Part shown: piece after piece, positions 1 through 64,000 of the stretch
How the letters are laid out: the number at the start of each line of letters is the position of its first letter
Position numbering within the stretch: the stretch's first letter is position 1
NCBI RefSeq assembly: GCF_014764385.1
Contig: NZ_CP061714.1
Span: 1,674,001 to 1,738,000 of the forward strand
From: Luteimonas sp. MC1825
Lineage (GTDB): Bacteria > Pseudomonadota > Gammaproteobacteria > Xanthomonadales > Xanthomonadaceae
Length of the DNA: 64,000 bases
Direction of reading: 5' to 3'
Program-made: the position numbers and the translations under genes
The notes under the pieces: generated by a model
What the model was told of the DNA's origin: nothing
Seen by the model: only the letters and a program-made list of their open reading frames with translations
The model's database searches: none

Positions 1-941
1 CCGGTGAAGAACGCGGTCGTGGCGCCGATGAACAGCACGAACTGCAGCGCGGTCTCCGACAGCTCGAACAGCGGCGACATGCGCGCCACCATGAAGATGC
101 CGGCGGTGACCATGGTCGCGGCGTGGATCAGCGCGGAGATCGGGGTCGGGCCTTCCATCGAGTCGGGAAGCCAGACGTGCAGCGGCACCTGTGCCGACTT
201 GCCCATCGCGCCCACGAACAGGCAGATGCACACCACCGTGGCCGCCGACCAGGCGTGGCCGTCGAAGATCTCGATCACCTGGCCGCCGCCGATGCGGTCG
301 CTGGCGTTGGCGAATACCGTGGCGTAGTCGAGGGTGCCGAACCAGTACAGCACGCCGGCGATGCCGAGCAGGAAGCCGAAGTCGCCAACGCGGTTGACCA
401 CGAACGCCTTCATGTTGGCGAAGATCGCCGACGGACGCTTGAACCAGAAGCCGATCAGCAGGTACGACACCAGTCCCACCGCTTCCCAGCCGAAGAACAG
501 CTGGAAGAAGTTGTTCGACATCACCAGGGTCAGCATCGAGAACGTGAACAGGCTGATGTAGCTGAAGAAGCGCTGGTAGCCGGGGTCCTCGGCCATGTAG
601 CCGATCGTGTACACGTGCACCAGCAGCGACACGAAGGTCACCACGACCATCATCATCGCGGTCAGCTTGTCGACCATGAAGCCGACGTGGGCCTCGTAAC
701 CCGCGACCTGGAACCAGGTGTAGATGTTCTCGTTGAACGGCGAGGCACCCTGCCCTGCCAGTTGCCAGAGCACATGGCCCGACAGCGCGCAGCTCACCGC
801 GACGCCGAGGATGGTGATGGTGTGCGAGCCGGCGCGCCCGACCTGGCGGCCGAACAGGCCGGCGAGTATCGCGCCCAGGAGCGGCGCCAGCACGATCGCC
901 AGCAGCACCGTCTTCGAGATGAGGATTTCCGTGACAGGCAT
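1..941 (-). CDS. nuoL: NADH-quinone oxidoreductase subunit L (N-terminal part, cut by window edge)
   Basis: Proton-pumping antiporter-like membrane subunit of complex I. Only the first 313 residues are in the window; the rest lies beyond position 1. The readable part has successive hydrophobic helices and the family segments around SNNFFQLFFGWEAVGLVSYL and MGKSAQVPLHVWLPDSMEGP, with the conserved charged residues of the proton channel (Glu in GWEAVG, Lys in GKSAQ). The ATG lies 3 bases after the nuoK stop, so it is translated as part of the nuo operon. Identification is certain from sequence; nothing odd is visible in this part. Confidence 0.97.
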   Translation of the reverse strand, partial: MPVTEILISKTVLLAIVLAPLLGAILAGLFGRQVGRAGSHTITILGVAVSCALSGHVLWQLAGQGASPFNENIYTWFQVAGYEAHVGFMVDKLTAMMMVVVTFVSLLVHVYTIGYMAEDPGYQRFFSYISLFTFSMLTLVMSNNFFQLFFGWEAVGLVSYLLIGFWFKRPSAIFANMKAFVVNRVGDFGFLLGIAGVLYWFGTLDYATVFANASDRIGGGQVIEIFDGHAWSAATVVCICLFVGAMGKSAQVPLHVWLPDSMEGPTPISALIHAATMVTAGIFMVARMSPLFELSETALQFVLFIGATTAFFT

Positions 942-944
942 CGG

Positions 945-1268
945 TCAGCCCTTCAACGTGTCGAGTTCGGCGACGTTGATGGTGCGCCGGTTGCGGAACA
1001 GGGTGACCAGGATGGCCAGGCCGATGGCGGCCTCGGCCGCGGCCACCGTGAGGATGAAGAACACGAACACCTGGCCGGCCGCGTCGTTCATCTCGCGCGA
1101 GAACGCCACGAAGTTGATGTTCACCGCGAGCAGCATCAGCTCCAGCGACATCAGCAGCACGATGACATTCTTGCGGTTGAGGTAGATGCCGGCAACGCTG
1201 ATGCAGAACAGCACGGCGCCGAGCGCCAGGTAGTGGCCGAGGGCCAGGCCCTGTCCCAGGAACTCCAT
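945..1268 (-). CDS. nuoK: NADH-quinone oxidoreductase subunit K
   Basis: Small membrane subunit of complex I involved in proton translocation, homologous to MrpC. The 107 residues form three transmembrane helices and keep the family Glu in the second helix ([10 protein letters not shown], about residues 41-50) and the third-helix Glu ([12 protein letters not shown]). I chose the ATG at 1268, not the longer upstream in-frame extension, because it overlaps the nuoJ stop by one base (TAATG), typical for this operon, and gives the normal family length. Confidence 0.97.
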
Positions 1269-1918
1269 TACTTCTCCTCCCCACCGGCGTCGGGCGCCGG
1301 GGTGTCGTCGGCCACGTGCACCGAAGACGGCATCTTGACCATGCGCAGGCGATCGCCTGCACGCACGCGCGCCTGCTGCGCGGGATTCTGGTGCTTGGTT
1401 CCTTCGCGGCGGCGCAACGTCAGGGTGACCGCCGCGATCACGGCCACGGTCAGGATCACCGCGGCGACCTCGAACGGCAGCAGGAAGTCGGTGAACAGGC
1501 GGCGCGCGATCCACACCGTGTTGGACACCTGCTCGCCGTCCACCGCGGCCTCCGCTGCGAACGGGGTGGCGACGAACGCCTTGACGCCGATGAGCGTCAG
1601 GATCTCGACCAGCATCACCACTGCGACCAGCAGGCCCACCGGCAGGTGGCGCACGTAGCCCTTGTGCATCTGCTCTTCGTCGATGTCGAGCATCATCACC
1701 ACGAACAGGAACAGCACCATCACCGCGCCCACGTACACCAGCACCAGCGCGACGCCCAGGAACTCGGCGCCGGCGATGATCCAGGTGCAGGCCACGGTGA
1801 AGAAGGTCAGCACCAGGAACAGTGCGGCGTGCACCGGGTTGCGGACGCTGATCACGGCCACCGCCGAGACCACGGTGACCGCGGCGAATGCCAGGAAAGC
1901 GAGAAGGGCGAAGTCCAT
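1268..1918 (-). CDS. nuoJ: NADH-quinone oxidoreductase subunit J
   Basis: Membrane subunit of complex I (216 aa, five predicted helices). The third-helix signature [22 protein letters not shown], which contains the family pi-bulge region, is present. The C-terminal third is a charged cytoplasmic tail ending PDAGGEEK. It lies between nuoI (3-base gap) and nuoK (1-base overlap), consistent with polycistronic expression and stoichiometric assembly. Confidence 0.96.
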
Positions 1919-1921
1919 GGT

Positions 1922-2410
1922 TTACCTGTATCCGGCGTCGGCGGTGCGGCGCTCGGCGATCTCGGCCTCGAGCCGGTCACCGATGGCCAGCAGCTGCTGC
2001 TTGTTGACGATGTTCTCGCCGCGGTTCTCGAAGTGGTACTCGTGGATATGCGTCTCCACGATCGAGTCCACCGGGCACGACTCTTCGCAGAATCCGCAGA
2101 AGATGCACTTGAACAGGTCGATGTCGTAGCGCGTGGTCCGGCGCGTGCCGTCCTCGCGCTGCTCGGAATCGATGGTGATCGCCAGCGCCGGGCACACGGC
2201 CTCGCACAGCTTGCATGCGATGCAGCGTTCTTCGCCGTTGGGATAGCGGCGCAGCGCGTGCAGTCCGCGGAAGCGCGGAGACTGCGGGGTCTTTTCCATC
2301 GGGTACATGATCGTGTACTTGGGACGGAACAGGTACCGCAGCGTCAGCGACATGCCGGCCAACATCTCCAGCAGCAGCAGGCTCTTCGCCCAGGAAAGGA
2401 TCTTGCCCAT
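1922..2410 (-). CDS. nuoI: NADH-quinone oxidoreductase subunit I (two 4Fe-4S ferredoxin)
   Basis: Peripheral-arm subunit carrying iron-sulfur clusters N6a and N6b, passing electrons toward NuoB. It is 162 aa. Both CxxCxxCxxxC motifs are intact: C63, C66, C69, C73 and C102, C105, C108, C112. The ATG at 2410 overlaps the last base of the nuoH stop; an in-frame extension upstream runs into nuoH and lacks family similarity, so it was dropped. The amphipathic N-terminus ([16 protein letters not shown]) matches the membrane-associated N-terminus of the family. Confidence 0.97.
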
Positions 2411-3510
2411 CACGCACCTGCCTCGAACACGCCGAAGTACGCCATCAGCGCGGTAACCGCGATCCACGCGATCGCCAGCGGGATGAACACCTTCCAGCCC
2501 AGGCGCATGATCTGGTCATAGCGGTAGCGCGGGAACGTGGCGCGGAACCACACGAAGCAGCTCGCGAAGAAGAACGCCTTGGCGATCAGCCACCACCAGC
2601 CGTCGACCGCCAGCCACTCGAGCACCGGCACGCCGGCGAACCAGCCCTGGAACGGCGACAGCCAGCCGCCCAGGAAGAAGATCGCGGTGAGCACGCTCAC
2701 CAGGATCATGTTGGCGTACTCGGCCAGGAAGAACAGCGCGAACACCGAGCCGGAGTACTCCACCATGTGCCCGGCGACGATCTCGGACTCACCCTCGACC
2801 ACGTCGAACGGCGAGCGGTTGGTCTCGGCCACGCCGGAGATGAAGTAGATGACGAACAGCGGCAGCAGCGGCAGCCAGAACCACTCGAGGAAGCCGGCGT
2901 TTCCGGACTGCGCCATCACGATGGCGCTCAGGTTGAGGCTGCCCGAAGCGACCATCACGCCGACCAGCGCGAAGCCCATCGCGATCTCGTAGCTCACCAT
3001 CTGCGCCGCGGCGCGCATGGCACCGAGGAACGCGTACTTCGAGTTCGACGCCCAGCCGGCAATGATGATGCCGTACACGCCGAGCGAGACCACCGCCAGC
3101 AGGTACAGCAGGCCCGCGTTGGCATTGGACAGCACCATCTGCGCGTCGAACGGCACCACCGCCCAGGCGGCGAGCGCCGGGACCATGGTGATCATCGGCG
3201 CCAGCACGTACAGCACCGGGTGCGCGCGCGTCGGCTGGATGACTTCCTTGAACAGGAGCTTGAAGACGTCGGCGAAGGCCTGCAGCACGCCCCAGCCGAC
3301 ATACATCGGGCCGTGGCGGATGTGCATCCAGCCGATCAGCTTGCGCTCCCAGACCACGTAGAACGCCACGGCGATGATCACCGGCATGGCGATACAGAGG
3401 ATCAGCAGCACCAGCCAGATGACGGTACCGATGGGGCCGAGCGCATCGAGCCATTCGCGGAACGGCGAAACGGCGTCGAGCACCAGGCTTGCGGTATTGG
3501 TCGTGCTCAT
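2410..3510 (-). CDS. nuoH: NADH-quinone oxidoreductase subunit H
   Basis: Quinone-channel membrane subunit of complex I linking the hydrophilic arm to the proton pumps. It is 366 aa with about eight helices. Family signatures include [20 protein letters not shown] and the charged loop motifs near [20 protein letters not shown], the E-rich loop at the quinone site. The ATG at 3510 overlaps the nuoG stop by four bases (ATGA). Confidence 0.97.
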
Positions 3511-5759
3511 GCGGCCACCACCCTGGCGCGGCCGCCGGCAAGCGCCGCCGTGGCGCCGTACCCGGATTCGACCCACGCCGCGCCCCGCGCGACGCGGTCG
3601 CTGGCGACTACCTGCAGGGTGGCGGTGCCGGCGTGGTTGGACACCTTGGCCATGGCGCCATCGGCCACGCCCGCCGCCGACGCATCGTCGGGGTGGAGCG
3701 TGATGCGCGGACCGGCGGTGAGCGGATGTGCCTGCAGCGCGGCCGCGCGACGCGTGACGCCGTCGGTGCGGTAGATCGCCTGCGACACGGCGAGCTCAAG
3801 GCCTTCGCCGCCGCCCTCGCCCACCGTGGTCGCGGAGGCCGACACCGCGACGCTGCGCGGCGCCATGCCGGCGCGCACTTCGGCCAGATCGACGAAATCG
3901 AAGCCCGGCAGCGCCAGCAGCCCGCCGAGTGCACGCAGGGCCTTCCAGCCTGGTCGCGCCTGATCCGGCAACTTGCCGGCGGCGACGGCGCGCTGCTCGC
4001 GGCCATCGAGGTTGGTCAGGGTGGCGTCGATCTCGGGCAGCAGGCCGATCGGCAGGATCACATCGGCCACGCGGCGCGTCGATGCGCAGGCGAAGTGGCT
4101 GAAGGCCACGACCTGCGCGCCGCCAAGCGCGGCCATCGCACTCGCCTGGTCGGCGAAGTCGAGTCCAGGCTCGACGCCGTACGTCACGTAGCCGCTGCGC
4201 GGCTGCGCCAGCATCGTGCCCGCGTCACGCGAAGCCGGCAGGACGCCGTTGCGCGCCAGGCCGAGCGCGTTCGCGCCCTGCGGGATGCGGCACAGCGCGC
4301 CGTTGCCGGAGGCGGCAAGCGCGGCGGCCGCGGCGCGGATGTCCGCGGCATGCGCGCCGTTCTCGGCCACGCCACCGACGATCACCACCACGCGCGCGCT
4401 GTCCTTCAGTGCGGCGGCAAGCTCCACGGAGCCGAGCGCGGCGGCGATGCGGGACGGCGCGACGATCGTCTTCGACGTGATGTCGAAGGCGAACTCGAAG
4501 TCCACCGGATTGACCACGTGCACGCGCGCGCCACGGACCCAGGCCTTGCGCACGCGCTGGTGCAGCAACGGCAGTTCGTAACGCAGGTGGCTGCCGACGA
4601 TGACGATCGCGTCCGCCTGTTCGATGTCTTCCACCGGCATGGCGAACGGCTCGGCCACCGCGGCGTCGGAGAGGTCACGCTGGGAAATGCGGTGGTCGAG
4701 GTTGCCGGTGCCAAGGGCCTCGGCCAGGCGCGCCAGCAGCGCGCCCTCCTCGTTGGAGGTCGCCGGATGCACCAGGATGCCGAGGTCGTCGGCGGCATTG
4801 TCGCGCAGGATCTGCGCGGCACGCGCCAGCGCCTCGTCCCATGACGCCTCGCGCCAGTCGCCGTCATCGCCATTGCTGGCGACGCGCAGCAGCGGTCGGC
4901 TGGCGCGGTCGTCGGCGTACAGGCCCTGGTGCGAATAGCGGTCACGGTCCGAGATCCAGCACTCGTTGACGGCCTCGTTGTCGCGCGGAACCGCGCGCAT
5001 CACCTCGCCGCGGCGCGAATGCAGGAACAGGTTGCTGCCGAGCGCGTCGTGGTAGCCCAGCGACTCGCGTGCGATCAGCTCCCAAGGGCGCGCGCGGAAG
5101 CGGAACACCTTGTTGGTGAGCGCGCCGACCGGGCACACGTCGATCACGTTGCCGGACAGTTCGGTGGTCAGCGGCTTGCCGTCGTAGGTGCCGATCTGCA
5201 GGCTTTCGCCGCGCTGCATGCCGCCGAGTTCATAGGTACCGGCGATTTCGGCGGTGAAGCGGATGCAGCGCGTGCACTGGATGCAGCGCGTCATGTCGGT
5301 GGCGACCAGCGGACCCATGTCCTCGTCGGCCACCACGCGCTTGCGCTCGCTGAAACGGCTGACCGAACGGCCGTAGCCGAGCGACAGGTCCTGCAGCTCG
5401 CATTCGCCACCCTGGTCGCAGACCGGGCAGTCGAGCGGGTGGTTGATCAGCAGGAACTCCATCACGTTGCGCTGCGACTTGAGCGCCTTCTCGCTGCGCG
5501 TCTGCACGCGCATGCCGTCCATCACCGGGGTGGCGCAGGCGGGCGCAGGCTTGCCCATCTTCTCCACGTCGACCAGGCACATGCGGCAGTTGGCGGCGAT
5601 GGCGAGCTTGTCGTGGTAGCAGAAGCGCGGGATCGGGATGCCGGCCTTGTCGGCGGCCTGGATGATCATCGAGCCCTTGGGCGCGGCCATCTCCACGCCG
5701 TCGATGAAGACGGTGACGTGGTCGGGCGCGAGGTTGGGATTCACGGGCTGGGCGCTCAT
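3507..5759 (-). CDS. nuoG: NADH-quinone oxidoreductase subunit G
   Basis: Largest peripheral-arm subunit (750 aa). The N-terminal ferredoxin domain has 2Fe-2S ligands C47, C58, C61, C75; the next cluster uses H107, C111, C114, C120; a further 4Fe-4S site uses C159, C162, C165, C209. A molybdopterin-oxidoreductase-like domain without an obvious active site follows. The extra Cys set that binds cluster N7 in E. coli NuoG is not visible after residue 220 (only single Cys residues there), so N7 is probably absent, as in Paracoccus and mitochondria. The start overlaps the nuoF stop by four bases. Confidence 0.96.
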
Positions 5760-7123
5760 GCGGCCACCTTCGCAACGACCGTGCCGTCGCGCTGGTCGTC
5801 GACCAGGAAGCGGCCGTTGACGATCGCGTACTCGAATTCGTCCCAGTAATGGCGCAGGAAGCCCTGCACGGGCCATGCCGCCGCTTCGCCGAACGCGCAG
5901 ATGGTGTGGCCCTCGATCTGGCCGGCCGCGGCGCGCAGCATCTCGAGGTCGGACAGCGTGCCCTGGCGCTCGACGATGCGCGTGATCATGCGGTACATCC
6001 AGCCCGTGCCTTCGCGGCAGGGCGTGCACTGGCCGCAGGATTCCTGGAAATAGAAGCGTGCGATGCGCTGGCAGGCGCGGACCATGCAGGCGGTGTCATC
6101 CATCACGATCACCGCGCCCGAGCCGAGGCCGGAGCCGGCCTTCTGCAGCGCGTCGTAATCCATGGTGAGGCCCATCATGGTGTCGCCGGGCAGCACCGGC
6201 ATCGACGAGCCACCGGGGATCACCGCCTTGATGCGGCGCCCCGGGTGCATGCCGCCGGCCATCTCCAGCAGTTCGCTGAAGGGCGTGCCCAGGCGGATCT
6301 CGTAGTTGCCCGGGCGCGTGACCTGGCCGGAGACCGAGAAGATCTTGCAGCCGCCGTTGTTGGGCTTGCCGAGGTTGGCGAACCACTCCGGGCCGTTGCG
6401 CACGATGGCCGGCACCGAGGCGAAGGTCTCGGTGTTGTTGATGGTGGTCGGCTTGCCGTACAGGCCGAAGTTGGCCGGGAACGGCGGCTTGAACCGCGGC
6501 TGGCCCTTCTTGCCTTCCAGCGACTCCATCAGCGCGGTTTCTTCGCCGCAGATGTAGGCGCCGGCGCCGAGCACGTTGTGGATCTCGATGTCGGTGCCCG
6601 AGCCGAGGATGTCGCGGCCCAGCCAGCCATTGGCATAGGCCTCGGCAGTGGCTTCCTCGAGGTGCTCGAAGGGTTCGTGGTGGAACTCGCCGCGCAGGTA
6701 GTTGTAGCCGACCGTGGAGCCGGTGGCGTAGCAGGCGATCGCCATGCCCTCGATCACCGAATGCGGGTTGTAGCGCAGGATATCGCGGTCCTTGCAGGTG
6801 CCCGGCTCCGACTCGTCGGAGTTGCAGAGGATGTACTTCTGCATGCCGCTGCCCTTGGGCATGAAGCTCCACTTCAGCCCGGTCGGGAATCCCGCGCCGC
6901 CGCGGCCGCGCAGGCCCGACTGCTTGACCATCTCGATGACGGCCGTCGGGTCCATCTTCTCTTCCAGGATCCGACGCAGCGCGCTGTAGCCGCCGGTCTT
7001 GAGATAGTTCTCGTACGACCACGGCTTGTCGAAATGCAGCGTGGTGTAGACGGCCTGGTGCTCCTTCGGCGCGGGGCCGACGGGGCCGTAGCCTTCGGAG
7101 ACGTGGTGTTGATGCTGCGCCAT
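5756..7123 (-). CDS. nuoF: NADH-quinone oxidoreductase subunit F (NADH/FMN binding)
   Basis: Electron-entry subunit: binds NADH and FMN and carries 4Fe-4S cluster N3. It is 455 aa. The glycine-rich FMN/NADH segment [10 protein letters not shown] is at residues 73-82, the acidic site NSDESEPGT at 101-109, and the N3 ligands are C363, C366, C369 and C409. I chose the ATG at 7123 because it begins 14 bases after the nuoE stop and gives family length; the long upstream extension overlaps nuoE in another frame. Confidence 0.97.
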
Positions 7124-7137
7124 GCCGGTGTCCAGCC

Positions 7138-7665
7138 TCACTTCAATCCGTCGAGCAGCTCGTCGACTTTCGCCGCGTCGAGCTTCTCGTGGTAATGGCC
7201 GTTGATCACGACCACCGGGGCGCCGCAGCATGCCGCGACGCACTCTTCCTCGCGCTTGAGGTAGACGCGGCCGTCGGCGGTGGATTCGCCGAGCTTGCAG
7301 CCGAGATTCCTCTCGGCATGCGCGACCAGGTCTTCGGCGCCGTTGAGCCAGCAGCTGATGTTGGTGCAGATGGCGACGTTGTTGCGGCCGACCGGCTTCG
7401 TCTCGAACATCGAGTAGAAGGTCGCGACCTCGTACGCCCACACCGGCGGCAGGTCGAGATACTTCGCCACCGCCGCGATCAGTTCGTCGGTGAGGAAACC
7501 ATTGTTCTGCTGCTGCACCGCGAACAGCCCCTGCAGCACCGCCGAACGCTTGCGATCGGCGGGAAACTTGGTCAACCAGTGGTCGATGTGCGCGCGCGTG
7601 TCGTCACTCAACGCGACCATCGGGTCCACGTTGCGCGCGTTCTCGAAGTTGCCGGTGGCTCTCAT
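7138..7665 (-). CDS. nuoE: NADH-quinone oxidoreductase subunit E
   Basis: Thioredoxin-like 2Fe-2S subunit (cluster N1a) that pairs with NuoF. It is 175 aa, with ligands C100, C105, C142 and C146 in the family spacing; an extra Cys, C147, follows directly. The start overlaps the nuoD stop by four bases. Confidence 0.97.
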
Positions 7666-8972
7666 CGGTCTACTTCCCCGAAAACGATGTCATAGGTGCC
7701 GATCATCGCCACGACGTCGGACAGCATGTGGCCCTTCACCACCGCGTCCATCGACGACAGGTGCGCGAAGCCGGGCGCCCGCAGGTGCACGCGGAAGGGC
7801 TTGTTGGCGCCGTCGCTGACCAGGTAGCAGCCGAACTCGCCCTTGGGCGCCTCGACCGCGCAGTAGGTCTCGCCGGCCGGCACGCAATAGCCCTCGGAGA
7901 ACAGCTTGAAGTGGTGGATCAGGGCTTCCATGTCGTCCTTCATCTCCTCGCGGGAGGGAGGCGCGACCTTGAAGTTGTCGACCATCACCGGGCCAGGATT
8001 GGCCTTCAGCCACGCCACGCACTGGGCGATGATGCGATTGGACTGGCGCATCTCGGCGACGCGCACCAGATAACGGTCGTAGCAATCGCCGTTGGTGCCG
8101 ACCGCGATGTCGAAGTCGACCTGGTCGTAGCGCGCGTAGGGCTGCTTCTTGCGCAGGTCCCACTCGACGCCCGAACCGCGCAACATCGCGCCGGTCATGC
8201 CCCAGGCCATGGCCTTCTCGGGGCTGACCACGCCGATGCCGACGGTGCGCTGCTTCCAGATGCGGTTGTCGGTGAGGAGCGTCTCGTACTCGTCGACGCG
8301 GCCCGGGAAGTCGCGGGTGAACGCCTCGAGGAAATCGAGCATCGTGCCTTCGCGCGACTCGTTGAAGCGCTTCAGCTTGGCGCCCTTTCGCCACGGCGAC
8401 TCGCGGTACTTCGACATGTGGTCGGGCAGGTCGCGGTACACGCCACCGGGGCGGTAGTACGCCGCATGCATGCGCGCGCCGCTGACCGCCTCATAGACGT
8501 CCATCAGCTCTTCGCGCTCGCGGAACGAATACAGCATGACCGCCATCGCGCCGAGGTCGAGGCCGTTGGAGCCGATCCACATCAGGTGGTTCAGGATCCG
8601 CGTGATCTCGTCGAACATCGTGCGGATCCACTGCGCGCGCTCGGGTGCCTCGATGCCCATCAGGGACTCGATGGCGCGCACATAGGCGTGCTCGTTGCAC
8701 ATCATCGACACGTAGTCGAGGCGATCCATGTAGCCGATCGAATGGTTGAACGGCTTGGACTCGGCCAGCTTCTCGGTGCCCCGGTGCAGCAGCCCGACGT
8801 GCGGGTCGGCGCGGACCACGGTCTCGCCGTCCATCTCCAGGATCAGGCGCAACACGCCGTGCGCGGCCGGATGCTGCGGGCCGAAGTTCATCGTGTAGTT
8901 GCGGATTTCCTGGCGCGCCTCGCCGGGATTGCTGGCGAAGCCACTGCCGGCGGCGTGCGGATGCGCGCTCAT
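7662..8972 (-). CDS. nuoD: NADH-quinone oxidoreductase subunit D (49 kDa)
   Basis: Quinone-site subunit of complex I, homologous to the large subunit of NiFe hydrogenases but without metal-binding Cys pairs. It is 436 aa. Family signatures near the N-terminus include [15 protein letters not shown], with the quinone-site His, and [12 protein letters not shown]. The internal ATG at 8972 was chosen because it overlaps the nuoC stop by four bases; the ORF can be read further upstream but that part is antisense-like within nuoC. Confidence 0.97.
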
Positions 8973-9743
8973 TTCGCCTCTCCTGCGCCGGTGCGGGCAG
9001 CGCCGACCTTCAGGTCGCGGTCCTCGCCGGCGGCGGTTGCATAACGTGCGTCGTCGCGGATCACGCGCGGCACGCCGACGCGGGGCTCGACCGAAGTCAC
9101 CGGCTCGTACACCACGCGCTGCTTCTCGGCGTCGTAACGGACCTCGACGTTGCCGATCAGCGGGAAGTCCTTGCGGAACGGATGGCCGATGAAGCCGTAG
9201 TCGGTGAGGATGCGGCGCAGGTCGGGGTGTCCGGCAAACATGATGCCGAACAGGTCGAACGCCTCGCGCTCGAACCAGTTGACGCCCGGCCACAGGTCAT
9301 TGACCGAGGCCACGACCGGCAGCGCGTCATCGGCCGCGAAGCACTTCACCTGCACGCGGCGGTTGTTGGCGATCGACAGCAGCTGCACGACCACCGCGAA
9401 GCGCTGCACGGGAACGGTGATCGCGCCTTCGCCATCGGGCTGCGCGAGCTGCTGGGTGTGCTGCTCGCCGAAGGCGAAGCGCCCTGCCCCCTTGCCCTCC
9501 ACGCCGCGGCTGAAGCCTTCAGAGGAGACGTCGGTGTCCCACTCGTCGCTGCCGTAGCCGAGGTAGTCGATGCCGCACAGGTCAATCAGCATCTCGAAGC
9601 CGAACTCGTCGCGCAGCGCCTGGCAGCTCGCGTGCCAGTCAGCCGGCGCGACGACCATGGCGACTTCACCACGCGGGAGCGCGACATGCACGGCAGCGGC
9701 GGCGAAGCGCGTGCGCAGGCGCGCGGCGAACGCGGTCGCGGAC

Positions 9744-9751
<8 letters not shown>
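8969..9751 (-). CDS. nuoC: NADH-quinone oxidoreductase subunit C (30 kDa)
   Basis: Peripheral-arm scaffold subunit without cofactor (260 aa). The family signature [22 protein letters not shown] is complete, followed by GHPFRKDFP. An insertion of about 30 residues (near [17 protein letters not shown]) separates the first beta segments, a feature I recall from other xanthomonads. The start lies eight bases inside the nuoB 3' end, so translation is probably coupled. Confidence 0.96.
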
Positions 9752-10321
<570 letters not shown>

Positions 10322-10331
<10 letters not shown>

Positions 10332-10678
10332 TCCAGCGCTCCCTTCTTCCAGACATAGATGAAACCGAGCAGCAGCATGCCCACGAAGATGCCCATCTCG
10401 ATGAGGCCGAGCACGCCGAGCTCACGGAACACGGTGGCCCACGGCACGATGAAGATGATTTCCAGGTCGAAGACGATGAACTGGATGGCGATCAGGTAAT
10501 AGCGCACGTCGAACGGCATGCGCGCGTCCTCGAAGGGCGCGTAGCCGCATTCGTAGGCGGAGAGCTTCTCGACGGTGGGGTGCTTGGGCCCCAGCAGGTT
10601 GCCGACCAGGATCAGGGCGATGCCGATCCCCGTGGCGACGATCAGGAACAATAGGGTCGGCAGATATTCGGCCAGCAC
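10322..10678 (-). CDS. nuoA: NADH-quinone oxidoreductase subunit A
   Basis: First gene of the nuo operon: small membrane subunit (118 aa, three helices) near the quinone channel. The signature loop [24 protein letters not shown] is shared by the family, including the conserved Cys and Asp/Glu residues. It starts 88 bases after the tRNA-Leu gene. I see no clear sigma-70 promoter in that gap, so it may be co-transcribed with secG and the tRNA. Confidence 0.97.
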
Positions 10679-10766
10679 GTGTGTTCTCTCGGCTACGGGC
10701 CGCGAGGGCGGCCGTTGCTCTTCTACCGCGCAGCGCGACCGGACCGGCCGCGTTTCGCGATGTGTG

Positions 10767-10851
10767 TGGTGCCCAAGGGGGGACTCGAACCCCCACGACC
10801 TAAGCCGCTACCACCTCAAGGTAGTGCGTCTACCAATTCCGCCACCTGGGC
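10767..10851 (-). tRNA. tRNA-Leu (anticodon GAG)
   Basis: A complete 85-base cloverleaf can be folded on the minus strand: acceptor GCCCAGG pairs with CTTGGGC (one G-U), a D arm with GGTAGACGC, an anticodon stem CTACC/GGTAG enclosing the loop TTGAGGT with anticodon GAG, a class II variable arm, the T arm GGGGGTTCGAGTCCCCC, and an encoded CCA end. It reads the rare CUC/CUU leucine codons. It sits between secG and nuoA, a position I recall from other xanthomonads. Confidence 0.97.
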
Positions 10852-10914
10852 AAATCTTCTGTGTCCGCCTCGCCCGCGCAGCAGCGCTGCGGGACCGCGA
10901 CATTGTAATCGCTA

Positions 10915-11361
10915 TCAGCCGCCCTGCGGACCCTCCTGCGCCGGAACGGGCTGCGCGGGCGCATCAGCCGGAGGCTGCGCGTCGGGTGCCGTGGGCACCG
11001 GGGATTGCTCGGGAACGGTCGACGGCGCGGCCGGGACCGTGCCTTGCGGGGCCGCGACAGGCGCGGGTGCCGTCGGAACCTCGGACATCACGCCCAGGTC
11101 GACCTGCGTGGCGCCCTGCTGGCGCGCGGAGTTGGTGGCCTGCCACGCCATGAACAGCGTGATGGCGAAGAACGAGATGGCCAGCCACTTGGTGGACTTG
11201 GACAGGAAATTGGATGCGCCGCGCGAGCCGAACACCGTCGCCGAGGCGCCACCGCCGAAGCCGGAGCCCGCCGAGGCACCGGCGCCGCGCTGCATCAGGA
11301 TCAGGGCGACCATCGCGATGGCGATGAGCACGAAGACCACGTTGAGGATGAGGGGAAGCAT
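10915..11361 (-). CDS. secG: Preprotein translocase subunit SecG
   Basis: Accessory subunit of the SecYEG translocon in the inner membrane. Two helices are visible (about residues 4-23 and 58-75) with the family glycine-rich loop GAGASAGSGFGG between them. At 148 aa it is longer than E. coli SecG (about 110): after residue 80 comes a Pro/Ala/Gln-rich low-complexity tail of some 65 residues. It lies between tpiA and tRNA-Leu, the usual secG context. Confidence 0.95.
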   Translation of the reverse strand: MLPLILNVVFVLIAIAMVALILMQRGAGASAGSGFGGGASATVFGSRGASNFLSKSTKWLAISFFAITLFMAWQATNSARQQGATQVDLGVMSEVPTAPAPVAAPQGTVPAAPSTVPEQSPVPTAPDAQPPADAPAQPVPAQEGPQGG

Positions 11362-11385
11362 GTTCTCGACTCTCTTGTGCGCCGC

Positions 11386-12138
11386 TTACGCGGCCGCCGC
11401 TGCAACAATGGCCAGGAAGTCCGTGGCCACCAGCGATGCACCGCCGATCAGGCCTCCATCGACGTCTGGCTGCGAAAACAGCTCGACGGCGTTGGCGGGC
11501 TTCACGCTGCCGCCGTAAAGCAGGGGCAGGGAATTCGCAATTCTAGCATCCCGCGAAGCGACCTCGCTACGGATGAATGCATGGATCGCCTGCGCCTGTG
11601 CCGGCGTGGCGGTCAGGCCGGTGCCGATCGCCCAGACCGGCTCGTAGGCGACCACCGCATCGGCGAACCCTTCGGCGCCGACCAGGTCCAGCACCGGGCG
11701 CAGCTGCGCCGCAATCGCCTCTTCCTCCGCCCCGGACTCGCGCTGCTGCAGCGACTCGCCCACGCAGAGGATCGGCCGCAGCCCCGCGGCCAGCGCGGCC
11801 TGGAACTTCGCGGCCACCAGGGCGCTGTCCTCGCAGTGGTACTCGCGGCGTTCCGAATGCCCGACCAGCACATAGCGCGCGCCGACGTCGGCCAGCATGG
11901 CCGCGGAAACCTCGCCGGTATACGCACCCTCGCCGTTCACGCCGACGTCCTGCGCGCCGAACGCCAGGCCGCGCCCGGCGAACTGCCTGGCCAGCGCACC
12001 CAGGTACGGCATCGGCGGCAGCACGACCACCTCGACCGCGTCACCCGCCAGGCCATCGGCAATGCGGGCGACCAGCCCGCTGGCGAATTCGCGGCTGCCA
12101 TGCAGCTTCCAGTTGCCGGCGACGATGCGTTGGCGCAT
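11386..12138 (-). CDS. tpiA: Triose-phosphate isomerase
   Basis: Interconverts dihydroxyacetone phosphate and glyceraldehyde 3-phosphate in glycolysis. It is 250 aa, normal length. Catalytic residues are all present: K11 in GNWKLHG, H94 in GHSERR and E166 in AYEPVWAIGTG; the phosphate-gripping loop IGTGLTATP and the LLYGGSVKP segment are intact. It is followed 24 bases downstream by secG on the same strand. Confidence 0.97.
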   Translation of the reverse strand: MRQRIVAGNWKLHGSREFASGLVARIADGLAGDAVEVVVLPPMPYLGALARQFAGRGLAFGAQDVGVNGEGAYTGEVSAAMLADVGARYVLVGHSERREYHCEDSALVAAKFQAALAAGLRPILCVGESLQQRESGAEEEAIAAQLRPVLDLVGAEGFADAVVAYEPVWAIGTGLTATPAQAQAIHAFIRSEVASRDARIANSLPLLYGGSVKPANAVELFSQPDVDGGLIGGASLVATDFLAIVAAAAA

Positions 12139-12203
12139 TGCGGACCTCGGGGGACGGACGGGCCGGAGATTCTAGGCCGTCCGGCCGCGGAAGGGGTAGC
12201 CGC

Positions 12204-13157
12204 CTACTTCAGCTTGATCTCGCGCAGGCGCTCTTCGAGGTAGCCCTGCGCGGTGATCGGCTCGGGGTAGCGGCTCGGATTGTCGGCGGTCACGCACGAG
12301 GGCAGCACGTCGATCAGGAAATCGGGGTTGGGGTGCAGGAAGAACGGCACCGAGTAGCGCGGCTGGCGCGCCAGTTCGCCCGGCGGATTGACCACGCGGT
12401 GGATGGTGGACGGATACACGTGGTTGGTCAGGCGCTGCAGCATGTCGCCGATGTTGACCACGATGGTGTCGGCATCCGAGGTGAACGGGACCCACTCGCC
12501 CTGGTGCGACAGCACTTCAAGGCCCGCCGCACTCGCGCCAACCAGCAGGGTGATCAGGTTGATGTCGCCATGCGCGCCGGCGCGCACGTTGGGGATGTCG
12601 TCGGCGGTGATCGGCGGGTAATGGATCGGCCGCAGGATCGAGTTGCCGGAGTCGGTCTTGTCGGCGAAATAGTCTTCCGGCAGCTCGATGTGCAGCGCCA
12701 GCGCGCGCAGCACCTGCGAGCCGAGCGCGTCGAGCGCCTGGTACAGCGCGTAGCCTGCCTCACGGAACGCAGGCACTTCGGCGGGCCAGACGTTGTCGCC
12801 CATCACGTCGCGGTACGGGGAGTCGGCGGCGATCTCGCGGCCGATGTGCCAGAACTCCTTCAGGTCGAAGTGCTTGGAGTCCTTGGCCGTCTCCACGCCG
12901 AACGGCGTGTAGCCGCGCGCGCCACCGCCGCCCGCCACGTGGTAGCGCTTCTTGACGTCGTCGGGCAGCGCGAAGAACGCCTTGAACGCGGCGTAGGCGT
13001 CATCGATCAGCGGCTGGCCGATGCCGTGGTTGCGGATGCCGGCGAATCCCCATTCGCGGTACGCGGCACCGAGCTCGTCGATGAAAGCCTGGCGGTCTTC
13101 GGCGCTGGTCGGCTGGGTGAAGCGGCGGATGTCGAGGGTGGGGATCTGCGCGGCCAT
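12204..13157 (-). CDS. Isopenicillin N synthase-like 2-oxoglutarate/Fe(II) oxygenase
   Basis: Non-heme iron oxygenase of the isopenicillin N synthase/flavonol synthase family (317 aa). The DIOX N-terminal half (WGFAGIRNHGI) is followed by the jelly-roll domain with iron ligands H196, D198 and H253 and the 2-oxoglutarate-binding R267-x-S269. The substrate cannot be predicted. An ATG at 13157 was preferred over a TTG 18 bases upstream. It stands alone between tpiA and glmM, so context does not help; there is no NRPS in the window that would suggest a true beta-lactam synthase. Confidence 0.88.
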   Translation of the reverse strand: MAAQIPTLDIRRFTQPTSAEDRQAFIDELGAAYREWGFAGIRNHGIGQPLIDDAYAAFKAFFALPDDVKKRYHVAGGGGARGYTPFGVETAKDSKHFDLKEFWHIGREIAADSPYRDVMGDNVWPAEVPAFREAGYALYQALDALGSQVLRALALHIELPEDYFADKTDSGNSILRPIHYPPITADDIPNVRAGAHGDINLITLLVGASAAGLEVLSHQGEWVPFTSDADTIVVNIGDMLQRLTNHVYPSTIHRVVNPPGELARQPRYSVPFFLHPNPDFLIDVLPSCVTADNPSRYPEPITAQGYLEERLREIKLK

Positions 13158-13232
13158 GACGGGTCTCTGTGGCAACGCGCCCGCAGGATCGCGGGCGCAG
13201 GCCGCACATGATACCGCCGCCGGGGCCGCGGC

Positions 13233-14629
13233 TCAGGCGGCGGCGCGCACGGCCTCGGCGAGGCGCTCGACGGTGGCCCGCACCAGCGCCTCGTCATCGG
13301 CCTCGACGGTCACCCGGACCACCGGCTCGGTGCCCGACGGCCGCAGGAACGCCCTGCCCCGCCCGGCCACGGCCTGCTGGGCCTCGGCCAACGCGAGCTG
13401 CACACTGGCCGCTTCAGCCGGCCTGGCACCGTTGCCGCAGCGCACGTTGATGGTCTGCTGCGGCGCCTTCTGCAGATCGCGCAGGACATCGCGCAGCGAC
13501 ACGCCGGTGCGCGCCAGCACTTCCAGTACCTGCAGGGCGCTGACGATGCCGTCGCCGGTGGTGGTTCGGTCCAGGCACATCAGGTGGCCGGAAGCCTCGC
13601 CGCCGAGGATGCCGCCGTGCTCGACCAGCGCCTGGTGCACGTGGCGGTCGCCGACCTTGCTGCGCATGAATGCAATGCCGCGCGCGGCCAGCGCCTGCTC
13701 CAGCGCGTAGTTGGTCATCAGCGTGCCGACCACCGGGCCGCGCAGACGGCCTGTGCGCTGCCAGTCGCAGGCCAGCAGGTAGACGAGGTCGTCGCCGTCG
13801 CGGATGGTGCCGGCGTCGTCCACGAACAGCACGCGGTCGCCATCACCGTCGAAGGCGATGCCGAGTTCGGCGCCACTGGCGCGCACGCGTTCCACCAGGG
13901 CCTGCGGATGCGTGGAGCCGACCCCGTCGTTGATGTTCAGGCCGTTGGGCTCGGCACCGATCACCTCGACGCGCGCGCCGAGCTCGCGCAGCACCATCGG
14001 CCCGACCTGGTAGGTCGCGCCATGCGCGCAGTCGACCACGATGCGCATGCCATCCAGGTCGAAGCTGCGCGGCACGGTGCCCTTGCAGGCCTCGAGGTAG
14101 CGGCCCACGGCATCGCGGGTGCGCAGCGCCCTGCCCAGCAGGTCCGAGGCCACGGTCTGGAACGGTTGCTCCAGGGAGGCCTCGATCGCGAGTTCGGTGG
14201 CGTCGTCGAGCTTCTCACCCTGCGCGGAGAAGAACTTGATGCCGTTGTCGTGGTGCGGGTTGTGCGATGCGGAGATCACGATGCCGCCGTCGGCGCGCAT
14301 GGCATGCGTGAGGTGCGCCACCGCCGGCGTGGGCATCGGGCCCATCAGCTGCACGTCGACGCCCGCGGCGACCAGGCCGGCCTCCAGCGCCGCCTCGAAC
14401 ATGTAGTTCGAGATCCGCGTGTCCTTGCCGATCAGCACCAGCGGCTTGCGCCACTCGTCGCCGGCCTTGACCGCGGCGACCAGCGCGTGGCCATACGCGT
14501 TGCCGAGGCGGAGCACGAAGTCGGCCGAGATCGGGCCCTCGCCCACGCGGCCGCGGATGCCGTCGGTACCGAACCAGCGGCGCTTGCTGCCGGCCGTGGC
14601 GACGTCGGGCACGGGTGTGTTCGCGATGT

Positions 14630-14633
<4 letters not shown>
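13233..14633 (-). CDS. glmM: Phosphoglucosamine mutase
   Basis: Converts glucosamine 6-phosphate to glucosamine 1-phosphate for UDP-GlcNAc, hence peptidoglycan and LPS. It is 466 aa. The phosphoserine loop ISASHNP has catalytic S123, the metal loop is FDGDGDR, the sugar loop GGEASGH, and the phosphate-binding loop RPSGTEP, all in the expected order. The start overlaps the accD stop by four bases, so the two are coupled; in many xanthomonads accD is followed by folC instead, so this order is somewhat unusual (from memory). Confidence 0.95.
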
Positions 14634-15520
<887 letters not shown>

Positions 15521-15566
15521 GCGGTACTCGAATCCTTTGCGGCCAGGCCGCGACAAGCCGGGTAGT

Positions 15567-16403
15567 CTAGCGCAGCGCCCCGGAGCCGCCCGCGGCGTCG
15601 AGCGCCTGGCGCAGCGGCGCCAGGAACGCGGCCGCCGCTTCGGCGCCATGCCCCTCGCCCGCGGAGGCCATGGCCTTGACCAGGGCGCTGCCGACCACCA
15701 CGCCGTCGGCATCGCGGCCCATGGCCACGGCGCTGTCGGCGTCGTGGATGCCGAACCCCACCACCACCGGCACCGTACTGCCGGCGCGGATGGCGCGAAG
15801 CTGGCGCGACGCGGCGTCGGCATCCAGGCGCGCCGAATCGCCGGTCACCCCCGCGAAACTGACGTAATACAGGTAGCCCTGCGCCTGTGCGCAGAGCAGC
15901 TCGACGCGCGCCGGCGCGGTGGTTGGCGAGGCCAGCAGCACCAGCGCCACGCCGTGCACGGCAAAACCGGCGCGGACGTCGGCGGCCTCTTCGGGCGGCA
16001 GGTCGACGAGCAGCATGCCGTCGACGCCCGCGGCACTCGCGGCGGCGGCGAAGGCCTCGGGGCCACGGACCTCGACCGGGTTGAGGTAACCCATCAGCAC
16101 CACCGGCGTGGTCGTGTCGCGCGCACGGAACGCGCGCACCTGGTCCAGCACCCAGGCCATGCCCGCGCCACGCGCGAGCGCGCGCTCGGAGCTGCGCTGG
16201 ATGGTGGGACCGTCGGCCATCGGGTCCGAGAACGGCACGCCGACCTCGATCACGTCCGCGCCCGCCGCCACCAGCGCGTGCATCACCGGCACGGTATCGG
16301 CCAAACCCGGATCGCCGGCGGTGATGAACGGGATCAGCGCCTTGCGGCCCGCCTGGCGCAGCGCGGCGAAGCGCGCGTCGATGCGCGCGATGCCGGCGTT
16401 CAA
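15567..16403 (-). CDS. trpA: Tryptophan synthase alpha chain (TTG start)
   Basis: Cleaves indole-3-glycerol phosphate to indole for TrpB. It is 278 aa with catalytic E53 and D64, matching E49 and D60 of Salmonella/E. coli TrpA, and the phosphate site near GFGI. No ATG or GTG lies near the N-terminus. A TTG at 16401-16403 overlaps the trpB stop, has an AAGGAG Shine-Dalgarno seven bases upstream within trpB, and gives the family N-terminus ([11 protein letters not shown]). The overlap and the weak start codon suggest translational coupling to trpB. Confidence 0.95.
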
Positions 16404-17614
16404 ACCTCCACTCCTTCGCGCGCGGCGATGGTGTGCACATCCTTGTCGCCACGACCCGACAGGTTGCACAGCACGATCGCGTCCCTGGGCATCGTGCGTG
16501 CGAGCTTCATCGCCTGGGCGATCGCATGGCTCGATTCCAGCGCGGCCAGGATGCCTTCGGTGCGCGCCAGCAGGTGGAACGCTTCCAGCGCCTCGTCGTC
16601 GGTCACGCCGACATACTCGGCGCGGCCATTGTCGGCGAGGAAGGCGTGTTCCGGACCGACGCCCGGATAGTCCAGCCCGGCGGAGATGGAGTGCGTCTCG
16701 ATCACCTGGCCGTCGTCGTCGCACAGCAGGTAGGTGCGGTTGCCGTGCAGCACGCCCGGGCGGCCGGCGGCGATCGATGCGGCATGGCGGCCGGTCTCGA
16801 TGCCGTCGCCCGCCGCCTCCGCACCGACCAGGCGCACCGCGCGGTCGTTGAGGAAGGCATGAAAGATGCCGATGGCATTGCTGCCGCCGCCGACGCAGGC
16901 GGTGATGGCATCCGGCAGGCGACCGTGTGCATCAAGCATCTGCGCGCGCGCCTCGCGGCCGACCACGGCGTTGAAATCACGGACCATGCGCGGATAGGGA
17001 TCGGGGCCGGCCACGGTGCCGATGATGTAGAAGGTGCCGGCCACGTTGGTCACCCAGTCGCGCATCGCCTCGTTGAGCGCATCCTTGAGCGTCGCCGAGC
17101 CGCTGGTCACCGGCACCACCGAGGCGCCGAGCAGCTTCATGCGGTAGACGTTGATCTTCTGCCGCTCGATGTCGGTGGCGCCCATGTACACCACGCACTC
17201 CAGGCCCAGTCGCGCGGCCACGGTGGCGGACGCAACGCCGTGCTGGCCGGCACCGGTCTCGGCGATGATCCGGGTCTTGCCCATGCGGCTGGCAAGCAGC
17301 GCCTGGCCGATGGTGTTGTTGATCTTGTGCGCGCCGGTGTGGTTCAGGTCCTCGCGCTTGAGCAGGATGCGCGCGCCGCCGACGTGGCGCGACAGACGCG
17401 TGGCCTCGTAGATCGGACTCGGCCGGCCGACGTAGTTGCGCAGGTCGTCCTCGAACGCGGCAATGAACGCCGGGTCGACGCGGGCGGCATCGTAGGCCGC
17501 GGCCAGCTCCTCGAGCGGCCCGACCAGGGTTTCGGCGACGAAGCGGCCGCCGTAGCGCCCGAAGTGGCCCTGCGCGTCAGGGAAGGCGTGGAAATCATCG
17601 GGCATGCGGGTCAT
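16400..17614 (-). CDS. trpB: Tryptophan synthase beta chain
   Basis: PLP enzyme that condenses indole with serine. It is 404 aa. PLP lysine K97 lies in NHTGAHKIN, the catalytic Glu in ETGAGQHG, and the phosphate loop is GGGSNAIG. The ATG at 17614 overlaps the trpF stop by four bases; a second ATG nine bases downstream is possible. The order trpF-trpB-trpA is the common proteobacterial arrangement. Confidence 0.96.
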
Positions 17615-18297
17615 CGCGCGGCCTCCCGTGCGACGGCATCGGTGTCGGGGTCCACGTGGCAGTCGGCGCGGCGCACTTCCTCGACAAAGGCGCGCATGCG
17701 CTCGCCGTCCTTGATACCGGCTTCCGATTCGATGCCGCTGCTGGCATCCACGCCCCATGGCAAGGTGGCCAGGATGGCATCGAAGACGTTGCCCGCATGC
17801 AGCCCGCCCGACACCAGCGCCGGCTTGCCGATGCGCGGCAGCCGCGCCCAGTCGAACACGCGACCGCTGCCGCCGGTCTGCCCGCCGCCGTGGCTGTCGA
17901 ACAGGAACGCCACCGCGGCCGGGTGCCCGCCCTCGATGGCGCGCGGGTCGACCGTGGCGCCGCCGCCCATCGGTACGGCCTTGATGTAGGGCACGCCGAA
18001 GCCGCGGCAGAACGCGTCATCTTCGTCGCCATGGAACTGCAGCAGGCTGGGCCGCACCTGCTTGACGATTTCGCGCACCTCGTCTGCGGGGTTGTCGCGG
18101 AACACCGCGACCGCGTCCACCAGTGGCGCCAGGGCCTGGCGCAGCGCGCGGGCCTCGGCATGGTGCAGCAGGCGCGGGCTGCCGTGTGCGAACACGAAGC
18201 CGATGGCGTCGACGCCCAGCTCGCTTGCCAGGCGGACATCGCCGGCGCGGGTCAGGCCACAGAACTTGATGCGGGTGCGGTACAGGGTGCGTGACAT
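17611..18297 (-). CDS. trpF: Phosphoribosylanthranilate isomerase
   Basis: Third step of tryptophan biosynthesis after anthranilate. It is 228 aa with family motifs [11 protein letters not shown] (catalytic Cys 13), LQFHGDE and [14 protein letters not shown] (catalytic Asp, phosphate loop), then the C-terminal GVDASSGIE. It begins the trpFBA block and lies 12 bases after truA. Confidence 0.95.
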
Positions 18298-18309
18298 GGC
18301 ATTCGCTGT

Positions 18310-19128
18310 TCAATACAGGGGCACAGCATGCGCCCCCGGGGTGGGGTGAAGCGTGACTTCGGCCGGCAGGCCGCACTCGGCGGGGTACAGCGGGCCGAGG
18401 AACAACAGGCCATCGGGCGGCGCGGTGGCGCCGGCGACGCTGCGGTCGCCACCGGCCAGCAGTTCGGCGATCCAGCCCTCCGGGCGGGCGCCGCAACCGA
18501 CCTCGAGCAGCGAGCCGACGATGTTGCGCACCATATGATGCAGGAACGCGTTGGCGCGCACTTCCACCACCACCTGCTCGCCGGCGCGGCGGACATCGAT
18601 CGCCTGCAGGTCGCGGCGCGCGTGCGGGGCCTGGCAGTGCACGGTGCGGAACGCGGAAAAGTCGAACTCGCCGACCAGGGCCTGCGCGGCGCGGTGCATG
18701 GCGTCGGCGTCCAGCGGGCGTCGCACCCAGGACAGGTACTGGCGCCCCAACGCCGGGCGCACGGCGCGGTTGAGGATGCTGTAGCGGTAGTGTCGCGCGC
18801 GCGCCGAGAAGCGCGCGCTGAAGTCGCCAGCCACCGGCTGGCACCAGCGCACGCACATCGCCGGCGGCAGCAGCGCGCTGGTGCCCAGCACCCAGTTGCG
18901 CGGATCGCGCACGGCCCCACTGTCGAAATGCACCACCTGGCACTGCGCGTGCACGCCGGCATCGGTGCGCCCGGCGCACACGGTGGAGACCGGCGCGTCG
19001 GCGACGCGCGAGAGGGCCTTTTCCAGCGCGCCCTGCAGGGTCGGGGTGCTTTCCACCCCGTCGCGCGTCAGGCGCTGCCAGCCGGAAAACCCGCTGCCGT
19101 CGTATTCGATGCCCAGGGCGTAGCGCAT
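18310..19128 (-). CDS. truA: tRNA pseudouridine(38-40) synthase TruA
   Basis: Modifies uridines 38-40 in the anticodon arm. It is 272 aa. Catalytic D56 sits in [10 protein letters not shown], and the RNA-binding [11 protein letters not shown] motif is intact. The internal ATG at 19128 gives the canonical start ([11 protein letters not shown]). The truA-fimV-asd context is conserved in the order. Confidence 0.96.
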
Positions 19129-19180
19129 GGCGTGCAGATGTCGGCCCGCGCCGCGGCAGGCCGCGGCGCTGGAGTCGGCG

Positions 19181-20983
19181 TCAGGCGATCCCGTCCAGCA
19201 GGCGCAGTGCTTCGGCGCGCTGCGCGGATTCGCCGCCGTTGGCGACTTCGTGCAGCAGGCCGCGCGCGGTGTCCACGTCACCGAGGTCGAGATAGGCGCG
19301 GGCCAGCTCCAGCCGTTCCACGCCGCCCTCGGCCGGTTCCGCGACCGCGGCACCCGGCGCATCCACCGCATGTTGCGGCAGCGCCGGACCGCCGGCGTGC
19401 CACGTCGGCGCTCCGACCGGAGCGGAGGCTTCGTTCGCGCCCTCGCCCCCGCGGCCGGCCCCGTACTCGGGCACGACCGGTGCGGCTGCGCCCTCGGCGG
19501 GTGCCTCGGCACTGTCGGACACCGCCAGCGCGGCGGCGGTGACAAACCGGGGCCGCTTGGCCGGCGCGGGCCGGCGGCGGGCCAGCAGCCAGGCGATCAC
19601 CGCAGCCGCGAGCAGGCCGAGCCCGATCCAGGCCCAGGGCATCCCGCCATCCTGCCGCGGCTGGGCCGGCGCAGCGCCGTCGACCGCGGCGCTGGCGGCG
19701 GTGCCGGTGCCGGCGTCGGCGTTGGAGCCGGCAAGCCGGTCCTGGGCCGCCGCGAGCTCGCTGTCCTTCAGGCTGATCAGCTGCTGCTGCTGCGCCTGCA
19801 AGCGCTCGAGGTCGGCGACCCGGGCCTTGAGTTCGGCCACCTCGGACTCGCGCGCGGCCAGCGCCTCCCGGCCCTGGAGCACTTCCTGTTGCAGTTCCTG
19901 TCGCAGCATCTCGCCCTCGCCACCGGCCTGGATGCCGGATCGTACGCCTGCCTGCCGGCCGCCCGGAGCGGACGGCGGCACGATTTCAAGCCTGGCACCC
20001 GGCGCCTGCGCGGCCGCGGCGCGGGTCGCGGACGCGTCCGGGCCTTCGCCCGGGGCCTGCGCCGCGACGGGTGCGGCGTCCGTGGCGGCCGCGGCCGGCT
20101 GTGGTGTCGGGCGGCGCGTGTCACGCCATTGCGCCACCTGCTCGCGCAGCACCGCGCGCGCCTCGGCCATGTCCTGCCCGGCGACCTCGTCGCGCGACGG
20201 CATGCGCAGCACCGCGCCCTGGCGGACCAGGTTGAGGTTGCCGCCGATGAAGGCGGCCGGATTGGCGCGGAACAGCGCGACGATCGCCTGTTCGCGGCTC
20301 ACGCCGTCGCCGACCAGTGAACCGGCGATCACGCCAAGCGTGTCGCCGGCCTTCACCGGTCCGTACTCGCCGGGCGATGCCTCGACGGCTGCCGGTGCCG
20401 GGCGCACCGGGGCCGGCGCCGCGGCGGGCGCCGGCGTGGCGGCGATCGCCTCGGGTTCGGCGATCTCCTGCGTGGCGACAGGCACTTCGGCCGGACGCAC
20501 GATGGCGTCCGTGGGTGCGGCCCGCGGCGCCTGGATCACCGGCTGCGCGGGCGCGGAGACCGTGCTCGGGGCATCCACCAGCGCCGAGTATTCGCGCACC
20601 AGCCTGCCCTGCCCCCAGTCGACCTCGACCAGGAAGGTCAGCAGCGACTCGGTCACCGGGGCGCGGCTGGTGACGCGGATGACCGGATTGCCACGGGCGT
20701 CGAGCGCGACCGCGAACTGCAGGTCGGACACGATTCCGCGCGGCGGCTCGAGCCCGATGCGGGCAAATGTGTCGGGCGAAGCGAGTCGCGCCTGCAGGCG
20801 GTCGAGTTCGGCCGGATCGCTGGAGATGACCTGGATCTCGGCCAGCAAGGGCTGGTCGCGCTGCGACTTGACCTCGATGCGGCCCAGCCCGAGCGCCAGC
20901 ACCTGGCCGGCGACCAGTGCCAGCACCAGCCCCAATGCGGCCGCCCAGGCGATCGGGCCTCTAGTTCGCTGCTTCGTGGTCAC
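19181..20983 (-). CDS. fimV: FimV-like pilus assembly / polar hub protein
   Basis: Inner-membrane peptidoglycan-binding protein that organises type IV pili and polar functions. From the GTG at 20983: signal peptide or anchor (about 1-35), periplasmic FimV core with [23 protein letters not shown], Pro/Ala-rich linker, LysM domain near [20 protein letters not shown], coiled coil with Gln-rich segment, one transmembrane helix ([19 protein letters not shown]), then the short conserved cytoplasmic FimV_C/TPR-like domain at the end. About 600 aa is short for FimV, the reduction lying in the acidic cytoplasmic part. A further upstream GTG at 21058 is possible but would precede the signal peptide. 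Confidence 0.9.
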
Positions 20984-21089
20984 GCGTTTCCCCGGCAAAT
21001 CCGCGTCGACTCTAGCCGCGCGGAGGCGCGATTGGCAATGCGCGCGCGCCCACCACACCGTGCGGCACCTCCGCTGGCGAGGTGCGGCC

Positions 21090-22106
21090 TCACCCTTCGG
21101 CCACGACCAGTTCGGCGATCTGCACGGCGTTCAGCGCCGCGCCCTTGCGGATGTTGTCCGACACCACCCACAGGTCCAGCCCGTGGGGATGCGAGAAGTC
21201 CTCGCGGATGCGGCCGACAAACACGCCGTCGCGGCCCGACGCATGCGTGACCGGCGTCGGATAGCCGCCCGCCACGCGCTCGTCCACCACCACCACGCCG
21301 GGGGCGGCCTCCAGCAGTGCACGTGCCTCGGCGACGGTGATGTGCCCGCGGGTCTCGATGTGCAGGGCCTCGGAATGGCCGTAGAAGACCGGCACCCGCA
21401 CCGCGGTCGCGTTCACCTGGATGGAGGCGTCGCCGAGGATCTTGCGCGTCTCCCAGACCAGTTTCATCTCCTCGCGGGTGTAACCGTTGTCCAGGAACTC
21501 GTCGATATGCGGGATCAGGTTGAACGCGATCTGCACCGGGAAACGCTGCGGATCGGCTTCCTGGAAGCCGAGCAATGCGGCGGTCTGCCGGCCGAGTTCC
21601 TCGAGTGCACCGCGCCCCGCGCCCGACACCGACTGGTAGGTCGCCACGTTGATGCGCTCGATGCCGACGCTGCGATGGATCGGCGCCAACGCCACCAGCA
21701 TCTGCATGGTCGAGCAGTTGGGGTTGGCGATGATCCCGCGCGGGCGGTACTTCACCGCTTCCGGATTGACCTCGGCGACCACCAGCGGCACGTCGTCGTC
21801 CAGGCGGAACGCCGAGCTGTTGTCGACCACCACCGCGCCGGCCGCGGCGAAGCGCGGCGCGAATTCCTTCGACACCGCGCCGCCGGCGGCGAACAGGGCG
21901 ATGTCCACGCCCGCCGGATCGAAGCCCGCGAGATCGCGGATGACCACTTCGTTGTCGCCGAAATCGATCGTCCCACCGGCCGAGCGTTCGCTGGCCAGCG
22001 CCACCAGCTCGCCCACGGGGAACGCGCGTTCGGCCAGCAGCGCCAGCATCGCCTCGCCCACCACGCCGGTCGCACCGACCACCGCCACCCTGTACTGCCT
22101 GCCCAT
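21090..22106 (-). CDS. asd: Aspartate-semialdehyde dehydrogenase
   Basis: NADPH-dependent enzyme of the lysine/threonine/methionine and diaminopimelate branch. It is 338 aa with the nucleotide motif GATGVVGEAML, nucleophile C131 in ANPNCST, and the substrate segments around GAGRGALEEL and VPVFYGHSEA with the catalytic His. The next gene downstream on this strand is fimV. Confidence 0.96.
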   Translation of the reverse strand: MGRQYRVAVVGATGVVGEAMLALLAERAFPVGELVALASERSAGGTIDFGDNEVVIRDLAGFDPAGVDIALFAAGGAVSKEFAPRFAAAGAVVVDNSSAFRLDDDVPLVVAEVNPEAVKYRPRGIIANPNCSTMQMLVALAPIHRSVGIERINVATYQSVSGAGRGALEELGRQTAALLGFQEADPQRFPVQIAFNLIPHIDEFLDNGYTREEMKLVWETRKILGDASIQVNATAVRVPVFYGHSEALHIETRGHITVAEARALLEAAPGVVVVDERVAGGYPTPVTHASGRDGVFVGRIREDFSHPHGLDLWVVSDNIRKGAALNAVQIAELVVAEG

Positions 22107-22159
22107 TGTCGCTCCACGTGATTCCCGCGGCGGAGCCGTGGGGGCGTGGATTATCGCAG

Positions 22160-23164
22160 TCAGCGGCGGCCGGCGTCGGGGCGGGGCCGGATCGGCGTCG
22201 GCGGACGGCCGGCGTGCGGTCCCCGGCCCAGGGCCGCCACCAGGTTGTCCACCGCCAGAGAAACCATCGCGCGGCGCGTGGCCAGCGTGGCGCTGGCGAT
22301 GTGCGGGGTCAGCACCACGTTGCGGCAGCCCAGCAGGCGCGGATTGACGACGGGCTCGCCTTCGAACACGTCCAGCCCTGCCGCGGCGAGCCGCCCACCC
22401 GCGAGCGCGTCCGCAAGCGCGTCCTCGTCGACCAGGCCCCCGCGGGCGATGTTGGTCAGCGTGGCGCCGGGCCGCATGCGCGCCAGCGCGGCGGCATCGA
22501 TGATGTGGTGGTTCGCGGCGGAGTACGGCAACACCAGGACCAGGTGGTCCGACGTCGCCAACAGCGTATCGCGGTCGACATACGCCGCGGCGCAGTCACG
22601 CTCGACGCTGTCCGGGAGCCGGTTGCGGTTGTGGTAGAGCACGCGCATGTCGAAACCTCGGGCGCGCCGCGCGATGCCCTGGCCGATCCGGCCCATGCCG
22701 AGGATGCCCAGCGTGCTGCCATGGATCCCGGTGCCGAGCAGCTCGTGGAAGCCCCAGCCCTGCCAGTTGCCTGCGCGCAGCCAGTGCTCCGCCTCGGTGA
22801 TCCGTCGCGCCGTGGCCATCATCAACGCGAACCCGAAGTCGGCGGTGGTTTCGGTAAGGACGTCCGGCGTGTTGGTGGCGACGATGCCGCGCGCGTCCAG
22901 CGCCGCGATGTCGAGGTTGTTGTAGCCCACGCCGACATTGGCCACGGCGCGCAGCCGCGGTGCGCCGGCGACCTCGGCCGCGCCGATGCGGTCGTTGAGC
23001 GTGACCAGGGCGCCATCGACGTCGGCCAGCGCGGCGGCGATCGCCCCCGGCGCATGGTCGGTGACGCGTGCCGTGCGGCTGACGTCGAACCAGTCGTCCA
23101 GCCGCGCCTCGATGTCCCCGTACAGGGGCTGGGACACCCACACCCGCGGCCTGGCTTCAGACAT
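22160..23164 (-). CDS. D-2-hydroxyacid dehydrogenase (glyoxylate/hydroxypyruvate reductase type)
   Basis: NAD(P)-dependent reductase of 2-oxoacids (334 aa). The family motifs are visible: [13 protein letters not shown], the dinucleotide site [16 protein letters not shown], catalytic Arg in [10 protein letters not shown], Glu in DVFEGEP, and His in LTPHIAS. Arg after the glycine loop (YHNRNR) suggests NADPH preference, as in GhrB. Substrate is not certain. The ATG at 23164 lies eight bases inside the aroC 3' end. Confidence 0.9.
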
Positions 23165-24266
23165 CGCCGGCCGGGTCGGTGCCCGCCGGGATGCGCGGCG
23201 ACACCATGCCCACGTCGCCACACTGGGCGCGGTGGCGCAGGGCCTGGTCGACCAGCACCAGTGCCAGCATCGCCTCGCAGATCGGCGTGGCGCGGATGCC
23301 GACGCAGGGATCGTGGCGGCCGGTGGTGACCACGTCGACGACGTTGCCGCCGGCATCCAGCCCGGCCACGGGCAGGCGCAGGCTGGAGGTCGGCTTGAAG
23401 GCCACCGAGCACACCACCTGCTGGCCGCTGCTGATGCCGCCGAGGATGCCGCCGGCGTGGTTGGACGCGAAGCCGCCCGGCGTCATCGCGTCGCGATGCA
23501 CGCTGCCCGCCTGCGCCACCGACGCGAACCCGTCGCCGATCTCCACGCCCTTGACGGCGTTGATCGACATCATCGCTGCGGCAAGCTCCGCATCGAGCTT
23601 GCCGTACACCGGCTCGCCCCAGCCGGGTGGCACGCCGTCGGCGACCACCGTGACGCGCGCGCCGACCGAGTCGCCGGACTTGCGCAGCGCATCCATGTAG
23701 GCCTCGAGTTCGTCCACCTGCGCGGCATCCGGCCAGAAGAACGGATTGCCCTCCACCGCGCTCCAGTCGTGGCCGCGCGGCAGCATCTCGCCGATCTGCG
23801 CGAGGTGGCCACGCACGCGCACGCCGTGGCGCGCGGCCAGCCATTTCTTCGCCACCACGCCGGCGGCCACCCGCATCGTGGTCTCGCGCGCCGAGCTGCG
23901 CCCGCCGCCCCGCGGGTCGCGGATGCCGTACTTCTGCCAGTAGGTGTAGTCGGCGTGCCCCGGACGGAACTGCGTGGCGATGGACGCGTAGTCCTTGCTG
24001 CGCGCGTCGGTGTTGCGCACCAGCAATGCGACCGGCGTGCCGGTGGTGGTGCCCTCGTAGACGCCCGAGAGGATCTCGACGGCATCGTCCTCGCGCCGTG
24101 CCGAGGTGTGCCGCGTGCGCCCGGTGGCGCGACGCGCGAGGTCATGGGCGAAATCCTCCGCGGCCAGCGCGATGCCGGGCGGGCAGCCATCGATCACGCA
24201 GCCGATCGCCGGCCCGTGCGACTCGCCGAAGGTGGTGACGCGGAACAGCTGGCCGAAGGTGTTCAT
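23157..24266 (-). CDS. aroC: Chorismate synthase
   Basis: Final step of the shikimate pathway, reduced-FMN dependent. It is 369 aa. All family signatures occur in order: [33 protein letters not shown] and the C-terminal ISSGQ...FKPTSS and [18 protein letters not shown]. It provides chorismate for the tryptophan genes in the same region. Confidence 0.97.
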
Positions 24267-24309
24267 GGCCCTGGCCCCGGGACGCGCTCGGTGTCCGCGG
24301 GCCGCGGCA

Positions 24310-25311
24310 TCAGAACAGGCCGCCGGCGGCCGTGCCCCCGTCCGCGCGAGCCGCTGTGGCCGCTGTAGCCGCGGCCGCCGGACGCACGCCCGCCTCGCGG
24401 GCATCGGCCAGCACGCGGATCCGCGCGTTGTGCGTCACCAGGTCATGGCGTTCGACCACGAACACGCCCATCTGACCGACCTTGAACTCGACCCACATCA
24501 GCGGCAGCTCCGGCAGCAGCGCGGTCAGCGCGTGCTCCGCCTCGCCGACTTCGCAGACCAGCACGCCGTCGTCGGTGAGGTGCAGCGGCGCATCGCGCAG
24601 GATGCGCAGCACCAGGTCCAGGCCGTCATCGCCGGCGCGCAGGCCGAGCTCGGGCTCGTGGGCGTATTCGCGCGGCAGCGCATCGGTCTCGGCGTTGGTG
24701 ACGTACGGCGGGTTACTGACGATCAGGTCGTAGTGCTCGCCCTGCAGGGCGGAGAACAGGTCCGACCGCAGGAAGCGCGCGTTGCGCACCAGCAGGCGTT
24801 TCTCGTTCTCCGCGGCCAGCGCCAGCGCGTCGTCACTCAGGTCCACGCCGTCGACATGCCATTCCGGGTTGTAGTGCGCCATCGCCAGCGCGATGCAGCC
24901 GGAGCCTGTGCACAGGTCCAGCGCGCGGTGGACATCGCGGCCGCCCAGCCACGGCTCGAACCCACCTTCGATCAGCTCGGCGATCGGCGAGCGCGGCACC
25001 AGGGCGCGCGGGTCGGACTTGAAGCACAGCCCGGCGAACCAGGCCTCGCCGGTCAGGTAGGCGACCGGCGTGCGCTCTTCGATGCGGCGGATGAAGAGCT
25101 CCAGCACGTCTTCCTTCTCGGCTTCGGTCACCCGTGCCTGGCCGTACACCGGGCTCAGGTCATGCGGCAGGTGCAGCGCATGCAGGGTCAGGTGCGTGGC
25201 TTCGTCGAGCGCGTTGTCGTAGCTGTGGCCGAAGGTCAGCCCGGCTGCATTGAAGCGGCTGGCGCCGTAGCGGATCAGGTCGATGATGGTCTGGAGCTGC
25301 TGGGTCGTCAT
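24310..25311 (-). CDS. prmB: 50S ribosomal protein L3 glutamine methyltransferase PrmB
   Basis: SAM-dependent N5-glutamine methyltransferase. It is 333 aa with the N-terminal PrmB-type helical domain, SAM motif [14 protein letters not shown] and catalytic NPPY ([22 protein letters not shown]). The C-terminal 30 residues are Ala-rich low complexity beyond the usual PrmB end. The PrmB-type N-terminus distinguishes it from PrmC/HemK. Confidence 0.93.
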
Positions 25312-25444
25312 GGTGCGTGGTCACGGCGCTTTCGGCGCGGTTTCGCAGTATAGGCGAAGCTCCCGCAGGCTCGCGGGCGTGGTCGCGGGTGCCGTGCCAC
25401 GGGCCGGCTATGATGGCGGCCCCCGGTTTCCGCGTCGGTTCTCC

Positions 25445-26095
25445 ATGTTCAATCGCACCACTCTCCTCGTCCTCGCCGTGGCACTGGCCGCCGGTCTCGG
25501 CCTGGTCGCATCTCAGTTTTGGTTCCCGGGCGCGCCGAAGCCGGCCGCGGGTCCGGAGCTGCAGGCCGTGCGCCTGTTCCCGCAGCCGCGGGTGCTGCCG
25601 GCGTTCGCGCTGCAGCAGTCGGATGGCACGCAGCTGGTGCCGGGCGAGCTCAACGGCCATTGGACGCTGGTGTTCCTGGGCTTTACCCACTGCCCTGATG
25701 TCTGCCCGACCACGCTCGCCGAACTGGCGCGCGCACAGGCGGAATGGGAGACGCTGCCGGACGGCGTGCGCCCGCGGGTCCTGTTCGTATCGGTCGATCC
25801 GGAGCGCGACACGCCGGACCGGATCGGCGAGTACGCGCACCACTTCCACCGCGACACGCTGGCCGCGACCGCCGACATCCCCACGCTGGAAGCGTTCGCC
25901 CGGTCCCTGTCGCTGGTGTTCATGAAGGCGCCCGCCGCCGATGGCGCGCCGGCCGACCAGTACAGCATCGACCACTCCGCGGCGATGGCCGTGCTCGACG
26001 CGGAGGGCCGCATGGCCGGCGTGGTGCAGCCGCCGTTCGACCCGGCCGCGATCGCCGCCGACCTCGCCGCGCTGACCGGCGTGCAGGCACGATGA
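25445..26095 (+). CDS. SCO family copper chaperone
   Basis: Periplasmic membrane-anchored thioredoxin-fold protein, likely delivering copper to cytochrome oxidase or another cuproenzyme. It is 216 aa with one N-terminal transmembrane segment ([19 protein letters not shown]), the copper motif C83-x3-C87 ([10 protein letters not shown]) and the distal ligand H177 in [10 protein letters not shown] chose the ATG at 25445 because upstream codons have no family similarity. The stop overlaps psd. The window also encodes three copper proteins (two azurins and NirK), but a link is only inference. Confidence 0.93.
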
Positions 26096-26940
26096 GCCTC
26101 GTCACCCGGCTCACCTACGCACTGCCGCATCGCCTGGCCTCGTCGCTGGCGCGCCGCCTGGCGTACTCCGACCATCCGCGCGTCAGCCGCTGGCTGATCG
26201 ACACCGTGGTCGAGCGCTTCGGGGTCGACCTGGACGAAGCGGCGCAGCCCGACCCGGCCGCCTACCCGACCTTCAATGCGTTCTTCACCCGCGCCCTGCG
26301 CCCGGGCGCGCGCGCGGCCGATCCCGACCCCGCGGCGCTGGTGATGCCGGCGGATGGCCGCATCAGCCAGTGCGGCGCCATCGAGGGCGGCCGCATCTTC
26401 CAGGCCAAGGGGCAGTCGTTCACCGCCACCGAACTGCTGGGCGATGCGGTGGCGGCCGCGCCCTACCGGGACGGCCTGTTCGCTACCGTGTACCTGTCGC
26501 CGCGTGACTACCACCGCGTGCACATGCCCTGGGGCGGGCGGCTGATGCGCACGGTGCACGTGCCCGGCCGCCTGTTCAGCGTGGGCCCGGCCGCGGTCGC
26601 GCACGTGCCGCGCCTGTTCGCCCGCAACGAGCGCCTGGTCTGCCATTTCGACACCGATTTCGGACCGATGGCCGTGGTCATGGTCGGCGCGTTGCTGGTG
26701 TCCGGCGTGGAGACCGTGTGGAGTGGCGAGGAGATCCCGGCCTATGGCCACGCCATCACCAGCAAGGAATACGGCGCCGGCAAGGTCGTCGAACTGCGCC
26801 GTTTCGAGGAAATGGCGCGCTTCAACTACGGCTCCACGGTGATCGTGTTGCTGCCGCCGGGCGTGGCGGAACTCGCCCCCGGCCTGGTTGCGGAAGGTGC
26901 CGTGCGGCTCGGCGAGCGACTGGCGACGCGCCTGGGCTGA
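26092..26940 (+). CDS. psd: Phosphatidylserine decarboxylase proenzyme
   Basis: Pyruvoyl enzyme making phosphatidylethanolamine in the inner membrane. It is 282 aa. The catalytic Asp is D88 (MPADGRI), His is H144 (YHRVHMPW), and the self-cleavage Ser is S248. The cleavage motif reads YGST (246-249) rather than the LGST of E. coli; the GS bond itself is intact, and I recall this variant from xanthomonads. ATG overlaps the Sco gene stop by four bases, so the two are co-transcribed. Confidence 0.95.
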
Positions 26941-26960
26941 GCCCCGCTCCGCGACAGGAT

Positions 26961-26990
26961 TTCTCAGGCACACGGTCGGGCGCGTAGAAT
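26961..26990 (+). promoter_or_regulatory. Candidate sigma-70 promoter of the DEAD-box helicase gene
   Basis: A TAGAAT at 26985-26990 resembles a -10 box, with TTCTCA 18 bases upstream (26961-26966) as a weak -35 match. Start of transcription would be near 26997, leaving a leader of about 35 bases before the ATG at 27034. Seen directly; function is inferred. Confidence 0.4.
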
Positions 26991-27033
26991 GCGCCCCCTG
27001 CAAGGCCGTCCCGGCCCCGCCCAAGGCCGACTC

Positions 27034-28962
<1,929 letters not shown>

Positions 28963-28981
28963 GATCCGCGCGCGGGCCGGG

Positions 28982-29158
28982 TCACGGTCCCAGGACGTGC
29001 ACCACCTCGGCCAGCTCCGGCCAGCCGAGGAGCGGCGCCAGCAACCAGTACGCCGCCACGACCACCACGATCCACAGCGCGATCTTCATCACCACGCCGA
29101 CCACCTTGAACAGCAGGTAGAGCGCGACGATCACGGCCATCAGGGCCAGCCAGCTCAT
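28982..29158 (-). CDS. Small membrane protein of unknown function
   Basis: A 58-residue protein that is almost entirely hydrophobic, with two predicted transmembrane segments (about 3-24 and 26-46) and a short C-terminus. Its ATG overlaps the trhO stop by four bases (ATGA), a strong sign that it is a real translationally coupled gene. I do not recognise a family. Confidence 0.65.
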   Translation of the reverse strand: MSWLALMAVIVALYLLFKVVGVVMKIALWIVVVVAAYWLLAPLLGWPELAEVVHVLGP

Positions 29159-29904
29159 GCCCGTGCTCCCTCGGGCGCGGTGACCGGCCGCAGTGCCGGA
29201 TCCAGCGCGACGCGTTCGTCGAACACGAAGCAGTGGCCGTCGTAGCCGAAGCCGCCGACCTGTTCGAAGTACCCCAGGATCCCGCCATCCAGCTGCAGCG
29301 CATGGGCGAAGCCGTTCACGCGCATCCACGGCACCGCCTTCTCGCAGCGGATGCCGCCGGTGCAGAAGCCGACCACGGTGGCATCGGCCAGCGCCTCGCG
29401 ATGGGCGTCGAGGGCCTCCGGCAGGTCGGTGAAATTGTCGATCGGCAGCGCGACCGCACCGCTGAAGCTGCCGTGGCCGACTTCCTCGCGGTTGCGGGTG
29501 TCGAGCAGGACCACGCGGCGGCCGTCGTCGTCGCGGCCGGATTCCAGCCAGCGCGCCAGCGTGTGCGGCGTGACCGACGGTGCGCGCCCGTCCAGCGGCG
29601 AGGCATCGTGGCGGCGGAAACTGATGATCTCCGGCTTCACCTTGACCTTGAGGCGCGCGAACGGCGCGGTGTCGCTGCGGCTGCGCTTGGCCTGCAGGGT
29701 GGCGAAACGGGGATCCTCGCGAAGCGCGCCAAGGAAGGCGTCGATCGCTTCTCCGTTTCCCGCGAGGAACAGGTTGATGCCCTCGGCCGCGACCAGCACG
29801 GTCCCGAGCAGGCCGTCGGACATCGCGCGGGCGCGCACGTGGGCGGCGACCACGCCGGGGTCGTCGATGGCGACGAAGTGATAGGCGGCGATGCTAATGA
29901 ACAT
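29155..29904 (-). CDS. trhO: tRNA uridine(34) hydroxylase TrhO (rhodanese-like)
   Basis: Forms 5-hydroxyuridine at wobble position 34 of tRNA using oxygen; formerly the UPF0176/YceA family. It is 249 aa: N-terminal acylphosphatase-like domain (GTVLVAAEGINLFLAG) and rhodanese domain with the loop GFCTGGIRCEKA holding C181 and C187. The VKVKPEI segment is also family-typical. Start is an ATG, divergent from the flavoprotein gene at 30029. Confidence 0.93.
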   Translation of the reverse strand: MFISIAAYHFVAIDDPGVVAAHVRARAMSDGLLGTVLVAAEGINLFLAGNGEAIDAFLGALREDPRFATLQAKRSRSDTAPFARLKVKVKPEIISFRRHDASPLDGRAPSVTPHTLARWLESGRDDDGRRVVLLDTRNREEVGHGSFSGAVALPIDNFTDLPEALDAHREALADATVVGFCTGGIRCEKAVPWMRVNGFAHALQLDGGILGYFEQVGGFGYDGHCFVFDERVALDPALRPVTAPEGARA

Positions 29905-30028
29905 CGCGGCATTCTACGTGCGCCACGCTATCCTTTGCGGCAATGAGCAGCTACCACGGCCCGCGCGCCAGCGTCCGCGGCGACGCGATCCGGAACACGA
30001 CACACCAGCGGCGCGGGTCGCGCGCGGC

Positions 30029-31210
30029 ATGAGCGACACCTGCGACGTGCTGGTGATCGGCGCCGGCGCCGCCGGCCTGATGTGCGCGGCCACCGCCGGC
30101 CAGCGCGGCCGCCGTGTGCGCGTGGTCGAACGCGCCAACAAGGTTGGCAAGAAGATCCTCATGTCCGGCGGCGGGCGCTGCAACTTCACCAACACCGGCA
30201 CCTCGCCCGCCAACTTCCTGTCGGCCAATCCGCACTTCTGCAAGTCTGCGCTGGCGCGCTACACGCCGGCGGACTTCATCGCCCTGGTCGACGGCCACGG
30301 CATCGCCTGGCACGAGAAGGAACTCGGCCAGCTGTTCTGCGACGAGTCCGCGAAACTCATCGTGAAGATGCTGCTCGACGAGTGCGCGCAGGCCGGCGTG
30401 GCACTGGACGTCGGCTGCGACGTGCACGTCGTGCAGCGCGCGGGCGACGGCTTCGTGGTCGAGACCGGCCGCGGCCGGGTCACCACGCAGTCGCTGGTCG
30501 TGGCCAGTGGCGCGCTGTCGATCCCGAGCCTGGGCGGCAGCGGCTTCGGTTACGCGCTGGCGCGCCAGTTCGGGCATGCGGTGCTGCCCACGCGCGCCGG
30601 ACTGGTGCCGCTGACCCTGAGCGGGGTGCACGCCGAGCGCCTCGAGGGGCTGAGCGGCCTCTCGCTGCAGGTGGAAGCGGCGAGCCGCGGGCAGGCCTTC
30701 CGCAACGCCATGCTGGTCACCCACCGCGGGCTCAGCGGCCCGGCCATGCTGCAGGTGTCCTCGTACTGGGAGCCGGGTGAGCCTCTGGTCATCGACCTGA
30801 TGCCGGGAGTCGACGCGTCCGCCCTGCTGAGGGGCGCGCGCGCGGAACGTCCGGCGACCGAACTGCGCACGCTGCTGGCCGAACACCTCCCGCGGCGCTT
30901 CGCGCAGCGCCTGTGCGAGCACTGGATGGAGAGCCGGCCCCTGCGCCAGTACGGCGATCGCGAACTGGACACCATTGCGGCCACGCTCGCGCACTGGCCG
31001 ATCGTCGCCAGCGGCACCGAGGGCTATCGCACCGCCGAGGTCACCCTGGGCGGCGTGGACACCGACGGCCTGTCGTCATCCACCATGATGTCGCGCAGCA
31101 TGCCCGGCCTGTTCTTCGTCGGCGAGGTGGTCGACGTCACCGGCTGGCTGGGCGGCTACAACTTCCAGTGGGCGTGGGCGTCGGGCCACGCCGCGGGCGA
31201 GGTCGCCTGA
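30029..31210 (+). CDS. BaiN/RdsA family NAD(P)/FAD-dependent oxidoreductase
   Basis: Flavoprotein of the HI0933/YhiN family (393 aa). The FAD Rossmann motif VIGAGAAGLMCA is at the N-terminus, followed by the family signature KILMSGGGRCNFTN and the C-terminal FVGEVVDVTGWLGGYNFQWAWASG. Physiological substrate is unknown for most members. ATG at 30029 was taken because upstream codons are not conserved-looking. A second flavoprotein of a related family lies at 44554-45831. Confidence 0.9.
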   Translation: MSDTCDVLVIGAGAAGLMCAATAGQRGRRVRVVERANKVGKKILMSGGGRCNFTNTGTSPANFLSANPHFCKSALARYTPADFIALVDGHGIAWHEKELGQLFCDESAKLIVKMLLDECAQAGVALDVGCDVHVVQRAGDGFVVETGRGRVTTQSLVVASGALSIPSLGGSGFGYALARQFGHAVLPTRAGLVPLTLSGVHAERLEGLSGLSLQVEAASRGQAFRNAMLVTHRGLSGPAMLQVSSYWEPGEPLVIDLMPGVDASALLRGARAERPATELRTLLAEHLPRRFAQRLCEHWMESRPLRQYGDRELDTIAATLAHWPIVASGTEGYRTAEVTLGGVDTDGLSSSTMMSRSMPGLFFVGEVVDVTGWLGGYNFQWAWASGHAAGEVA

Positions 31211-31232
31211 TTCCGGGACGACTGCCCGGGCC

Positions 31233-31853
31233 TCAAGGCCTGGCGAGGTAGAAGGTGGATGCGCACAGCGTCGTTCCGGTCGCGGTGGCGGCCGGGATGC
31301 CGCCGCCTTCCAGCGCCAGCAGCTTGACCAGCCGGTAGTCGCCCTCGACATGGCTGGCGAGCGCGAAGTAGCCGGTCGCGTTGCGGCCGCAGAACGCGTT
31401 GTCGGGATGCGCGGTGGGTCGCGTCTCTTCGATCACGCGGCGCAGTTCCACCGGTTGGCCGGCGTCGATCGACATCACGTCGGCATAGCGCTGGCCGGCG
31501 GCGTACTCGTCGCCGCCGCGCACGATCGCGACGCGCTCGGTCAGGAACGCCGCGCCATTGGCAGCGGTGATGCGGCCGTCCTCGATCTCCACGACGCCGG
31601 TCATGGCCTCGGCCACCGGATTGCCGGGCTCGAAGCGGCCCAGCGCCAGTGGCCGCAGGGTCGGCGGCGCGGCGCGCTCGATGGTGGCGTTGGCGGTGTC
31701 GGGCTCGAGCGCTTCGCGCGGCATCGGCGGCGGCGCGCTGGTCACCGCTGGCTGGCCGGCGGTGGCGACGGGTGCTTCCCTGCCGCCGCAGGCGGACAGG
31801 GCGAGGGCGATCAGTGCGAAGGCACACGCGTGTCGGGACTTTGCTGGATTCAA
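31233..31853 (-). CDS. Putative lipoprotein of unknown function
   Basis: A 206-residue protein with a lipoprotein signal peptide (ALIALALSACG; lipobox Cys about residue 22), then a Pro/Ala-rich linker and a roughly 140-residue soluble domain with two Cys (FCGRNATGYFALAS and TTLCASTFYLARP), perhaps a disulfide. I do not recognise the domain. It is convergent with the flavoprotein gene and stands alone. Confidence 0.8.
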   Translation of the reverse strand: MNPAKSRHACAFALIALALSACGGREAPVATAGQPAVTSAPPPMPREALEPDTANATIERAAPPTLRPLALGRFEPGNPVAEAMTGVVEIEDGRITAANGAAFLTERVAIVRGGDEYAAGQRYADVMSIDAGQPVELRRVIEETRPTAHPDNAFCGRNATGYFALASHVEGDYRLVKLLALEGGGIPAATATGTTLCASTFYLARP

Positions 31854-31928
31854 TGCGATGCCAGGGCGGGATGCGACGCCCGATCATAGACGCGCCGCGT
31901 TCAACGCGCGTTAGTTGCGCAGCTGCGG

Positions 31929-32798
31929 TCAGCGCGGCTCGGGCAGCGCCGGCGTGGTCTCGCTGAGGATCCGCAGGCTTTCCGCCTGGCGGATGCGGCG
32001 TGCCTCGAGTTCGGCGGCGATGGCGTCGCCGGCTGGCGTGCCGGGCCGGGCATCCGCGTCCGCGGCATCGGCGCGCAGCGCGCGTCCCGGCAACACGCTG
32101 CCGCCGGCGAACTGCGGCGGCGGCGCGTCGCCGGCCACGTTGGCGGCACACTCCGCGGCGAGCGCCGCTGCCGGGCGACGCCCGCCGGCCGCGACTTCCT
32201 GCACGGTGATGGCGACACCGGTGACGTCACCATGCGCAGCCAGCCGACGGCAGGCCTCGGCAATCAACTGGTGGCCGCTCGCGCCGCCGGCCGCCACCAG
32301 CAGCATGCTCATGCGATCCACCCAGCCGGCCGCTCGCACGCCCGGCATCGCCTCGACCTCGCGCCGCGCGGCCTCGCGGCGGATCGCGCTGCCGCGGTCG
32401 GCCAGCATCGCCTCGCGTTGCGTGCGCGCATCGAGGCTGGCAAGCCGCGCCATCACCTGCTCTTCGTCGCCGCGTCCGGCATCACGGCCGAGCGCCTCGA
32501 CCTGCGCGCCGCTCGCGGACACGGCTTCGACATCCCGGGTCGGTCGCGATGGTGCCGACGACGTGGCCGCTGCCGGTGCGGCATGTCCCGCATCGGCCGA
32601 CGCGGGCACGGTGGCGACCGGGGCGGCGGGCGGATCGGCCGCGCCGGGCCCGATCCAGTCGCGCACGCTGCGATAGCCGAGCCAGGGCAACACCAGCAAC
32701 AGCACCACGACCACCCGAAACACCTTTCGCGCACGGCGCCGCCGCAGGTGGGCGGCGCGATCGGGCCAGTGCGGCTGCCGGGCCGCCTTGTCGTTCAC
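31929..32798 (-). CDS. Hypothetical single-span membrane protein
   Basis: About 289 aa, starting at a GTG whose last bases form a GTGA overlap with the stop of the preceding DUF6164 gene; a longer GTG start at 32813 is possible. An Arg-rich cytoplasmic N-terminus precedes one transmembrane helix (VFRVVVVLLLVLPWLGY), then an Ala/Pro-rich periplasmic stretch and a mostly helical domain ending in ETTPALPEPR. No recognised family. Coupling to its neighbour suggests a shared role. Confidence 0.75.
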   Translation of the reverse strand: MNDKAARQPHWPDRAAHLRRRRARKVFRVVVVLLLVLPWLGYRSVRDWIGPGAADPPAAPVATVPASADAGHAAPAAATSSAPSRPTRDVEAVSASGAQVEALGRDAGRGDEEQVMARLASLDARTQREAMLADRGSAIRREAARREVEAMPGVRAAGWVDRMSMLLVAAGGASGHQLIAEACRRLAAHGDVTGVAITVQEVAAGGRRPAAALAAECAANVAGDAPPPQFAGGSVLPGRALRADAADADARPGTPAGDAIAAELEARRIRQAESLRILSETTPALPEPR

Positions 32799-33169
32799 GC
32801 CCAGGCGCGCCACAGCAGCAGCACCGGCAGGGCCACCAGCGCGAGCAGCAGCACGATGCCGGCCACGGTCGCCACCACGCGCAGCGGCTCGGCGCGCGCG
32901 ACGTCGCGCAGCGTCTCGGCCCGGCCCTCGCCCAGCTCGCGCGCGCGCGCCTCACGTGCCTGTGCCTGGCGCCGCGCCTGGTACTCGTCCATCAGCCGTC
33001 GCGCCTTCGGGAAGTCGGCGTCGTCGCTGACCCAGATGCCGCCATACGAAATGCCCCAGCGGCTCGGCAGGGTTTCGTGGAAGCCTATGGCGTGCGCGTC
33101 GAGGAACGCGCGCACCTCGTCGGCCTCGTCGTCGGGCACCATGCGCATGTTGAGGAGCAGCTTGGCCAT
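32795..33169 (-). CDS. DUF6164 family protein
   Basis: 124 aa. The N-terminal half (LLLNMRMVPDDEADEVRAFLDAH ... ISYGGIWVSDDADFPKA) resembles the DUF6164/DUF2007-like segment found next to membrane anchors in gammaproteobacteria; the C-terminus is a transmembrane helix (VATVAGIVLLLALVALPVLLLW). The ATG at 33169 was chosen over a longer upstream reading because it is preceded by a purine-rich site and fits the family. Function unknown. Confidence 0.82.
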   Translation of the reverse strand: MAKLLLNMRMVPDDEADEVRAFLDAHAIGFHETLPSRWGISYGGIWVSDDADFPKARRLMDEYQARRQAQAREARARELGEGRAETLRDVARAEPLRVVATVAGIVLLLALVALPVLLLWRAWA

Positions 33170-33197
33170 GGCGGCAAGGATACCCGCCGCGGCCGCC

Positions 33198-35048
33198 TCA
33201 GGACGCCGTGGCGCGCCGCCTTTCGCCCGTGTGCAGCGACACGGGCTCGTCCATGCGCGCCGATGGCGGATGGGCATCGGCCACCGGCAGCGCGGCAGGC
33301 CCGGGGATCCCGTACAGGCATACGCGGTTGCGGCCGCCGCGCTTGGCGCGATAGAGCATGCGGTCGGCGTGTGTCAGCAGTCGCGTCAGGTCGTACCCGG
33401 ACAGCGTGGTGGTGCTGATGCCGAAGCTCGCGGTGACGGCGAAGGCATACCCGCTTCCACGCGTGTCGATGGCGGCGATGCAGCGGCGGCACTCTTCGGC
33501 GACACGCACCGCCTCGGCACCGTCCGCGCCAACCAGGAGCAGCGCGAATTCCTCGCCTCCGAGGCGCCCGAACCAGTCGACGTCGCGGCGCGCCGTGGCG
33601 CAGGCCTCCACCACGCGCTGCAGCACCCAGTCGCCCACGCCATGCCCGTAGTGGTCGTTGATCGACTTGAACCGGTCGAGGTCGAACATCACCAGCGCGG
33701 CGTCCTCGCCCATCCGCGCGCTGCGCGCCAGCGTGGCCGCGGCGCGGTCGTTGAAGTGGTGGCGGTTGCTGATGCCGGTCAGTGCGTCGGTTTCAGCCAG
33801 GTGCCGCAGCGAGACCTGCACGCGCTTGGTCTTGTAGGCCCAGAACGCGATCGAGGCCAGCAACAAGAGCAGCATCAGCACCAGCAGGCGGGAATTCTGC
33901 GCCGACTGTTCCTGCACGCGCTGCTGCAGCTGCAGCACTTCGTTCTGGCGGTTGAGCAGCTCGATCTGCTGGGTCTGCTGAAACGTTTCGTGGCTGACGA
34001 TCTGGTAGGCCAGCTCGCGCGCCTTCACTTCGTCGAGCTGCGCCTTGTCGGCCTCGGCGTACCGGCGGTAGTGGGCCAGCGCCTGCACGGGATCGTTGCG
34101 CGCCTCGGCCACGCGATAGCGGGTCAGGTGCGCCGCGACCAGCGACCTGGTGAAATCGCCGCCCCCGCGCTCGATGGTGGCCAGTGCATGGGCATCTGCC
34201 CCGGCCGGGTCGCCGGCGGCCAGCTTGTATTCCGCCAGCAGCGCGTGGAACTCGCCGATCAGCGGCGGGTAGCCGGTGCGCTCGACCTCGGGCAGGTGGC
34301 GCTCGAGGATCGCGACCGCGCGCGGCCGGTTGCCCTCGCCGTCCCACTTGCGCGCGAGCATGGCCCGCACCAGGTTGGCCACCACCGCCTCGCGCTGGGC
34401 CTCGCAGACGTCGACCAGCGCGGTGAACTCGCGGTCCTCGGCCGGTGACTGCTTCAGCTCCTGCATCGCCTGGAGACGGGTCTGGCCGGCAAAGCACCGG
34501 GCGCGGGGCGCTTCGGTCGTGGACAACACGCGCTCGGCGTACTCGCGCCCGATCCGGTACTGCCCGGCCTGGTTGTGGATGACCGCCGCCACGCCGAACA
34601 CGTGCTCGCGGTTGGCGTCGTCGATGTCGTCGCGGGTGAACGGCAATACCTTGCCGAGCATGCGCAGGCCGCCCGCGAAGTCGCGGGTGATCGCGCGTGC
34701 ATTGACCACCAGCGCGCCGGCGCGGACCTTCATGTTGGCACCCTGCGCACGCTCGAACAGCGCGGTGGCCGCGGCGATGCCCTCCTCGTAGCGACCGCCA
34801 AGCACCAGCGCGTACGCGTTCAGGTAGTCAAGGCGCTCGCCTTGCCCGGCCGTGAGGTCGTCGGGCGTGGTGGCGTTGAGTTCGGCGAGAAGTTCGCGGA
34901 ACGTGGCCGGATCGGCACTGCGCAGCGTGTCGGCCTGTTCGAGGCGGGCGTCGAACGTCGCCGCCGGGCCGGCATTTTCCGCGCCCACCACGACCGCCCC
35001 CGGCAGGAGGCTCACCAACAGGCAGACCATCAGCCACTGCTTGCGCAT
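33198..35048 (-). CDS. TPR-containing membrane diguanylate cyclase
   Basis: Synthesises c-di-GMP. 616 aa: signal peptide (1-23), a helical periplasmic repeat region of TPR character (about 30-345), coiled coil (355-385), one transmembrane helix (388-404), and a cytoplasmic GGDEF domain with active site GGEEF at 497-501. The inhibitory site RxxD is intact (R488-D491, RDVD, five residues before GGEEF), so product inhibition is expected. There is no EAL domain. It begins only 27 bases after the putative borosin precursor gene, so it may share its transcript. Confidence 0.93.
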   Translation of the reverse strand: MRKQWLMVCLLVSLLPGAVVVGAENAGPAATFDARLEQADTLRSADPATFRELLAELNATTPDDLTAGQGERLDYLNAYALVLGGRYEEGIAAATALFERAQGANMKVRAGALVVNARAITRDFAGGLRMLGKVLPFTRDDIDDANREHVFGVAAVIHNQAGQYRIGREYAERVLSTTEAPRARCFAGQTRLQAMQELKQSPAEDREFTALVDVCEAQREAVVANLVRAMLARKWDGEGNRPRAVAILERHLPEVERTGYPPLIGEFHALLAEYKLAAGDPAGADAHALATIERGGGDFTRSLVAAHLTRYRVAEARNDPVQALAHYRRYAEADKAQLDEVKARELAYQIVSHETFQQTQQIELLNRQNEVLQLQQRVQEQSAQNSRLLVLMLLLLLASIAFWAYKTKRVQVSLRHLAETDALTGISNRHHFNDRAAATLARSARMGEDAALVMFDLDRFKSINDHYGHGVGDWVLQRVVEACATARRDVDWFGRLGGEEFALLLVGADGAEAVRVAEECRRCIAAIDTRGSGYAFAVTASFGISTTTLSGYDLTRLLTHADRMLYRAKRGGRNRVCLYGIPGPAALPVADAHPPSARMDEPVSLHTGERRRATAS

Positions 35049-35075
35049 TGTTGCCGGCGACTCCGTGTGTGCGCG

Positions 35076-35354
35076 TCAGCTTTCGGGCGACTCGTCCGGC
35101 GGGTCGCGCTTGTCGTCGTCGTCCGGACGATCCCGCTGCGGGGGTGCCGGCGTGTCTTCCTGGGGTGTCCAGAGCTGCATCATCACGTGCTCGGGAGCGC
35201 CGAGCAGGACAGCCAGGCCGGGACCGTCGCCGGACAGCAGCGCGGCACGCTGGGCCGCATCGAGGCCGGAGGAGGCGTCAGCCGCAAGCCCGGTGGGGCA
35301 CATGTGCGCCGGGCTCGCGCCCAGCGCCTCGAGGATACGGATCGCATTCGACAT
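35076..35354 (-). CDS. Putative split-borosin precursor peptide (SonA-like)
   Basis: 92 aa. Residues 1-52 are helical and match the layout of the borosin binding domain of SonA from Shewanella: a helix with ILEALG, then a GLDAAQRAALLSGDGPGLAVLLG segment resembling GLTDEQ...TGD...L..LSG of SonA (from memory). The expected core follows: HVMMQLWTP (56-64), then an unusual Pro/Asp-rich tail 65-92. It starts 11 bases after the methyltransferase stop, with a strong AGGGGA ribosome site seven bases before ATG. Substrate role is inferred from position, length and the domain pattern; the core is not recognisable as any known product. Confidence 0.8.
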   Translation of the reverse strand: MSNAIRILEALGASPAHMCPTGLAADASSGLDAAQRAALLSGDGPGLAVLLGAPEHVMMQLWTPQEDTPAPPQRDRPDDDDKRDPPDESPES

Positions 35355-35361
35355 CGGTGGG

Positions 35362-35367
35362 TCCCCT
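35362..35367 (-). promoter_or_regulatory. Strong ribosome binding site of the putative precursor gene
   Basis: AGGGGA, overlapping the methyltransferase stop codon, seven bases before the ATG of the 92-residue gene. Its strength compared with the weak or absent sites of the overlapping upstream genes fits a substrate made in excess of its enzyme. Confidence 0.6.
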
Positions 35368-36184
35368 AATCAGTGGTCTGGATGGTGGTGAAACCTGGCT
35401 CGGCGGCTTCGATCGCGGCGATCTCCTCCAGCATCGCGCGGTCCCGCTGCAGCGCCGCACAAGGCGGCAGCACCAGCGTCGTCTGTGGATGCAACCCCGC
35501 TCCCCCGAGGCCTGACAGCCGCATCCCCTCGATGCGCGGCCGGGCCGTGGCGAGCGTAGCAGCTTCGTACAGCGTCACGTGGTGGTCCGCCGGGTAGTCC
35601 TGGAGCAGGCGCTGCAGCAGCAGGCGCTGCCACGCGCCCATGGAGAGTTGACGTCCTCCCGGCCCGGAAACGGCCATCCCCACCTGCCACAGCACCAGCA
35701 GCGCGCCGCGGTCCACCTGGCGGCGGTACTGCAGGAACTGCCCCGCTTCGAAATGCTGGCAGCCGGTGGCGCCCGGATCGAGGCCGAGGTCGGCGTACAG
35801 GCAATCCTCGGCGGAGATGCCCGGCTCCATGTGCGCCGTGTAGCCCTCGGCGCGGGCCTGGGCGATGGCCTGGTGCGGTGCCACCGCGAACACCCCGGGA
35901 TGCCCATAGAACGCGGCGCAGACGCGCTGGCCGGCGCGCACCTCGCACAGCATCAGCCCGACCATGTCGGCGTAGGCCTGGCGCCTGCTGCGGCCACCGC
36001 CGTAACACGGCTGCAGGCTGCGCACGTCGCGGTGCATGCCCTGCAGCCAGAGTTCCACCAGCGGATCCGACACCGCCATGAACACCACATCCGCACCCTC
36101 GATGGTGGCGCGCGCACGTGCGCCGATGTGGGCGCCGAGCATCATGCCGATGCCGACGCACGCCAGGCTTCCCGCTTTCGACAT
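35366..36184 (-). CDS. Borosin-type peptide backbone alpha-N-methyltransferase (tetrapyrrole methylase fold)
   Basis: 272 aa, the size of the split borosin methyltransferases, without the clasp and core fused in fungal enzymes. From memory it aligns with OphMA: KAGSL at the N-terminus, YGGGRSRRQAY, the EVRAGQ segment, FYGHPGVF, EGYTAHMEPGISAEDCLYADL, DPGATGC, and LLVLWQVG. The catalytic set Y66, R72, Y76, Y98 of OphMA corresponds to Y61, R67, Y71, Y93 with identical spacing. Family SAM site is GHPGVF. It would N-methylate backbone amides of the downstream precursor. ATG at 36184 overlaps the GNAT gene stop by one base. Confidence 0.9.
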   Translation of the reverse strand: MSKAGSLACVGIGMMLGAHIGARARATIEGADVVFMAVSDPLVELWLQGMHRDVRSLQPCYGGGRSRRQAYADMVGLMLCEVRAGQRVCAAFYGHPGVFAVAPHQAIAQARAEGYTAHMEPGISAEDCLYADLGLDPGATGCQHFEAGQFLQYRRQVDRGALLVLWQVGMAVSGPGGRQLSMGAWQRLLLQRLLQDYPADHHVTLYEAATLATARPRIEGMRLSGLGGAGLHPQTTLVLPPCAALQRDRAMLEEIAAIEAAEPGFTTIQTTD

Positions 36185-36729
36185 CACCCTGCCTCCTGCG
36201 TCGCGCGTGCCCAGTGCGCGCGCGTCAGCCGCCAGCGGCATTCCCCGGCCAGGCCGTCCGCCGCGGGTTGGAACCCGGCGCGCCTCATCAGCCCTGCCGC
36301 CGCGGCGTGGTCGCGCACATGGCGCGTCCACAAGGCCAGCAACGGAGACGCGGTGAATGCCACGTCGACCAGGGCCGCGATGCCCGCGCTGGCGACGCCG
36401 GCTCCCTGTGCCCCGGGCGGCAGCAGCACGCCGACTTCGGCAGCGTCGCCGGCGCCGGCGTGGATCTGCAGCGCCATCAGGCCAGCGGGTGGACCGGCAA
36501 CGGTGGCGGCAACACGCCATGGCAGCAGCCAATACGCGGCACGCGGGGGCCGCGCGGCGAGTTGCGCCATGACGCGCGCGAATGCCGTGCGCCCAGCCTC
36601 GGGCGCGAGGGCCGGGCCGACATGACGCATCGTGTCCGGGTCGCCATACAGCGCGCAGTACAGCGCTTCATCGCGCGCCTCGAGGACGCGCAGCGGGGTC
36701 CCCGCGAGCACGGGTGCGGGTATCCGCAC
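36184..36729 (-). CDS. GNAT family acetyltransferase
   Basis: 181 aa. The Rim-type GNAT pattern is visible: an N-terminal strand, the central AEVGVLLPPGAQGAGVASAGIAALVDVAF with the acetyl-CoA loop, and a C-terminal LMRRAGFQPA. Start is a GTG at 36729 directly abutting the HD gene stop (TGAGTG). Upstream-overlapping position in the borosin operon suggests acetylation of the peptide or self-protection, but a housekeeping substrate cannot be excluded. Confidence 0.8.
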   Translation of the reverse strand: MRIPAPVLAGTPLRVLEARDEALYCALYGDPDTMRHVGPALAPEAGRTAFARVMAQLAARPPRAAYWLLPWRVAATVAGPPAGLMALQIHAGAGDAAEVGVLLPPGAQGAGVASAGIAALVDVAFTASPLLALWTRHVRDHAAAAGLMRRAGFQPAADGLAGECRWRLTRAHWARATQEAG

Positions 36730-37350
36730 TCAGCGCCACCCGGCCAGCACGCGACGCAGGTTCGCGCGCGCCGGCGCATCCAGGCGCGCATGGAACCAGT
36801 CGCTGAGGTAGATACGCTCGCTGGCGAGCAGCGCCTCGAGGAATTTCCTGCGCCCGCGGCGGAACAGCCATGCGGGCACGCGCCCCCGGTATTCCCTGGC
36901 GATCCCTTGGTCATAGGCGTCGAATTCGGCGGCAGCGGCGCCCAGGATCGCCATGTCGCAATCCAGGAAATGCATGCTGTCGCCGGCGTCGGGCCCGTCA
37001 CCGAGATCGGCCCTGGCGATGTGTCCGTGGCGTGCCGTGAGTTCGACCAGGCGCGCGACGCGGACCGTGTCGATGCCCGCGTCCGGCAGCCAGCGCGCGA
37101 TGGCGTCCCCGGCCAGGGCCGCCGAGCGCGACTCGTTGTCGCGGCGACCGGCGACGTAGATCGCGTCGTGGTACAGGACGGCCAGCCAGACCTCGCGCGG
37201 GCGATGCCAGCCGGGGCCGTCGTCCACCTCTTCGAATCGCGCGAGCACCGCTTCGACATGGTCGAAGCCGTGATACGCCCGCGGCGGGGTGGCGTACGCG
37301 GCGCGAAGCGCCGCGAGCTGTCCCGCCGGCAGCGGCACGCGCTCATGCAT
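36730..37350 (-). CDS. HD superfamily phosphohydrolase (COG4339-like)
   Basis: 206 aa. The pattern is that of the COG4339 family: YHGFDHVEAVLARF (H27, H31), VLYHDAIY (H61-D62) and the RDNESRSA motif (D71 to S74), which together bind a divalent metal. Substrate is unknown. The ATG at 37350 lies eight bases inside the 3' end of the spermidine-synthase-like gene; a longer in-frame start would sit deep in that gene. Confidence 0.85.
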   Translation of the reverse strand: MHERVPLPAGQLAALRAAYATPPRAYHGFDHVEAVLARFEEVDDGPGWHRPREVWLAVLYHDAIYVAGRRDNESRSAALAGDAIARWLPDAGIDTVRVARLVELTARHGHIARADLGDGPDAGDSMHFLDCDMAILGAAAAEFDAYDQGIAREYRGRVPAWLFRRGRRKFLEALLASERIYLSDWFHARLDAPARANLRRVLAGWR

Positions 37351-38188
37351 CGACCTGCACCCCGACGCCACGCAGGCGCAGGGCACGCGCGACGCGCTCG
37401 AGCGAAGGCGACAGCGCCGCATGCGCCGCGGCGGGCAGTGCCGCGCGCACGCGGGCGAGGTCCGCCGCGTCGCCTGCCGGCGCCACGCCGGCCCAGGCGA
37501 ACACGACCTGGTTGCTCATGCGCGGCTCCTTCACCACCAGCACGTTGCCGGCGCCGAAGCTCCGTCTCAGCCGCTCGAGGTGCGGCGCGGTGTCGACGCA
37601 GAACAGGTTGGTGGCGAGCACGCCACCGGGGCGCAATGCGTTCCGGCAGGCGTCGTGGAAGGCAGGCGTGGACAGCGCCACCGGAATGCCGCCGGCGTCG
37701 TAGCCATCCACCAGCAGCAGGTCGTAGCGGCCGGGCCGGGCCGCGACGAAGCGCGCGCCGTCATCCAGCACGACCTCCAGGCGGGCGTCGTCATCCGGCA
37801 CCTGGAACTCCCGGCGCAGGGCGATCACGCCGGGATGGTTCTCAACGACCTCCAGCCGCGCGCCCGGCAGGTGCCGGTGGATGAATTTCGCCTGGGAACC
37901 ACCACCCAGCCCGACCATGCAGATCGTGCGCGGGCGTGGTTGCCACAACAGGGCCGCAAGCATCGTGCGGGTGTAATCGATCAGCAACTGGTCGGGCGCA
38001 TCCCCGAGCATCCGGCTCTGCGTCTGGCCACGCGTGAACTGCAGCGCGGTGTACGCGCCGACGCGCCGCAGGCGGGCCGGGCGCAGCGGCAGCCCGGTCG
38101 GGTCGAGCGGACGGACGCGGCGGCGCAGACCGGCAAGCCAGGTCACAATCCGCCGCCCGATTCGGCCGTCATCCAACTGCACGCACAT
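37343..38188 (-). CDS. Spermidine synthase-like methyltransferase-fold protein
   Basis: 281 aa with the Rossmann signature MVGLGGGSQAKF, an acidic ribose-binding Glu (VVENHPGVI), the DDGARF segment and LLVDGYDAGG, matching the spermidine synthase-like/fused transferase family. The N-terminal beta region is degenerate relative to real SpeE, and the Tyr/Asp residues that bind the polyamine are not evident, so aminopropyl transfer is doubtful. It begins the five-gene overlapping operon. Confidence 0.82.
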   Translation of the reverse strand: MCVQLDDGRIGRRIVTWLAGLRRRVRPLDPTGLPLRPARLRRVGAYTALQFTRGQTQSRMLGDAPDQLLIDYTRTMLAALLWQPRPRTICMVGLGGGSQAKFIHRHLPGARLEVVENHPGVIALRREFQVPDDDARLEVVLDDGARFVAARPGRYDLLLVDGYDAGGIPVALSTPAFHDACRNALRPGGVLATNLFCVDTAPHLERLRRSFGAGNVLVVKEPRMSNQVVFAWAGVAPAGDAADLARVRAALPAAAHAALSPSLERVARALRLRGVGVQVDA

Positions 38189-38318
38189 CCCGCTTGCAAA
38201 GACGCCGGCAGCCTAGCGCAGCAATCGTCCGGCCGTCAGCACCCATGCCTCGTGCAGCGACGGCTGAACGCCCGGTGGCCACTGCCCGCCCTGCAGCGGA
38301 TCCACTGACCGGGCGGGA

Positions 38319-38585
38319 TCAGCGCAGCTGGCTGTCCTTGCTGCCGCGGCGGTTGTATCCGCCTGCCGCACCCTCGTCTTCGTCGCGCACGGCCTGGCAC
38401 GCGACGCACAGCCGCACGCCGGGCACGGCCTTGCGGCGCGCGTCGGGAATGGCGGCGTCGCATTCCTCGCAGTTCGCCAGTCCCGGCCCCTGCGGCATCC
38501 GGCTGCGCGCCCGTTCGATGCCGTCCTTCACGGTGGCATCGATCTGGTCCTGCACCGCTCCGTCTCCAGCCCAGCCCGTGGCCAT
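38319..38585 (-). CDS. DksA/TraR family C4-type zinc finger protein
   Basis: 88 aa. The zinc finger CEECDAAIPDARR...GVRLCVACQ has ligands C39, C42, C60, C63. It is preceded by a helical segment (DQIDATVKDGIERARSRM). Length and lack of a long coiled coil resemble YbiI rather than DksA, so an RNA polymerase role is possible but not shown. The ATG at 38585 is preferred over an upstream reading of low similarity. Confidence 0.88.
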   Translation of the reverse strand: MATGWAGDGAVQDQIDATVKDGIERARSRMPQGPGLANCEECDAAIPDARRKAVPGVRLCVACQAVRDEDEGAAGGYNRRGSKDSQLR

Positions 38586-38661
38586 GGTGGCGCCCCGCCT
38601 TGTGTCTGCCGTAGCGGGAGTTATCGGGACGCGATGCCGGAAGACAAGCCTTCCAGCCGGG

Positions 38662-38901
38662 TCAGCCCCCGCAGCCGCCGCAACAGGTCGAAGGCTGCTG
38701 CTCCACTGCACTCGCTGGCGTGTCCAGGCCGGTCGAGCTCAACAGGGCCGCCACCTCCGCGGCCCCCAGCGTGGTCGCCACGCGCAGCGGTGAACCGCTG
38801 GCGTGCAGGTCGGCCAGGGCCGCGGGATCGGCGGCGCGCAGCGCCTCGTTCACGGCGGCCACGTTGGCCACCCGGCCATTCAGGGCGATTTCGTATTCCA
38901 T
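38662..38901 (-). CDS. Small protein with Cys/Gly tail (HMA-like fold)
   Basis: 79 aa. The beta-alpha-beta-beta-alpha pattern (MEYEIALNGRVANVAAVNEAL, then PLRVATTLGAAEVAALLSSTGL) suggests a ferredoxin/heavy-metal-associated-like fold, but the usual CxxC loop is absent. Instead the chain ends STCCGGCGG with C73, C74 and C77, a possible metal or sulfur-carrying site on a flexible tail. Start ATG at 38901. It lies beside the zinc-finger gene on the same strand. I do not recognise a named family. Confidence 0.7.
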   Translation of the reverse strand: MEYEIALNGRVANVAAVNEALRAADPAALADLHASGSPLRVATTLGAAEVAALLSSTGLDTPASAVEQQPSTCCGGCGG

Positions 38902-39037
38902 GGTCTCATCCTGTCGCAGGCGCCCATCGCGCCGTACCGCCATCGTCGGCCGCGCAGCGGTCGCCGGCCATGATCCGGGTCAAGCGCGATGCACGGCGCT
39001 TGAGGCCAGTGGCACGTGTCTTGCATGCTTGGACGCG

Positions 39038-42000
39038 ATGCCGCGACCAACCACCTTCCGGACCACCTTGGCCAGGCGCCTCGCCGCGATGGTGTTGCTG
39101 CTGGTGGCAGCGCCGGCGCTGGCGGCCGACCTCGCGGCACCGCAGCGGCTGGAAGCCTTCGGGCCTGATGAAGGGCTGCCGCAGTCGACGGTGAACGCGC
39201 TCGCCGGCGACGACCAGGGCTTCCTGTGGGTCGCCACCCAGGACGGCCTTGCCCGCTTCGATGGCCACCGCTTCCAGTCCTGGCGGCGCAAGCGCCGGGA
39301 CGACCAGGGCCTTGCCAGCAGCAGCATCGACGCGCTGGCATTCGAGCCTGGCACCACAAGGCTCTGGCTCGGCACCGACGACACCGGCGTCGAGATCATC
39401 CACCTGCCGACCTGGGAGCGCGTCCGCTTCACCCGCGGCGACGGGCTGTCCAACGACCGCATCACATCGATCCTGGTGGACCCCGATGGCGGCGCATGGA
39501 TCGGGACGGCCGCTGGACTCGACCACGTCGGCATTGCACCGCGCCACGTGCGCAAGCTGGGGGGCGGCGAGATCGCCGGCGTGGCAGCACTGACGCAGGG
39601 CGGCGCACTCGCCCTCGGCCGCGACTGCCGCCTCTGGCACGCCACGCCCGCGACGCTGACCGCCCTGCCCCACCGCGGCGGCAGCGGCAGCGCCTGCATC
39701 GCGCTGCAGTCGGGTCCGGAAGGTGCGTGGATCGCCAGTGAACGGGGTGGCCTGGCGCTGGTGGATGTCCGCGACGGGCGGCGGCTGCGCAGTTACACCG
39801 TCGGCGAACTGCAACCCGGGGCCAGCGTGATCACGGCCCTGTTGCGCAGGCGCGACGGCAGCGTGCTGGTCGGCTTCGGCAACGGCGCCGTCGCGCAACT
39901 GGACGCGGCCGGGCCGAGGCCCCTGCAACTCGACCGCGACCTCGGCAATCCGGTGGTGACGCTCCATGAGAGCGCGACCGATGCGTTGTGGATCGGCACG
40001 TACACCTCGGGGCTGTACTTCGCGCGCCCGCTGTCGCACGTGATCCGCTTCGGGCGCTCCGACGCCGCGCAGATGCAGGGCTGGCCCAGCGTCAGCCTGC
40101 GCGCGCTCTGGGGCGAGGGCGGGCACCTGCTGGTCGGTACCGACAACGGCCTCATGCAACAGCGCGCGGCCGGCGGCGAATGGATGCAGGTGCCGGGTTT
40201 CGAAGGCCGGACGGTGCGCGTGATCGGTCGCGCGATCGATGGCGGCTGGTGGATCGGCACCCACGACGGCCTGTGGCACTGGCCCGGCGGCGGCGCGCCA
40301 CGGCGCATCCCCGGCCTGCCCGATCCGCGCATCGACGCCATGCTGGTCGAAGGCGGCACGGTCTGGGTCGCGACCCGCGGCGGCCTGGCCCGCGTCAGCA
40401 ATGGCGAGGTCGTCGAGGATCCCGCACTCGCACCGCTCGCCGGCCGCCAGGTCACCGCACTGCTGCGCGACGACGATCGCCTGTGGATCGCGACCAATAC
40501 CGGCGGGCTCTGGCAGCTCGACGCGGGCGCGGTGGCCGCGCCGTCGCGGCACGCGGGCCTGCACCACTCGCTGTGGTCGCTGGCCGCCGACGACGACGCG
40601 CTGTGGGTGGGCAGCTACAGCCACGGCCTGTACCGGATCGACCGCGGCAGCGGCGCGATCCGCAACTACAGCGACCGCGACGGACTGGCCAACAACGTGG
40701 TGTACGCGATCCTGCGCGACGCCGCCGGACGCCTGTGGCTGAGCACCAACAACGGGCTGTCCGTGGTCGCCCCCGGCGACGGGTCCATCCAGGTGCTGGG
40801 GCCGCGCGACGGCCTGCAGAACCGCGAGTACAACAGCGGCTCGGGGTTCCGCGACCGCGGCGGCCTGCTGTATTTCGGCGGCACGCGCGGCCTGGACGTG
40901 CTCGATCCGGACAGGCTGCCCGCGCAGAGCCCCTCGGCCCGCGCGGTGCTGACCACGCTGCGCATCTCGCCTTCGGGCGCCGGCGGCGACGAGGCCGCGT
41001 CGGTGGAATCGGACATCGTGTATGCCGACCGCCTGTCGCTGGCGTGGCGCGACCGCATGTTCTCCATCGCCATGACGTCGATCGACTTCGGCGCCGCGGA
41101 AGTGGCACAGCTGCGCTACCGCATGCGCGGCCTGCATGACGCTTGGGTGTATCCACGCGCGCCACGCGCCGAGTTCGCGGTCAGCAGCCTGCCACCCGGC
41201 GACTACGTGCTCGAGGTCGAGGCCGCTGGCCGCGACGGCCGCTATGGCGACACACGGCGCCTGGAGCTGCGCATGGCGCCGCCGTGGTGGCGGCATGACC
41301 TGGCCTATGCCGGCTACGCGCTCGCGGTGCTCGCGCTGTTCGCCCTGCTGGTGCGCCGCGCGGGCTCGGCGGTGCGTCGCGAGCGCCGCCAGGTCGAGCT
41401 CCTGGAGCGCACCGTGGCGGAGCGTACCGCGCAGCTGCAGGAGGCCAACCTGCGGCTGAGCACCACCAACGCCCAGCTCGACATCGCCACCCGTCGCGAC
41501 CCGCTCACGCGCATCTCCAACCGCCGCGACCTGCAGGACTGGCTGGGCCGCGAGGCCGGCGCGCTGCGCACCGCCATCGAACAGGCCGGCGGCGAGCCGG
41601 AGCGGCTGGTGTTCTTCATGATCGACATCGACGACTTCAAGCGGGTCAACGACCGCCACGGCCACCAGGCCGGCGACGAGGTGCTGGTGCACTTCGCCGA
41701 CCGGCTCCGGCTGCTGAGCCGCGACCACGACCTGCTGGTGCGCTGGGGCGGCGAGGAGTTCCTGCTGATCACCCGCTTCACCCGCGTCGCCGATGCCGCG
41801 CAGCTTGCCGAGCGCATCCGCGAGGCGATCGCCGGGCAACCGATCCGGGTCGCACCGGGGCTGGTGCTGCCGCTCACCTGCTCGATCGGGTTCGCGCCGT
41901 GGCCGTTCGCGCTGGAATGCCCGGATGTCGGCGACTGGGAAGCCTGCGTGGGCCTGGCCGACCGTTGCCTGTATGCCGCCAAGCGTGGCACCAAGGATGC

Positions 42001-42142
42001 CTGGGTCGGCGTGGTGCCGGGGCCCCGCCCCGACCGCGCCGGCGTGCAGGCACTGCTGGCGGGCGCTTCGCCCGGAGAGGTCGGCGAGGAGTGCGCGCAG
42101 GTGCTGCATTCGGGCACGGTGGCACCGGGTTTCGCGCGCTGA
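39038..42142 (+). CDS. Two-component-regulator-propeller / GGDEF diguanylate cyclase
   Basis: 1034 aa. Signal peptide (1-30), then two seven-bladed propeller domains built of repeats of the type GxLWVATxxGLxRxD (clear at FLWVATQDGLARFD, RLWLGTDDTG, ALWIGTYTSGLY, RLWLSTNNGLS), a Y_Y_Y domain (about 660-745), one transmembrane helix (about 756-773), coiled coil (775-820), and GGDEF with GGEEF at 904-908. The inhibitory RxxD is present (RDHD, 895-898). Periplasmic ligand sensing coupled to c-di-GMP synthesis is inferred; the ligand is unknown. The domain order differs from hybrid histidine kinases only in the output domain. Confidence 0.93.
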   Translation: MPRPTTFRTTLARRLAAMVLLLVAAPALAADLAAPQRLEAFGPDEGLPQSTVNALAGDDQGFLWVATQDGLARFDGHRFQSWRRKRRDDQGLASSSIDALAFEPGTTRLWLGTDDTGVEIIHLPTWERVRFTRGDGLSNDRITSILVDPDGGAWIGTAAGLDHVGIAPRHVRKLGGGEIAGVAALTQGGALALGRDCRLWHATPATLTALPHRGGSGSACIALQSGPEGAWIASERGGLALVDVRDGRRLRSYTVGELQPGASVITALLRRRDGSVLVGFGNGAVAQLDAAGPRPLQLDRDLGNPVVTLHESATDALWIGTYTSGLYFARPLSHVIRFGRSDAAQMQGWPSVSLRALWGEGGHLLVGTDNGLMQQRAAGGEWMQVPGFEGRTVRVIGRAIDGGWWIGTHDGLWHWPGGGAPRRIPGLPDPRIDAMLVEGGTVWVATRGGLARVSNGEVVEDPALAPLAGRQVTALLRDDDRLWIATNTGGLWQLDAGAVAAPSRHAGLHHSLWSLAADDDALWVGSYSHGLYRIDRGSGAIRNYSDRDGLANNVVYAILRDAAGRLWLSTNNGLSVVAPGDGSIQVLGPRDGLQNREYNSGSGFRDRGGLLYFGGTRGLDVLDPDRLPAQSPSARAVLTTLRISPSGAGGDEAASVESDIVYADRLSLAWRDRMFSIAMTSIDFGAAEVAQLRYRMRGLHDAWVYPRAPRAEFAVSSLPPGDYVLEVEAAGRDGRYGDTRRLELRMAPPWWRHDLAYAGYALAVLALFALLVRRAGSAVRRERRQVELLERTVAERTAQLQEANLRLSTTNAQLDIATRRDPLTRISNRRDLQDWLGREAGALRTAIEQAGGEPERLVFFMIDIDDFKRVNDRHGHQAGDEVLVHFADRLRLLSRDHDLLVRWGGEEFLLITRFTRVADAAQLAERIREAIAGQPIRVAPGLVLPLTCSIGFAPWPFALECPDVGDWEACVGLADRCLYAAKRGTKDAWVGVVPGPRPDRAGVQALLAGASPGEVGEECAQVLHSGTVAPGFAR

Positions 42143-42195
42143 CGCGCACCGGCGCATGCACGCGCCGTGGCAGCGGGCCATGCGAGGATTGCGCC

Positions 42196-43515
42196 ATGCA
42201 TGCTCGCCCCGCGCTCTCTTCGTTTGCCGCCAGCCTGGTGCTGGCGTTCCTGTTCGCGATCGCCGCAGGCCAGCCGGCCCGTGCGCAGGCCGCGAGTGCG
42301 CCCGACCCGACCGCGGTCACGCCGGACGCCAGCGCCGACCTCGCGGCCAGCAGGCGCCTGGCGCAGAGCCTGCGCGAGGTCGACGGCCTGCAGGATGTCA
42401 CGGTCACCGTCCGCGGCGGCGTGGCGCGGCTGCAGGGCGACGTGATCGACATCGAGGACCGCTCGCTCGCCGAACAGGTGGCCGGGCAGCAGGACGGGAT
42501 CACCGCCGTCGACAACCAGCTGGCGCTCAGCACGCGGCTGTCCGACCGCTTCGACACCGCCACCCAGCTCGCGGTCGACAAGCTGATGCGGCTGGTGGCG
42601 GCGCTGCCGCTGCTGGTGGTCGCGATCGCGGTGGTGATGCTGTCGTGGTGGCTGGGCAAGCTGGTGGGCGCGCGCATCGGCCGCCGCCAGTGGCGCAGCG
42701 ACAATCCGTACTTCGCCAGCCTGCTGCAGCGCCTCGCGCAGTGGCTGACGCTGCTCGGTGGCCTGCTGGTGGCGCTGGACCTGCTCGGTGCCTCCGCGCT
42801 GGTCGGGGCGGTGCTGGGTTCCGCAGGCGTGGTCGGGCTGGTGCTCGGCTTCGCGTTCAAGGACATCGCCGAGAACTACGTGGCCGGCATCCTGCTCAGC
42901 CTGCGGCGGCCGTTCGTGCCCGGCGACCTGCTGCGCATCGACAGCTATGAAGGCAAGGTCGCGGCACTGACCTCGCGCGCGACGGTGCTGGTGACCCTCG
43001 ACGGCAACCGCCTCACCCTGCCCAACGCGCTGGTGTTCAAGTCGGTGGTGCTCAACTACACGCGCAACGCGCGCCGGCGCATCGACTTCACCATCCCGGT
43101 CGACGGCGGCGAATCGATCCGCCAGGCGCAGCAGGTGGCCATGGGCGCGCTGTGCGCGGTGACGGGCGTGCTCGACGATCCGTCGCCGTCGTGGACGGTC
43201 GCCGAGTACGACGCCTCCGGGCTCACGCTGCGCTTCTTCGCGTGGGTGGACCAGCGCCAGGCCGATCCCGGCAAGGTGCGCAGCGAAGCCCTGCACGTGG
43301 TGCGCACGGCGCTCGCCGAGGCCGGCATCGAAGCCCCGCGCGCTGTGCATTACGTGGCCCCGCTGCCGCAGGCTGCCATGCCCGCAGCTGCCGAGGCCGT
43401 CGGCCCGCCGGCGGACACCTCGGTGAACCGCGACATCGATGCGCAGGTGGCGGCCGAACAGCGCGCACACGCCGATGAAGACCTGATCACCGACGAGCGC
43501 GCAGCGGCGACCTGA
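42196..43515 (+). CDS. BON-domain mechanosensitive ion channel (MscS family)
   Basis: 439 aa: signal peptide (1-30), a periplasmic BON domain (about 50-118, VDGLQDVTVTVRGGVARLQGDV), several transmembrane segments and the MscS pore/beta domain (LGSAGVVGLVLGFAFKDIAENYVAGILL, RRPFVPGDLLRI, LPNALVFKSVVLNY). It probably releases osmolytes on hypo-osmotic shock. A BON domain on MscS is a known combination. ATG is 53 bases after the DGC stop. Confidence 0.93.
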   Translation: MHARPALSSFAASLVLAFLFAIAAGQPARAQAASAPDPTAVTPDASADLAASRRLAQSLREVDGLQDVTVTVRGGVARLQGDVIDIEDRSLAEQVAGQQDGITAVDNQLALSTRLSDRFDTATQLAVDKLMRLVAALPLLVVAIAVVMLSWWLGKLVGARIGRRQWRSDNPYFASLLQRLAQWLTLLGGLLVALDLLGASALVGAVLGSAGVVGLVLGFAFKDIAENYVAGILLSLRRPFVPGDLLRIDSYEGKVAALTSRATVLVTLDGNRLTLPNALVFKSVVLNYTRNARRRIDFTIPVDGGESIRQAQQVAMGALCAVTGVLDDPSPSWTVAEYDASGLTLRFFAWVDQRQADPGKVRSEALHVVRTALAEAGIEAPRAVHYVAPLPQAAMPAAAEAVGPPADTSVNRDIDAQVAAEQRAHADEDLITDERAAAT

Positions 43516-43731
43516 GGGCCGGCGCGTGCGACGCACCCCGGCCGGGTGGGTCGATTCCTACACGGGCGCGAGCCAGTCACCGACGGTCAGGCCGGCCGCG
43601 GGGCGGCAAGCTGCGCAAGCCCCGGCAGCACGGCCGTGCACCGGTCACGGATGCCGCTCAGCAACGGAATGGCCGCGACCTTGAGCAAGTCGTAAAGCTG
43701 GGCCGGGGCACCCATCCGCTGGAGCAGCACC

Positions 43732-43932
43732 GTGGTCAGGATCACGCTGGAGGACGCGGGCTTTCGCGTCCGCGGGTCGAGCTTCGATGAAACCTTCGCC
43801 AGCCGCTTCAAGGCCATGATGGCCGCGCACGCGGTGGCCCTGGGCGATGCCACAACGGCCGGTACGGCAATCACGATCGAGCTTCCCGAGGGCTGGGGAG
43901 ACCGCATCCTGATCGAGCCGCACCGCGGCTGA
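43732..43932 (+). CDS. Possible small hypothetical protein
   Basis: 66 codons from a GTG, with GC-rich third positions and a protein-like alternation of charged and hydrophobic residues (SFDETFASRFKAMMAAHAVALG, then TAITIELPEGWGDRILIEP). No family recognised and no clear Shine-Dalgarno. It ends beside the convergent lipoprotein gene. The 216 bases before it (43516-43731) show no supported gene on this strand; on the minus strand a frame ending at 43587 contains a protein-like stretch near MGAPAQLYDLL that could be a gene remnant. Confidence 0.4.
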   Translation: MVRITLEDAGFRVRGSSFDETFASRFKAMMAAHAVALGDATTAGTAITIELPEGWGDRILIEPHRG

Positions 43933-44472
43933 TCACCCCTCGCCAGGGACCGGAGCCGGCATGTCGGCGGGTCGCGCGCATCCGCTGGCGGCAGGGCCGC
44001 CGTCCAGCGCGACCGATCCGCGGTAGGGAAACACCGCGCCCGACATGGAGTCCTCGCAGCGCCCCGTGGCAATGCGCACGTCGATCGTGCGTCCGGCATC
44101 GTCGCGCGCGCGCACCACGCGTTCTCCCGGCGTGCTGTCGCCGCCATCCTGGATGAAGCGACGGTCGGACACATCGGGGCCGTTGAGCACGACGCGCCCC
44201 GCTTCGACACGCGCGTTCCAGAACGGCTCGTTGGTCGAGACCACGAACGCCTCGGGCAGCGCCTGGTCGACAGCGCCTGCCGCGTCCTTCCCCCCCGGCC
44301 GCGCGGAGCCGCGGGTTTCCGCTGCCCGGCCCGTCGACACTTCCGAGGCCACCGGCCCCGGCGGGTGCTCGGGCGCGTCGGGCACCTCGGGTGGCGACGG
44401 CGGCACCGCCGGGCGGTCGCAGGCCGTGGCCAGGGCCATGAGCAGGATCAGCGGCAGGATTCTCGTGTCCAT
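43933..44472 (-). CDS. COG3650-like lipoprotein
   Basis: 179 aa from the ATG at 44472. A lipoprotein signal peptide ends at the lipobox LATAC (Cys about residue 17), followed by a Pro-rich linker. The conserved part VVSTNEPFWNARVEAG and RIATGRCEDSMSGAVFPYRGSV matches the COG3650 predicted membrane lipoprotein pattern of proteobacteria, with a heat-shock HslJ-like look. Role unknown. Confidence 0.85.
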   Translation of the reverse strand: MDTRILPLILLMALATACDRPAVPPSPPEVPDAPEHPPGPVASEVSTGRAAETRGSARPGGKDAAGAVDQALPEAFVVSTNEPFWNARVEAGRVVLNGPDVSDRRFIQDGGDSTPGERVVRARDDAGRTIDVRIATGRCEDSMSGAVFPYRGSVALDGGPAASGCARPADMPAPVPGEG

Positions 44473-44553
44473 GGCGACGGGTCTCCATCGGGTCCCGGCG
44501 AGCGCGCGGGACGGCCACGGCACATTGCCACGGCGTGCCGCCCCTGCGCGTGA

Positions 44554-45831
44554 TCAGCCGGCAGGCGTCGCGGCTTGCATCCCGAGCCACTGCAGGGCGC
44601 CGCGCGCGGCAACGAGCCCGCTGGCGAAGCACGCCGTCAGCAGGTAGCCACCGGTCGGTGCCTCCCAGTCGAGCATCTCGCCGGCGACAAACGTGCCCGG
44701 GCGTGCCTCCAGCATCAGTGCGCCATCCACGGCCTCCAGGCGCACGCCGCCGGCCGTGCTGATCGCTTCCTCGAGCGGGCGCGGCGCGCGCAGCAGCAGC
44801 GGCAGGCGCTTGGCCGTCGCGGCCAGCGCGGCCATGTCGTGCATGCGGTCTGCGCCCAGCACCTCCCGCAGAAGCCCGACCCTGGCCCCGGCGATGCCGG
44901 TCGTGCGGCGCAGGTGCTCGCCGATGCTGCGCTTGCCGCGCGGGCGCGCCAGGTCCTGCTGAAGGCGCGCTTCGTCGCGGCCCGGGCTGAGGTCGAGATG
45001 CACCACGGCATGGCCATCGCGCGCGATCAGCTCACGCAGCGTCGCCGACGCGGCATACACCAGGCTGCCCTCGACGCCGTGCGCCGACACCACGGCTTCG
45101 CCTTGCAGCGCACGCGGGGTGCCGTCCAGCTCCAGCCAGTGCAGCACCAGCGGCTTCAGCGGCGCTCCGGCATGGCGCGCGCTGAAATGCGGCGACCAGG
45201 CGACGTCGAAGCCGCAGTTGGACGGCCGCAGCGGTGCCAGGTCCACGCCCGCCGCACGCAACCCGGCCTGCCAGGCGCCGTCCGAGCCGAGCTGCGGCCA
45301 GCTGCCGCCACCAAGGGCCAGCACCGTGGCGTCGGCTTCGACCGAGCGCGCGCCGTCGGGTGTTTCGAAGCGCAGCGCGCCATCCGCGTCCCAGCCGCAC
45401 CAGCGATGCTGGACGTGGAACGCCACGCCTTGCGTGCGCAGGCGCCGCACCCAGCCCCGCAGCAGGGGCGCGGCCTTGAGGTCGGACGGGAACACGCGCC
45501 CGGACGATCCGACGAAAGTCTCCACGCCCAGGCCCCGCGCCCACGCGCGCAACGCGTCGGCGTCGAATGCGGACAACCAGCCCCCGACCTCGCCCGCGCG
45601 CGCGCCGTAGCGGCCGGCGAACAGCGCCGGCGGATCGGAGTGGGTGAGGTTCAGGCCGCCCTTGCCGGCGATCAGGAACTTGCGGCCGACCGAACCCTTG
45701 GCCTCGAACAGGTCGACATCGGCACCCGCCGCGCGCAGCACTTCCGCCGCCATCAGTCCGGCGGGGCCGCCGCCGACCACGGCAACCCGGCGACGTGCCG
45801 GCGCCTCCGCCGCTGCCCGGCTCGGACACAT
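44554..45831 (-). CDS. TIGR03862 family flavoprotein
   Basis: 425 aa FAD-dependent oxidoreductase. FAD site VVGGGPAGLMAAEVLRAAGADVDLFEA, family signature GRKFLIAGKGGLNLTHSDP, and C-terminal FVAGEMLDWEAPTGGYLLTACFASG. It belongs to the sister group of HI0933/BaiN proteins (compare 30029-31210), with the same fold but a different signature. Substrate unknown. Confidence 0.92.
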   Translation of the reverse strand: MCPSRAAAEAPARRRVAVVGGGPAGLMAAEVLRAAGADVDLFEAKGSVGRKFLIAGKGGLNLTHSDPPALFAGRYGARAGEVGGWLSAFDADALRAWARGLGVETFVGSSGRVFPSDLKAAPLLRGWVRRLRTQGVAFHVQHRWCGWDADGALRFETPDGARSVEADATVLALGGGSWPQLGSDGAWQAGLRAAGVDLAPLRPSNCGFDVAWSPHFSARHAGAPLKPLVLHWLELDGTPRALQGEAVVSAHGVEGSLVYAASATLRELIARDGHAVVHLDLSPGRDEARLQQDLARPRGKRSIGEHLRRTTGIAGARVGLLREVLGADRMHDMAALAATAKRLPLLLRAPRPLEEAISTAGGVRLEAVDGALMLEARPGTFVAGEMLDWEAPTGGYLLTACFASGLVAARGALQWLGMQAATPAG

Positions 45832-45834
45832 GCG

Positions 45835-46176
45835 TCAGGCCTTGCGCAGGAAGCAGGTCTTGAGCACGAGGTCGCGGATCTTGTCCGAGTGGCCCTCGAT
45901 ATGCTCGGCGTCGTCCTCGACCAGGCGGATGTTGCGGATCACCGAACCTTGCTTGAGCGGGATCGACGACCCCTTCACCTTCAGGTCCTTGATCACCACC
46001 ACCGTATCGCCGGCAGCCAGCACGTTGCCGTTGCTGTCGCGCACCACCAGCGCGATCGCGCCGGCGTCGGCGTCACCGGCCGCCCACTCATGGCCGCAGT
46101 CGGCGCACATCCACAGGGCGCCATCGGCGTAGGTGTTCTCGAGGCCGCATTGCGGACAGGCGGGGATGGCGGGCAT
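45835..46176 (-). CDS. yjdM: YjdM (PhnA-like) zinc-ribbon protein
   Basis: 113 aa. An N-terminal zinc ribbon (C7, C10, C24, C27: CPQCGLENTYADGALWMCADC) and a beta-barrel C-terminal domain (VVIKDLKVKGSSIPLKQGSVIRNIRL) are the YjdM/PhnA_Zn pattern. Despite the old name it is not a phosphonoacetate hydrolase. Start ATG at 46176. Confidence 0.94.
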   Translation of the reverse strand: MPAIPACPQCGLENTYADGALWMCADCGHEWAAGDADAGAIALVVRDSNGNVLAAGDTVVVIKDLKVKGSSIPLKQGSVIRNIRLVEDDAEHIEGHSDKIRDLVLKTCFLRKA

Positions 46177-46270
46177 GGGAGCTCCACGATGCGTCGGGGC
46201 CACCCATTGTAGCCGGCCGTGCCATCGCGTCCTTGGCAACCTGCCCGACGCGCGACCGCGTCAACCCTCC

Positions 46271-46444
46271 TCAGGTGACCGCTTTGAACACCGTCAGCCC
46301 GAGCACGAACAGCACCACGGCGAGGATGATCGCCGCCCAGAACAGGAACTTGGCGATACCCATCGCGGCGCCGGCGACACCGCTGAACCCCAGCGCGCCG
46401 GCGATCAGGCCGATGACCGCCAGGATGATGGCCCACTTGATCAT
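46271..46444 (-). CDS. DUF1328 / UPF0391 small membrane protein
   Basis: 57 aa with two transmembrane helices (about 4-22 and 29-50) and the family start MIKWAIILAVIGLIAGALGFSGVAGAAMGIAKFLF, matching UPF0391 proteins (YtjA family). Role unknown, often stress-induced. ATG at 46444; the codons further upstream are not part of the family. Confidence 0.92.
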   Translation of the reverse strand: MIKWAIILAVIGLIAGALGFSGVAGAAMGIAKFLFWAAIILAVVLFVLGLTVFKAVT

Positions 46445-46483
46445 GTCGACTCCCTGCACGCCGCACATGCGGCAACGGAAGCT

Positions 46484-46789
46484 TCACGCAAGCGGCGTGC
46501 GCCCGCCGTGAACCGGAGGCGAGGCGCGCGCCGCGACGCGCACCGCCGGGTCGGCGAAGTAGCGGCCAATCTGGTACCAGACCAGCATCGCACCGCCACC
46601 GATGACCAGCGCGCCCGGCGCATTGCCCGGCTGCCACAGGTACAGGGCGACGGCCACCCCCGACATCACCAGCAGCCATGCCCAGGCTTGCCAGCGCCGC
46701 AGCAGGGCCGTGCGCGTTTCTTTGCCGATGATCTCCCGTGCCCGCGCCTCGCTGATGCCGAATTCCTGGCTGATCGCTTCCGCCCTCAT
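46484..46789 (-). CDS. Small hypothetical membrane protein
   Basis: 101 aa. The N-terminal 28 residues are charged (ISQEFGISEARAREIIGKET) and look like a short helix-turn segment; two transmembrane helices follow (about 35-52 and 57-76). The tail is short and basic. No family recognised. Start ATG at 46789 was preferred to a longer frame that overlaps 46878-47411. Confidence 0.6.
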   Translation of the reverse strand: MRAEAISQEFGISEARAREIIGKETRTALLRRWQAWAWLLVMSGVAVALYLWQPGNAPGALVIGGGAMLVWYQIGRYFADPAVRVAARASPPVHGGRTPLA

Positions 46790-46877
46790 CCCGTCCCCTT
46801 CGCCTGCTGCGAGCGCCCGATTACGCCATGGAACCCGGCCGCGTGGAAGGGGGTAGCAGGCAATCAGGTCGCCTGCG

Positions 46878-47411
46878 TTACAGCGTGGACGTGGTGTCGC
46901 CACCGAGCGCCTCGAGTGCCTGCGCCGCCCGGGCGCGCTGTTCCGACGAAAACGCATGCACCACCACCGACGAGCGGCCCTCGTCCAGCGCCGTGACCGC
47001 GTTCTGCACGAAGCGGTCGTGATCGGGGCGCAGCGCGACCAGTCCACCCAGCATCAGGCCGGCCGTGGCGCCGAAGAACAGCAGCACCAGCACCGAGGCC
47101 ACCGGCGAACGCACCACGAACTGCAGCCCGGCGAAATACAGCACGGCGAAGGCCACGACGCCGAGCACCGCGCCGGCGATCCCCAGGCGCACGTGGGCAC
47201 GCACGATGGTCTTCCAGATGCCCTGGCTTTCGGGTTCCAGCTTGCGGCGCGCATGCGCTTCGCCGGGCAGCAACAGCTGGACCTGCGCAGGTTGCAGGCC
47301 GAGCGAGGCCTGCACGCTGGTGGCGGCGTCGCGGGCAGCGCCTGCGGTGGCGAACACCGCCACCACCTTGCTGTTGGAGACCTCGCCGGTCAGCACCGTT
47401 TCTCCGCTCAT
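46878..47411 (-). CDS. Hypothetical membrane protein resembling general stress protein 17M / ribose-riboflavin pattern
   Basis: 177 aa. An N-terminal ferredoxin-like part (VVAVFATAGAARDAATSVQASLGL) is followed by two transmembrane helices (IAGAVLGVVAFAVLYFAGL, VLVLLFFGATAGLMLGGLV) and a C-terminal alpha/beta segment (SSVVVHAFSSEQRARAAQALEALG). This is the layout of small stress-related membrane proteins, but I assign no function. ATG at 47411. Confidence 0.75.
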   Translation of the reverse strand: MSGETVLTGEVSNSKVVAVFATAGAARDAATSVQASLGLQPAQVQLLLPGEAHARRKLEPESQGIWKTIVRAHVRLGIAGAVLGVVAFAVLYFAGLQFVVRSPVASVLVLLFFGATAGLMLGGLVALRPDHDRFVQNAVTALDEGRSSVVVHAFSSEQRARAAQALEALGGDTTSTL

Positions 47412-47565
47412 GGCATGTCCTCCTGGAAGCCCGTGGCAAGGCTGCCGCAACGGGCATTGCGGCGTCGTGACGGCATGTGGACCGCACGTCCCCGCCAATG
47501 GCTGCTTGCGCAGGGCGCTCGAGGGCTCGACCATCCACGGCTCGCCTGTCATCGGAATTCCATCG

Positions 47566-48537
47566 ATGCGAATCGATCTTTCGCGCCGCCAGGTCCTGCA
47601 CGCCGCCGGCTTCGCACTGCTGGCGCCGACGTTGGGCCACGCCCGTGCGCTCGCCGCGGCTGCGGACGTCGTGCCGGAGCCACCTTCCGGTTTCGATTCC
47701 GCAACAACCGCCGAAGCGGCCACCCGCGGGCTCGACCTCGCAGGCCGGACCGCGCTGGTCACCGGAGCGACGTCGGGCATCGGCATGGAGACGATGCGCG
47801 TGCTCGCCCTGCGCGGCGCGCATGTCATCGCCACTGCACGCTCGCGCGACAAGGCGGAGGCTGCCCGCCGGGGCATGCGTGGACGCATCACGCCGGTGGT
47901 ACTCGACCTGGCGGACTTCGATTCGGTGCGCGCCTGCGCGGCGCAGGTCCGCGCGCTCTCGCCGAAGCTGGATGCGCTGGTCTGCAATGCCGGCATCGTG
48001 CTCGACCGGCTCGAGCAGGTGCGCGGGCTCGAGAAGCAGTTCGTGGTCAACCATCTCGGCCACTTCCTGCTGGTCAATGAACTGCTGGCGCAGGTGCGCG
48101 CGGCGGCGCAGGGGCGCGTGGTGGTGCTCGGCAGCGGCGACCACGAGCGGGCACCGACCGGTGGCATCCAGTTCGATGACCTGTCCGGGGCCGGCTGGAA
48201 TGCCCGCTACAGCCACTCCAAGCTCGCCAACGGCCTGTTCTCCCTGGAACTCGCGCGACGCCTGCGCGGCACGTCCGCCACGGCCAACTGCGTGACGCCG
48301 GGTCACACGCGCACCAACATCCTGCGCGACGTCGGCAATGCCTACCGCGACAGCGCGCGCACAGTGCAGGTGGGCGCGGCCACGCCGTGCTACGCGGCCG
48401 TGCATCCTGCGATCGCCGGCGTCAGCGGCACCTACCTGCGTGACTTCCGCGCGGCAGCACAGGGTGCGCACCAGCGGGATGCGGCCATGGCGCGGCGGCT
48501 GTGGGATGTTTCGGCAGCGCTCACCCGCAAGACATGA
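47566..48537 (+). CDS. Tat-exported short-chain dehydrogenase/reductase
   Basis: 323 aa. The N-terminus MRIDLSRRQVLHAAGFALLAP is a Tat-type signal (SRRQVL). A classical SDR domain follows: TGATSGIGMETM, NAG motif (VCNAGIV), and active-site YSHSK. Retinol-dehydrogenase-like subfamily by pattern. A cofactor-binding enzyme folded before export fits Tat. Substrate unknown. ATG at 47566. Confidence 0.9.
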   Translation: MRIDLSRRQVLHAAGFALLAPTLGHARALAAAADVVPEPPSGFDSATTAEAATRGLDLAGRTALVTGATSGIGMETMRVLALRGAHVIATARSRDKAEAARRGMRGRITPVVLDLADFDSVRACAAQVRALSPKLDALVCNAGIVLDRLEQVRGLEKQFVVNHLGHFLLVNELLAQVRAAAQGRVVVLGSGDHERAPTGGIQFDDLSGAGWNARYSHSKLANGLFSLELARRLRGTSATANCVTPGHTRTNILRDVGNAYRDSARTVQVGAATPCYAAVHPAIAGVSGTYLRDFRAAAQGAHQRDAAMARRLWDVSAALTRKT

Positions 48538-48555
48538 CACACAAGGAAGCCGCGC

Positions 48556-48894
48556 GTGATCGTCGCCGCAGTGGCGTTCTTCGCGGCATGGAGCGTGCTG
48601 TCGAACATCTTCTGCGCGATGCTGATCCTGGCCACGCGGCCGTTCCGCCTGCACGACGACATCGAACTGCTGGAAGGCGGCGACAAGCCCGGGCTCGGCG
48701 GTCGCGTCACCGACATCAACCTGGTCTACACCACGCTGCTGGAAACCACGGATGACGGCGAACCGCGGGGCAGCGTGCTGCGCGTCCCCAACAGCCTGTT
48801 CTTCCAGCGCACGGTGCGTCGTTGGCGCAGCAACGACGAGCGCCGCGAGTGGTCGATGCGACCGCCCAGGCGCGAGCGTGAACTTGACGTCTGA
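48556..48894 (+). pseudogene. Truncated MscS-like channel fragment
   Basis: 112 codons from GTG. The sequence covers only the last pore helix and start of the MscS beta domain: WSVLSNIFCAMLILATRPFRLHDDIELLEGG, GRVTDINLVYTTLLETTDDG, RVPNSLFFQRTVRRW. The helices before it and the C-terminal alpha/beta domain are missing. It begins 18 bases after the SDR stop. I read it as a remnant of a deleted mscS gene; a functional mini-channel is possible but unlikely. Confidence 0.65.
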
Positions 48895-48932
48895 CGGCGG
48901 CGCGCCCCCTGGCGCGCATGCGCGCGCGCCGG

Positions 48933-49241
48933 CTACTGCAGCCAGGCGCGCAGCAGGGCCGGCGCGGCGGCGCCCACCAGCACCACCACCAGGAAAGGCA
49001 TGCGCAACAGCAGCGCCAACGCGGCCGCAGCGAACGCCGCCACGCGCGCATCGAAGGCCAGCGCCTGGCCGCTGGCGAAGGCGTTCATCGCCGTCAGCGA
49101 CGCCAGCAGGCCGATCGTCAGCGTCCCCGCCACACGTCGCATCCGTGGCGCTTGCAGCCAGCGCGCAGGCACCAGGTAGCCCGACAGTTTGATCGCGTAG
49201 GCCGCGACGCTGGCCAGCAGGATCCACGCCCACACCGACAT
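48933..49241 (-). CDS. azlD: AzlD-like branched-chain amino acid exporter small subunit
   Basis: 102 aa with about four transmembrane helices; the AzlD pattern includes the N-terminal WILLASVAAYAIKLSGYLVP and the MRRVAGTLTIGLLASLTAM segment. Works with AzlC in export of branched-chain amino acids. It overlaps the azlC stop by one base (TGATG). Confidence 0.9.
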   Translation of the reverse strand: MSVWAWILLASVAAYAIKLSGYLVPARWLQAPRMRRVAGTLTIGLLASLTAMNAFASGQALAFDARVAAFAAAALALLLRMPFLVVVLVGAAAPALLRAWLQ

Positions 49242-49990
49242 CAGCGCGGATCTTCCGCTGGCAGGACCCGTGGCCCCGCACCCGCGTGCTCGGCCGGATC
49301 GATGTCGGGCTCCAGGCCTTCGTCCGCCGGACCGTGGCTGAACCAGCCCCAGAGCGCGGCGACCAGCGCAGCCACCAGGATCGGGACGCCCGGCGGCGCG
49401 ACGGGCACCGCCAGCACCGTGGCCAGCGCGCAGGCCACCGCGAGGGCCACCGGTTCGCGGGCCGACAGCCGTGGCCACAGCAGGGCGAGGAAGGCGGCCA
49501 CCGCCGCGCCATCCAGTCCCCAGCGGCGGGGATCGCCGAGCGCATCGCCCAGCAGCGCGCCTGCGGCGGTGAACAGCGACCACAGCACGTAGACGCCGAG
49601 GCCTGCCGTCCAGAATCCGCGACGCTGTTCGTCCGGCTCGACCTGTCCCGCGGCCGTTGCCGCCGATTCGTCGATCGTGACCTGCGCCGCGACCCAGCGC
49701 CGCCAGCCGCGCGGCCGCAGCATGCGGTTGATCTGCATGCCATAGACCGCGTTGCGCACGCCGAGCAGCGTCGCCGCGCCGAACGCCGCCGAACCGCTGC
49801 CGCCGCCAGCCAGCACGCCGATGAACGCGAACTGCGAACCGCCGGTGAACATCAGCATGCTCAACGCGACCACCTGCCATGCGTCCAGGCCGGCGGCGAC
49901 GCCGAGCGCGCCGAACGACAGGCCGTAGAGGCCGGTGGCGAAGGCGATCGAGAGGCCGATCCGGACCGCCGGCGAATGGATGAGGCGCAT
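49241..49990 (-). CDS. azlC: AzlC family branched-chain amino acid exporter
   Basis: 249 aa, 6-7 transmembrane helices; signature FTGGSQFAFIGVLAGGGSG and ATLLGVRNAVYGMQINRM. Partner of AzlD in amino acid export. The C-terminal 40 residues are acidic and hydrophilic, longer than the usual end. Confidence 0.92.
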   Translation of the reverse strand: MRLIHSPAVRIGLSIAFATGLYGLSFGALGVAAGLDAWQVVALSMLMFTGGSQFAFIGVLAGGGSGSAAFGAATLLGVRNAVYGMQINRMLRPRGWRRWVAAQVTIDESAATAAGQVEPDEQRRGFWTAGLGVYVLWSLFTAAGALLGDALGDPRRWGLDGAAVAAFLALLWPRLSAREPVALAVACALATVLAVPVAPPGVPILVAALVAALWGWFSHGPADEGLEPDIDPAEHAGAGPRVLPAEDPR

Positions 49991-50174
49991 GCGCGCATTT
50001 TGCCATGGGGCGTCCAGCGTGCCGCTCCGTGCATGGCGATGGGACGCTTCGTTCGCGCAATGGCGTCGGGATGCATCGTTCCGCGCGAAAACGGCGGCAG
50101 GGCCTTCCTGTCGCTTGAAGCATCGCTACTCTCGCACCAGTTCTTTCCGCCTCCATCCAATAACTGGACATCCC

Positions 50175-50729
50175 GTGAGCACCTACCGCCTCGCCATCAT
50201 CGTCGGCAGCAACCGTCGCGAATCCATCAACCGCAAGCTCGCCGAAGCCATGGCGCGGCTGCTGCCCGCCAACTTCGAAGTCAGCTATCCGCGCATCGAC
50301 GACCTGCCCATGTACAACATGGACCTCGAAGGCGAGCGCCCCACGGCGGTCACCCGCTTCACCGACGAGGTCCGCGCCGCCGACGCCGTGGCCGTGGTGA
50401 TGCCCGAACACAACCGCTCGCTCCCCGCGGTGCTGAAGAACGCGATCGACTGGGGGTCCAAGCCGATGGACGCCAACGTCTGGCGCGGCAAGGCGGCCTC
50501 GATCACCGGCACCACGCCGGGCGCGATCGGCACCGCCGTCGGCCAGCAGCACCTGCGCCAGATCCTCGGCATCCTCGGCGCCGTGGTGCAGGGCGGCGAG
50601 GCCTACATCCAGTTCAAGCCGGACCTCATTGGTGCCGACGGCGACTTCACCGATCCGGCCACCCGCGCCTTCCTGCAGGCCTACGTGGACGGTTTCGTCG
50701 ACCTGGTCACGCGACTCGACAAGCGCTGA
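50175..50729 (+). CDS. NADPH-dependent FMN reductase (ChrR/YieF type)
   Basis: 184 aa flavodoxin-fold reductase. FMN phosphate loop GSNRRESINRKLAEAM and the MPEHNRSLPAVLKNAIDWGSKP segment are typical of NADPH-dependent FMN/quinone reductases. Probable roles are quinone reduction and oxidative-stress defence. Start is a GTG; no ATG is close. Confidence 0.92.
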   Translation: MSTYRLAIIVGSNRRESINRKLAEAMARLLPANFEVSYPRIDDLPMYNMDLEGERPTAVTRFTDEVRAADAVAVVMPEHNRSLPAVLKNAIDWGSKPMDANVWRGKAASITGTTPGAIGTAVGQQHLRQILGILGAVVQGGEAYIQFKPDLIGADGDFTDPATRAFLQAYVDGFVDLVTRLDKR

Positions 50730-50887
50730 ACCGCAGCGGCAGCAGCGGGCCGTTCAGGGCCCGCCGCCTGCCGCCTGCTAAGATGCGGGCATCGGCACAC
50801 CTGCGCCGCACGCGCGTCCCGCGCGACCCACGGTCGCCCGCCTCGCTCCCCCACGCGTCACCGCTCCGTTTTCCGGAGCGACGCCCC

Positions 50888-51586
50888 ATGGATGCGCCCG
50901 TGCCCGGATACCTCACACGCAATCTCGTGACCCACGTCGATGGCGTGGCGTTCCAGCTGCGCGTGCTCAGCGACCTGCAGCAATACGCCGATCCTGACAG
51001 CCATGCCGACGCGCTTGGCATTTCCTCCGCGCAATGGAGCCTGTTCGGCCAGCTCTGGCCGGCGGGACGCCTGCTGGCAGGTGCCATGCAGCATGTCGAC
51101 ATCGCCGGTCGCCGCATCCTCGAACTCGGCTGCGGCATCGGCCTGGCCAGCCTGGTGCTGCAGCGTCGCGGCGCCGATGTCATCGCCTCCGACATCCATC
51201 CGCTGGCGGATGCCTTCCTGGCCTACAACGCCGCGCTGAACGCCCTGCCCGCCGTGCACTACCGGCACATGCGCTGGGAGGAACCGCTGCCGTCGCTCGG
51301 CATGTTCGACCTGGTCATCGCCAGCGACGTGCTCTACGAACGCGGCCACGCCGCACTGCTGTCCGAAGTGGTCGCGCGGCACACCCTGCCGGAAGCCGAA
51401 GTGATCGTCAGCGATGCCGGACGCGGCCACGGCGCCGCGTTTGCCCGCGCGCTTGGCGTGCTCGGATTCATCCCCACCGCCGGCGACGAACATGCAGCCA
51501 TCGCCGCCGAGACCGGACCAGGCGCCACGCCCGGCTGCCGCCTGCTGCATTTCCGGCGCACGCTCGCGTCCCGGCGCGCCGCATGA
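50888..51586 (+). CDS. SAM-dependent methyltransferase (METTL/lysine-methyltransferase-like)
   Basis: 232 aa. SAM motif ILELGCGIGLASLVLQRRGADVIASDIHP, followed by IASDVLYERGH. The pattern resembles the seven-strand METTL21/ nicotinamide N-methylase-like family that acts on proteins. Substrate unknown. ATG at 50888; the stop overlaps the YkgJ gene by four bases, so the two are co-transcribed. Confidence 0.85.
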   Translation: MDAPVPGYLTRNLVTHVDGVAFQLRVLSDLQQYADPDSHADALGISSAQWSLFGQLWPAGRLLAGAMQHVDIAGRRILELGCGIGLASLVLQRRGADVIASDIHPLADAFLAYNAALNALPAVHYRHMRWEEPLPSLGMFDLVIASDVLYERGHAALLSEVVARHTLPEAEVIVSDAGRGHGAAFARALGVLGFIPTAGDEHAAIAAETGPGATPGCRLLHFRRTLASRRAA

Positions 51587-51888
51587 GCACGCGCGACGAT
51601 GATTGCGCACGCTGCGACGCGGTCTGCTGCCGCCTGACCGTGGTGCTGCAACCCGAAGACCGCATCCCGGCCTACCTCACCGCGACCACCAGCGCCGGCC
51701 TGCACGTTATGGCGCGCGACGAGGAAGGCTGGTGCGTGGCCGTGGATCCGGCGCACATGCATTGTTCGATCTACGAGACGCGACCCGAGGTCTGCCGCCG
51801 CTTCGTCATGGGCGCGCCCTATTGCAGCGCGATCCGCGAGGATTACAGTGCCAGCAGGGCACAGGGCATTCCCCTGGTCATGTACTGA
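51583..51888 (+). CDS. YkgJ family cysteine cluster protein
   Basis: 101 aa with the Cys pattern CARCDAVCC near the N-terminus, then a CSIYETRPEVCRRF motif and a last Cys at APYCSAI, which is the CxxCxxxCC...C...C iron/zinc cluster of YkgJ (UPF0153). Function unknown. Coupled to the upstream methyltransferase by a four-base overlap. Confidence 0.9.
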   Translation: MSTRDDDCARCDAVCCRLTVVLQPEDRIPAYLTATTSAGLHVMARDEEGWCVAVDPAHMHCSIYETRPEVCRRFVMGAPYCSAIREDYSASRAQGIPLVMY

Positions 51889-51901
51889 ACCGGAGCCACG
51901 C

Positions 51902-52165
51902 ATGTCCAGCAAGCCACCACCCGCTTCCAGCTCGGCCACCAGCCGCATCTTCGCCGTCGGCAAGGCGCCCAAGGCGGGCGAGCGCGGCGCCGGCATGACG
52001 CGCGAGCGCATCGCGTCGGACCTCGCCGCGTTCCACGCGACCGGCGGCCACATCGAGGTGCTGGGCACGACGCGCCTGCTCACGCGCATCGGCGGTGACC
52101 CCGCCCCGCCCGTCGCCGAGGCCGCCCTGCCTGCGGTGAAGCCCGCGCGCCGCGGCAAGGCCTGA
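51902..52165 (+). CDS. Small protein with IEVLG motif, paralog A
   Basis: 87 aa. Pattern: MSSK, an unstructured Ser/Pro segment, SRIFAV, then a helix IASDLAAFHATGG and HIEVLGTTRL, then a basic Ala/Pro tail. The gene at 55156-55461 has the same order (MSSK, SRVFA, IAADIAAFKTHGG, RIEVLGITPL), so the two are paralogs. No function recognised. It follows the YkgJ gene by 13 bases. Confidence 0.75.
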   Translation: MSSKPPPASSSATSRIFAVGKAPKAGERGAGMTRERIASDLAAFHATGGHIEVLGTTRLLTRIGGDPAPPVAEAALPAVKPARRGKA

Positions 52166-52189
52166 TCCACGTCGCCGCCGGCGGCGGTG

Positions 52190-52195
52190 TATAAC
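52190..52195 (+). promoter_or_regulatory. Candidate -10 box of the periplasmic peroxiredoxin gene
   Basis: TATAAC about 30 bases before the ATG at 52226, preceded by TG; no good -35 is visible. Weak inference. Confidence 0.3.
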
Positions 52196-52225
52196 GCAGG
52201 TCCCCACATCTGCAGGAGCCGCGCG

Positions 52226-52774
52226 ATGAACGTATTGTCCAGGCTGGCCACCGTCGCACTCGCGGCCACCGTGCTGCTCGCCGCGCCGTCGATGGCCGCG
52301 CTCAAGTCCGGTGATCCTGCACCCGATTTCAGCGCGCCGGCATTCATGGCCGGCGAGCCGTTCACGTTCAAGCTGGCAGATGCCCTGCGCAAGGGCCCGG
52401 TCGTGGTGTACTTCTTCCCGGCCGCGCGCACACCCGGCTGCAATCTCGAGGCGAGCCTGTTCTCGAAGGCGATCGACCGCTTCGCGGCTCACGACGCCAC
52501 GGTGATCGGCGTCACCGCCGGCAACATCGAGCAGCTGGCCGGCTTTTCCGCGGACACCGAAACCTGCGCCGGCAAGTTCCCTGTCGCCGCCGACCCGGGT
52601 GCCGCGATCGCCATGAAGTACGACGCCGTGCTGGAAGGCCGGCCGGACATGTCCAGCCGCACCTCCTACGTGATCTCAAAGTCCGGCGAGATCGTCCTCG
52701 CTTACTCGGATTCCAATCCCAACCGGCACGTCGCGGAGACGCTGGCGGCGGTCGCCGCGCTCGACGGCAAGTAG
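52226..52774 (+). CDS. Secreted peroxiredoxin (AhpC/TSA-PrxQ type)
   Basis: 182 aa. An N-terminal signal peptide (about 1-24, ending SMA) places it in the periplasm. Redoxin domain follows (GDPAPDFSAPAF). The active-site loop is PAARTPGCNLEA with peroxidatic C72; the Thr at the -4 position is conserved. C114 could be the resolving Cys. Detoxifies hydroperoxides, perhaps with the thioredoxin-reductase-like protein encoded at 53005-53961. Confidence 0.88.
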   Translation: MNVLSRLATVALAATVLLAAPSMAALKSGDPAPDFSAPAFMAGEPFTFKLADALRKGPVVVYFFPAARTPGCNLEASLFSKAIDRFAAHDATVIGVTAGNIEQLAGFSADTETCAGKFPVAADPGAAIAMKYDAVLEGRPDMSSRTSYVISKSGEIVLAYSDSNPNRHVAETLAAVAALDGK

Positions 52775-52825
52775 CAAACCGCCCCAGGGCTTACACTGTC
52801 GGGACTCCCAGCAAAAGGAAATCCC

Positions 52826-52993
52826 TTGGCCAAGCCAAATTATTCGTTCGAGAAGCGCCAGCGCGAGCTGGCGAAGAAGAAGGCCCAGGACGAAAAGGAC
52901 GCCCGCAAGCGCGCCGCGCGCGAAGCGGCCAAGCCGCAATCGCCCGACGCCGCCGAACCCGCTGCGGAAGACGCCGCGCCCGAGTCGACCTGA
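52826..52993 (+). CDS. Small highly charged protein (TTG start)
   Basis: 55 aa from TTG, with a good AAGGAAA ribosome site a few bases upstream. The sequence is helix-forming and strongly charged (SFEKRQRELAKKKAQDEKDARKRAAREA), then an Ala/Glu-rich end. The opening is characteristic of a short conserved xanthomonad protein that I recall as MAKPNY...KRQ. No ATG is near. Function unknown. Confidence 0.65.
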   Translation: MAKPNYSFEKRQRELAKKKAQDEKDARKRAAREAAKPQSPDAAEPAAEDAAPEST

Positions 52994-53004
52994 GGCGCCC
53001 GCGC

Positions 53005-53961
53005 TCAGTCGAGCCGGCTGCCCTCCAGTTCCCGCAGCCAGTTGTGGGCGCGGGTGGCGGCGATTGCCCCGTGGCCCACGGCCACGCTGATCTGGTCCAG
53101 GCCGTCCACGATATCGCCCACGCAGTACAACCCCGGGACCCTGGTCCCGAACGGTGAGCGCATGTCGGTGCTGCCGTTTTGGTCCACCTCCAGCCCCAGC
53201 ATCACCGCGAGTTCGGTGCGCTGGCGGCAGCCCAGCGCCGGATAGACCACGTCGAACGCCAGGGGCGCTTCGACGCCTTCGACATGGATGTCGAAGCGGT
53301 CGCGGTTAGGCGCGTAGCGCACCACGGGCCGGGCGACGATGGTGATCCCGGCGTCGGCCAGCTGCGCGCGCTCCTCGCGCGTGAGTTCGTCGTTGCTGCG
53401 CGGCAGCAGGGTGATGTCATCGGTGAAGGTGCGCAGGAACAGTGCCTCGGCGGCGCCCTGCCCGTCGCAGCCAATCACCGCCACGCGGTGGTCGATGTGC
53501 TCGTAGCCGTCGCAGACCGGGCAATAGCGCAGCACCCCGGCCTCGATCGCGGCCTCGTGGACCTCATGCGGCAGCGGGATCTGTTCCAGGCGCAGCCCGG
53601 TGGCAAGCACCAGCGCGCGGGCATGCAGGCGCTGGCCATCCTTCAGCGTCAGCGTGAATCCCGGGTCCCGACCCTCCACTCCGGCCGCGGCCGCCACGAC
53701 CTCGGCTTCGAGGACTTCGGCGCCGTAGCGTCCGGCGTGCCCCTGCATGCGCTCCAGCAGCTCGGGACCGGCCACGCCGTCCGGAAACCCGGGCGCGTTG
53801 TGGGTCAGCGGAATGCGCGCCGCGCGCGAGCGGCCGTCATGCACCACCAGCACCCGGCGGCGGAACCGCGCGAGGTAGAGCGCGGCGGACCAGCCGCCCG
53901 GCCCCGCTCCCACCACGATGCAATCCCAGCATTCGCCCGGCTGCAGGTCCGGGGCGCTCAC
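53005..53961 (-). CDS. Thioredoxin reductase-like FAD/NAD(P) oxidoreductase
   Basis: 318 aa. FAD motif VVGAGPGGWSAALYLA, redox Cys pair C147-x2-C150 (RYCPVCDGYE) and NAD(P) site RVAVIGCDGQGAAEALFL, then CVGDIVDG. The Cys pair identifies it as TrxB/FTR-type rather than a simple reductase. Starts at a GTG overlapping the dienelactone hydrolase stop by four bases. Electron acceptor unknown; no thioredoxin is in the window. Confidence 0.88.
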   Translation of the reverse strand: MSAPDLQPGECWDCIVVGAGPGGWSAALYLARFRRRVLVVHDGRSRAARIPLTHNAPGFPDGVAGPELLERMQGHAGRYGAEVLEAEVVAAAAGVEGRDPGFTLTLKDGQRLHARALVLATGLRLEQIPLPHEVHEAAIEAGVLRYCPVCDGYEHIDHRVAVIGCDGQGAAEALFLRTFTDDITLLPRSNDELTREERAQLADAGITIVARPVVRYAPNRDRFDIHVEGVEAPLAFDVVYPALGCRQRTELAVMLGLEVDQNGSTDMRSPFGTRVPGLYCVGDIVDGLDQISVAVGHGAIAATRAHNWLRELEGSRLD

Positions 53962-54863
53962 GGGGTGACCCGCAGCGTACGCTTGAACAAGGCCAGCATC
54001 CGCGCCCACGCCTCCGTGGCGGCCGCTTCGTCGTAGCGTGGCGTGGTGTCGTTGTTGAAGCCGTGCTGGGTACCGGCGGGCTGGTAGAGCGCATGGCGCA
54101 CGCCGGCCGCCTTCAGCGCCTCCGCGTACGCCGGCCATGCGGCGTTGATCCGTTCGTCGTCGGACGCCAGCACGACGAGCAGTTCGGCGCGGATCTTCGG
54201 CACCTCCTCCAGCGGCGCCGCACTGCCATAGAACGGCACCGCGGCGGCGAGTTCCGGCAACTGCGTGGCCAGGTAATTGGCCATGCCGCCGCCGTAGCAG
54301 AATCCGACCACGCCCATGCGCCCGTTGCCGCCCTCGATGCCCTGAAGGAGCCTCGCCGCGGCAATGAAATCCTCGCGGGTGCGGGCCTGGTCGAGGCCCT
54401 GGAACAGCTTGCGCGCGGCGTCTTCGTCGCCCGGATAGCCGCCCAGCGGAAACAGCGCATCCGGCGCGAACGCGATGTACCCGGCCAGCGCCAGGCGCCG
54501 CGCCACGTCCTCGATGTGCGGGTTGAGGCCACGGTTCTCATGCACCACCAGCACCGTGGGCAGTGGCCCGCCGGCACCTGCTGGACGGACGAGGTAGCCG
54601 CGCGCGCGGCCATAGCCCTGCGGGGAATCGAACTCGAGATGGCGCGCGTCCAGCCGGGCGTCGTCGGGCTTGACCTGCTGCGCCAGGGCGAACTGCGGGG
54701 ACAGCGCCGCCAGCAGGCCCGCCGCCGTGGTCGCGCCCGCGGTGAAGCGCGCGGCGCCGGCCAGGAACCCGCGCCGGTCGATGTCGCCATGCACGTACCG
54801 GTCGAACAACTGGAGGACGGCGGGGTCGAAATCGGCTGCGGTCTTGCGCGGCGGAACAGGCAT
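53958..54863 (-). CDS. Tat-exported dienelactone hydrolase family protein
   Basis: 301 aa alpha/beta hydrolase. A twin-arginine signal is seen at DIDRRGFLAGAARFTAGATTAAGLLAAL (about residues 27-54). Catalytic triad of the dienelactone hydrolase type: C189 in GFCYGGG, D235 or D236 in ASDDER, H267 in GTQHGFNND; also E109. Longer N-terminal readings are not needed. Substrate unknown. It is coupled to the downstream flavoprotein gene. Confidence 0.88.
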   Translation of the reverse strand: MPVPPRKTAADFDPAVLQLFDRYVHGDIDRRGFLAGAARFTAGATTAAGLLAALSPQFALAQQVKPDDARLDARHLEFDSPQGYGRARGYLVRPAGAGGPLPTVLVVHENRGLNPHIEDVARRLALAGYIAFAPDALFPLGGYPGDEDAARKLFQGLDQARTREDFIAAARLLQGIEGGNGRMGVVGFCYGGGMANYLATQLPELAAAVPFYGSAAPLEEVPKIRAELLVVLASDDERINAAWPAYAEALKAAGVRHALYQPAGTQHGFNNDTTPRYDEAAATEAWARMLALFKRTLRVTP

Positions 54864-55041
54864 GTCGGCGTCCGGTGTTGGCGATGACCGCCGCATCCTA
54901 GCAAGCGCGCGCATGCACGGCGTCTGCACCAGAGTGCCCGCACAACGTCGCGCTGACGTCACTGAATACACGCCACGACGCCCGGAATTGCCGTCAAAAG
55001 TCGTTCAAACGTTGCACGTTGGCCGAACTTCGGCGGCGTAG

Positions 55042-55071
55042 CTGGCGGTTTCCCGCCAGTTATCGTATAAT
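55042..55071 (+). promoter_or_regulatory. Strong promoter with hairpin over the -35 region
   Basis: A consensus TATAAT at 55066-55071 is the best -10 box in the window. Just upstream, 55042-55059 (CTGGCGGTTTCCCGCCAG) is a perfect 7-base inverted repeat with a 4-base loop covering the expected -35 position, so it may be an operator or a signal replacing the -35. It lies 85 bases before the ATG of the gene at 55156. Confidence 0.5.
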
Positions 55072-55155
55072 GCACGTTCCTTCCGCCACCGCCATTCCCT
55101 TACGGGCCGTGGCCGCATGTCTGCATCACGCAGCCCCATCAGCACGAGGAGACGC

Positions 55156-55461
55156 ATGTCCAGCAAGACCACCCCGACCGCAGTCAAGCCAACGACCCCT
55201 TCACGCGTGTTCGCCGCCAGCTCCCGTGGCGCGCAGAACGCCAGCCTCAGCAGCGACACCATCGCCGCCGACATCGCGGCGTTCAAGACCCACGGGGGCC
55301 GGATCGAGGTCCTCGGCATCACCCCGCTCCGCACCCAGGCGCAGGGCCCGGCGTTCCGCTCCAAGAGCACCGCCAAGCGCGCCACGGCAACCGCGGCACG
55401 CGCCGCGACCGCGACAGTGGTCGCACCCGCCGCGACCAAGAAGAAGAAGTCCGCCGGCTGA
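55156..55461 (+). CDS. Small protein with IEVLG motif, paralog B
   Basis: 101 aa. Same architecture as the 51902 gene: MSSK, Thr/Pro linker, SRVFAAS, helix IAADIAAFKTHGG, RIEVLGITPLRTQ, followed here by a longer Ala/Thr/Lys-rich tail ending KKKKSAG. The basic tail suggests nucleic acid or ribosome binding, but that is a guess. Strongly promoted: see 55042-55071. Confidence 0.78.
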   Translation: MSSKTTPTAVKPTTPSRVFAASSRGAQNASLSSDTIAADIAAFKTHGGRIEVLGITPLRTQAQGPAFRSKSTAKRATATAARAATATVVAPAATKKKKSAG

Positions 55462-55483
55462 GACGGCCGGCGCCCGCGCCGGG

Positions 55484-56341
55484 TCAATCGACTTCGGCCG
55501 CCGCCTCGCGTCCCTGCTGGCGGATCAGGGCTTCCTCGCGCGCGTCATTGATCGCCTCGCGCACGCTGTCCAGGTCGGCAACGCGCTCATCGTGCACGAA
55601 GGTGCCGGTGAGCACGGAGTCCGGCCGCAGTTCACCCGCTTCGAACAGCGCCCACATCTCCTCGCCGTACCAGGTATCCAGCAGCTCCGGCGCCCATTGG
55701 CCCAGGCCCGCGGTGAGGTTGTTGACGTCGCGCAGCAGCATGGTGCGCGCGGCGTTGTTGCCGCCCGCGCTGACCACCTGCGGGAAGTCGATGACCACCG
55801 GCCCGTCCGGGCCGACCAGGACGTTGTACGGCGACAGGTCGCCGTGGATCAGCCCGCAGCACAGCATCAGCACCACCTGGCGCACCAGCACCGCGTGGTA
55901 CGCGCGTGCCTGCTCCGCGGTGAGTTCAACCTCGCCGAGCCGTGACGCCACGAATCCATCGGCGTCGGTGACCATTTCCATCACCAGCACGCCGTGGTGG
56001 AAGCCGTGCGGCTCGGGCACGCGCACGCCGGCATCGCGCAGCTGGTACAGCGCCTCGACCTCGGTGTTCTTCCACGCCTCTTCCTGCTGCCGACGCCCGT
56101 AGCGGGAGGCCTTGCCGATCGCACGCATCTCGCGGCTGCCGCGCACCTTGCGGCCTTCCTGGTACTGCACGCGCTGCTGGAAGCTGCGCTGTGCCATGTC
56201 CTTGTAGACCTTCGCGCAGCGCAGCTCGCCGCCGGCGCGCACTACGTACACCGCTGCTTCCTTGCCGCTCTTGAGGGGGCGCACGACCTCGTCGATGACG
56301 CCGTCGTCGATCAGCGCCTGCAGCGGGGCTGGGGTTCTCAT
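55484..56341 (-). CDS. RIO1-like serine protein kinase (PA4780 family)
   Basis: 285 aa atypical kinase. Phosphate loop LKSGKEAAVYVV (23-34), K44, catalytic loop IHGDLSPYNVL (D168, N173) and metal DFPQ (D185). PA4780-type RIO kinases autophosphorylate and are widespread in gammaproteobacteria. Natural substrate unknown. ATG at 56341. Confidence 0.92.
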   Translation of the reverse strand: MRTPAPLQALIDDGVIDEVVRPLKSGKEAAVYVVRAGGELRCAKVYKDMAQRSFQQRVQYQEGRKVRGSREMRAIGKASRYGRRQQEEAWKNTEVEALYQLRDAGVRVPEPHGFHHGVLVMEMVTDADGFVASRLGEVELTAEQARAYHAVLVRQVVLMLCCGLIHGDLSPYNVLVGPDGPVVIDFPQVVSAGGNNAARTMLLRDVNNLTAGLGQWAPELLDTWYGEEMWALFEAGELRPDSVLTGTFVHDERVADLDSVREAINDAREEALIRQQGREAAAEVD

Positions 56342-56418
56342 TCAGTTCCTGGGGGCGTGGCGCGGGATCGCGCCGAAGCCGGCCATTCTCGCATTACCCG
56401 GTCGCAGGCCATGAACGG

Positions 56419-56958
56419 CTACCAGACCAGGTCGTCGGGCACCTTGAAGCGGCTGTACCAGTCATCGTCGGCGGCATCGGACTGCGGTGGCGCGCTGCGC
56501 GCATGGTCCAGCGCGATCATCGCCGGGTCGCGGGCCCCGACCTTCTCCGCGGCGGCGCGCGGGATGATGGCGTAGCCGCCGTCGTGGCAGGCGACCACCA
56601 GGCTGCCGGCGGCAAGCTGGCGACGCACCGCATCGGTCACCGGCAGGGTGCGGATCGCCCCTGCATGGGTGAACCGGTAGTCGATCGTGCCGTCCACGGC
56701 GAGCCGGTTCTGTTCCACGATCTGCCGCACCTGCGCCCGCAGTTCCTGCGCCCGCGCCTGCTCGTTGCGTTCGGCGGACAGCGCGCGGTCGCGCTCGATC
56801 TTGTCCAGTCGCGCGCGTTCCAGCGCGGCCTTGCCTTCATCGGCGGGTGGCGGGGACTTGGCATGGCGCTGGCGGGTCTGCTCGCGCGCCACCTGGTCGA
56901 CCCTGGACTTCTTCGCCAGTCCGGCCTTGAGCAGTTGTTCCTGCAGTGGATTGCGCAT
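56419..56958 (-). CDS. DUF2058 family protein (YaiL-like)
   Basis: 179 aa. The YaiL pattern is visible: the N-terminal NPLQEQLLKAGLAKKSRVDQVAREQTR, a charged helical middle, and a C-terminal LVVACHDGGYAIIPRAAAEKV, near DDDWYSRFKVPDDL. Annotated in the literature as nucleoprotein/polynucleotide-associated enzyme; function not established. Confidence 0.92.
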   Translation of the reverse strand: MRNPLQEQLLKAGLAKKSRVDQVAREQTRQRHAKSPPPADEGKAALERARLDKIERDRALSAERNEQARAQELRAQVRQIVEQNRLAVDGTIDYRFTHAGAIRTLPVTDAVRRQLAAGSLVVACHDGGYAIIPRAAAEKVGARDPAMIALDHARSAPPQSDAADDDWYSRFKVPDDLVW

Positions 56959-57071
56959 GTCGGTGCCCTTGCATGGTGCCGCCCCGATGATACGCGGCCC
57001 GCGCCGACCGCGCCCCGCCAGGCCGCGGCGGATGACCCGGCCATGAACCCGGGTGCCTTTCGCCGGGCCGG

Positions 57072-57085
57072 ATGACGCAGGTCAA
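57072..57085 (+). promoter_or_regulatory. FNR/DNR-like box upstream of azurin
   Basis: ATGACGCAGGTCAA: a TGAC-N4-GTCA palindrome close to TTGAT-N4-ATCAA. Its centre is about 72 bases before the ATG, placing a class II start near 57120. The match is weaker than at nirK but the two share orientation and target type. Confidence 0.45.
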
Positions 57086-57150
57086 GGAGCTGCCGGCAGA
57101 CGCGCGGCAGACTGCATGCATCACGAAAACCAACGTCACCGGAGATCATC

Positions 57151-57606
57151 ATGAAGAAGTCCATTCCCGTCCTTGTCGGCCTCGCGCTCCTTTCCGCGGG
57201 CGGGCTGGCCAGCGCCGCCAACTGCAGCATCGTGCTCGACAGCAACGACCGCATGCAGTACGACCAGAAGAGCATCGAGGTGTCGGCCGGCTGCGCGACG
57301 GTGACCGTCGAACTCAAGCACAGCGGCAAGCTGCCCAAGACGGCGATGGGCCACAACGTGGTGATCACCACCGAAGCCGACGCCACGCCGGTGGCACAGG
57401 CCGCGGTGAAGGCAGGCGCCGCGAATGGCTACGTACCGGCGGGCGACAAGCGCATCATCGCCGCCACCAAGATGCTGGGCGGCGGTGAGAGCACCAAGAT
57501 CACGTTCCCGGGCCGCGCGCTCAAGGCCGGCAGCGACTACGCGTTCTTCTGCTCGTTCCCGGGCCACTCGGCGCTGATGCGCGGCAAGCTGGTGGTCAAG
57601 CCCTGA
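57151..57606 (+). CDS. azu: Azurin
   Basis: Periplasmic blue copper electron carrier (151 aa). Signal peptide 1-23, disulfide C25-C48, copper ligands H68 (GHNVV), C134, H139 and M143 (FFCSFPGHSALM). It likely donates electrons to NirK encoded 160 bases downstream. ATG at 57151 with GGAGAT-type site. Confidence 0.96.
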   Translation: MKKSIPVLVGLALLSAGGLASAANCSIVLDSNDRMQYDQKSIEVSAGCATVTVELKHSGKLPKTAMGHNVVITTEADATPVAQAAVKAGAANGYVPAGDKRIIAATKMLGGGESTKITFPGRALKAGSDYAFFCSFPGHSALMRGKLVVKP

Positions 57607-57632
57607 GCCGTTGCGCCCTGCTCCACGACGGA

Positions 57633-57662
57633 CATGCCGGCCTCGCGCCGGCATGTTTTTTT
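57633..57662 (+). terminator. Rho-independent terminator after azurin
   Basis: CATGCCGGC (57633-57641) pairs perfectly with GCCGGCATG (57647-57655) around a five-base loop, followed by seven T. Separates azurin from nirK, so each has its own promoter. Confidence 0.93.
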
Positions 57663-57700
57663 GCGTGTGCAAGATTCCTGCACGGCATGCATTCAAACAC

Positions 57701-57714
57701 TTGATTGGGGTCAA
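57701..57714 (+). promoter_or_regulatory. FNR/DNR box upstream of nirK
   Basis: TTGATTGGGGTCAA matches the consensus TTGAT-N4-ATCAA in nine of ten defined bases. A TAGATT at 57737-57742 fits as -10, with transcription start near 57749, putting the box at about -41.5 as in class II activation. Suggests induction at low oxygen or by nitric oxide. Confidence 0.75.
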
Positions 57715-57779
57715 GGCGTGCGCGTCGCGGCACCTGTAGATTTTTCGGCAACGGGGGAAAGGCCCCCATGGAGCTGGAA

Positions 57780-58949
57780 ATGAATGTCCTGAAGACCACG
57801 CTGCTCTCAGCGGCCCTCGCACTTGCCTGCGGCGCATTCGCCGCCCCGCCGGCGTACGCCGTGGATGCGCTCGAACTCATGCAGTCCACCATCGACCAGG
57901 CCCCCGACCTGTCGGCACTCGCCGAGCACAAGGTGCAACTGGTGCGGCCGCCGTTCGTGCACGCGCACGACCAGGTCGCACCCGGCGCGCCGCGGCTGGT
58001 GAAGTTCACCCTGCCGATCGAGGAAAAGGAAATCGTGATCGACGACAAGGGCACGCGCATGCACGCGATGACCTTCGGCGGTTCGATCCCCGGCCCGATG
58101 ATGGTGGTGCACGAGGGCGACTACGTCGAACTCAAGCTGATCAACCTGGCCAGCAACAGCATGCCGCACAACATCGATTTCCACGCGGCCACCGGCGCGC
58201 TGGGTGGTGGCGACTTCACCGTCGTCTCACCGGGCGAGGAAGTCACGCTGCGCTGGAAGGCGACGCGCTCCGGCACCTTCATCTACCACTGCGCCCCGGG
58301 TGGCTCGATGACGCCGTGGCACGTGGTGCAGGGCATGCACGGCACGATCATGGTGCTGCCGCGCGACGGCCTGAAGGATGGCGACGGCAAGCCGCTGCGC
58401 TATGACCGCGCCTACTACGTCGGCGAGACGGACTTCTACATCCCGCGCGACGCCGATGGCAACTTCCGCTCGTATGGCAGTTCCGCCGAATCGCTGCCCG
58501 ACACGCTGGCCACCATGCGCACGCTCACGCCTTCGCACATCGTCTTCAACGGCGCGGTCGGCGCGCTCACCGGCGAGAACGCGATGACGGCGAAGGTGGG
58601 CGAAACGGTGCTGTTCGTGCACTCGCAGGCCAACCGCGACACGCGTCCGCACCTGATCGGCGGCCACGGCGACTACGTCTGGGAGGAGGGCAAGTTCGAC
58701 AACGCGCCGATGAAGGACCTCGAAACCTGGTTCATCCGCGGCGGTTCGGCGGGCGCAGCGTTGTACACGTTCCTGCAGCCGGGGCTGCACGTGTACCTCA
58801 ACCACAACCTGATCGAGGCGGTGGAACTGGGTGCCGCGGGACACGTCCAGGTCTCCGGTGATCGCTGGAACCACGACCTGATGACGCAGCCCGCCAAGAC
58901 GGGCCCGATCCGCCCCGACACGGACCTGTCGATGCCGGTCGCGCGCTGA
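57780..58949 (+). CDS. nirK: Copper-containing nitrite reductase NirK
   Basis: Periplasmic reduction of nitrite to nitric oxide (389 aa). Signal peptide ends at AYA (residue 27). Type 1 copper: H130, C171, H181, M186; type 2: H135, H170, H342; catalytic Asp133 in IDFH and GGHGD. The start at 57780 has GGAG six bases upstream; another ATG at 57768 would add acidic MELE before the signal peptide and is less likely. No norB or nosZ in the window, so later steps of denitrification are not shown here. Confidence 0.95.
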
Positions 58950-58977
58950 CGCGGTCCGCGCAGAGGCGGCAACACGC

Positions 58978-59003
58978 AAGGGCACCGCGATCGCGGTGCC
59001 CTT
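58978..59003. terminator. Palindromic terminator between convergent nirK and glycosylase genes
   Basis: A perfect 26-base palindrome (13 + 13, centred at GCGATCGC) sits between the nirK stop and the end of the minus-strand glycosylase gene. The T run after it is weak on the plus strand. Likely bidirectional. Confidence 0.7.
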
Positions 59004-59056
59004 CGCGTTTGCGGCGTCATGACGCTCCTGGAACGCGCGCGGCGGCGCGCCAACCG

Positions 59057-59599
59057 TCAGCGCGCCAGCCACCGCCAGGGCAGTTCGACGGCCTTGGAAA
59101 TCCCGATGCGCGGCGTGGCCCGCAGTGGTCCCCCGCCGCGAAAGCCGTCGTCGAAGATGCCCACGCGCGTGCTCTCCACCAGGTCTTCACCGTCGAACGT
59201 GCCGTCGATGCCCAGCGCCTGGGTCAGTTTTCCCGGCCCGTTGGCGAGGTCGGCATCACGCGACGCGCGCGGCCGCGCCGCACGCATGGCCTCGATGCCG
59301 GCCAGCGGCAGCAGCCCACGCATCAGCACGCCCGAACCATCGCCACAGGTCGCGTTGCAGCACCAGTGGATGCCGTAGCTGAAGTAGACATACAGGTGGC
59401 CCGGCGGGCCGAACATGGTGGCGTTGCGCTTTGTCGGCCCGCGGAAGGAGTGCGCCGCGGGATCGTCGCGCCCGCGATAGGCCTCGACCTCGACGATGCG
59501 ACCGGCGCGGCCATCGGCCACGCGCAGGATCCGGTGCACCAGCGTCGGCGCTACGTCGAGCACATCGCGGTCGAAGAAGCTTCGGGGAAGGCGCGTCAT
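59057..59599 (-). CDS. DNA-3-methyladenine glycosylase (AAG/MPG family)
   Basis: 180 aa base-excision repair enzyme. Family motifs: DVAPTLVHRIL, IVEVEAYRGRDDPAAHSFRG (general-base Glu), ATMFGPPGHLYVYFSYGIHWCCN, and LANGPGKLTQALGI. ATG at 59599; a GTG nine bases upstream is possible. Removes alkylated and deaminated purines. Confidence 0.94.
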   Translation of the reverse strand: MTRLPRSFFDRDVLDVAPTLVHRILRVADGRAGRIVEVEAYRGRDDPAAHSFRGPTKRNATMFGPPGHLYVYFSYGIHWCCNATCGDGSGVLMRGLLPLAGIEAMRAARPRASRDADLANGPGKLTQALGIDGTFDGEDLVESTRVGIFDDGFRGGGPLRATPRIGISKAVELPWRWLAR

Positions 59600-59735
59600 G
59601 CCGGGCACGTCGTGGGCGGTGGGCGTGGCATCAGGGGCGCCATCCTGCCACGCCGACCCGGCCACCATCGCCACGCGGTCTTCGCACACTGCGGCCTGGG
59701 GCATGATGTGCGGCGGGGACCCACGGAGGCGCGCG

Positions 59736-60356
59736 ATGACGCCATGGCTGGTGGTACTGCTGGACCTGCTTGGCACCTTCGCCTTCGCCATCAGCGGCGC
59801 GACGCTGGGCGTGCGCAAGCGCCTGGACTTCTTCGGCGTCATGGTGCTGGCGTTCGCGGCCGCAACCGCCGGCGGCATAGCACGCGACACCCTGCTTGGT
59901 GCCACGCCGCCCATTGCGCTGGCCGACTGGCGCTACCTCGCGGTGTCGGCGGTGGCCGGAGTCACCGTGTTCTTCGGCTATGAGCAGGTGGAACGCATGC
60001 GCAACCCGGTGCAGCTGTTCGATGCGGTGGGCCTGTCCCTGTTCGCGGTCACCGGCGCGGCCAAGGCGCTGGCCTTCGGGCTGGGCGGCACCGGCGCGGT
60101 GCTGCTGGGCATGCTGTCGGGCATCGGCGGTGGCATCGTGCGCGACGTGCTGGTGGCCGAAGTGCCGGCGGTGCTGCATCGCGAACTGTATGCCGTGGCC
60201 GCGGGGGCCGGCGCAGCCTGCGTGGTGGGCGGCGTGGCGCTGGGCTTCCGGCCGGGTCCCGCGATGGTGGCCGGTGCCGCACTGTGCTTCGTGCTGCGCT
60301 TCCTCGCCATCCGCCGCGGATGGCAGCTGCCGGTGGCCCGCAAACCCGGGGAATGA
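59736..60356 (+). CDS. Trimeric intracellular cation channel family protein (YicG/UPF0126)
   Basis: 206 aa, six to seven transmembrane helices with two repeated UPF0126 halves (DLLGTFAFAISGATLGVRKRLDFFG and DAVGLSLFAVTGAAKALAFG) and glycine-rich GGIARDTLLG / GGIVRDVLVAE. Prokaryotic TRIC-like channel; ion specificity unknown. Confidence 0.93.
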   Translation: MTPWLVVLLDLLGTFAFAISGATLGVRKRLDFFGVMVLAFAAATAGGIARDTLLGATPPIALADWRYLAVSAVAGVTVFFGYEQVERMRNPVQLFDAVGLSLFAVTGAAKALAFGLGGTGAVLLGMLSGIGGGIVRDVLVAEVPAVLHRELYAVAAGAGAACVVGGVALGFRPGPAMVAGAALCFVLRFLAIRRGWQLPVARKPGE

Positions 60357-60385
60357 CCGCCGGCGATGCGACCGCGGCATCGGCG

Positions 60386-60958
60386 TCAGCCACCGCCGCC
60401 GAACAACGACGCCTGCGCCGGCGGGTACACCAGGCGTCCGTCCACCACGCGTGCGGGCGAGGTCCAGGGGTGCGGCGTGGGTGCGCCGACGCCCAGGACG
60501 TGCAGGACCTCGACGCCGCGCAGCTTGAGCACGTCCGCCACCAGCGCGCGGTGGCAGCGCCACCACAGCGACTCCGCGCACATCAGTGCGCTGCGCCGAC
60601 GCGACGCCATCTGCAGCGTGACCGCCAGCCCTTCGGCGAATTCGGCGCTGTCCAGGTGGTCCGCGTAGCCCTGGAAGGAGGCGTTGCGCCAGCCGGTGTT
60701 CAGCGAGCCGGGACGCGCCCTGCGGCGTCCGCCAAGCTGCGGCAGCCAGGCGTATTCGATGTCGCGCGCCGGCAGGCTGTCGGCGAGCGCCTCGCGCGCA
60801 AACCACGGATGGCGGCGCGAGCCCGGGAAGCGCCGCACGTCGAGGATCGCCTCGATGCGGTGCTGCGCGAGCATCGCCACGAAATCGTCGAACGCCAACG
60901 TTGAATGCCCGATCGTCCAGATCGTCGCGACATCGGGCGCTGGTGCGTCACCTGGCAT
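60386..60958 (-). CDS. DUF488 family protein
   Basis: 190 aa. DUF488 pattern: TIGHSTLAFDDFVAMLAQHRIEAILDVRRFPGSRRHPWF, the LPQLGGRR loop, and CAESLWWRCHRALVADVL with a Cys. Function unknown; the Arg-rich N-terminal motif may bind nucleotide or nucleic acid. Located between the TRIC gene and the pseudouridine synthase. Confidence 0.9.
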   Translation of the reverse strand: MPGDAPAPDVATIWTIGHSTLAFDDFVAMLAQHRIEAILDVRRFPGSRRHPWFAREALADSLPARDIEYAWLPQLGGRRRARPGSLNTGWRNASFQGYADHLDSAEFAEGLAVTLQMASRRRSALMCAESLWWRCHRALVADVLKLRGVEVLHVLGVGAPTPHPWTSPARVVDGRLVYPPAQASLFGGGG

Positions 60959-60985
60959 GCCGCGACGGTAGGCGGCCCCCGGCCA

Positions 60986-61894
60986 TCAGCGCGTGAATGA
61001 CTGGTCCGCGAGCTGCAGCCCGCTGCTGAACTCACGGCGCCGGCCATCGAGCGGATCGTCGAACGCGAGCGAGTGCGCGAGCAGCTGCAGCGGCCGCGCG
61101 TGGTCATCGGCCACGGCAGCGTGCAGCTCCGGATACAGCGGGTCATTGAGGATCGGCGCACCGAGTGCGGCCATGTGCACGCGCAGCTGGTGCTTGCGGC
61201 CGCTGACCGGGCGCAGCCGGTAGCACCACGCGCGCTCGCCGCGTTCGACCACGTCCAGCCAGGTCTCGCTGTTGGCTTCACCAACGACCTCGCGCATGCG
61301 GAAGAACGGCTCGCCGCGCTCCAGGCGGCTGCGGTGCACCTGCGGGAACGCCAGCGCGGGCAGCGGCGGCGCCAGGGCCAGGTAGGCCTTGTCGATGCGC
61401 CGCTCGCGGAACAACGCCTGGTAGCGCGCACGGCTGTCGCGGTTCGCCGAGAACAGCACCAGTCCCGCGGTCAGGCGATCAATGCGGTGCAGCGGCACCA
61501 GGTCCTGGTTGCCGAGCCGCCGCACCAGCCGTCCGAGCAGGGTCTCCCGCACGTAGGCGCCGGTGGGCGCGACCGGCAGGAAATGCGGCTTGTCGGCGAC
61601 CACCAGGTGCGCGTCGACATGCAGCACCGCCTCGGTGACGGGAATGCGCGGCTCGTCGGCGACTTCGCGGAAGTAGCGGATCTCGGCTCCGGTCCGGTAC
61701 GGCGCGGTCACCGCGAGCGGCCGGCCATCGGCATCCAGCACGCGGCCGCGTGCGAAGCGGTCCAGCCAGGCCGTGCGGTCGATCGCGGGAAACCGCTCGC
61801 AAAGGGCTTCGAGCACCGTCGCCCAGGGGCCTGGCGGCAGCTGCAGCCGGCTGGCGGGAACGTCGCCCTGCGACACCCGGCTCAGCCCAGCCAC
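60986..61894 (-). CDS. RluA-family pseudouridine synthase
   Basis: About 302 aa. Catalytic Asp in PLHRIDRLTAGLVLFS, RluA signature HRIDRLTAG..., substrate part VSGRKHQLRVHMAALGAPILND. N-terminus is unclear: a GTG at 61894 just past the upstream gene stop is my choice, with GTG at 61876 an alternative; neither has a good ribosome site. RNA target unknown. Confidence 0.88.
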   Translation of the reverse strand: MAGLSRVSQGDVPASRLQLPPGPWATVLEALCERFPAIDRTAWLDRFARGRVLDADGRPLAVTAPYRTGAEIRYFREVADEPRIPVTEAVLHVDAHLVVADKPHFLPVAPTGAYVRETLLGRLVRRLGNQDLVPLHRIDRLTAGLVLFSANRDSRARYQALFRERRIDKAYLALAPPLPALAFPQVHRSRLERGEPFFRMREVVGEANSETWLDVVERGERAWCYRLRPVSGRKHQLRVHMAALGAPILNDPLYPELHAAVADDHARPLQLLAHSLAFDDPLDGRRREFSSGLQLADQSFTR

Positions 61895-61913
61895 GCGCCG
61901 CCGGCACGCTGGC

Positions 61914-62879
61914 TCATCGCGCCAGCAGCACGATCTTGCCGGTGTGACGACCGCTCTCGAGCCACGCATGCGCCTCGGCCGCCTGCGCCAGCGGGAACGT
62001 GCGGTCGACCACGGCGCGCACCTGCCCCGATTCGATCCACGGCCACGCCACGCGCTCGACCTCGGCCGCGAGCCGCGCCTTCTCGTCGGCGCTGCGCGGA
62101 CGCAGCATGGAGCCGGTGATCACCGCCTGCTTGCGCATCACCGTCGCCACCGGAACCTGCAGTTCATTGCCGCCCTGGGCGGCGATGTAGACGATGCGGC
62201 CACCGGTGTTGAGCGCGTCGAGCGTCGCGGCGAAGTATGGTGCGCCGACCATGTCCACGGCCACGTCGATGCCGCCCGCGGCCAGCGCAGCCGCAGCGAA
62301 ATCCTCACGCGTGGTGTCCACCGCCACGTCGGCACCGAGCGCGCGCGCGGCGGCCGCCTTGTCCGCGCCGCGCGCGGTGGCCACGACGCGTGCGCCGGCG
62401 GCCTTCGCCATCTGGATCGCGGCCACGCCGATGCCCGACGTCGCGCCGTGCACCAGCAACGTCTCGCCGGCACGCAGCGCGCCGTGCTCGAACACGTTCG
62501 CGTACACCGTGAACAACGTCTCCGGCAGCGCCGCGGCCTGCACGAAATCCAGCCCCGCCGGCACCGGCAGCGCGTGGCGCGCGTCGACCAGCGCATACCC
62601 GGCGTAGCCGCCGCCGCCGAGCAGCGCGCAGACCCGGTCGCCGACCTTCCAGCGGCCCGCGGCTTCGACCACCTCGCCGGCGACTTCCAGCCCCAGGGTG
62701 TCGGGCGCACCCGGCGGCGGCGGATAGCGGCCGGTGCGCTGCAGCACGTCGGGGCGGTTCACGCCGGCCGCGTGCACCCGCAGCAGCAGCTCACCCTCGC
62801 GCGGTCGCGGGCGCGGCACTGTCACCGCATGCAGGGCCTCGGCGGGGCCGGAGCCACCGCGGATGGCGATCGCAGTCAT
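61914..62879 (-). CDS. Zinc-free quinone oxidoreductase / MDR (PIG3-type)
   Basis: 321 aa medium-chain reductase without zinc ligands. Family: AGVNRPDVLQRTGRYPPPPGAPDTLGLEVAGEV, dinucleotide loop LLVHGATSGIGVAAIQMAKAAGARVVATARG, ETLFTVYANVF. NADPH-quinone reduction is the likely reaction. ATG 62879 taken; an ATG four codons upstream (62891) is an alternative. Confidence 0.9.
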   Translation of the reverse strand: MTAIAIRGGSGPAEALHAVTVPRPRPREGELLLRVHAAGVNRPDVLQRTGRYPPPPGAPDTLGLEVAGEVVEAAGRWKVGDRVCALLGGGGYAGYALVDARHALPVPAGLDFVQAAALPETLFTVYANVFEHGALRAGETLLVHGATSGIGVAAIQMAKAAGARVVATARGADKAAAARALGADVAVDTTREDFAAAALAAGGIDVAVDMVGAPYFAATLDALNTGGRIVYIAAQGGNELQVPVATVMRKQAVITGSMLRPRSADEKARLAAEVERVAWPWIESGQVRAVVDRTFPLAQAAEAHAWLESGRHTGKIVLLAR

Positions 62880-63013
62880 CGTGTCCGGCATCCGGATGCT
62901 CCGCAACGTGGGGCCCACACGGTACACCGCCCGCGGCGCGCGCCGGCCGTCTTCACACCCAACGCCCACGCGGCGCGCGACCATCGCCGGGTCTACAACG
63001 CAAAGAGGTTGAC

Positions 63014-63631
63014 ATGAAGACTTCGATCGCACTCCTCGCCGCCGCCTGCGCCCTGTCGCTGGCTGCGTGCGGCAACAACGAACCGGGCACCGACACCAGC
63101 GCCACCCCGGGCCCGTCCACGGCACCGGTGGCGACCACCCCCCCGGTCGAAGCGCCGCCGGTCGAGACCCCCGCTGACACCATGCCGCCAGCGACGTCCG
63201 AAGCGCCCGCCACCGGCACCAGCGGCAAGCCGAACGCCGTGGTGGACAACTGCAAGACCACCATCGAAGGCAACGATGCGATGCAGTACAACGTCGGCGC
63301 GATCGTGGTGCCGGCCTCGTGCAGCGAATTCACCATCACCCTGCAGCATGTCGGCAAGCTGCCGGTCGCCGCCATGGGCCACAACGTCGTGATCAGCAGC
63401 GAGTCCAACATGATGGGCGTCAACGCCGACGGCATCGCTGCGGGTGCGGGTGCAAGCTTCGTCAAGGCCGATGATTCACGCGTGGTCGCGCACACCGAGA
63501 TGATCGGCGGCGGCCAGAGCACGTCCGTCACCTTCCCGGTGTCCAAACTCCAGGATGGCGGACCGTACATGTTCTTCTGCAGCTTCCCGGGCCATGCGGC
63601 ACTGATGAAGGGTTCCATCAGCGTCGGCTGA
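63014..63631 (+). CDS. Lipid-anchored azurin (Laz-like)
   Basis: 205 aa. Lipoprotein signal with lipobox LAAC (C19), then a Pro/Thr/Ala-rich linker (about 20-75) and an azurin domain with copper ligands H123, C189, H194, M198 and disulfide C80-C103. The layout is that of Neisseria Laz: an outer-membrane-tethered azurin on a flexible spacer. ATG 63014 with an AGAGG site. No FNR-like box is visible here, unlike at the first azurin. Confidence 0.94.
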   Translation: MKTSIALLAAACALSLAACGNNEPGTDTSATPGPSTAPVATTPPVEAPPVETPADTMPPATSEAPATGTSGKPNAVVDNCKTTIEGNDAMQYNVGAIVVPASCSEFTITLQHVGKLPVAAMGHNVVISSESNMMGVNADGIAAGAGASFVKADDSRVVAHTEMIGGGQSTSVTFPVSKLQDGGPYMFFCSFPGHAALMKGSISVG

Positions 63632-63698
63632 TAACGACCGATGTCCGCGATGCCAGGGAGGGCGTCGCGGCCATGGCGCGGCACGCCGCCCATGGCGC

Positions 63699-64000
63699 TC
63701 ATTGCCTGTCGGCGAACGCCTCGGCCAGATAGTCGATCATCACCCGCACCTTGGCCGGCGGGCGCCGGTCCGGCGGATACAGCACGTGGATGCCGCCAAG
63801 GTCGACGACCGGCCGGTCCAGCTCGAGCGCCACCAGTTCGCCGCGTTCCAGCGCCGTGGCGACGATGAAGTCAGGCTGGTAGATGATGCCCTGCCCGCCC
63901 ACCGCCGCCGCCAGCAGCGCGTCGCCGTTGTTGGCCATCAGGTTGCCCGAAGCCGGCACACGGAATTCGCCACGCAGGCCAAACGCCCAATGGCTGCCGT
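63699..64000 (-). CDS. LysR-family regulator (C-terminal part, cut by window edge)
   Basis: About 100 residues of a LysR substrate-binding domain: HWAFGLRGEFRVPASGNLMANNGDALLAAAVGGQGIIYQPDF, then VLYPPDRRPPAKVRVMIDYLAEAF at the end. The DNA-binding N-terminus lies beyond position 64000. Target genes unknown. Confidence 0.88.
   Translation of the reverse strand, partial: GSHWAFGLRGEFRVPASGNLMANNGDALLAAAVGGQGIIYQPDFIVATALERGELVALELDRPVVDLGGIHVLYPPDRRPPAKVRVMIDYLAEAFADRQ

Follow-up and report, generated by a model that had tools for sequence, protein, structure and literature searches.

A split borosin locus in Luteimonas with a precursor gene beside a putative TPR-GGDEF receptor gene

What might a bacterium do with a peptide that is predicted to be backbone-methylated and whose gene lies between that of its predicted methyltransferase and that of a GGDEF-domain protein? 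This question is raised by a locus in a 64,000-nucleotide stretch of Luteimonas sp. MC1825 DNA (the window), which is contained in a single-contig genome of 2.9 Mb. On the minus strand, the genes run in the order GNAT acetyltransferase (36184..36729; Pfam Acetyltransf_3, E 1.7e-13), borosin methyltransferase, precursor, and a 616-aa GGDEF-domain protein. The ATG of the methyltransferase overlaps the GNAT stop codon as TGATG, and 11 nt separate the methyltransferase and precursor genes. A first-pass annotation of this DNA had proposed an undescribed split borosin here, and both of its open reading frames are present as described, with 272 aa encoded from 36184 to 35366 and 92 aa from 35354 to 35076. 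The ribosome site claimed for the precursor is also present, with TTAGGGGACCCACCG before the ATG, although it is moderate and not strong as had been stated. That annotation overlooked the gene for the TPR-TM-GGDEF protein at 33198-35048, which may reveal the purpose of the peptide.

Beyond the GNAT gene, a minus-strand frame at 36730-37422 encodes a 230-aa protein that has no Pfam or NCBIfam match and resembles an HD-type hydrolase by eye. Its relatives occur within about 6 kb of the methyltransferase in 12 of 78 fetched family loci. The next frame (37343-38188, minus strand) is spermidine-synthase-like, with a Pfam match above the cut-off and NCBIfam equivalog matches below theirs.

A methyltransferase and precursor of the split borosin type

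The methyltransferase gene (35366..36184, minus strand) encodes a predicted alpha-N-methyltransferase of the SonM/OphMA type with a tetrapyrrole-methylase fold (Pfam TP_methylase, E 2.3e-19). A phmmer search of the PDB gave 25 matches at E<=0.01, all of them borosin enzymes, with SonM first (E 2.3e-60 over residues 5-255) and then dbOphM, OphMA, and MroMA; the OphMA entries match at about 4e-40. Best matches to cobalamin or siroheme methylases, the outcome named in advance as contrary to the borosin assignment, did not occur. Such a reading is rejected on the basis of these PDB matches and of NCBIfam, where the only results at E<=1 were YabN at 28.9 bits, far below its cut-off of 525, and a chance-level match to YfiH (E 0.13). 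At E<=1e-10, 5,291 relatives were present among the 7,998 candidates scored, the closest found being 91% identical and from an unclassified Luteimonas.

The proposed catalytic residues Y61, R67, Y71, and Y93, to which the first-pass annotation assigned the same spacing as OphMA Y66, R72, Y76, and Y98, are found at the positions claimed for them, as is the LDAAQRAALLSGDGPGLAVLLG stretch. In the HMMER alignment, the first three fall on the catalytic residues Y58, R67, and Y71 of SonM, the loop between Y61 and R67 being three residues shorter than in SonM, and Y93 aligns with the tyrosine of YGHPG. The text describing SonM names Y58, R67, and Y71 as stabilising the deprotonated amide (PMC8429565). 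The enzyme is a discrete homolog of SonM and OphMA with no fused core, as is characteristic of type IV borosins.

The 92-aa precursor (35076..35354, minus strand) begins with a predicted borosin binding domain (residues 1-53, 35196..35354), which includes four predicted helices within residues 3-50. This is followed by the putative core VMMQLW (residues 57-62, 35169..35186), which was placed by alignment position and the listing of cores and whose methylation sites are likewise putative. An acidic, proline-rich C-terminal tail (residues 63-92, 35079..35168) completes the protein. A precursor HMM seeded with 18 ORFs located beside methyltransferases scores this protein at E 5.1e-25, the window sequence itself being among the seeds. 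When the family profile was compared with the PDB, all seven matches were to SonA (E 0.001-0.011), in agreement with the SonA-type assignment of the first-pass annotation, and a profile-profile comparison gave 96.6%. Both comparisons are consistent with a separate precursor carrying a borosin binding domain, the other characteristic of type IV. The single sequence does not retrieve SonA from the PDB up to E 10; its best match there is a transaminase (E 0.0033), which is taken as chance. SonA is the top Foldseek row for the AF2 model of the precursor, at a weak E of 2.6.

The possibility that the precursor is a gene fragment or a chance small ORF is rejected, since related proteins, which form a family, are encoded at the same place. 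A member of this family lies near the methyltransferase in 61 of 64 split loci from the same taxonomic family, a count that is partly by construction because the precursor model was seeded with ORFs beside methyltransferases. This recurrence, together with the 5,291 enzyme relatives, indicates that the two reading frames are real beyond chance. The VMMQLW core is divergent, as had been claimed, but it is still an instance of the family pattern (roughly GGRxxMxCxxxxPxxDE). The tail is net acidic in all 91 non-redundant type-A precursors examined. A double-glycine export signal before the core was considered and dropped because only 24 of the 91 have GG at the residues checked.

The SonM-type enzyme and the SonA-like precursor bear out the assignment as a split borosin, and from their sequences the two genes (35366-36184 and 35076-35354) almost certainly constitute one of a type IV-like form. 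The 92-aa protein is the predicted substrate of the 272-aa enzyme, by way of its N-terminal binding domain. The locus resembles SonM-SonA of Shewanella oneidensis MR-1, for which a separate methyltransferase and precursor, conserved catalytic residues, and a binding-domain leader are described (PMC8429565). Unlike SonA, the window precursor continues beyond the putative core with an acidic tail of 30 aa. Methyltransferases at E<=1e-20 were detected in 77 of 198 genomes sampled from the family, 15 of 398 from the phylum, and 9 of 369 from the class, and therefore the split borosin is not rare. A review likewise describes type IV clusters as widespread in bacteria (PMC11285071). The statements that the locus is undescribed and that split borosins are known in few bacteria are not supported, as this is a known and common kind.

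The GGDEF gene that follows the precursor

The downstream gene (33198..35048, minus strand) encodes a putative receptor with a signal peptide, a TPR-like solenoid, a transmembrane helix, and a GGDEF domain. The GGDEF domain (residues 418-575, 33324..33797; Pfam E 7.4e-40) has GGEEF at residues 497-501, preceded at a distance of five residues by an RxxD motif. This intact GG[DE]EF motif predicts diguanylate cyclase activity. The signal peptide and transmembrane helix were judged by hydropathy and by eye, and the predicted topology therefore favours a periplasmic sensor formed by the solenoid (residues 28-316, 34101..34967). No TPR family in Pfam matches the window receptor itself, and TPR_12 matches 10 of 29 of its relatives. 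In the AF2 model (mean pLDDT 89), the solenoid is similar to structures of pheromone-bound Rap receptors, a match that may be generic because TPR solenoids look alike and that involves about 5-9% identity in structural alignments. The window includes a second GGDEF gene (38720-42142, plus strand), which is oppositely oriented and about 5 kb away from the methyltransferase gene, has about 960 frame residues ahead of its GGDEF domain, and is not accompanied by a borosin precursor.

To describe how often the precursor and receptor genes occur together, 80 of 82 family loci were examined, comprising 64 split loci and 16 fusions; the second row of G160 and the second row of G020 were omitted, their scores being equal to those of their sister rows. 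In 57 of the 64 split loci, the precursor gene immediately precedes a GGDEF gene, as it does in 55 of the 59 that have at least 3.5 kb of downstream sequence. For the 55 split loci that extend 4.5 kb in both directions, a same-strand GGDEF gene is downstream in 52 and upstream in six. Three of the unpaired loci (L097, L100, and L105) have less than 3.5 kb of downstream sequence, and three others (L098, L107, and L125) have no GGDEF gene despite room for one. At L057, the GGDEF gene is present and is preceded by a 78-aa ORF not called by the HMM.

Outside the family, pairing on the strand of the enzyme was observed for 8 of 15 loci in the phylum sample, or 9 when the divergent pair of L165 is counted. 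By eye, a small ORF precedes the GGDEF gene of L164 and that of L166 in this sample, and L170, L172, L173, and L174, which have distant methyltransferases, are unpaired. None of the six new loci in the class sample is paired. As a control, the 19 GGDEF loci of the window's own genome include two with a precursor upstream, and both are borosin loci.

In total, 121 precursor-receptor pairs were collected from all loci (112 after removal of nine near-duplicates). The GG[DE]EF motif is intact in 120 of these, L171 being the one pair in which it was not detected. A hydrophobic segment precedes the GGDEF domain in 120 pairs, a hydrophobic N-terminus is present in 105, and the distance from the end of the precursor to the GGDEF domain is 1,224-1,411 nt.

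Several loci depart from the simple arrangement. In L218-L221 (family f262), two or three GGDEF genes occur in a row, and by eye eight of the nine follow the gene of a 54-60-aa protein whose end is acidic. These proteins probably represent a short borosin precursor type below the HMM threshold; the short acidic-tailed ORFs of L217-L221 were judged to be precursors by eye and left out of the counts. In a Luteibacter locus (L006:5850-8108), seven tandem precursors whose cores share PQxxQ precede one TPR-GGDEF gene. An Alteromonadaceae locus (L013:4965-6750) has two tandem borosin methyltransferases ahead of one GGDEF gene.

Rearranged, receptor-picked, and fused loci

The order of the genes varies in ways that bear on which of them belong together, and through these changes the precursor keeps its position ahead of the receptor. 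At L010 the order is precursor, receptor, GNAT, and methyltransferase, and four regions (L079, L106, L108, and L212) have two or three precursor-receptor pairs with one methyltransferase in the region. Forty further regions were hand-picked, not drawn at random, for similarity to the window TPR-GGDEF protein among the matches listed; they were chosen by score and spread across genomes, and methyltransferase loci already fetched were excluded. A precursor is directly upstream of the receptor gene in 27 of these 40 regions. Seven of the 27 (L192, L199, L202, L205, L206, L208, and L214) have no methyltransferase in the region, L205 being near a contig end. Six genomes in which these seven pairs occur carry a methyltransferase elsewhere (G999, G1069, G1098, G962, G1053, and G1016), that of G962 being a fusion as judged from its 863-aa frame. 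The other 13 regions lack an HMM-called precursor; by eye, five of them have precursor-like short ORFs and eight have none. One of these eight, L213, is in G968, the sole genome without a methyltransferase among nine checked.

The second borosin locus of the window's own genome, which is outside the window, encodes a fusion of the TPR-TM-GGDEF protein with a methyltransferase (G000:C1:1746813-1749311), with a SonA-like precursor upstream at 1749348-1749560. The same fusion was recovered as L018:9813-12311, about 9 kb beyond the end of the window. Of the 16 fusions among the 80 family loci, 15 have a precursor upstream, and the remaining one, L124, begins close to the end of a contig. Fusion-type precursors have cores that strongly resemble one another, most of them ATNHxIKAYD or a similar sequence. 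The fusions form one group (99/85) in a tree of 89 methyltransferases. In their near relatives L223 and L171, the precursor, receptor, and methyltransferase are adjacent separate genes, which is the arrangement expected before fusion.

Window-type, fused, and Shewanella-type rows of this tree fall in one supported set of 81 (99/95), and the eight rows outside the set (L170, L172, L173, L174, and L182-L185) are unpaired. Within the set, L098, L180, and L181 are unpaired, L100 and L124 are near contig ends, and L013, L164, L166, L211, and L218-L220 have a GGDEF gene without an HMM-called precursor. As judged from gene arrangement, the evolutionarily kept unit is the precursor together with the TPR-TM-GGDEF gene, whereas the methyltransferase is in some cases located elsewhere in the genome or fused to the receptor. 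The pairing, the rearranged loci, the receptor-picked regions, and the fusions therefore point to the diguanylate cyclase as the evolutionary partner of the precursor.

Possible roles of the peptide

The occurrence of precursor and membrane-enzyme genes together in many bacteria suggests that the peptides may be signals read by the receptor. A functional link between precursor and receptor is very likely, and we lean towards the reading, drawn from sequence comparison, that the methylated peptide is the ligand of the neighbouring c-di-GMP receptor. After N-methylation in the cytoplasm, the core would be released from its leader and would reach the periplasm or the outside by some route. There it would bind its cognate receptor at the TPR sensor and alter c-di-GMP synthesis. 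A rap-phr cassette combines a TPR receptor with its own peptide encoded next door, and the present cassette might work similarly, except that its peptide would be methylated, its receptor would sit in the membrane, and its output would be c-di-GMP. Rap receptors are cytoplasmic and respond to unmodified peptides that have been imported. The similarity to Rap-Phr and other RRNPP systems is limited to about 5-9% identity, and the window solenoid differs in being predicted to be periplasmic and in being joined to a GGDEF domain. No exporter or protease was found among eight neighbouring proteins scanned with Pfam and NCBIfam. A C39 exporter was considered as a partner, but the sole match in the genome, a 369-aa frame about 0.7 Mb away, is uninformative.

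Other explanations must account for the same pairing. If these genes were merely passive neighbours in an operon, without a functional link, their association could reflect gene order common to related genomes. This is very hard to credit, as pairing persists across several families, even where methyltransferase identity drops to about 43% and the order of genes is otherwise reshuffled. Furthermore, the precursor kept its place in front when receptor and methyltransferase became fused, and pairing among the 19 GGDEF loci of the window's own genome is confined to the two borosin loci. Alternatively, the borosin might be a conventional natural product that is secreted for an antimicrobial, metal-binding, or other role, and the diguanylate cyclase might regulate the pathway, timing production in response to some other cue. 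Many RiPP clusters do yield bioactive products, and 52 of the 64 family split loci have a GNAT relative on the same strand no more than 900 nt from the methyltransferase. However, the GGDEF gene follows the precursor and not the enzyme, methyltransferase-free pairs occur in seven of the 40 receptor-picked regions, and four regions each hold more than one pair, all of which make this account rather unlikely.

A partial Mantel analysis of 90 pairs gave a partial r of 0.16 between core and TPR part, 0.13 between core and GGDEF domain, and 0.41 between binding domain and TPR part. Core-receptor co-evolution is not specific to the core in this analysis, and we count this result against the ligand model; the co-variation of the binding domain could reflect another contact or shared descent. 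The stronger co-variation of the TPR part with the binding domain than with the core is in keeping with a different proposal, in which the precursor protein itself, as opposed to a mature peptide, regulates the diguanylate cyclase as one of its subunits, the contact being tuned by methylation. No leader protease is known here, which also suits this proposal. In addition, the TPR part of RcbB from Vibrio vulnificus is described as repressing its own diguanylate cyclase until the protein partner RcbA de-represses it (PMC12282931). RcbB thereby provides a precedent for a TPR-controlled diguanylate cyclase, although its partner is a TPR protein and not a RiPP precursor, and the main text of that paper does not contain the term methyltransferase in a term search. 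Against a subunit role, the TPR part is predicted to be periplasmic from the N-terminus (105/121) and the segment before GGDEF (120/121), whereas the precursors, by eye and among those listed, begin with a binding-domain helix and have no signal sequence. We consider such a role quite improbable, and peptide ligand and receptor remain our preferred reading.

Parts of this arrangement have precedents among borosins. The SonA-like loci L167-L169 have enzymes 44-46% identical to that of the window, and the precursor of L167 matches SonA (E 6.7e-26) and precedes a TPR-GGDEF gene. A term search of the main text of the SonM paper (PMC8429565) found neither GGDEF nor diguanylate. A GGDEF domain appears among the borosin architectures given in the legend to Figure 1 of Xu et al. 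2024 (PMC11395268), and hence a GGDEF domain within a borosin architecture is already in print. The fusion in the window's own genome (G000:C1:1746813-1749311) likewise combines a GGDEF domain with a borosin enzyme; the window GGDEF gene differs in being separate and located behind the precursor. In the open-licence literature, we found a single report combining borosin with GGDEF, none combining it with diguanylate cyclase or with tetratricopeptide, and, among the papers listed, nothing on borosin signalling.

More broadly, it is conceivable, and proposed here tentatively, that the type IV split borosins of Pseudomonadota are pheromones, each with a periplasmic Rap-like TPR-diguanylate cyclase receptor. 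One methyltransferase would serve several dispersed pairs, and N-methylated RiPPs would control c-di-GMP, the signal that determines whether cells move or live in biofilms. A precursor and receptor that have stayed paired across families offer a direct and cheap test of function, as well as natural cognate pairs for engineering. If the proposal is true, these loci would represent a new class of peptide-to-second-messenger signalling, give bacterial borosins a function, and link RiPP chemistry to c-di-GMP.
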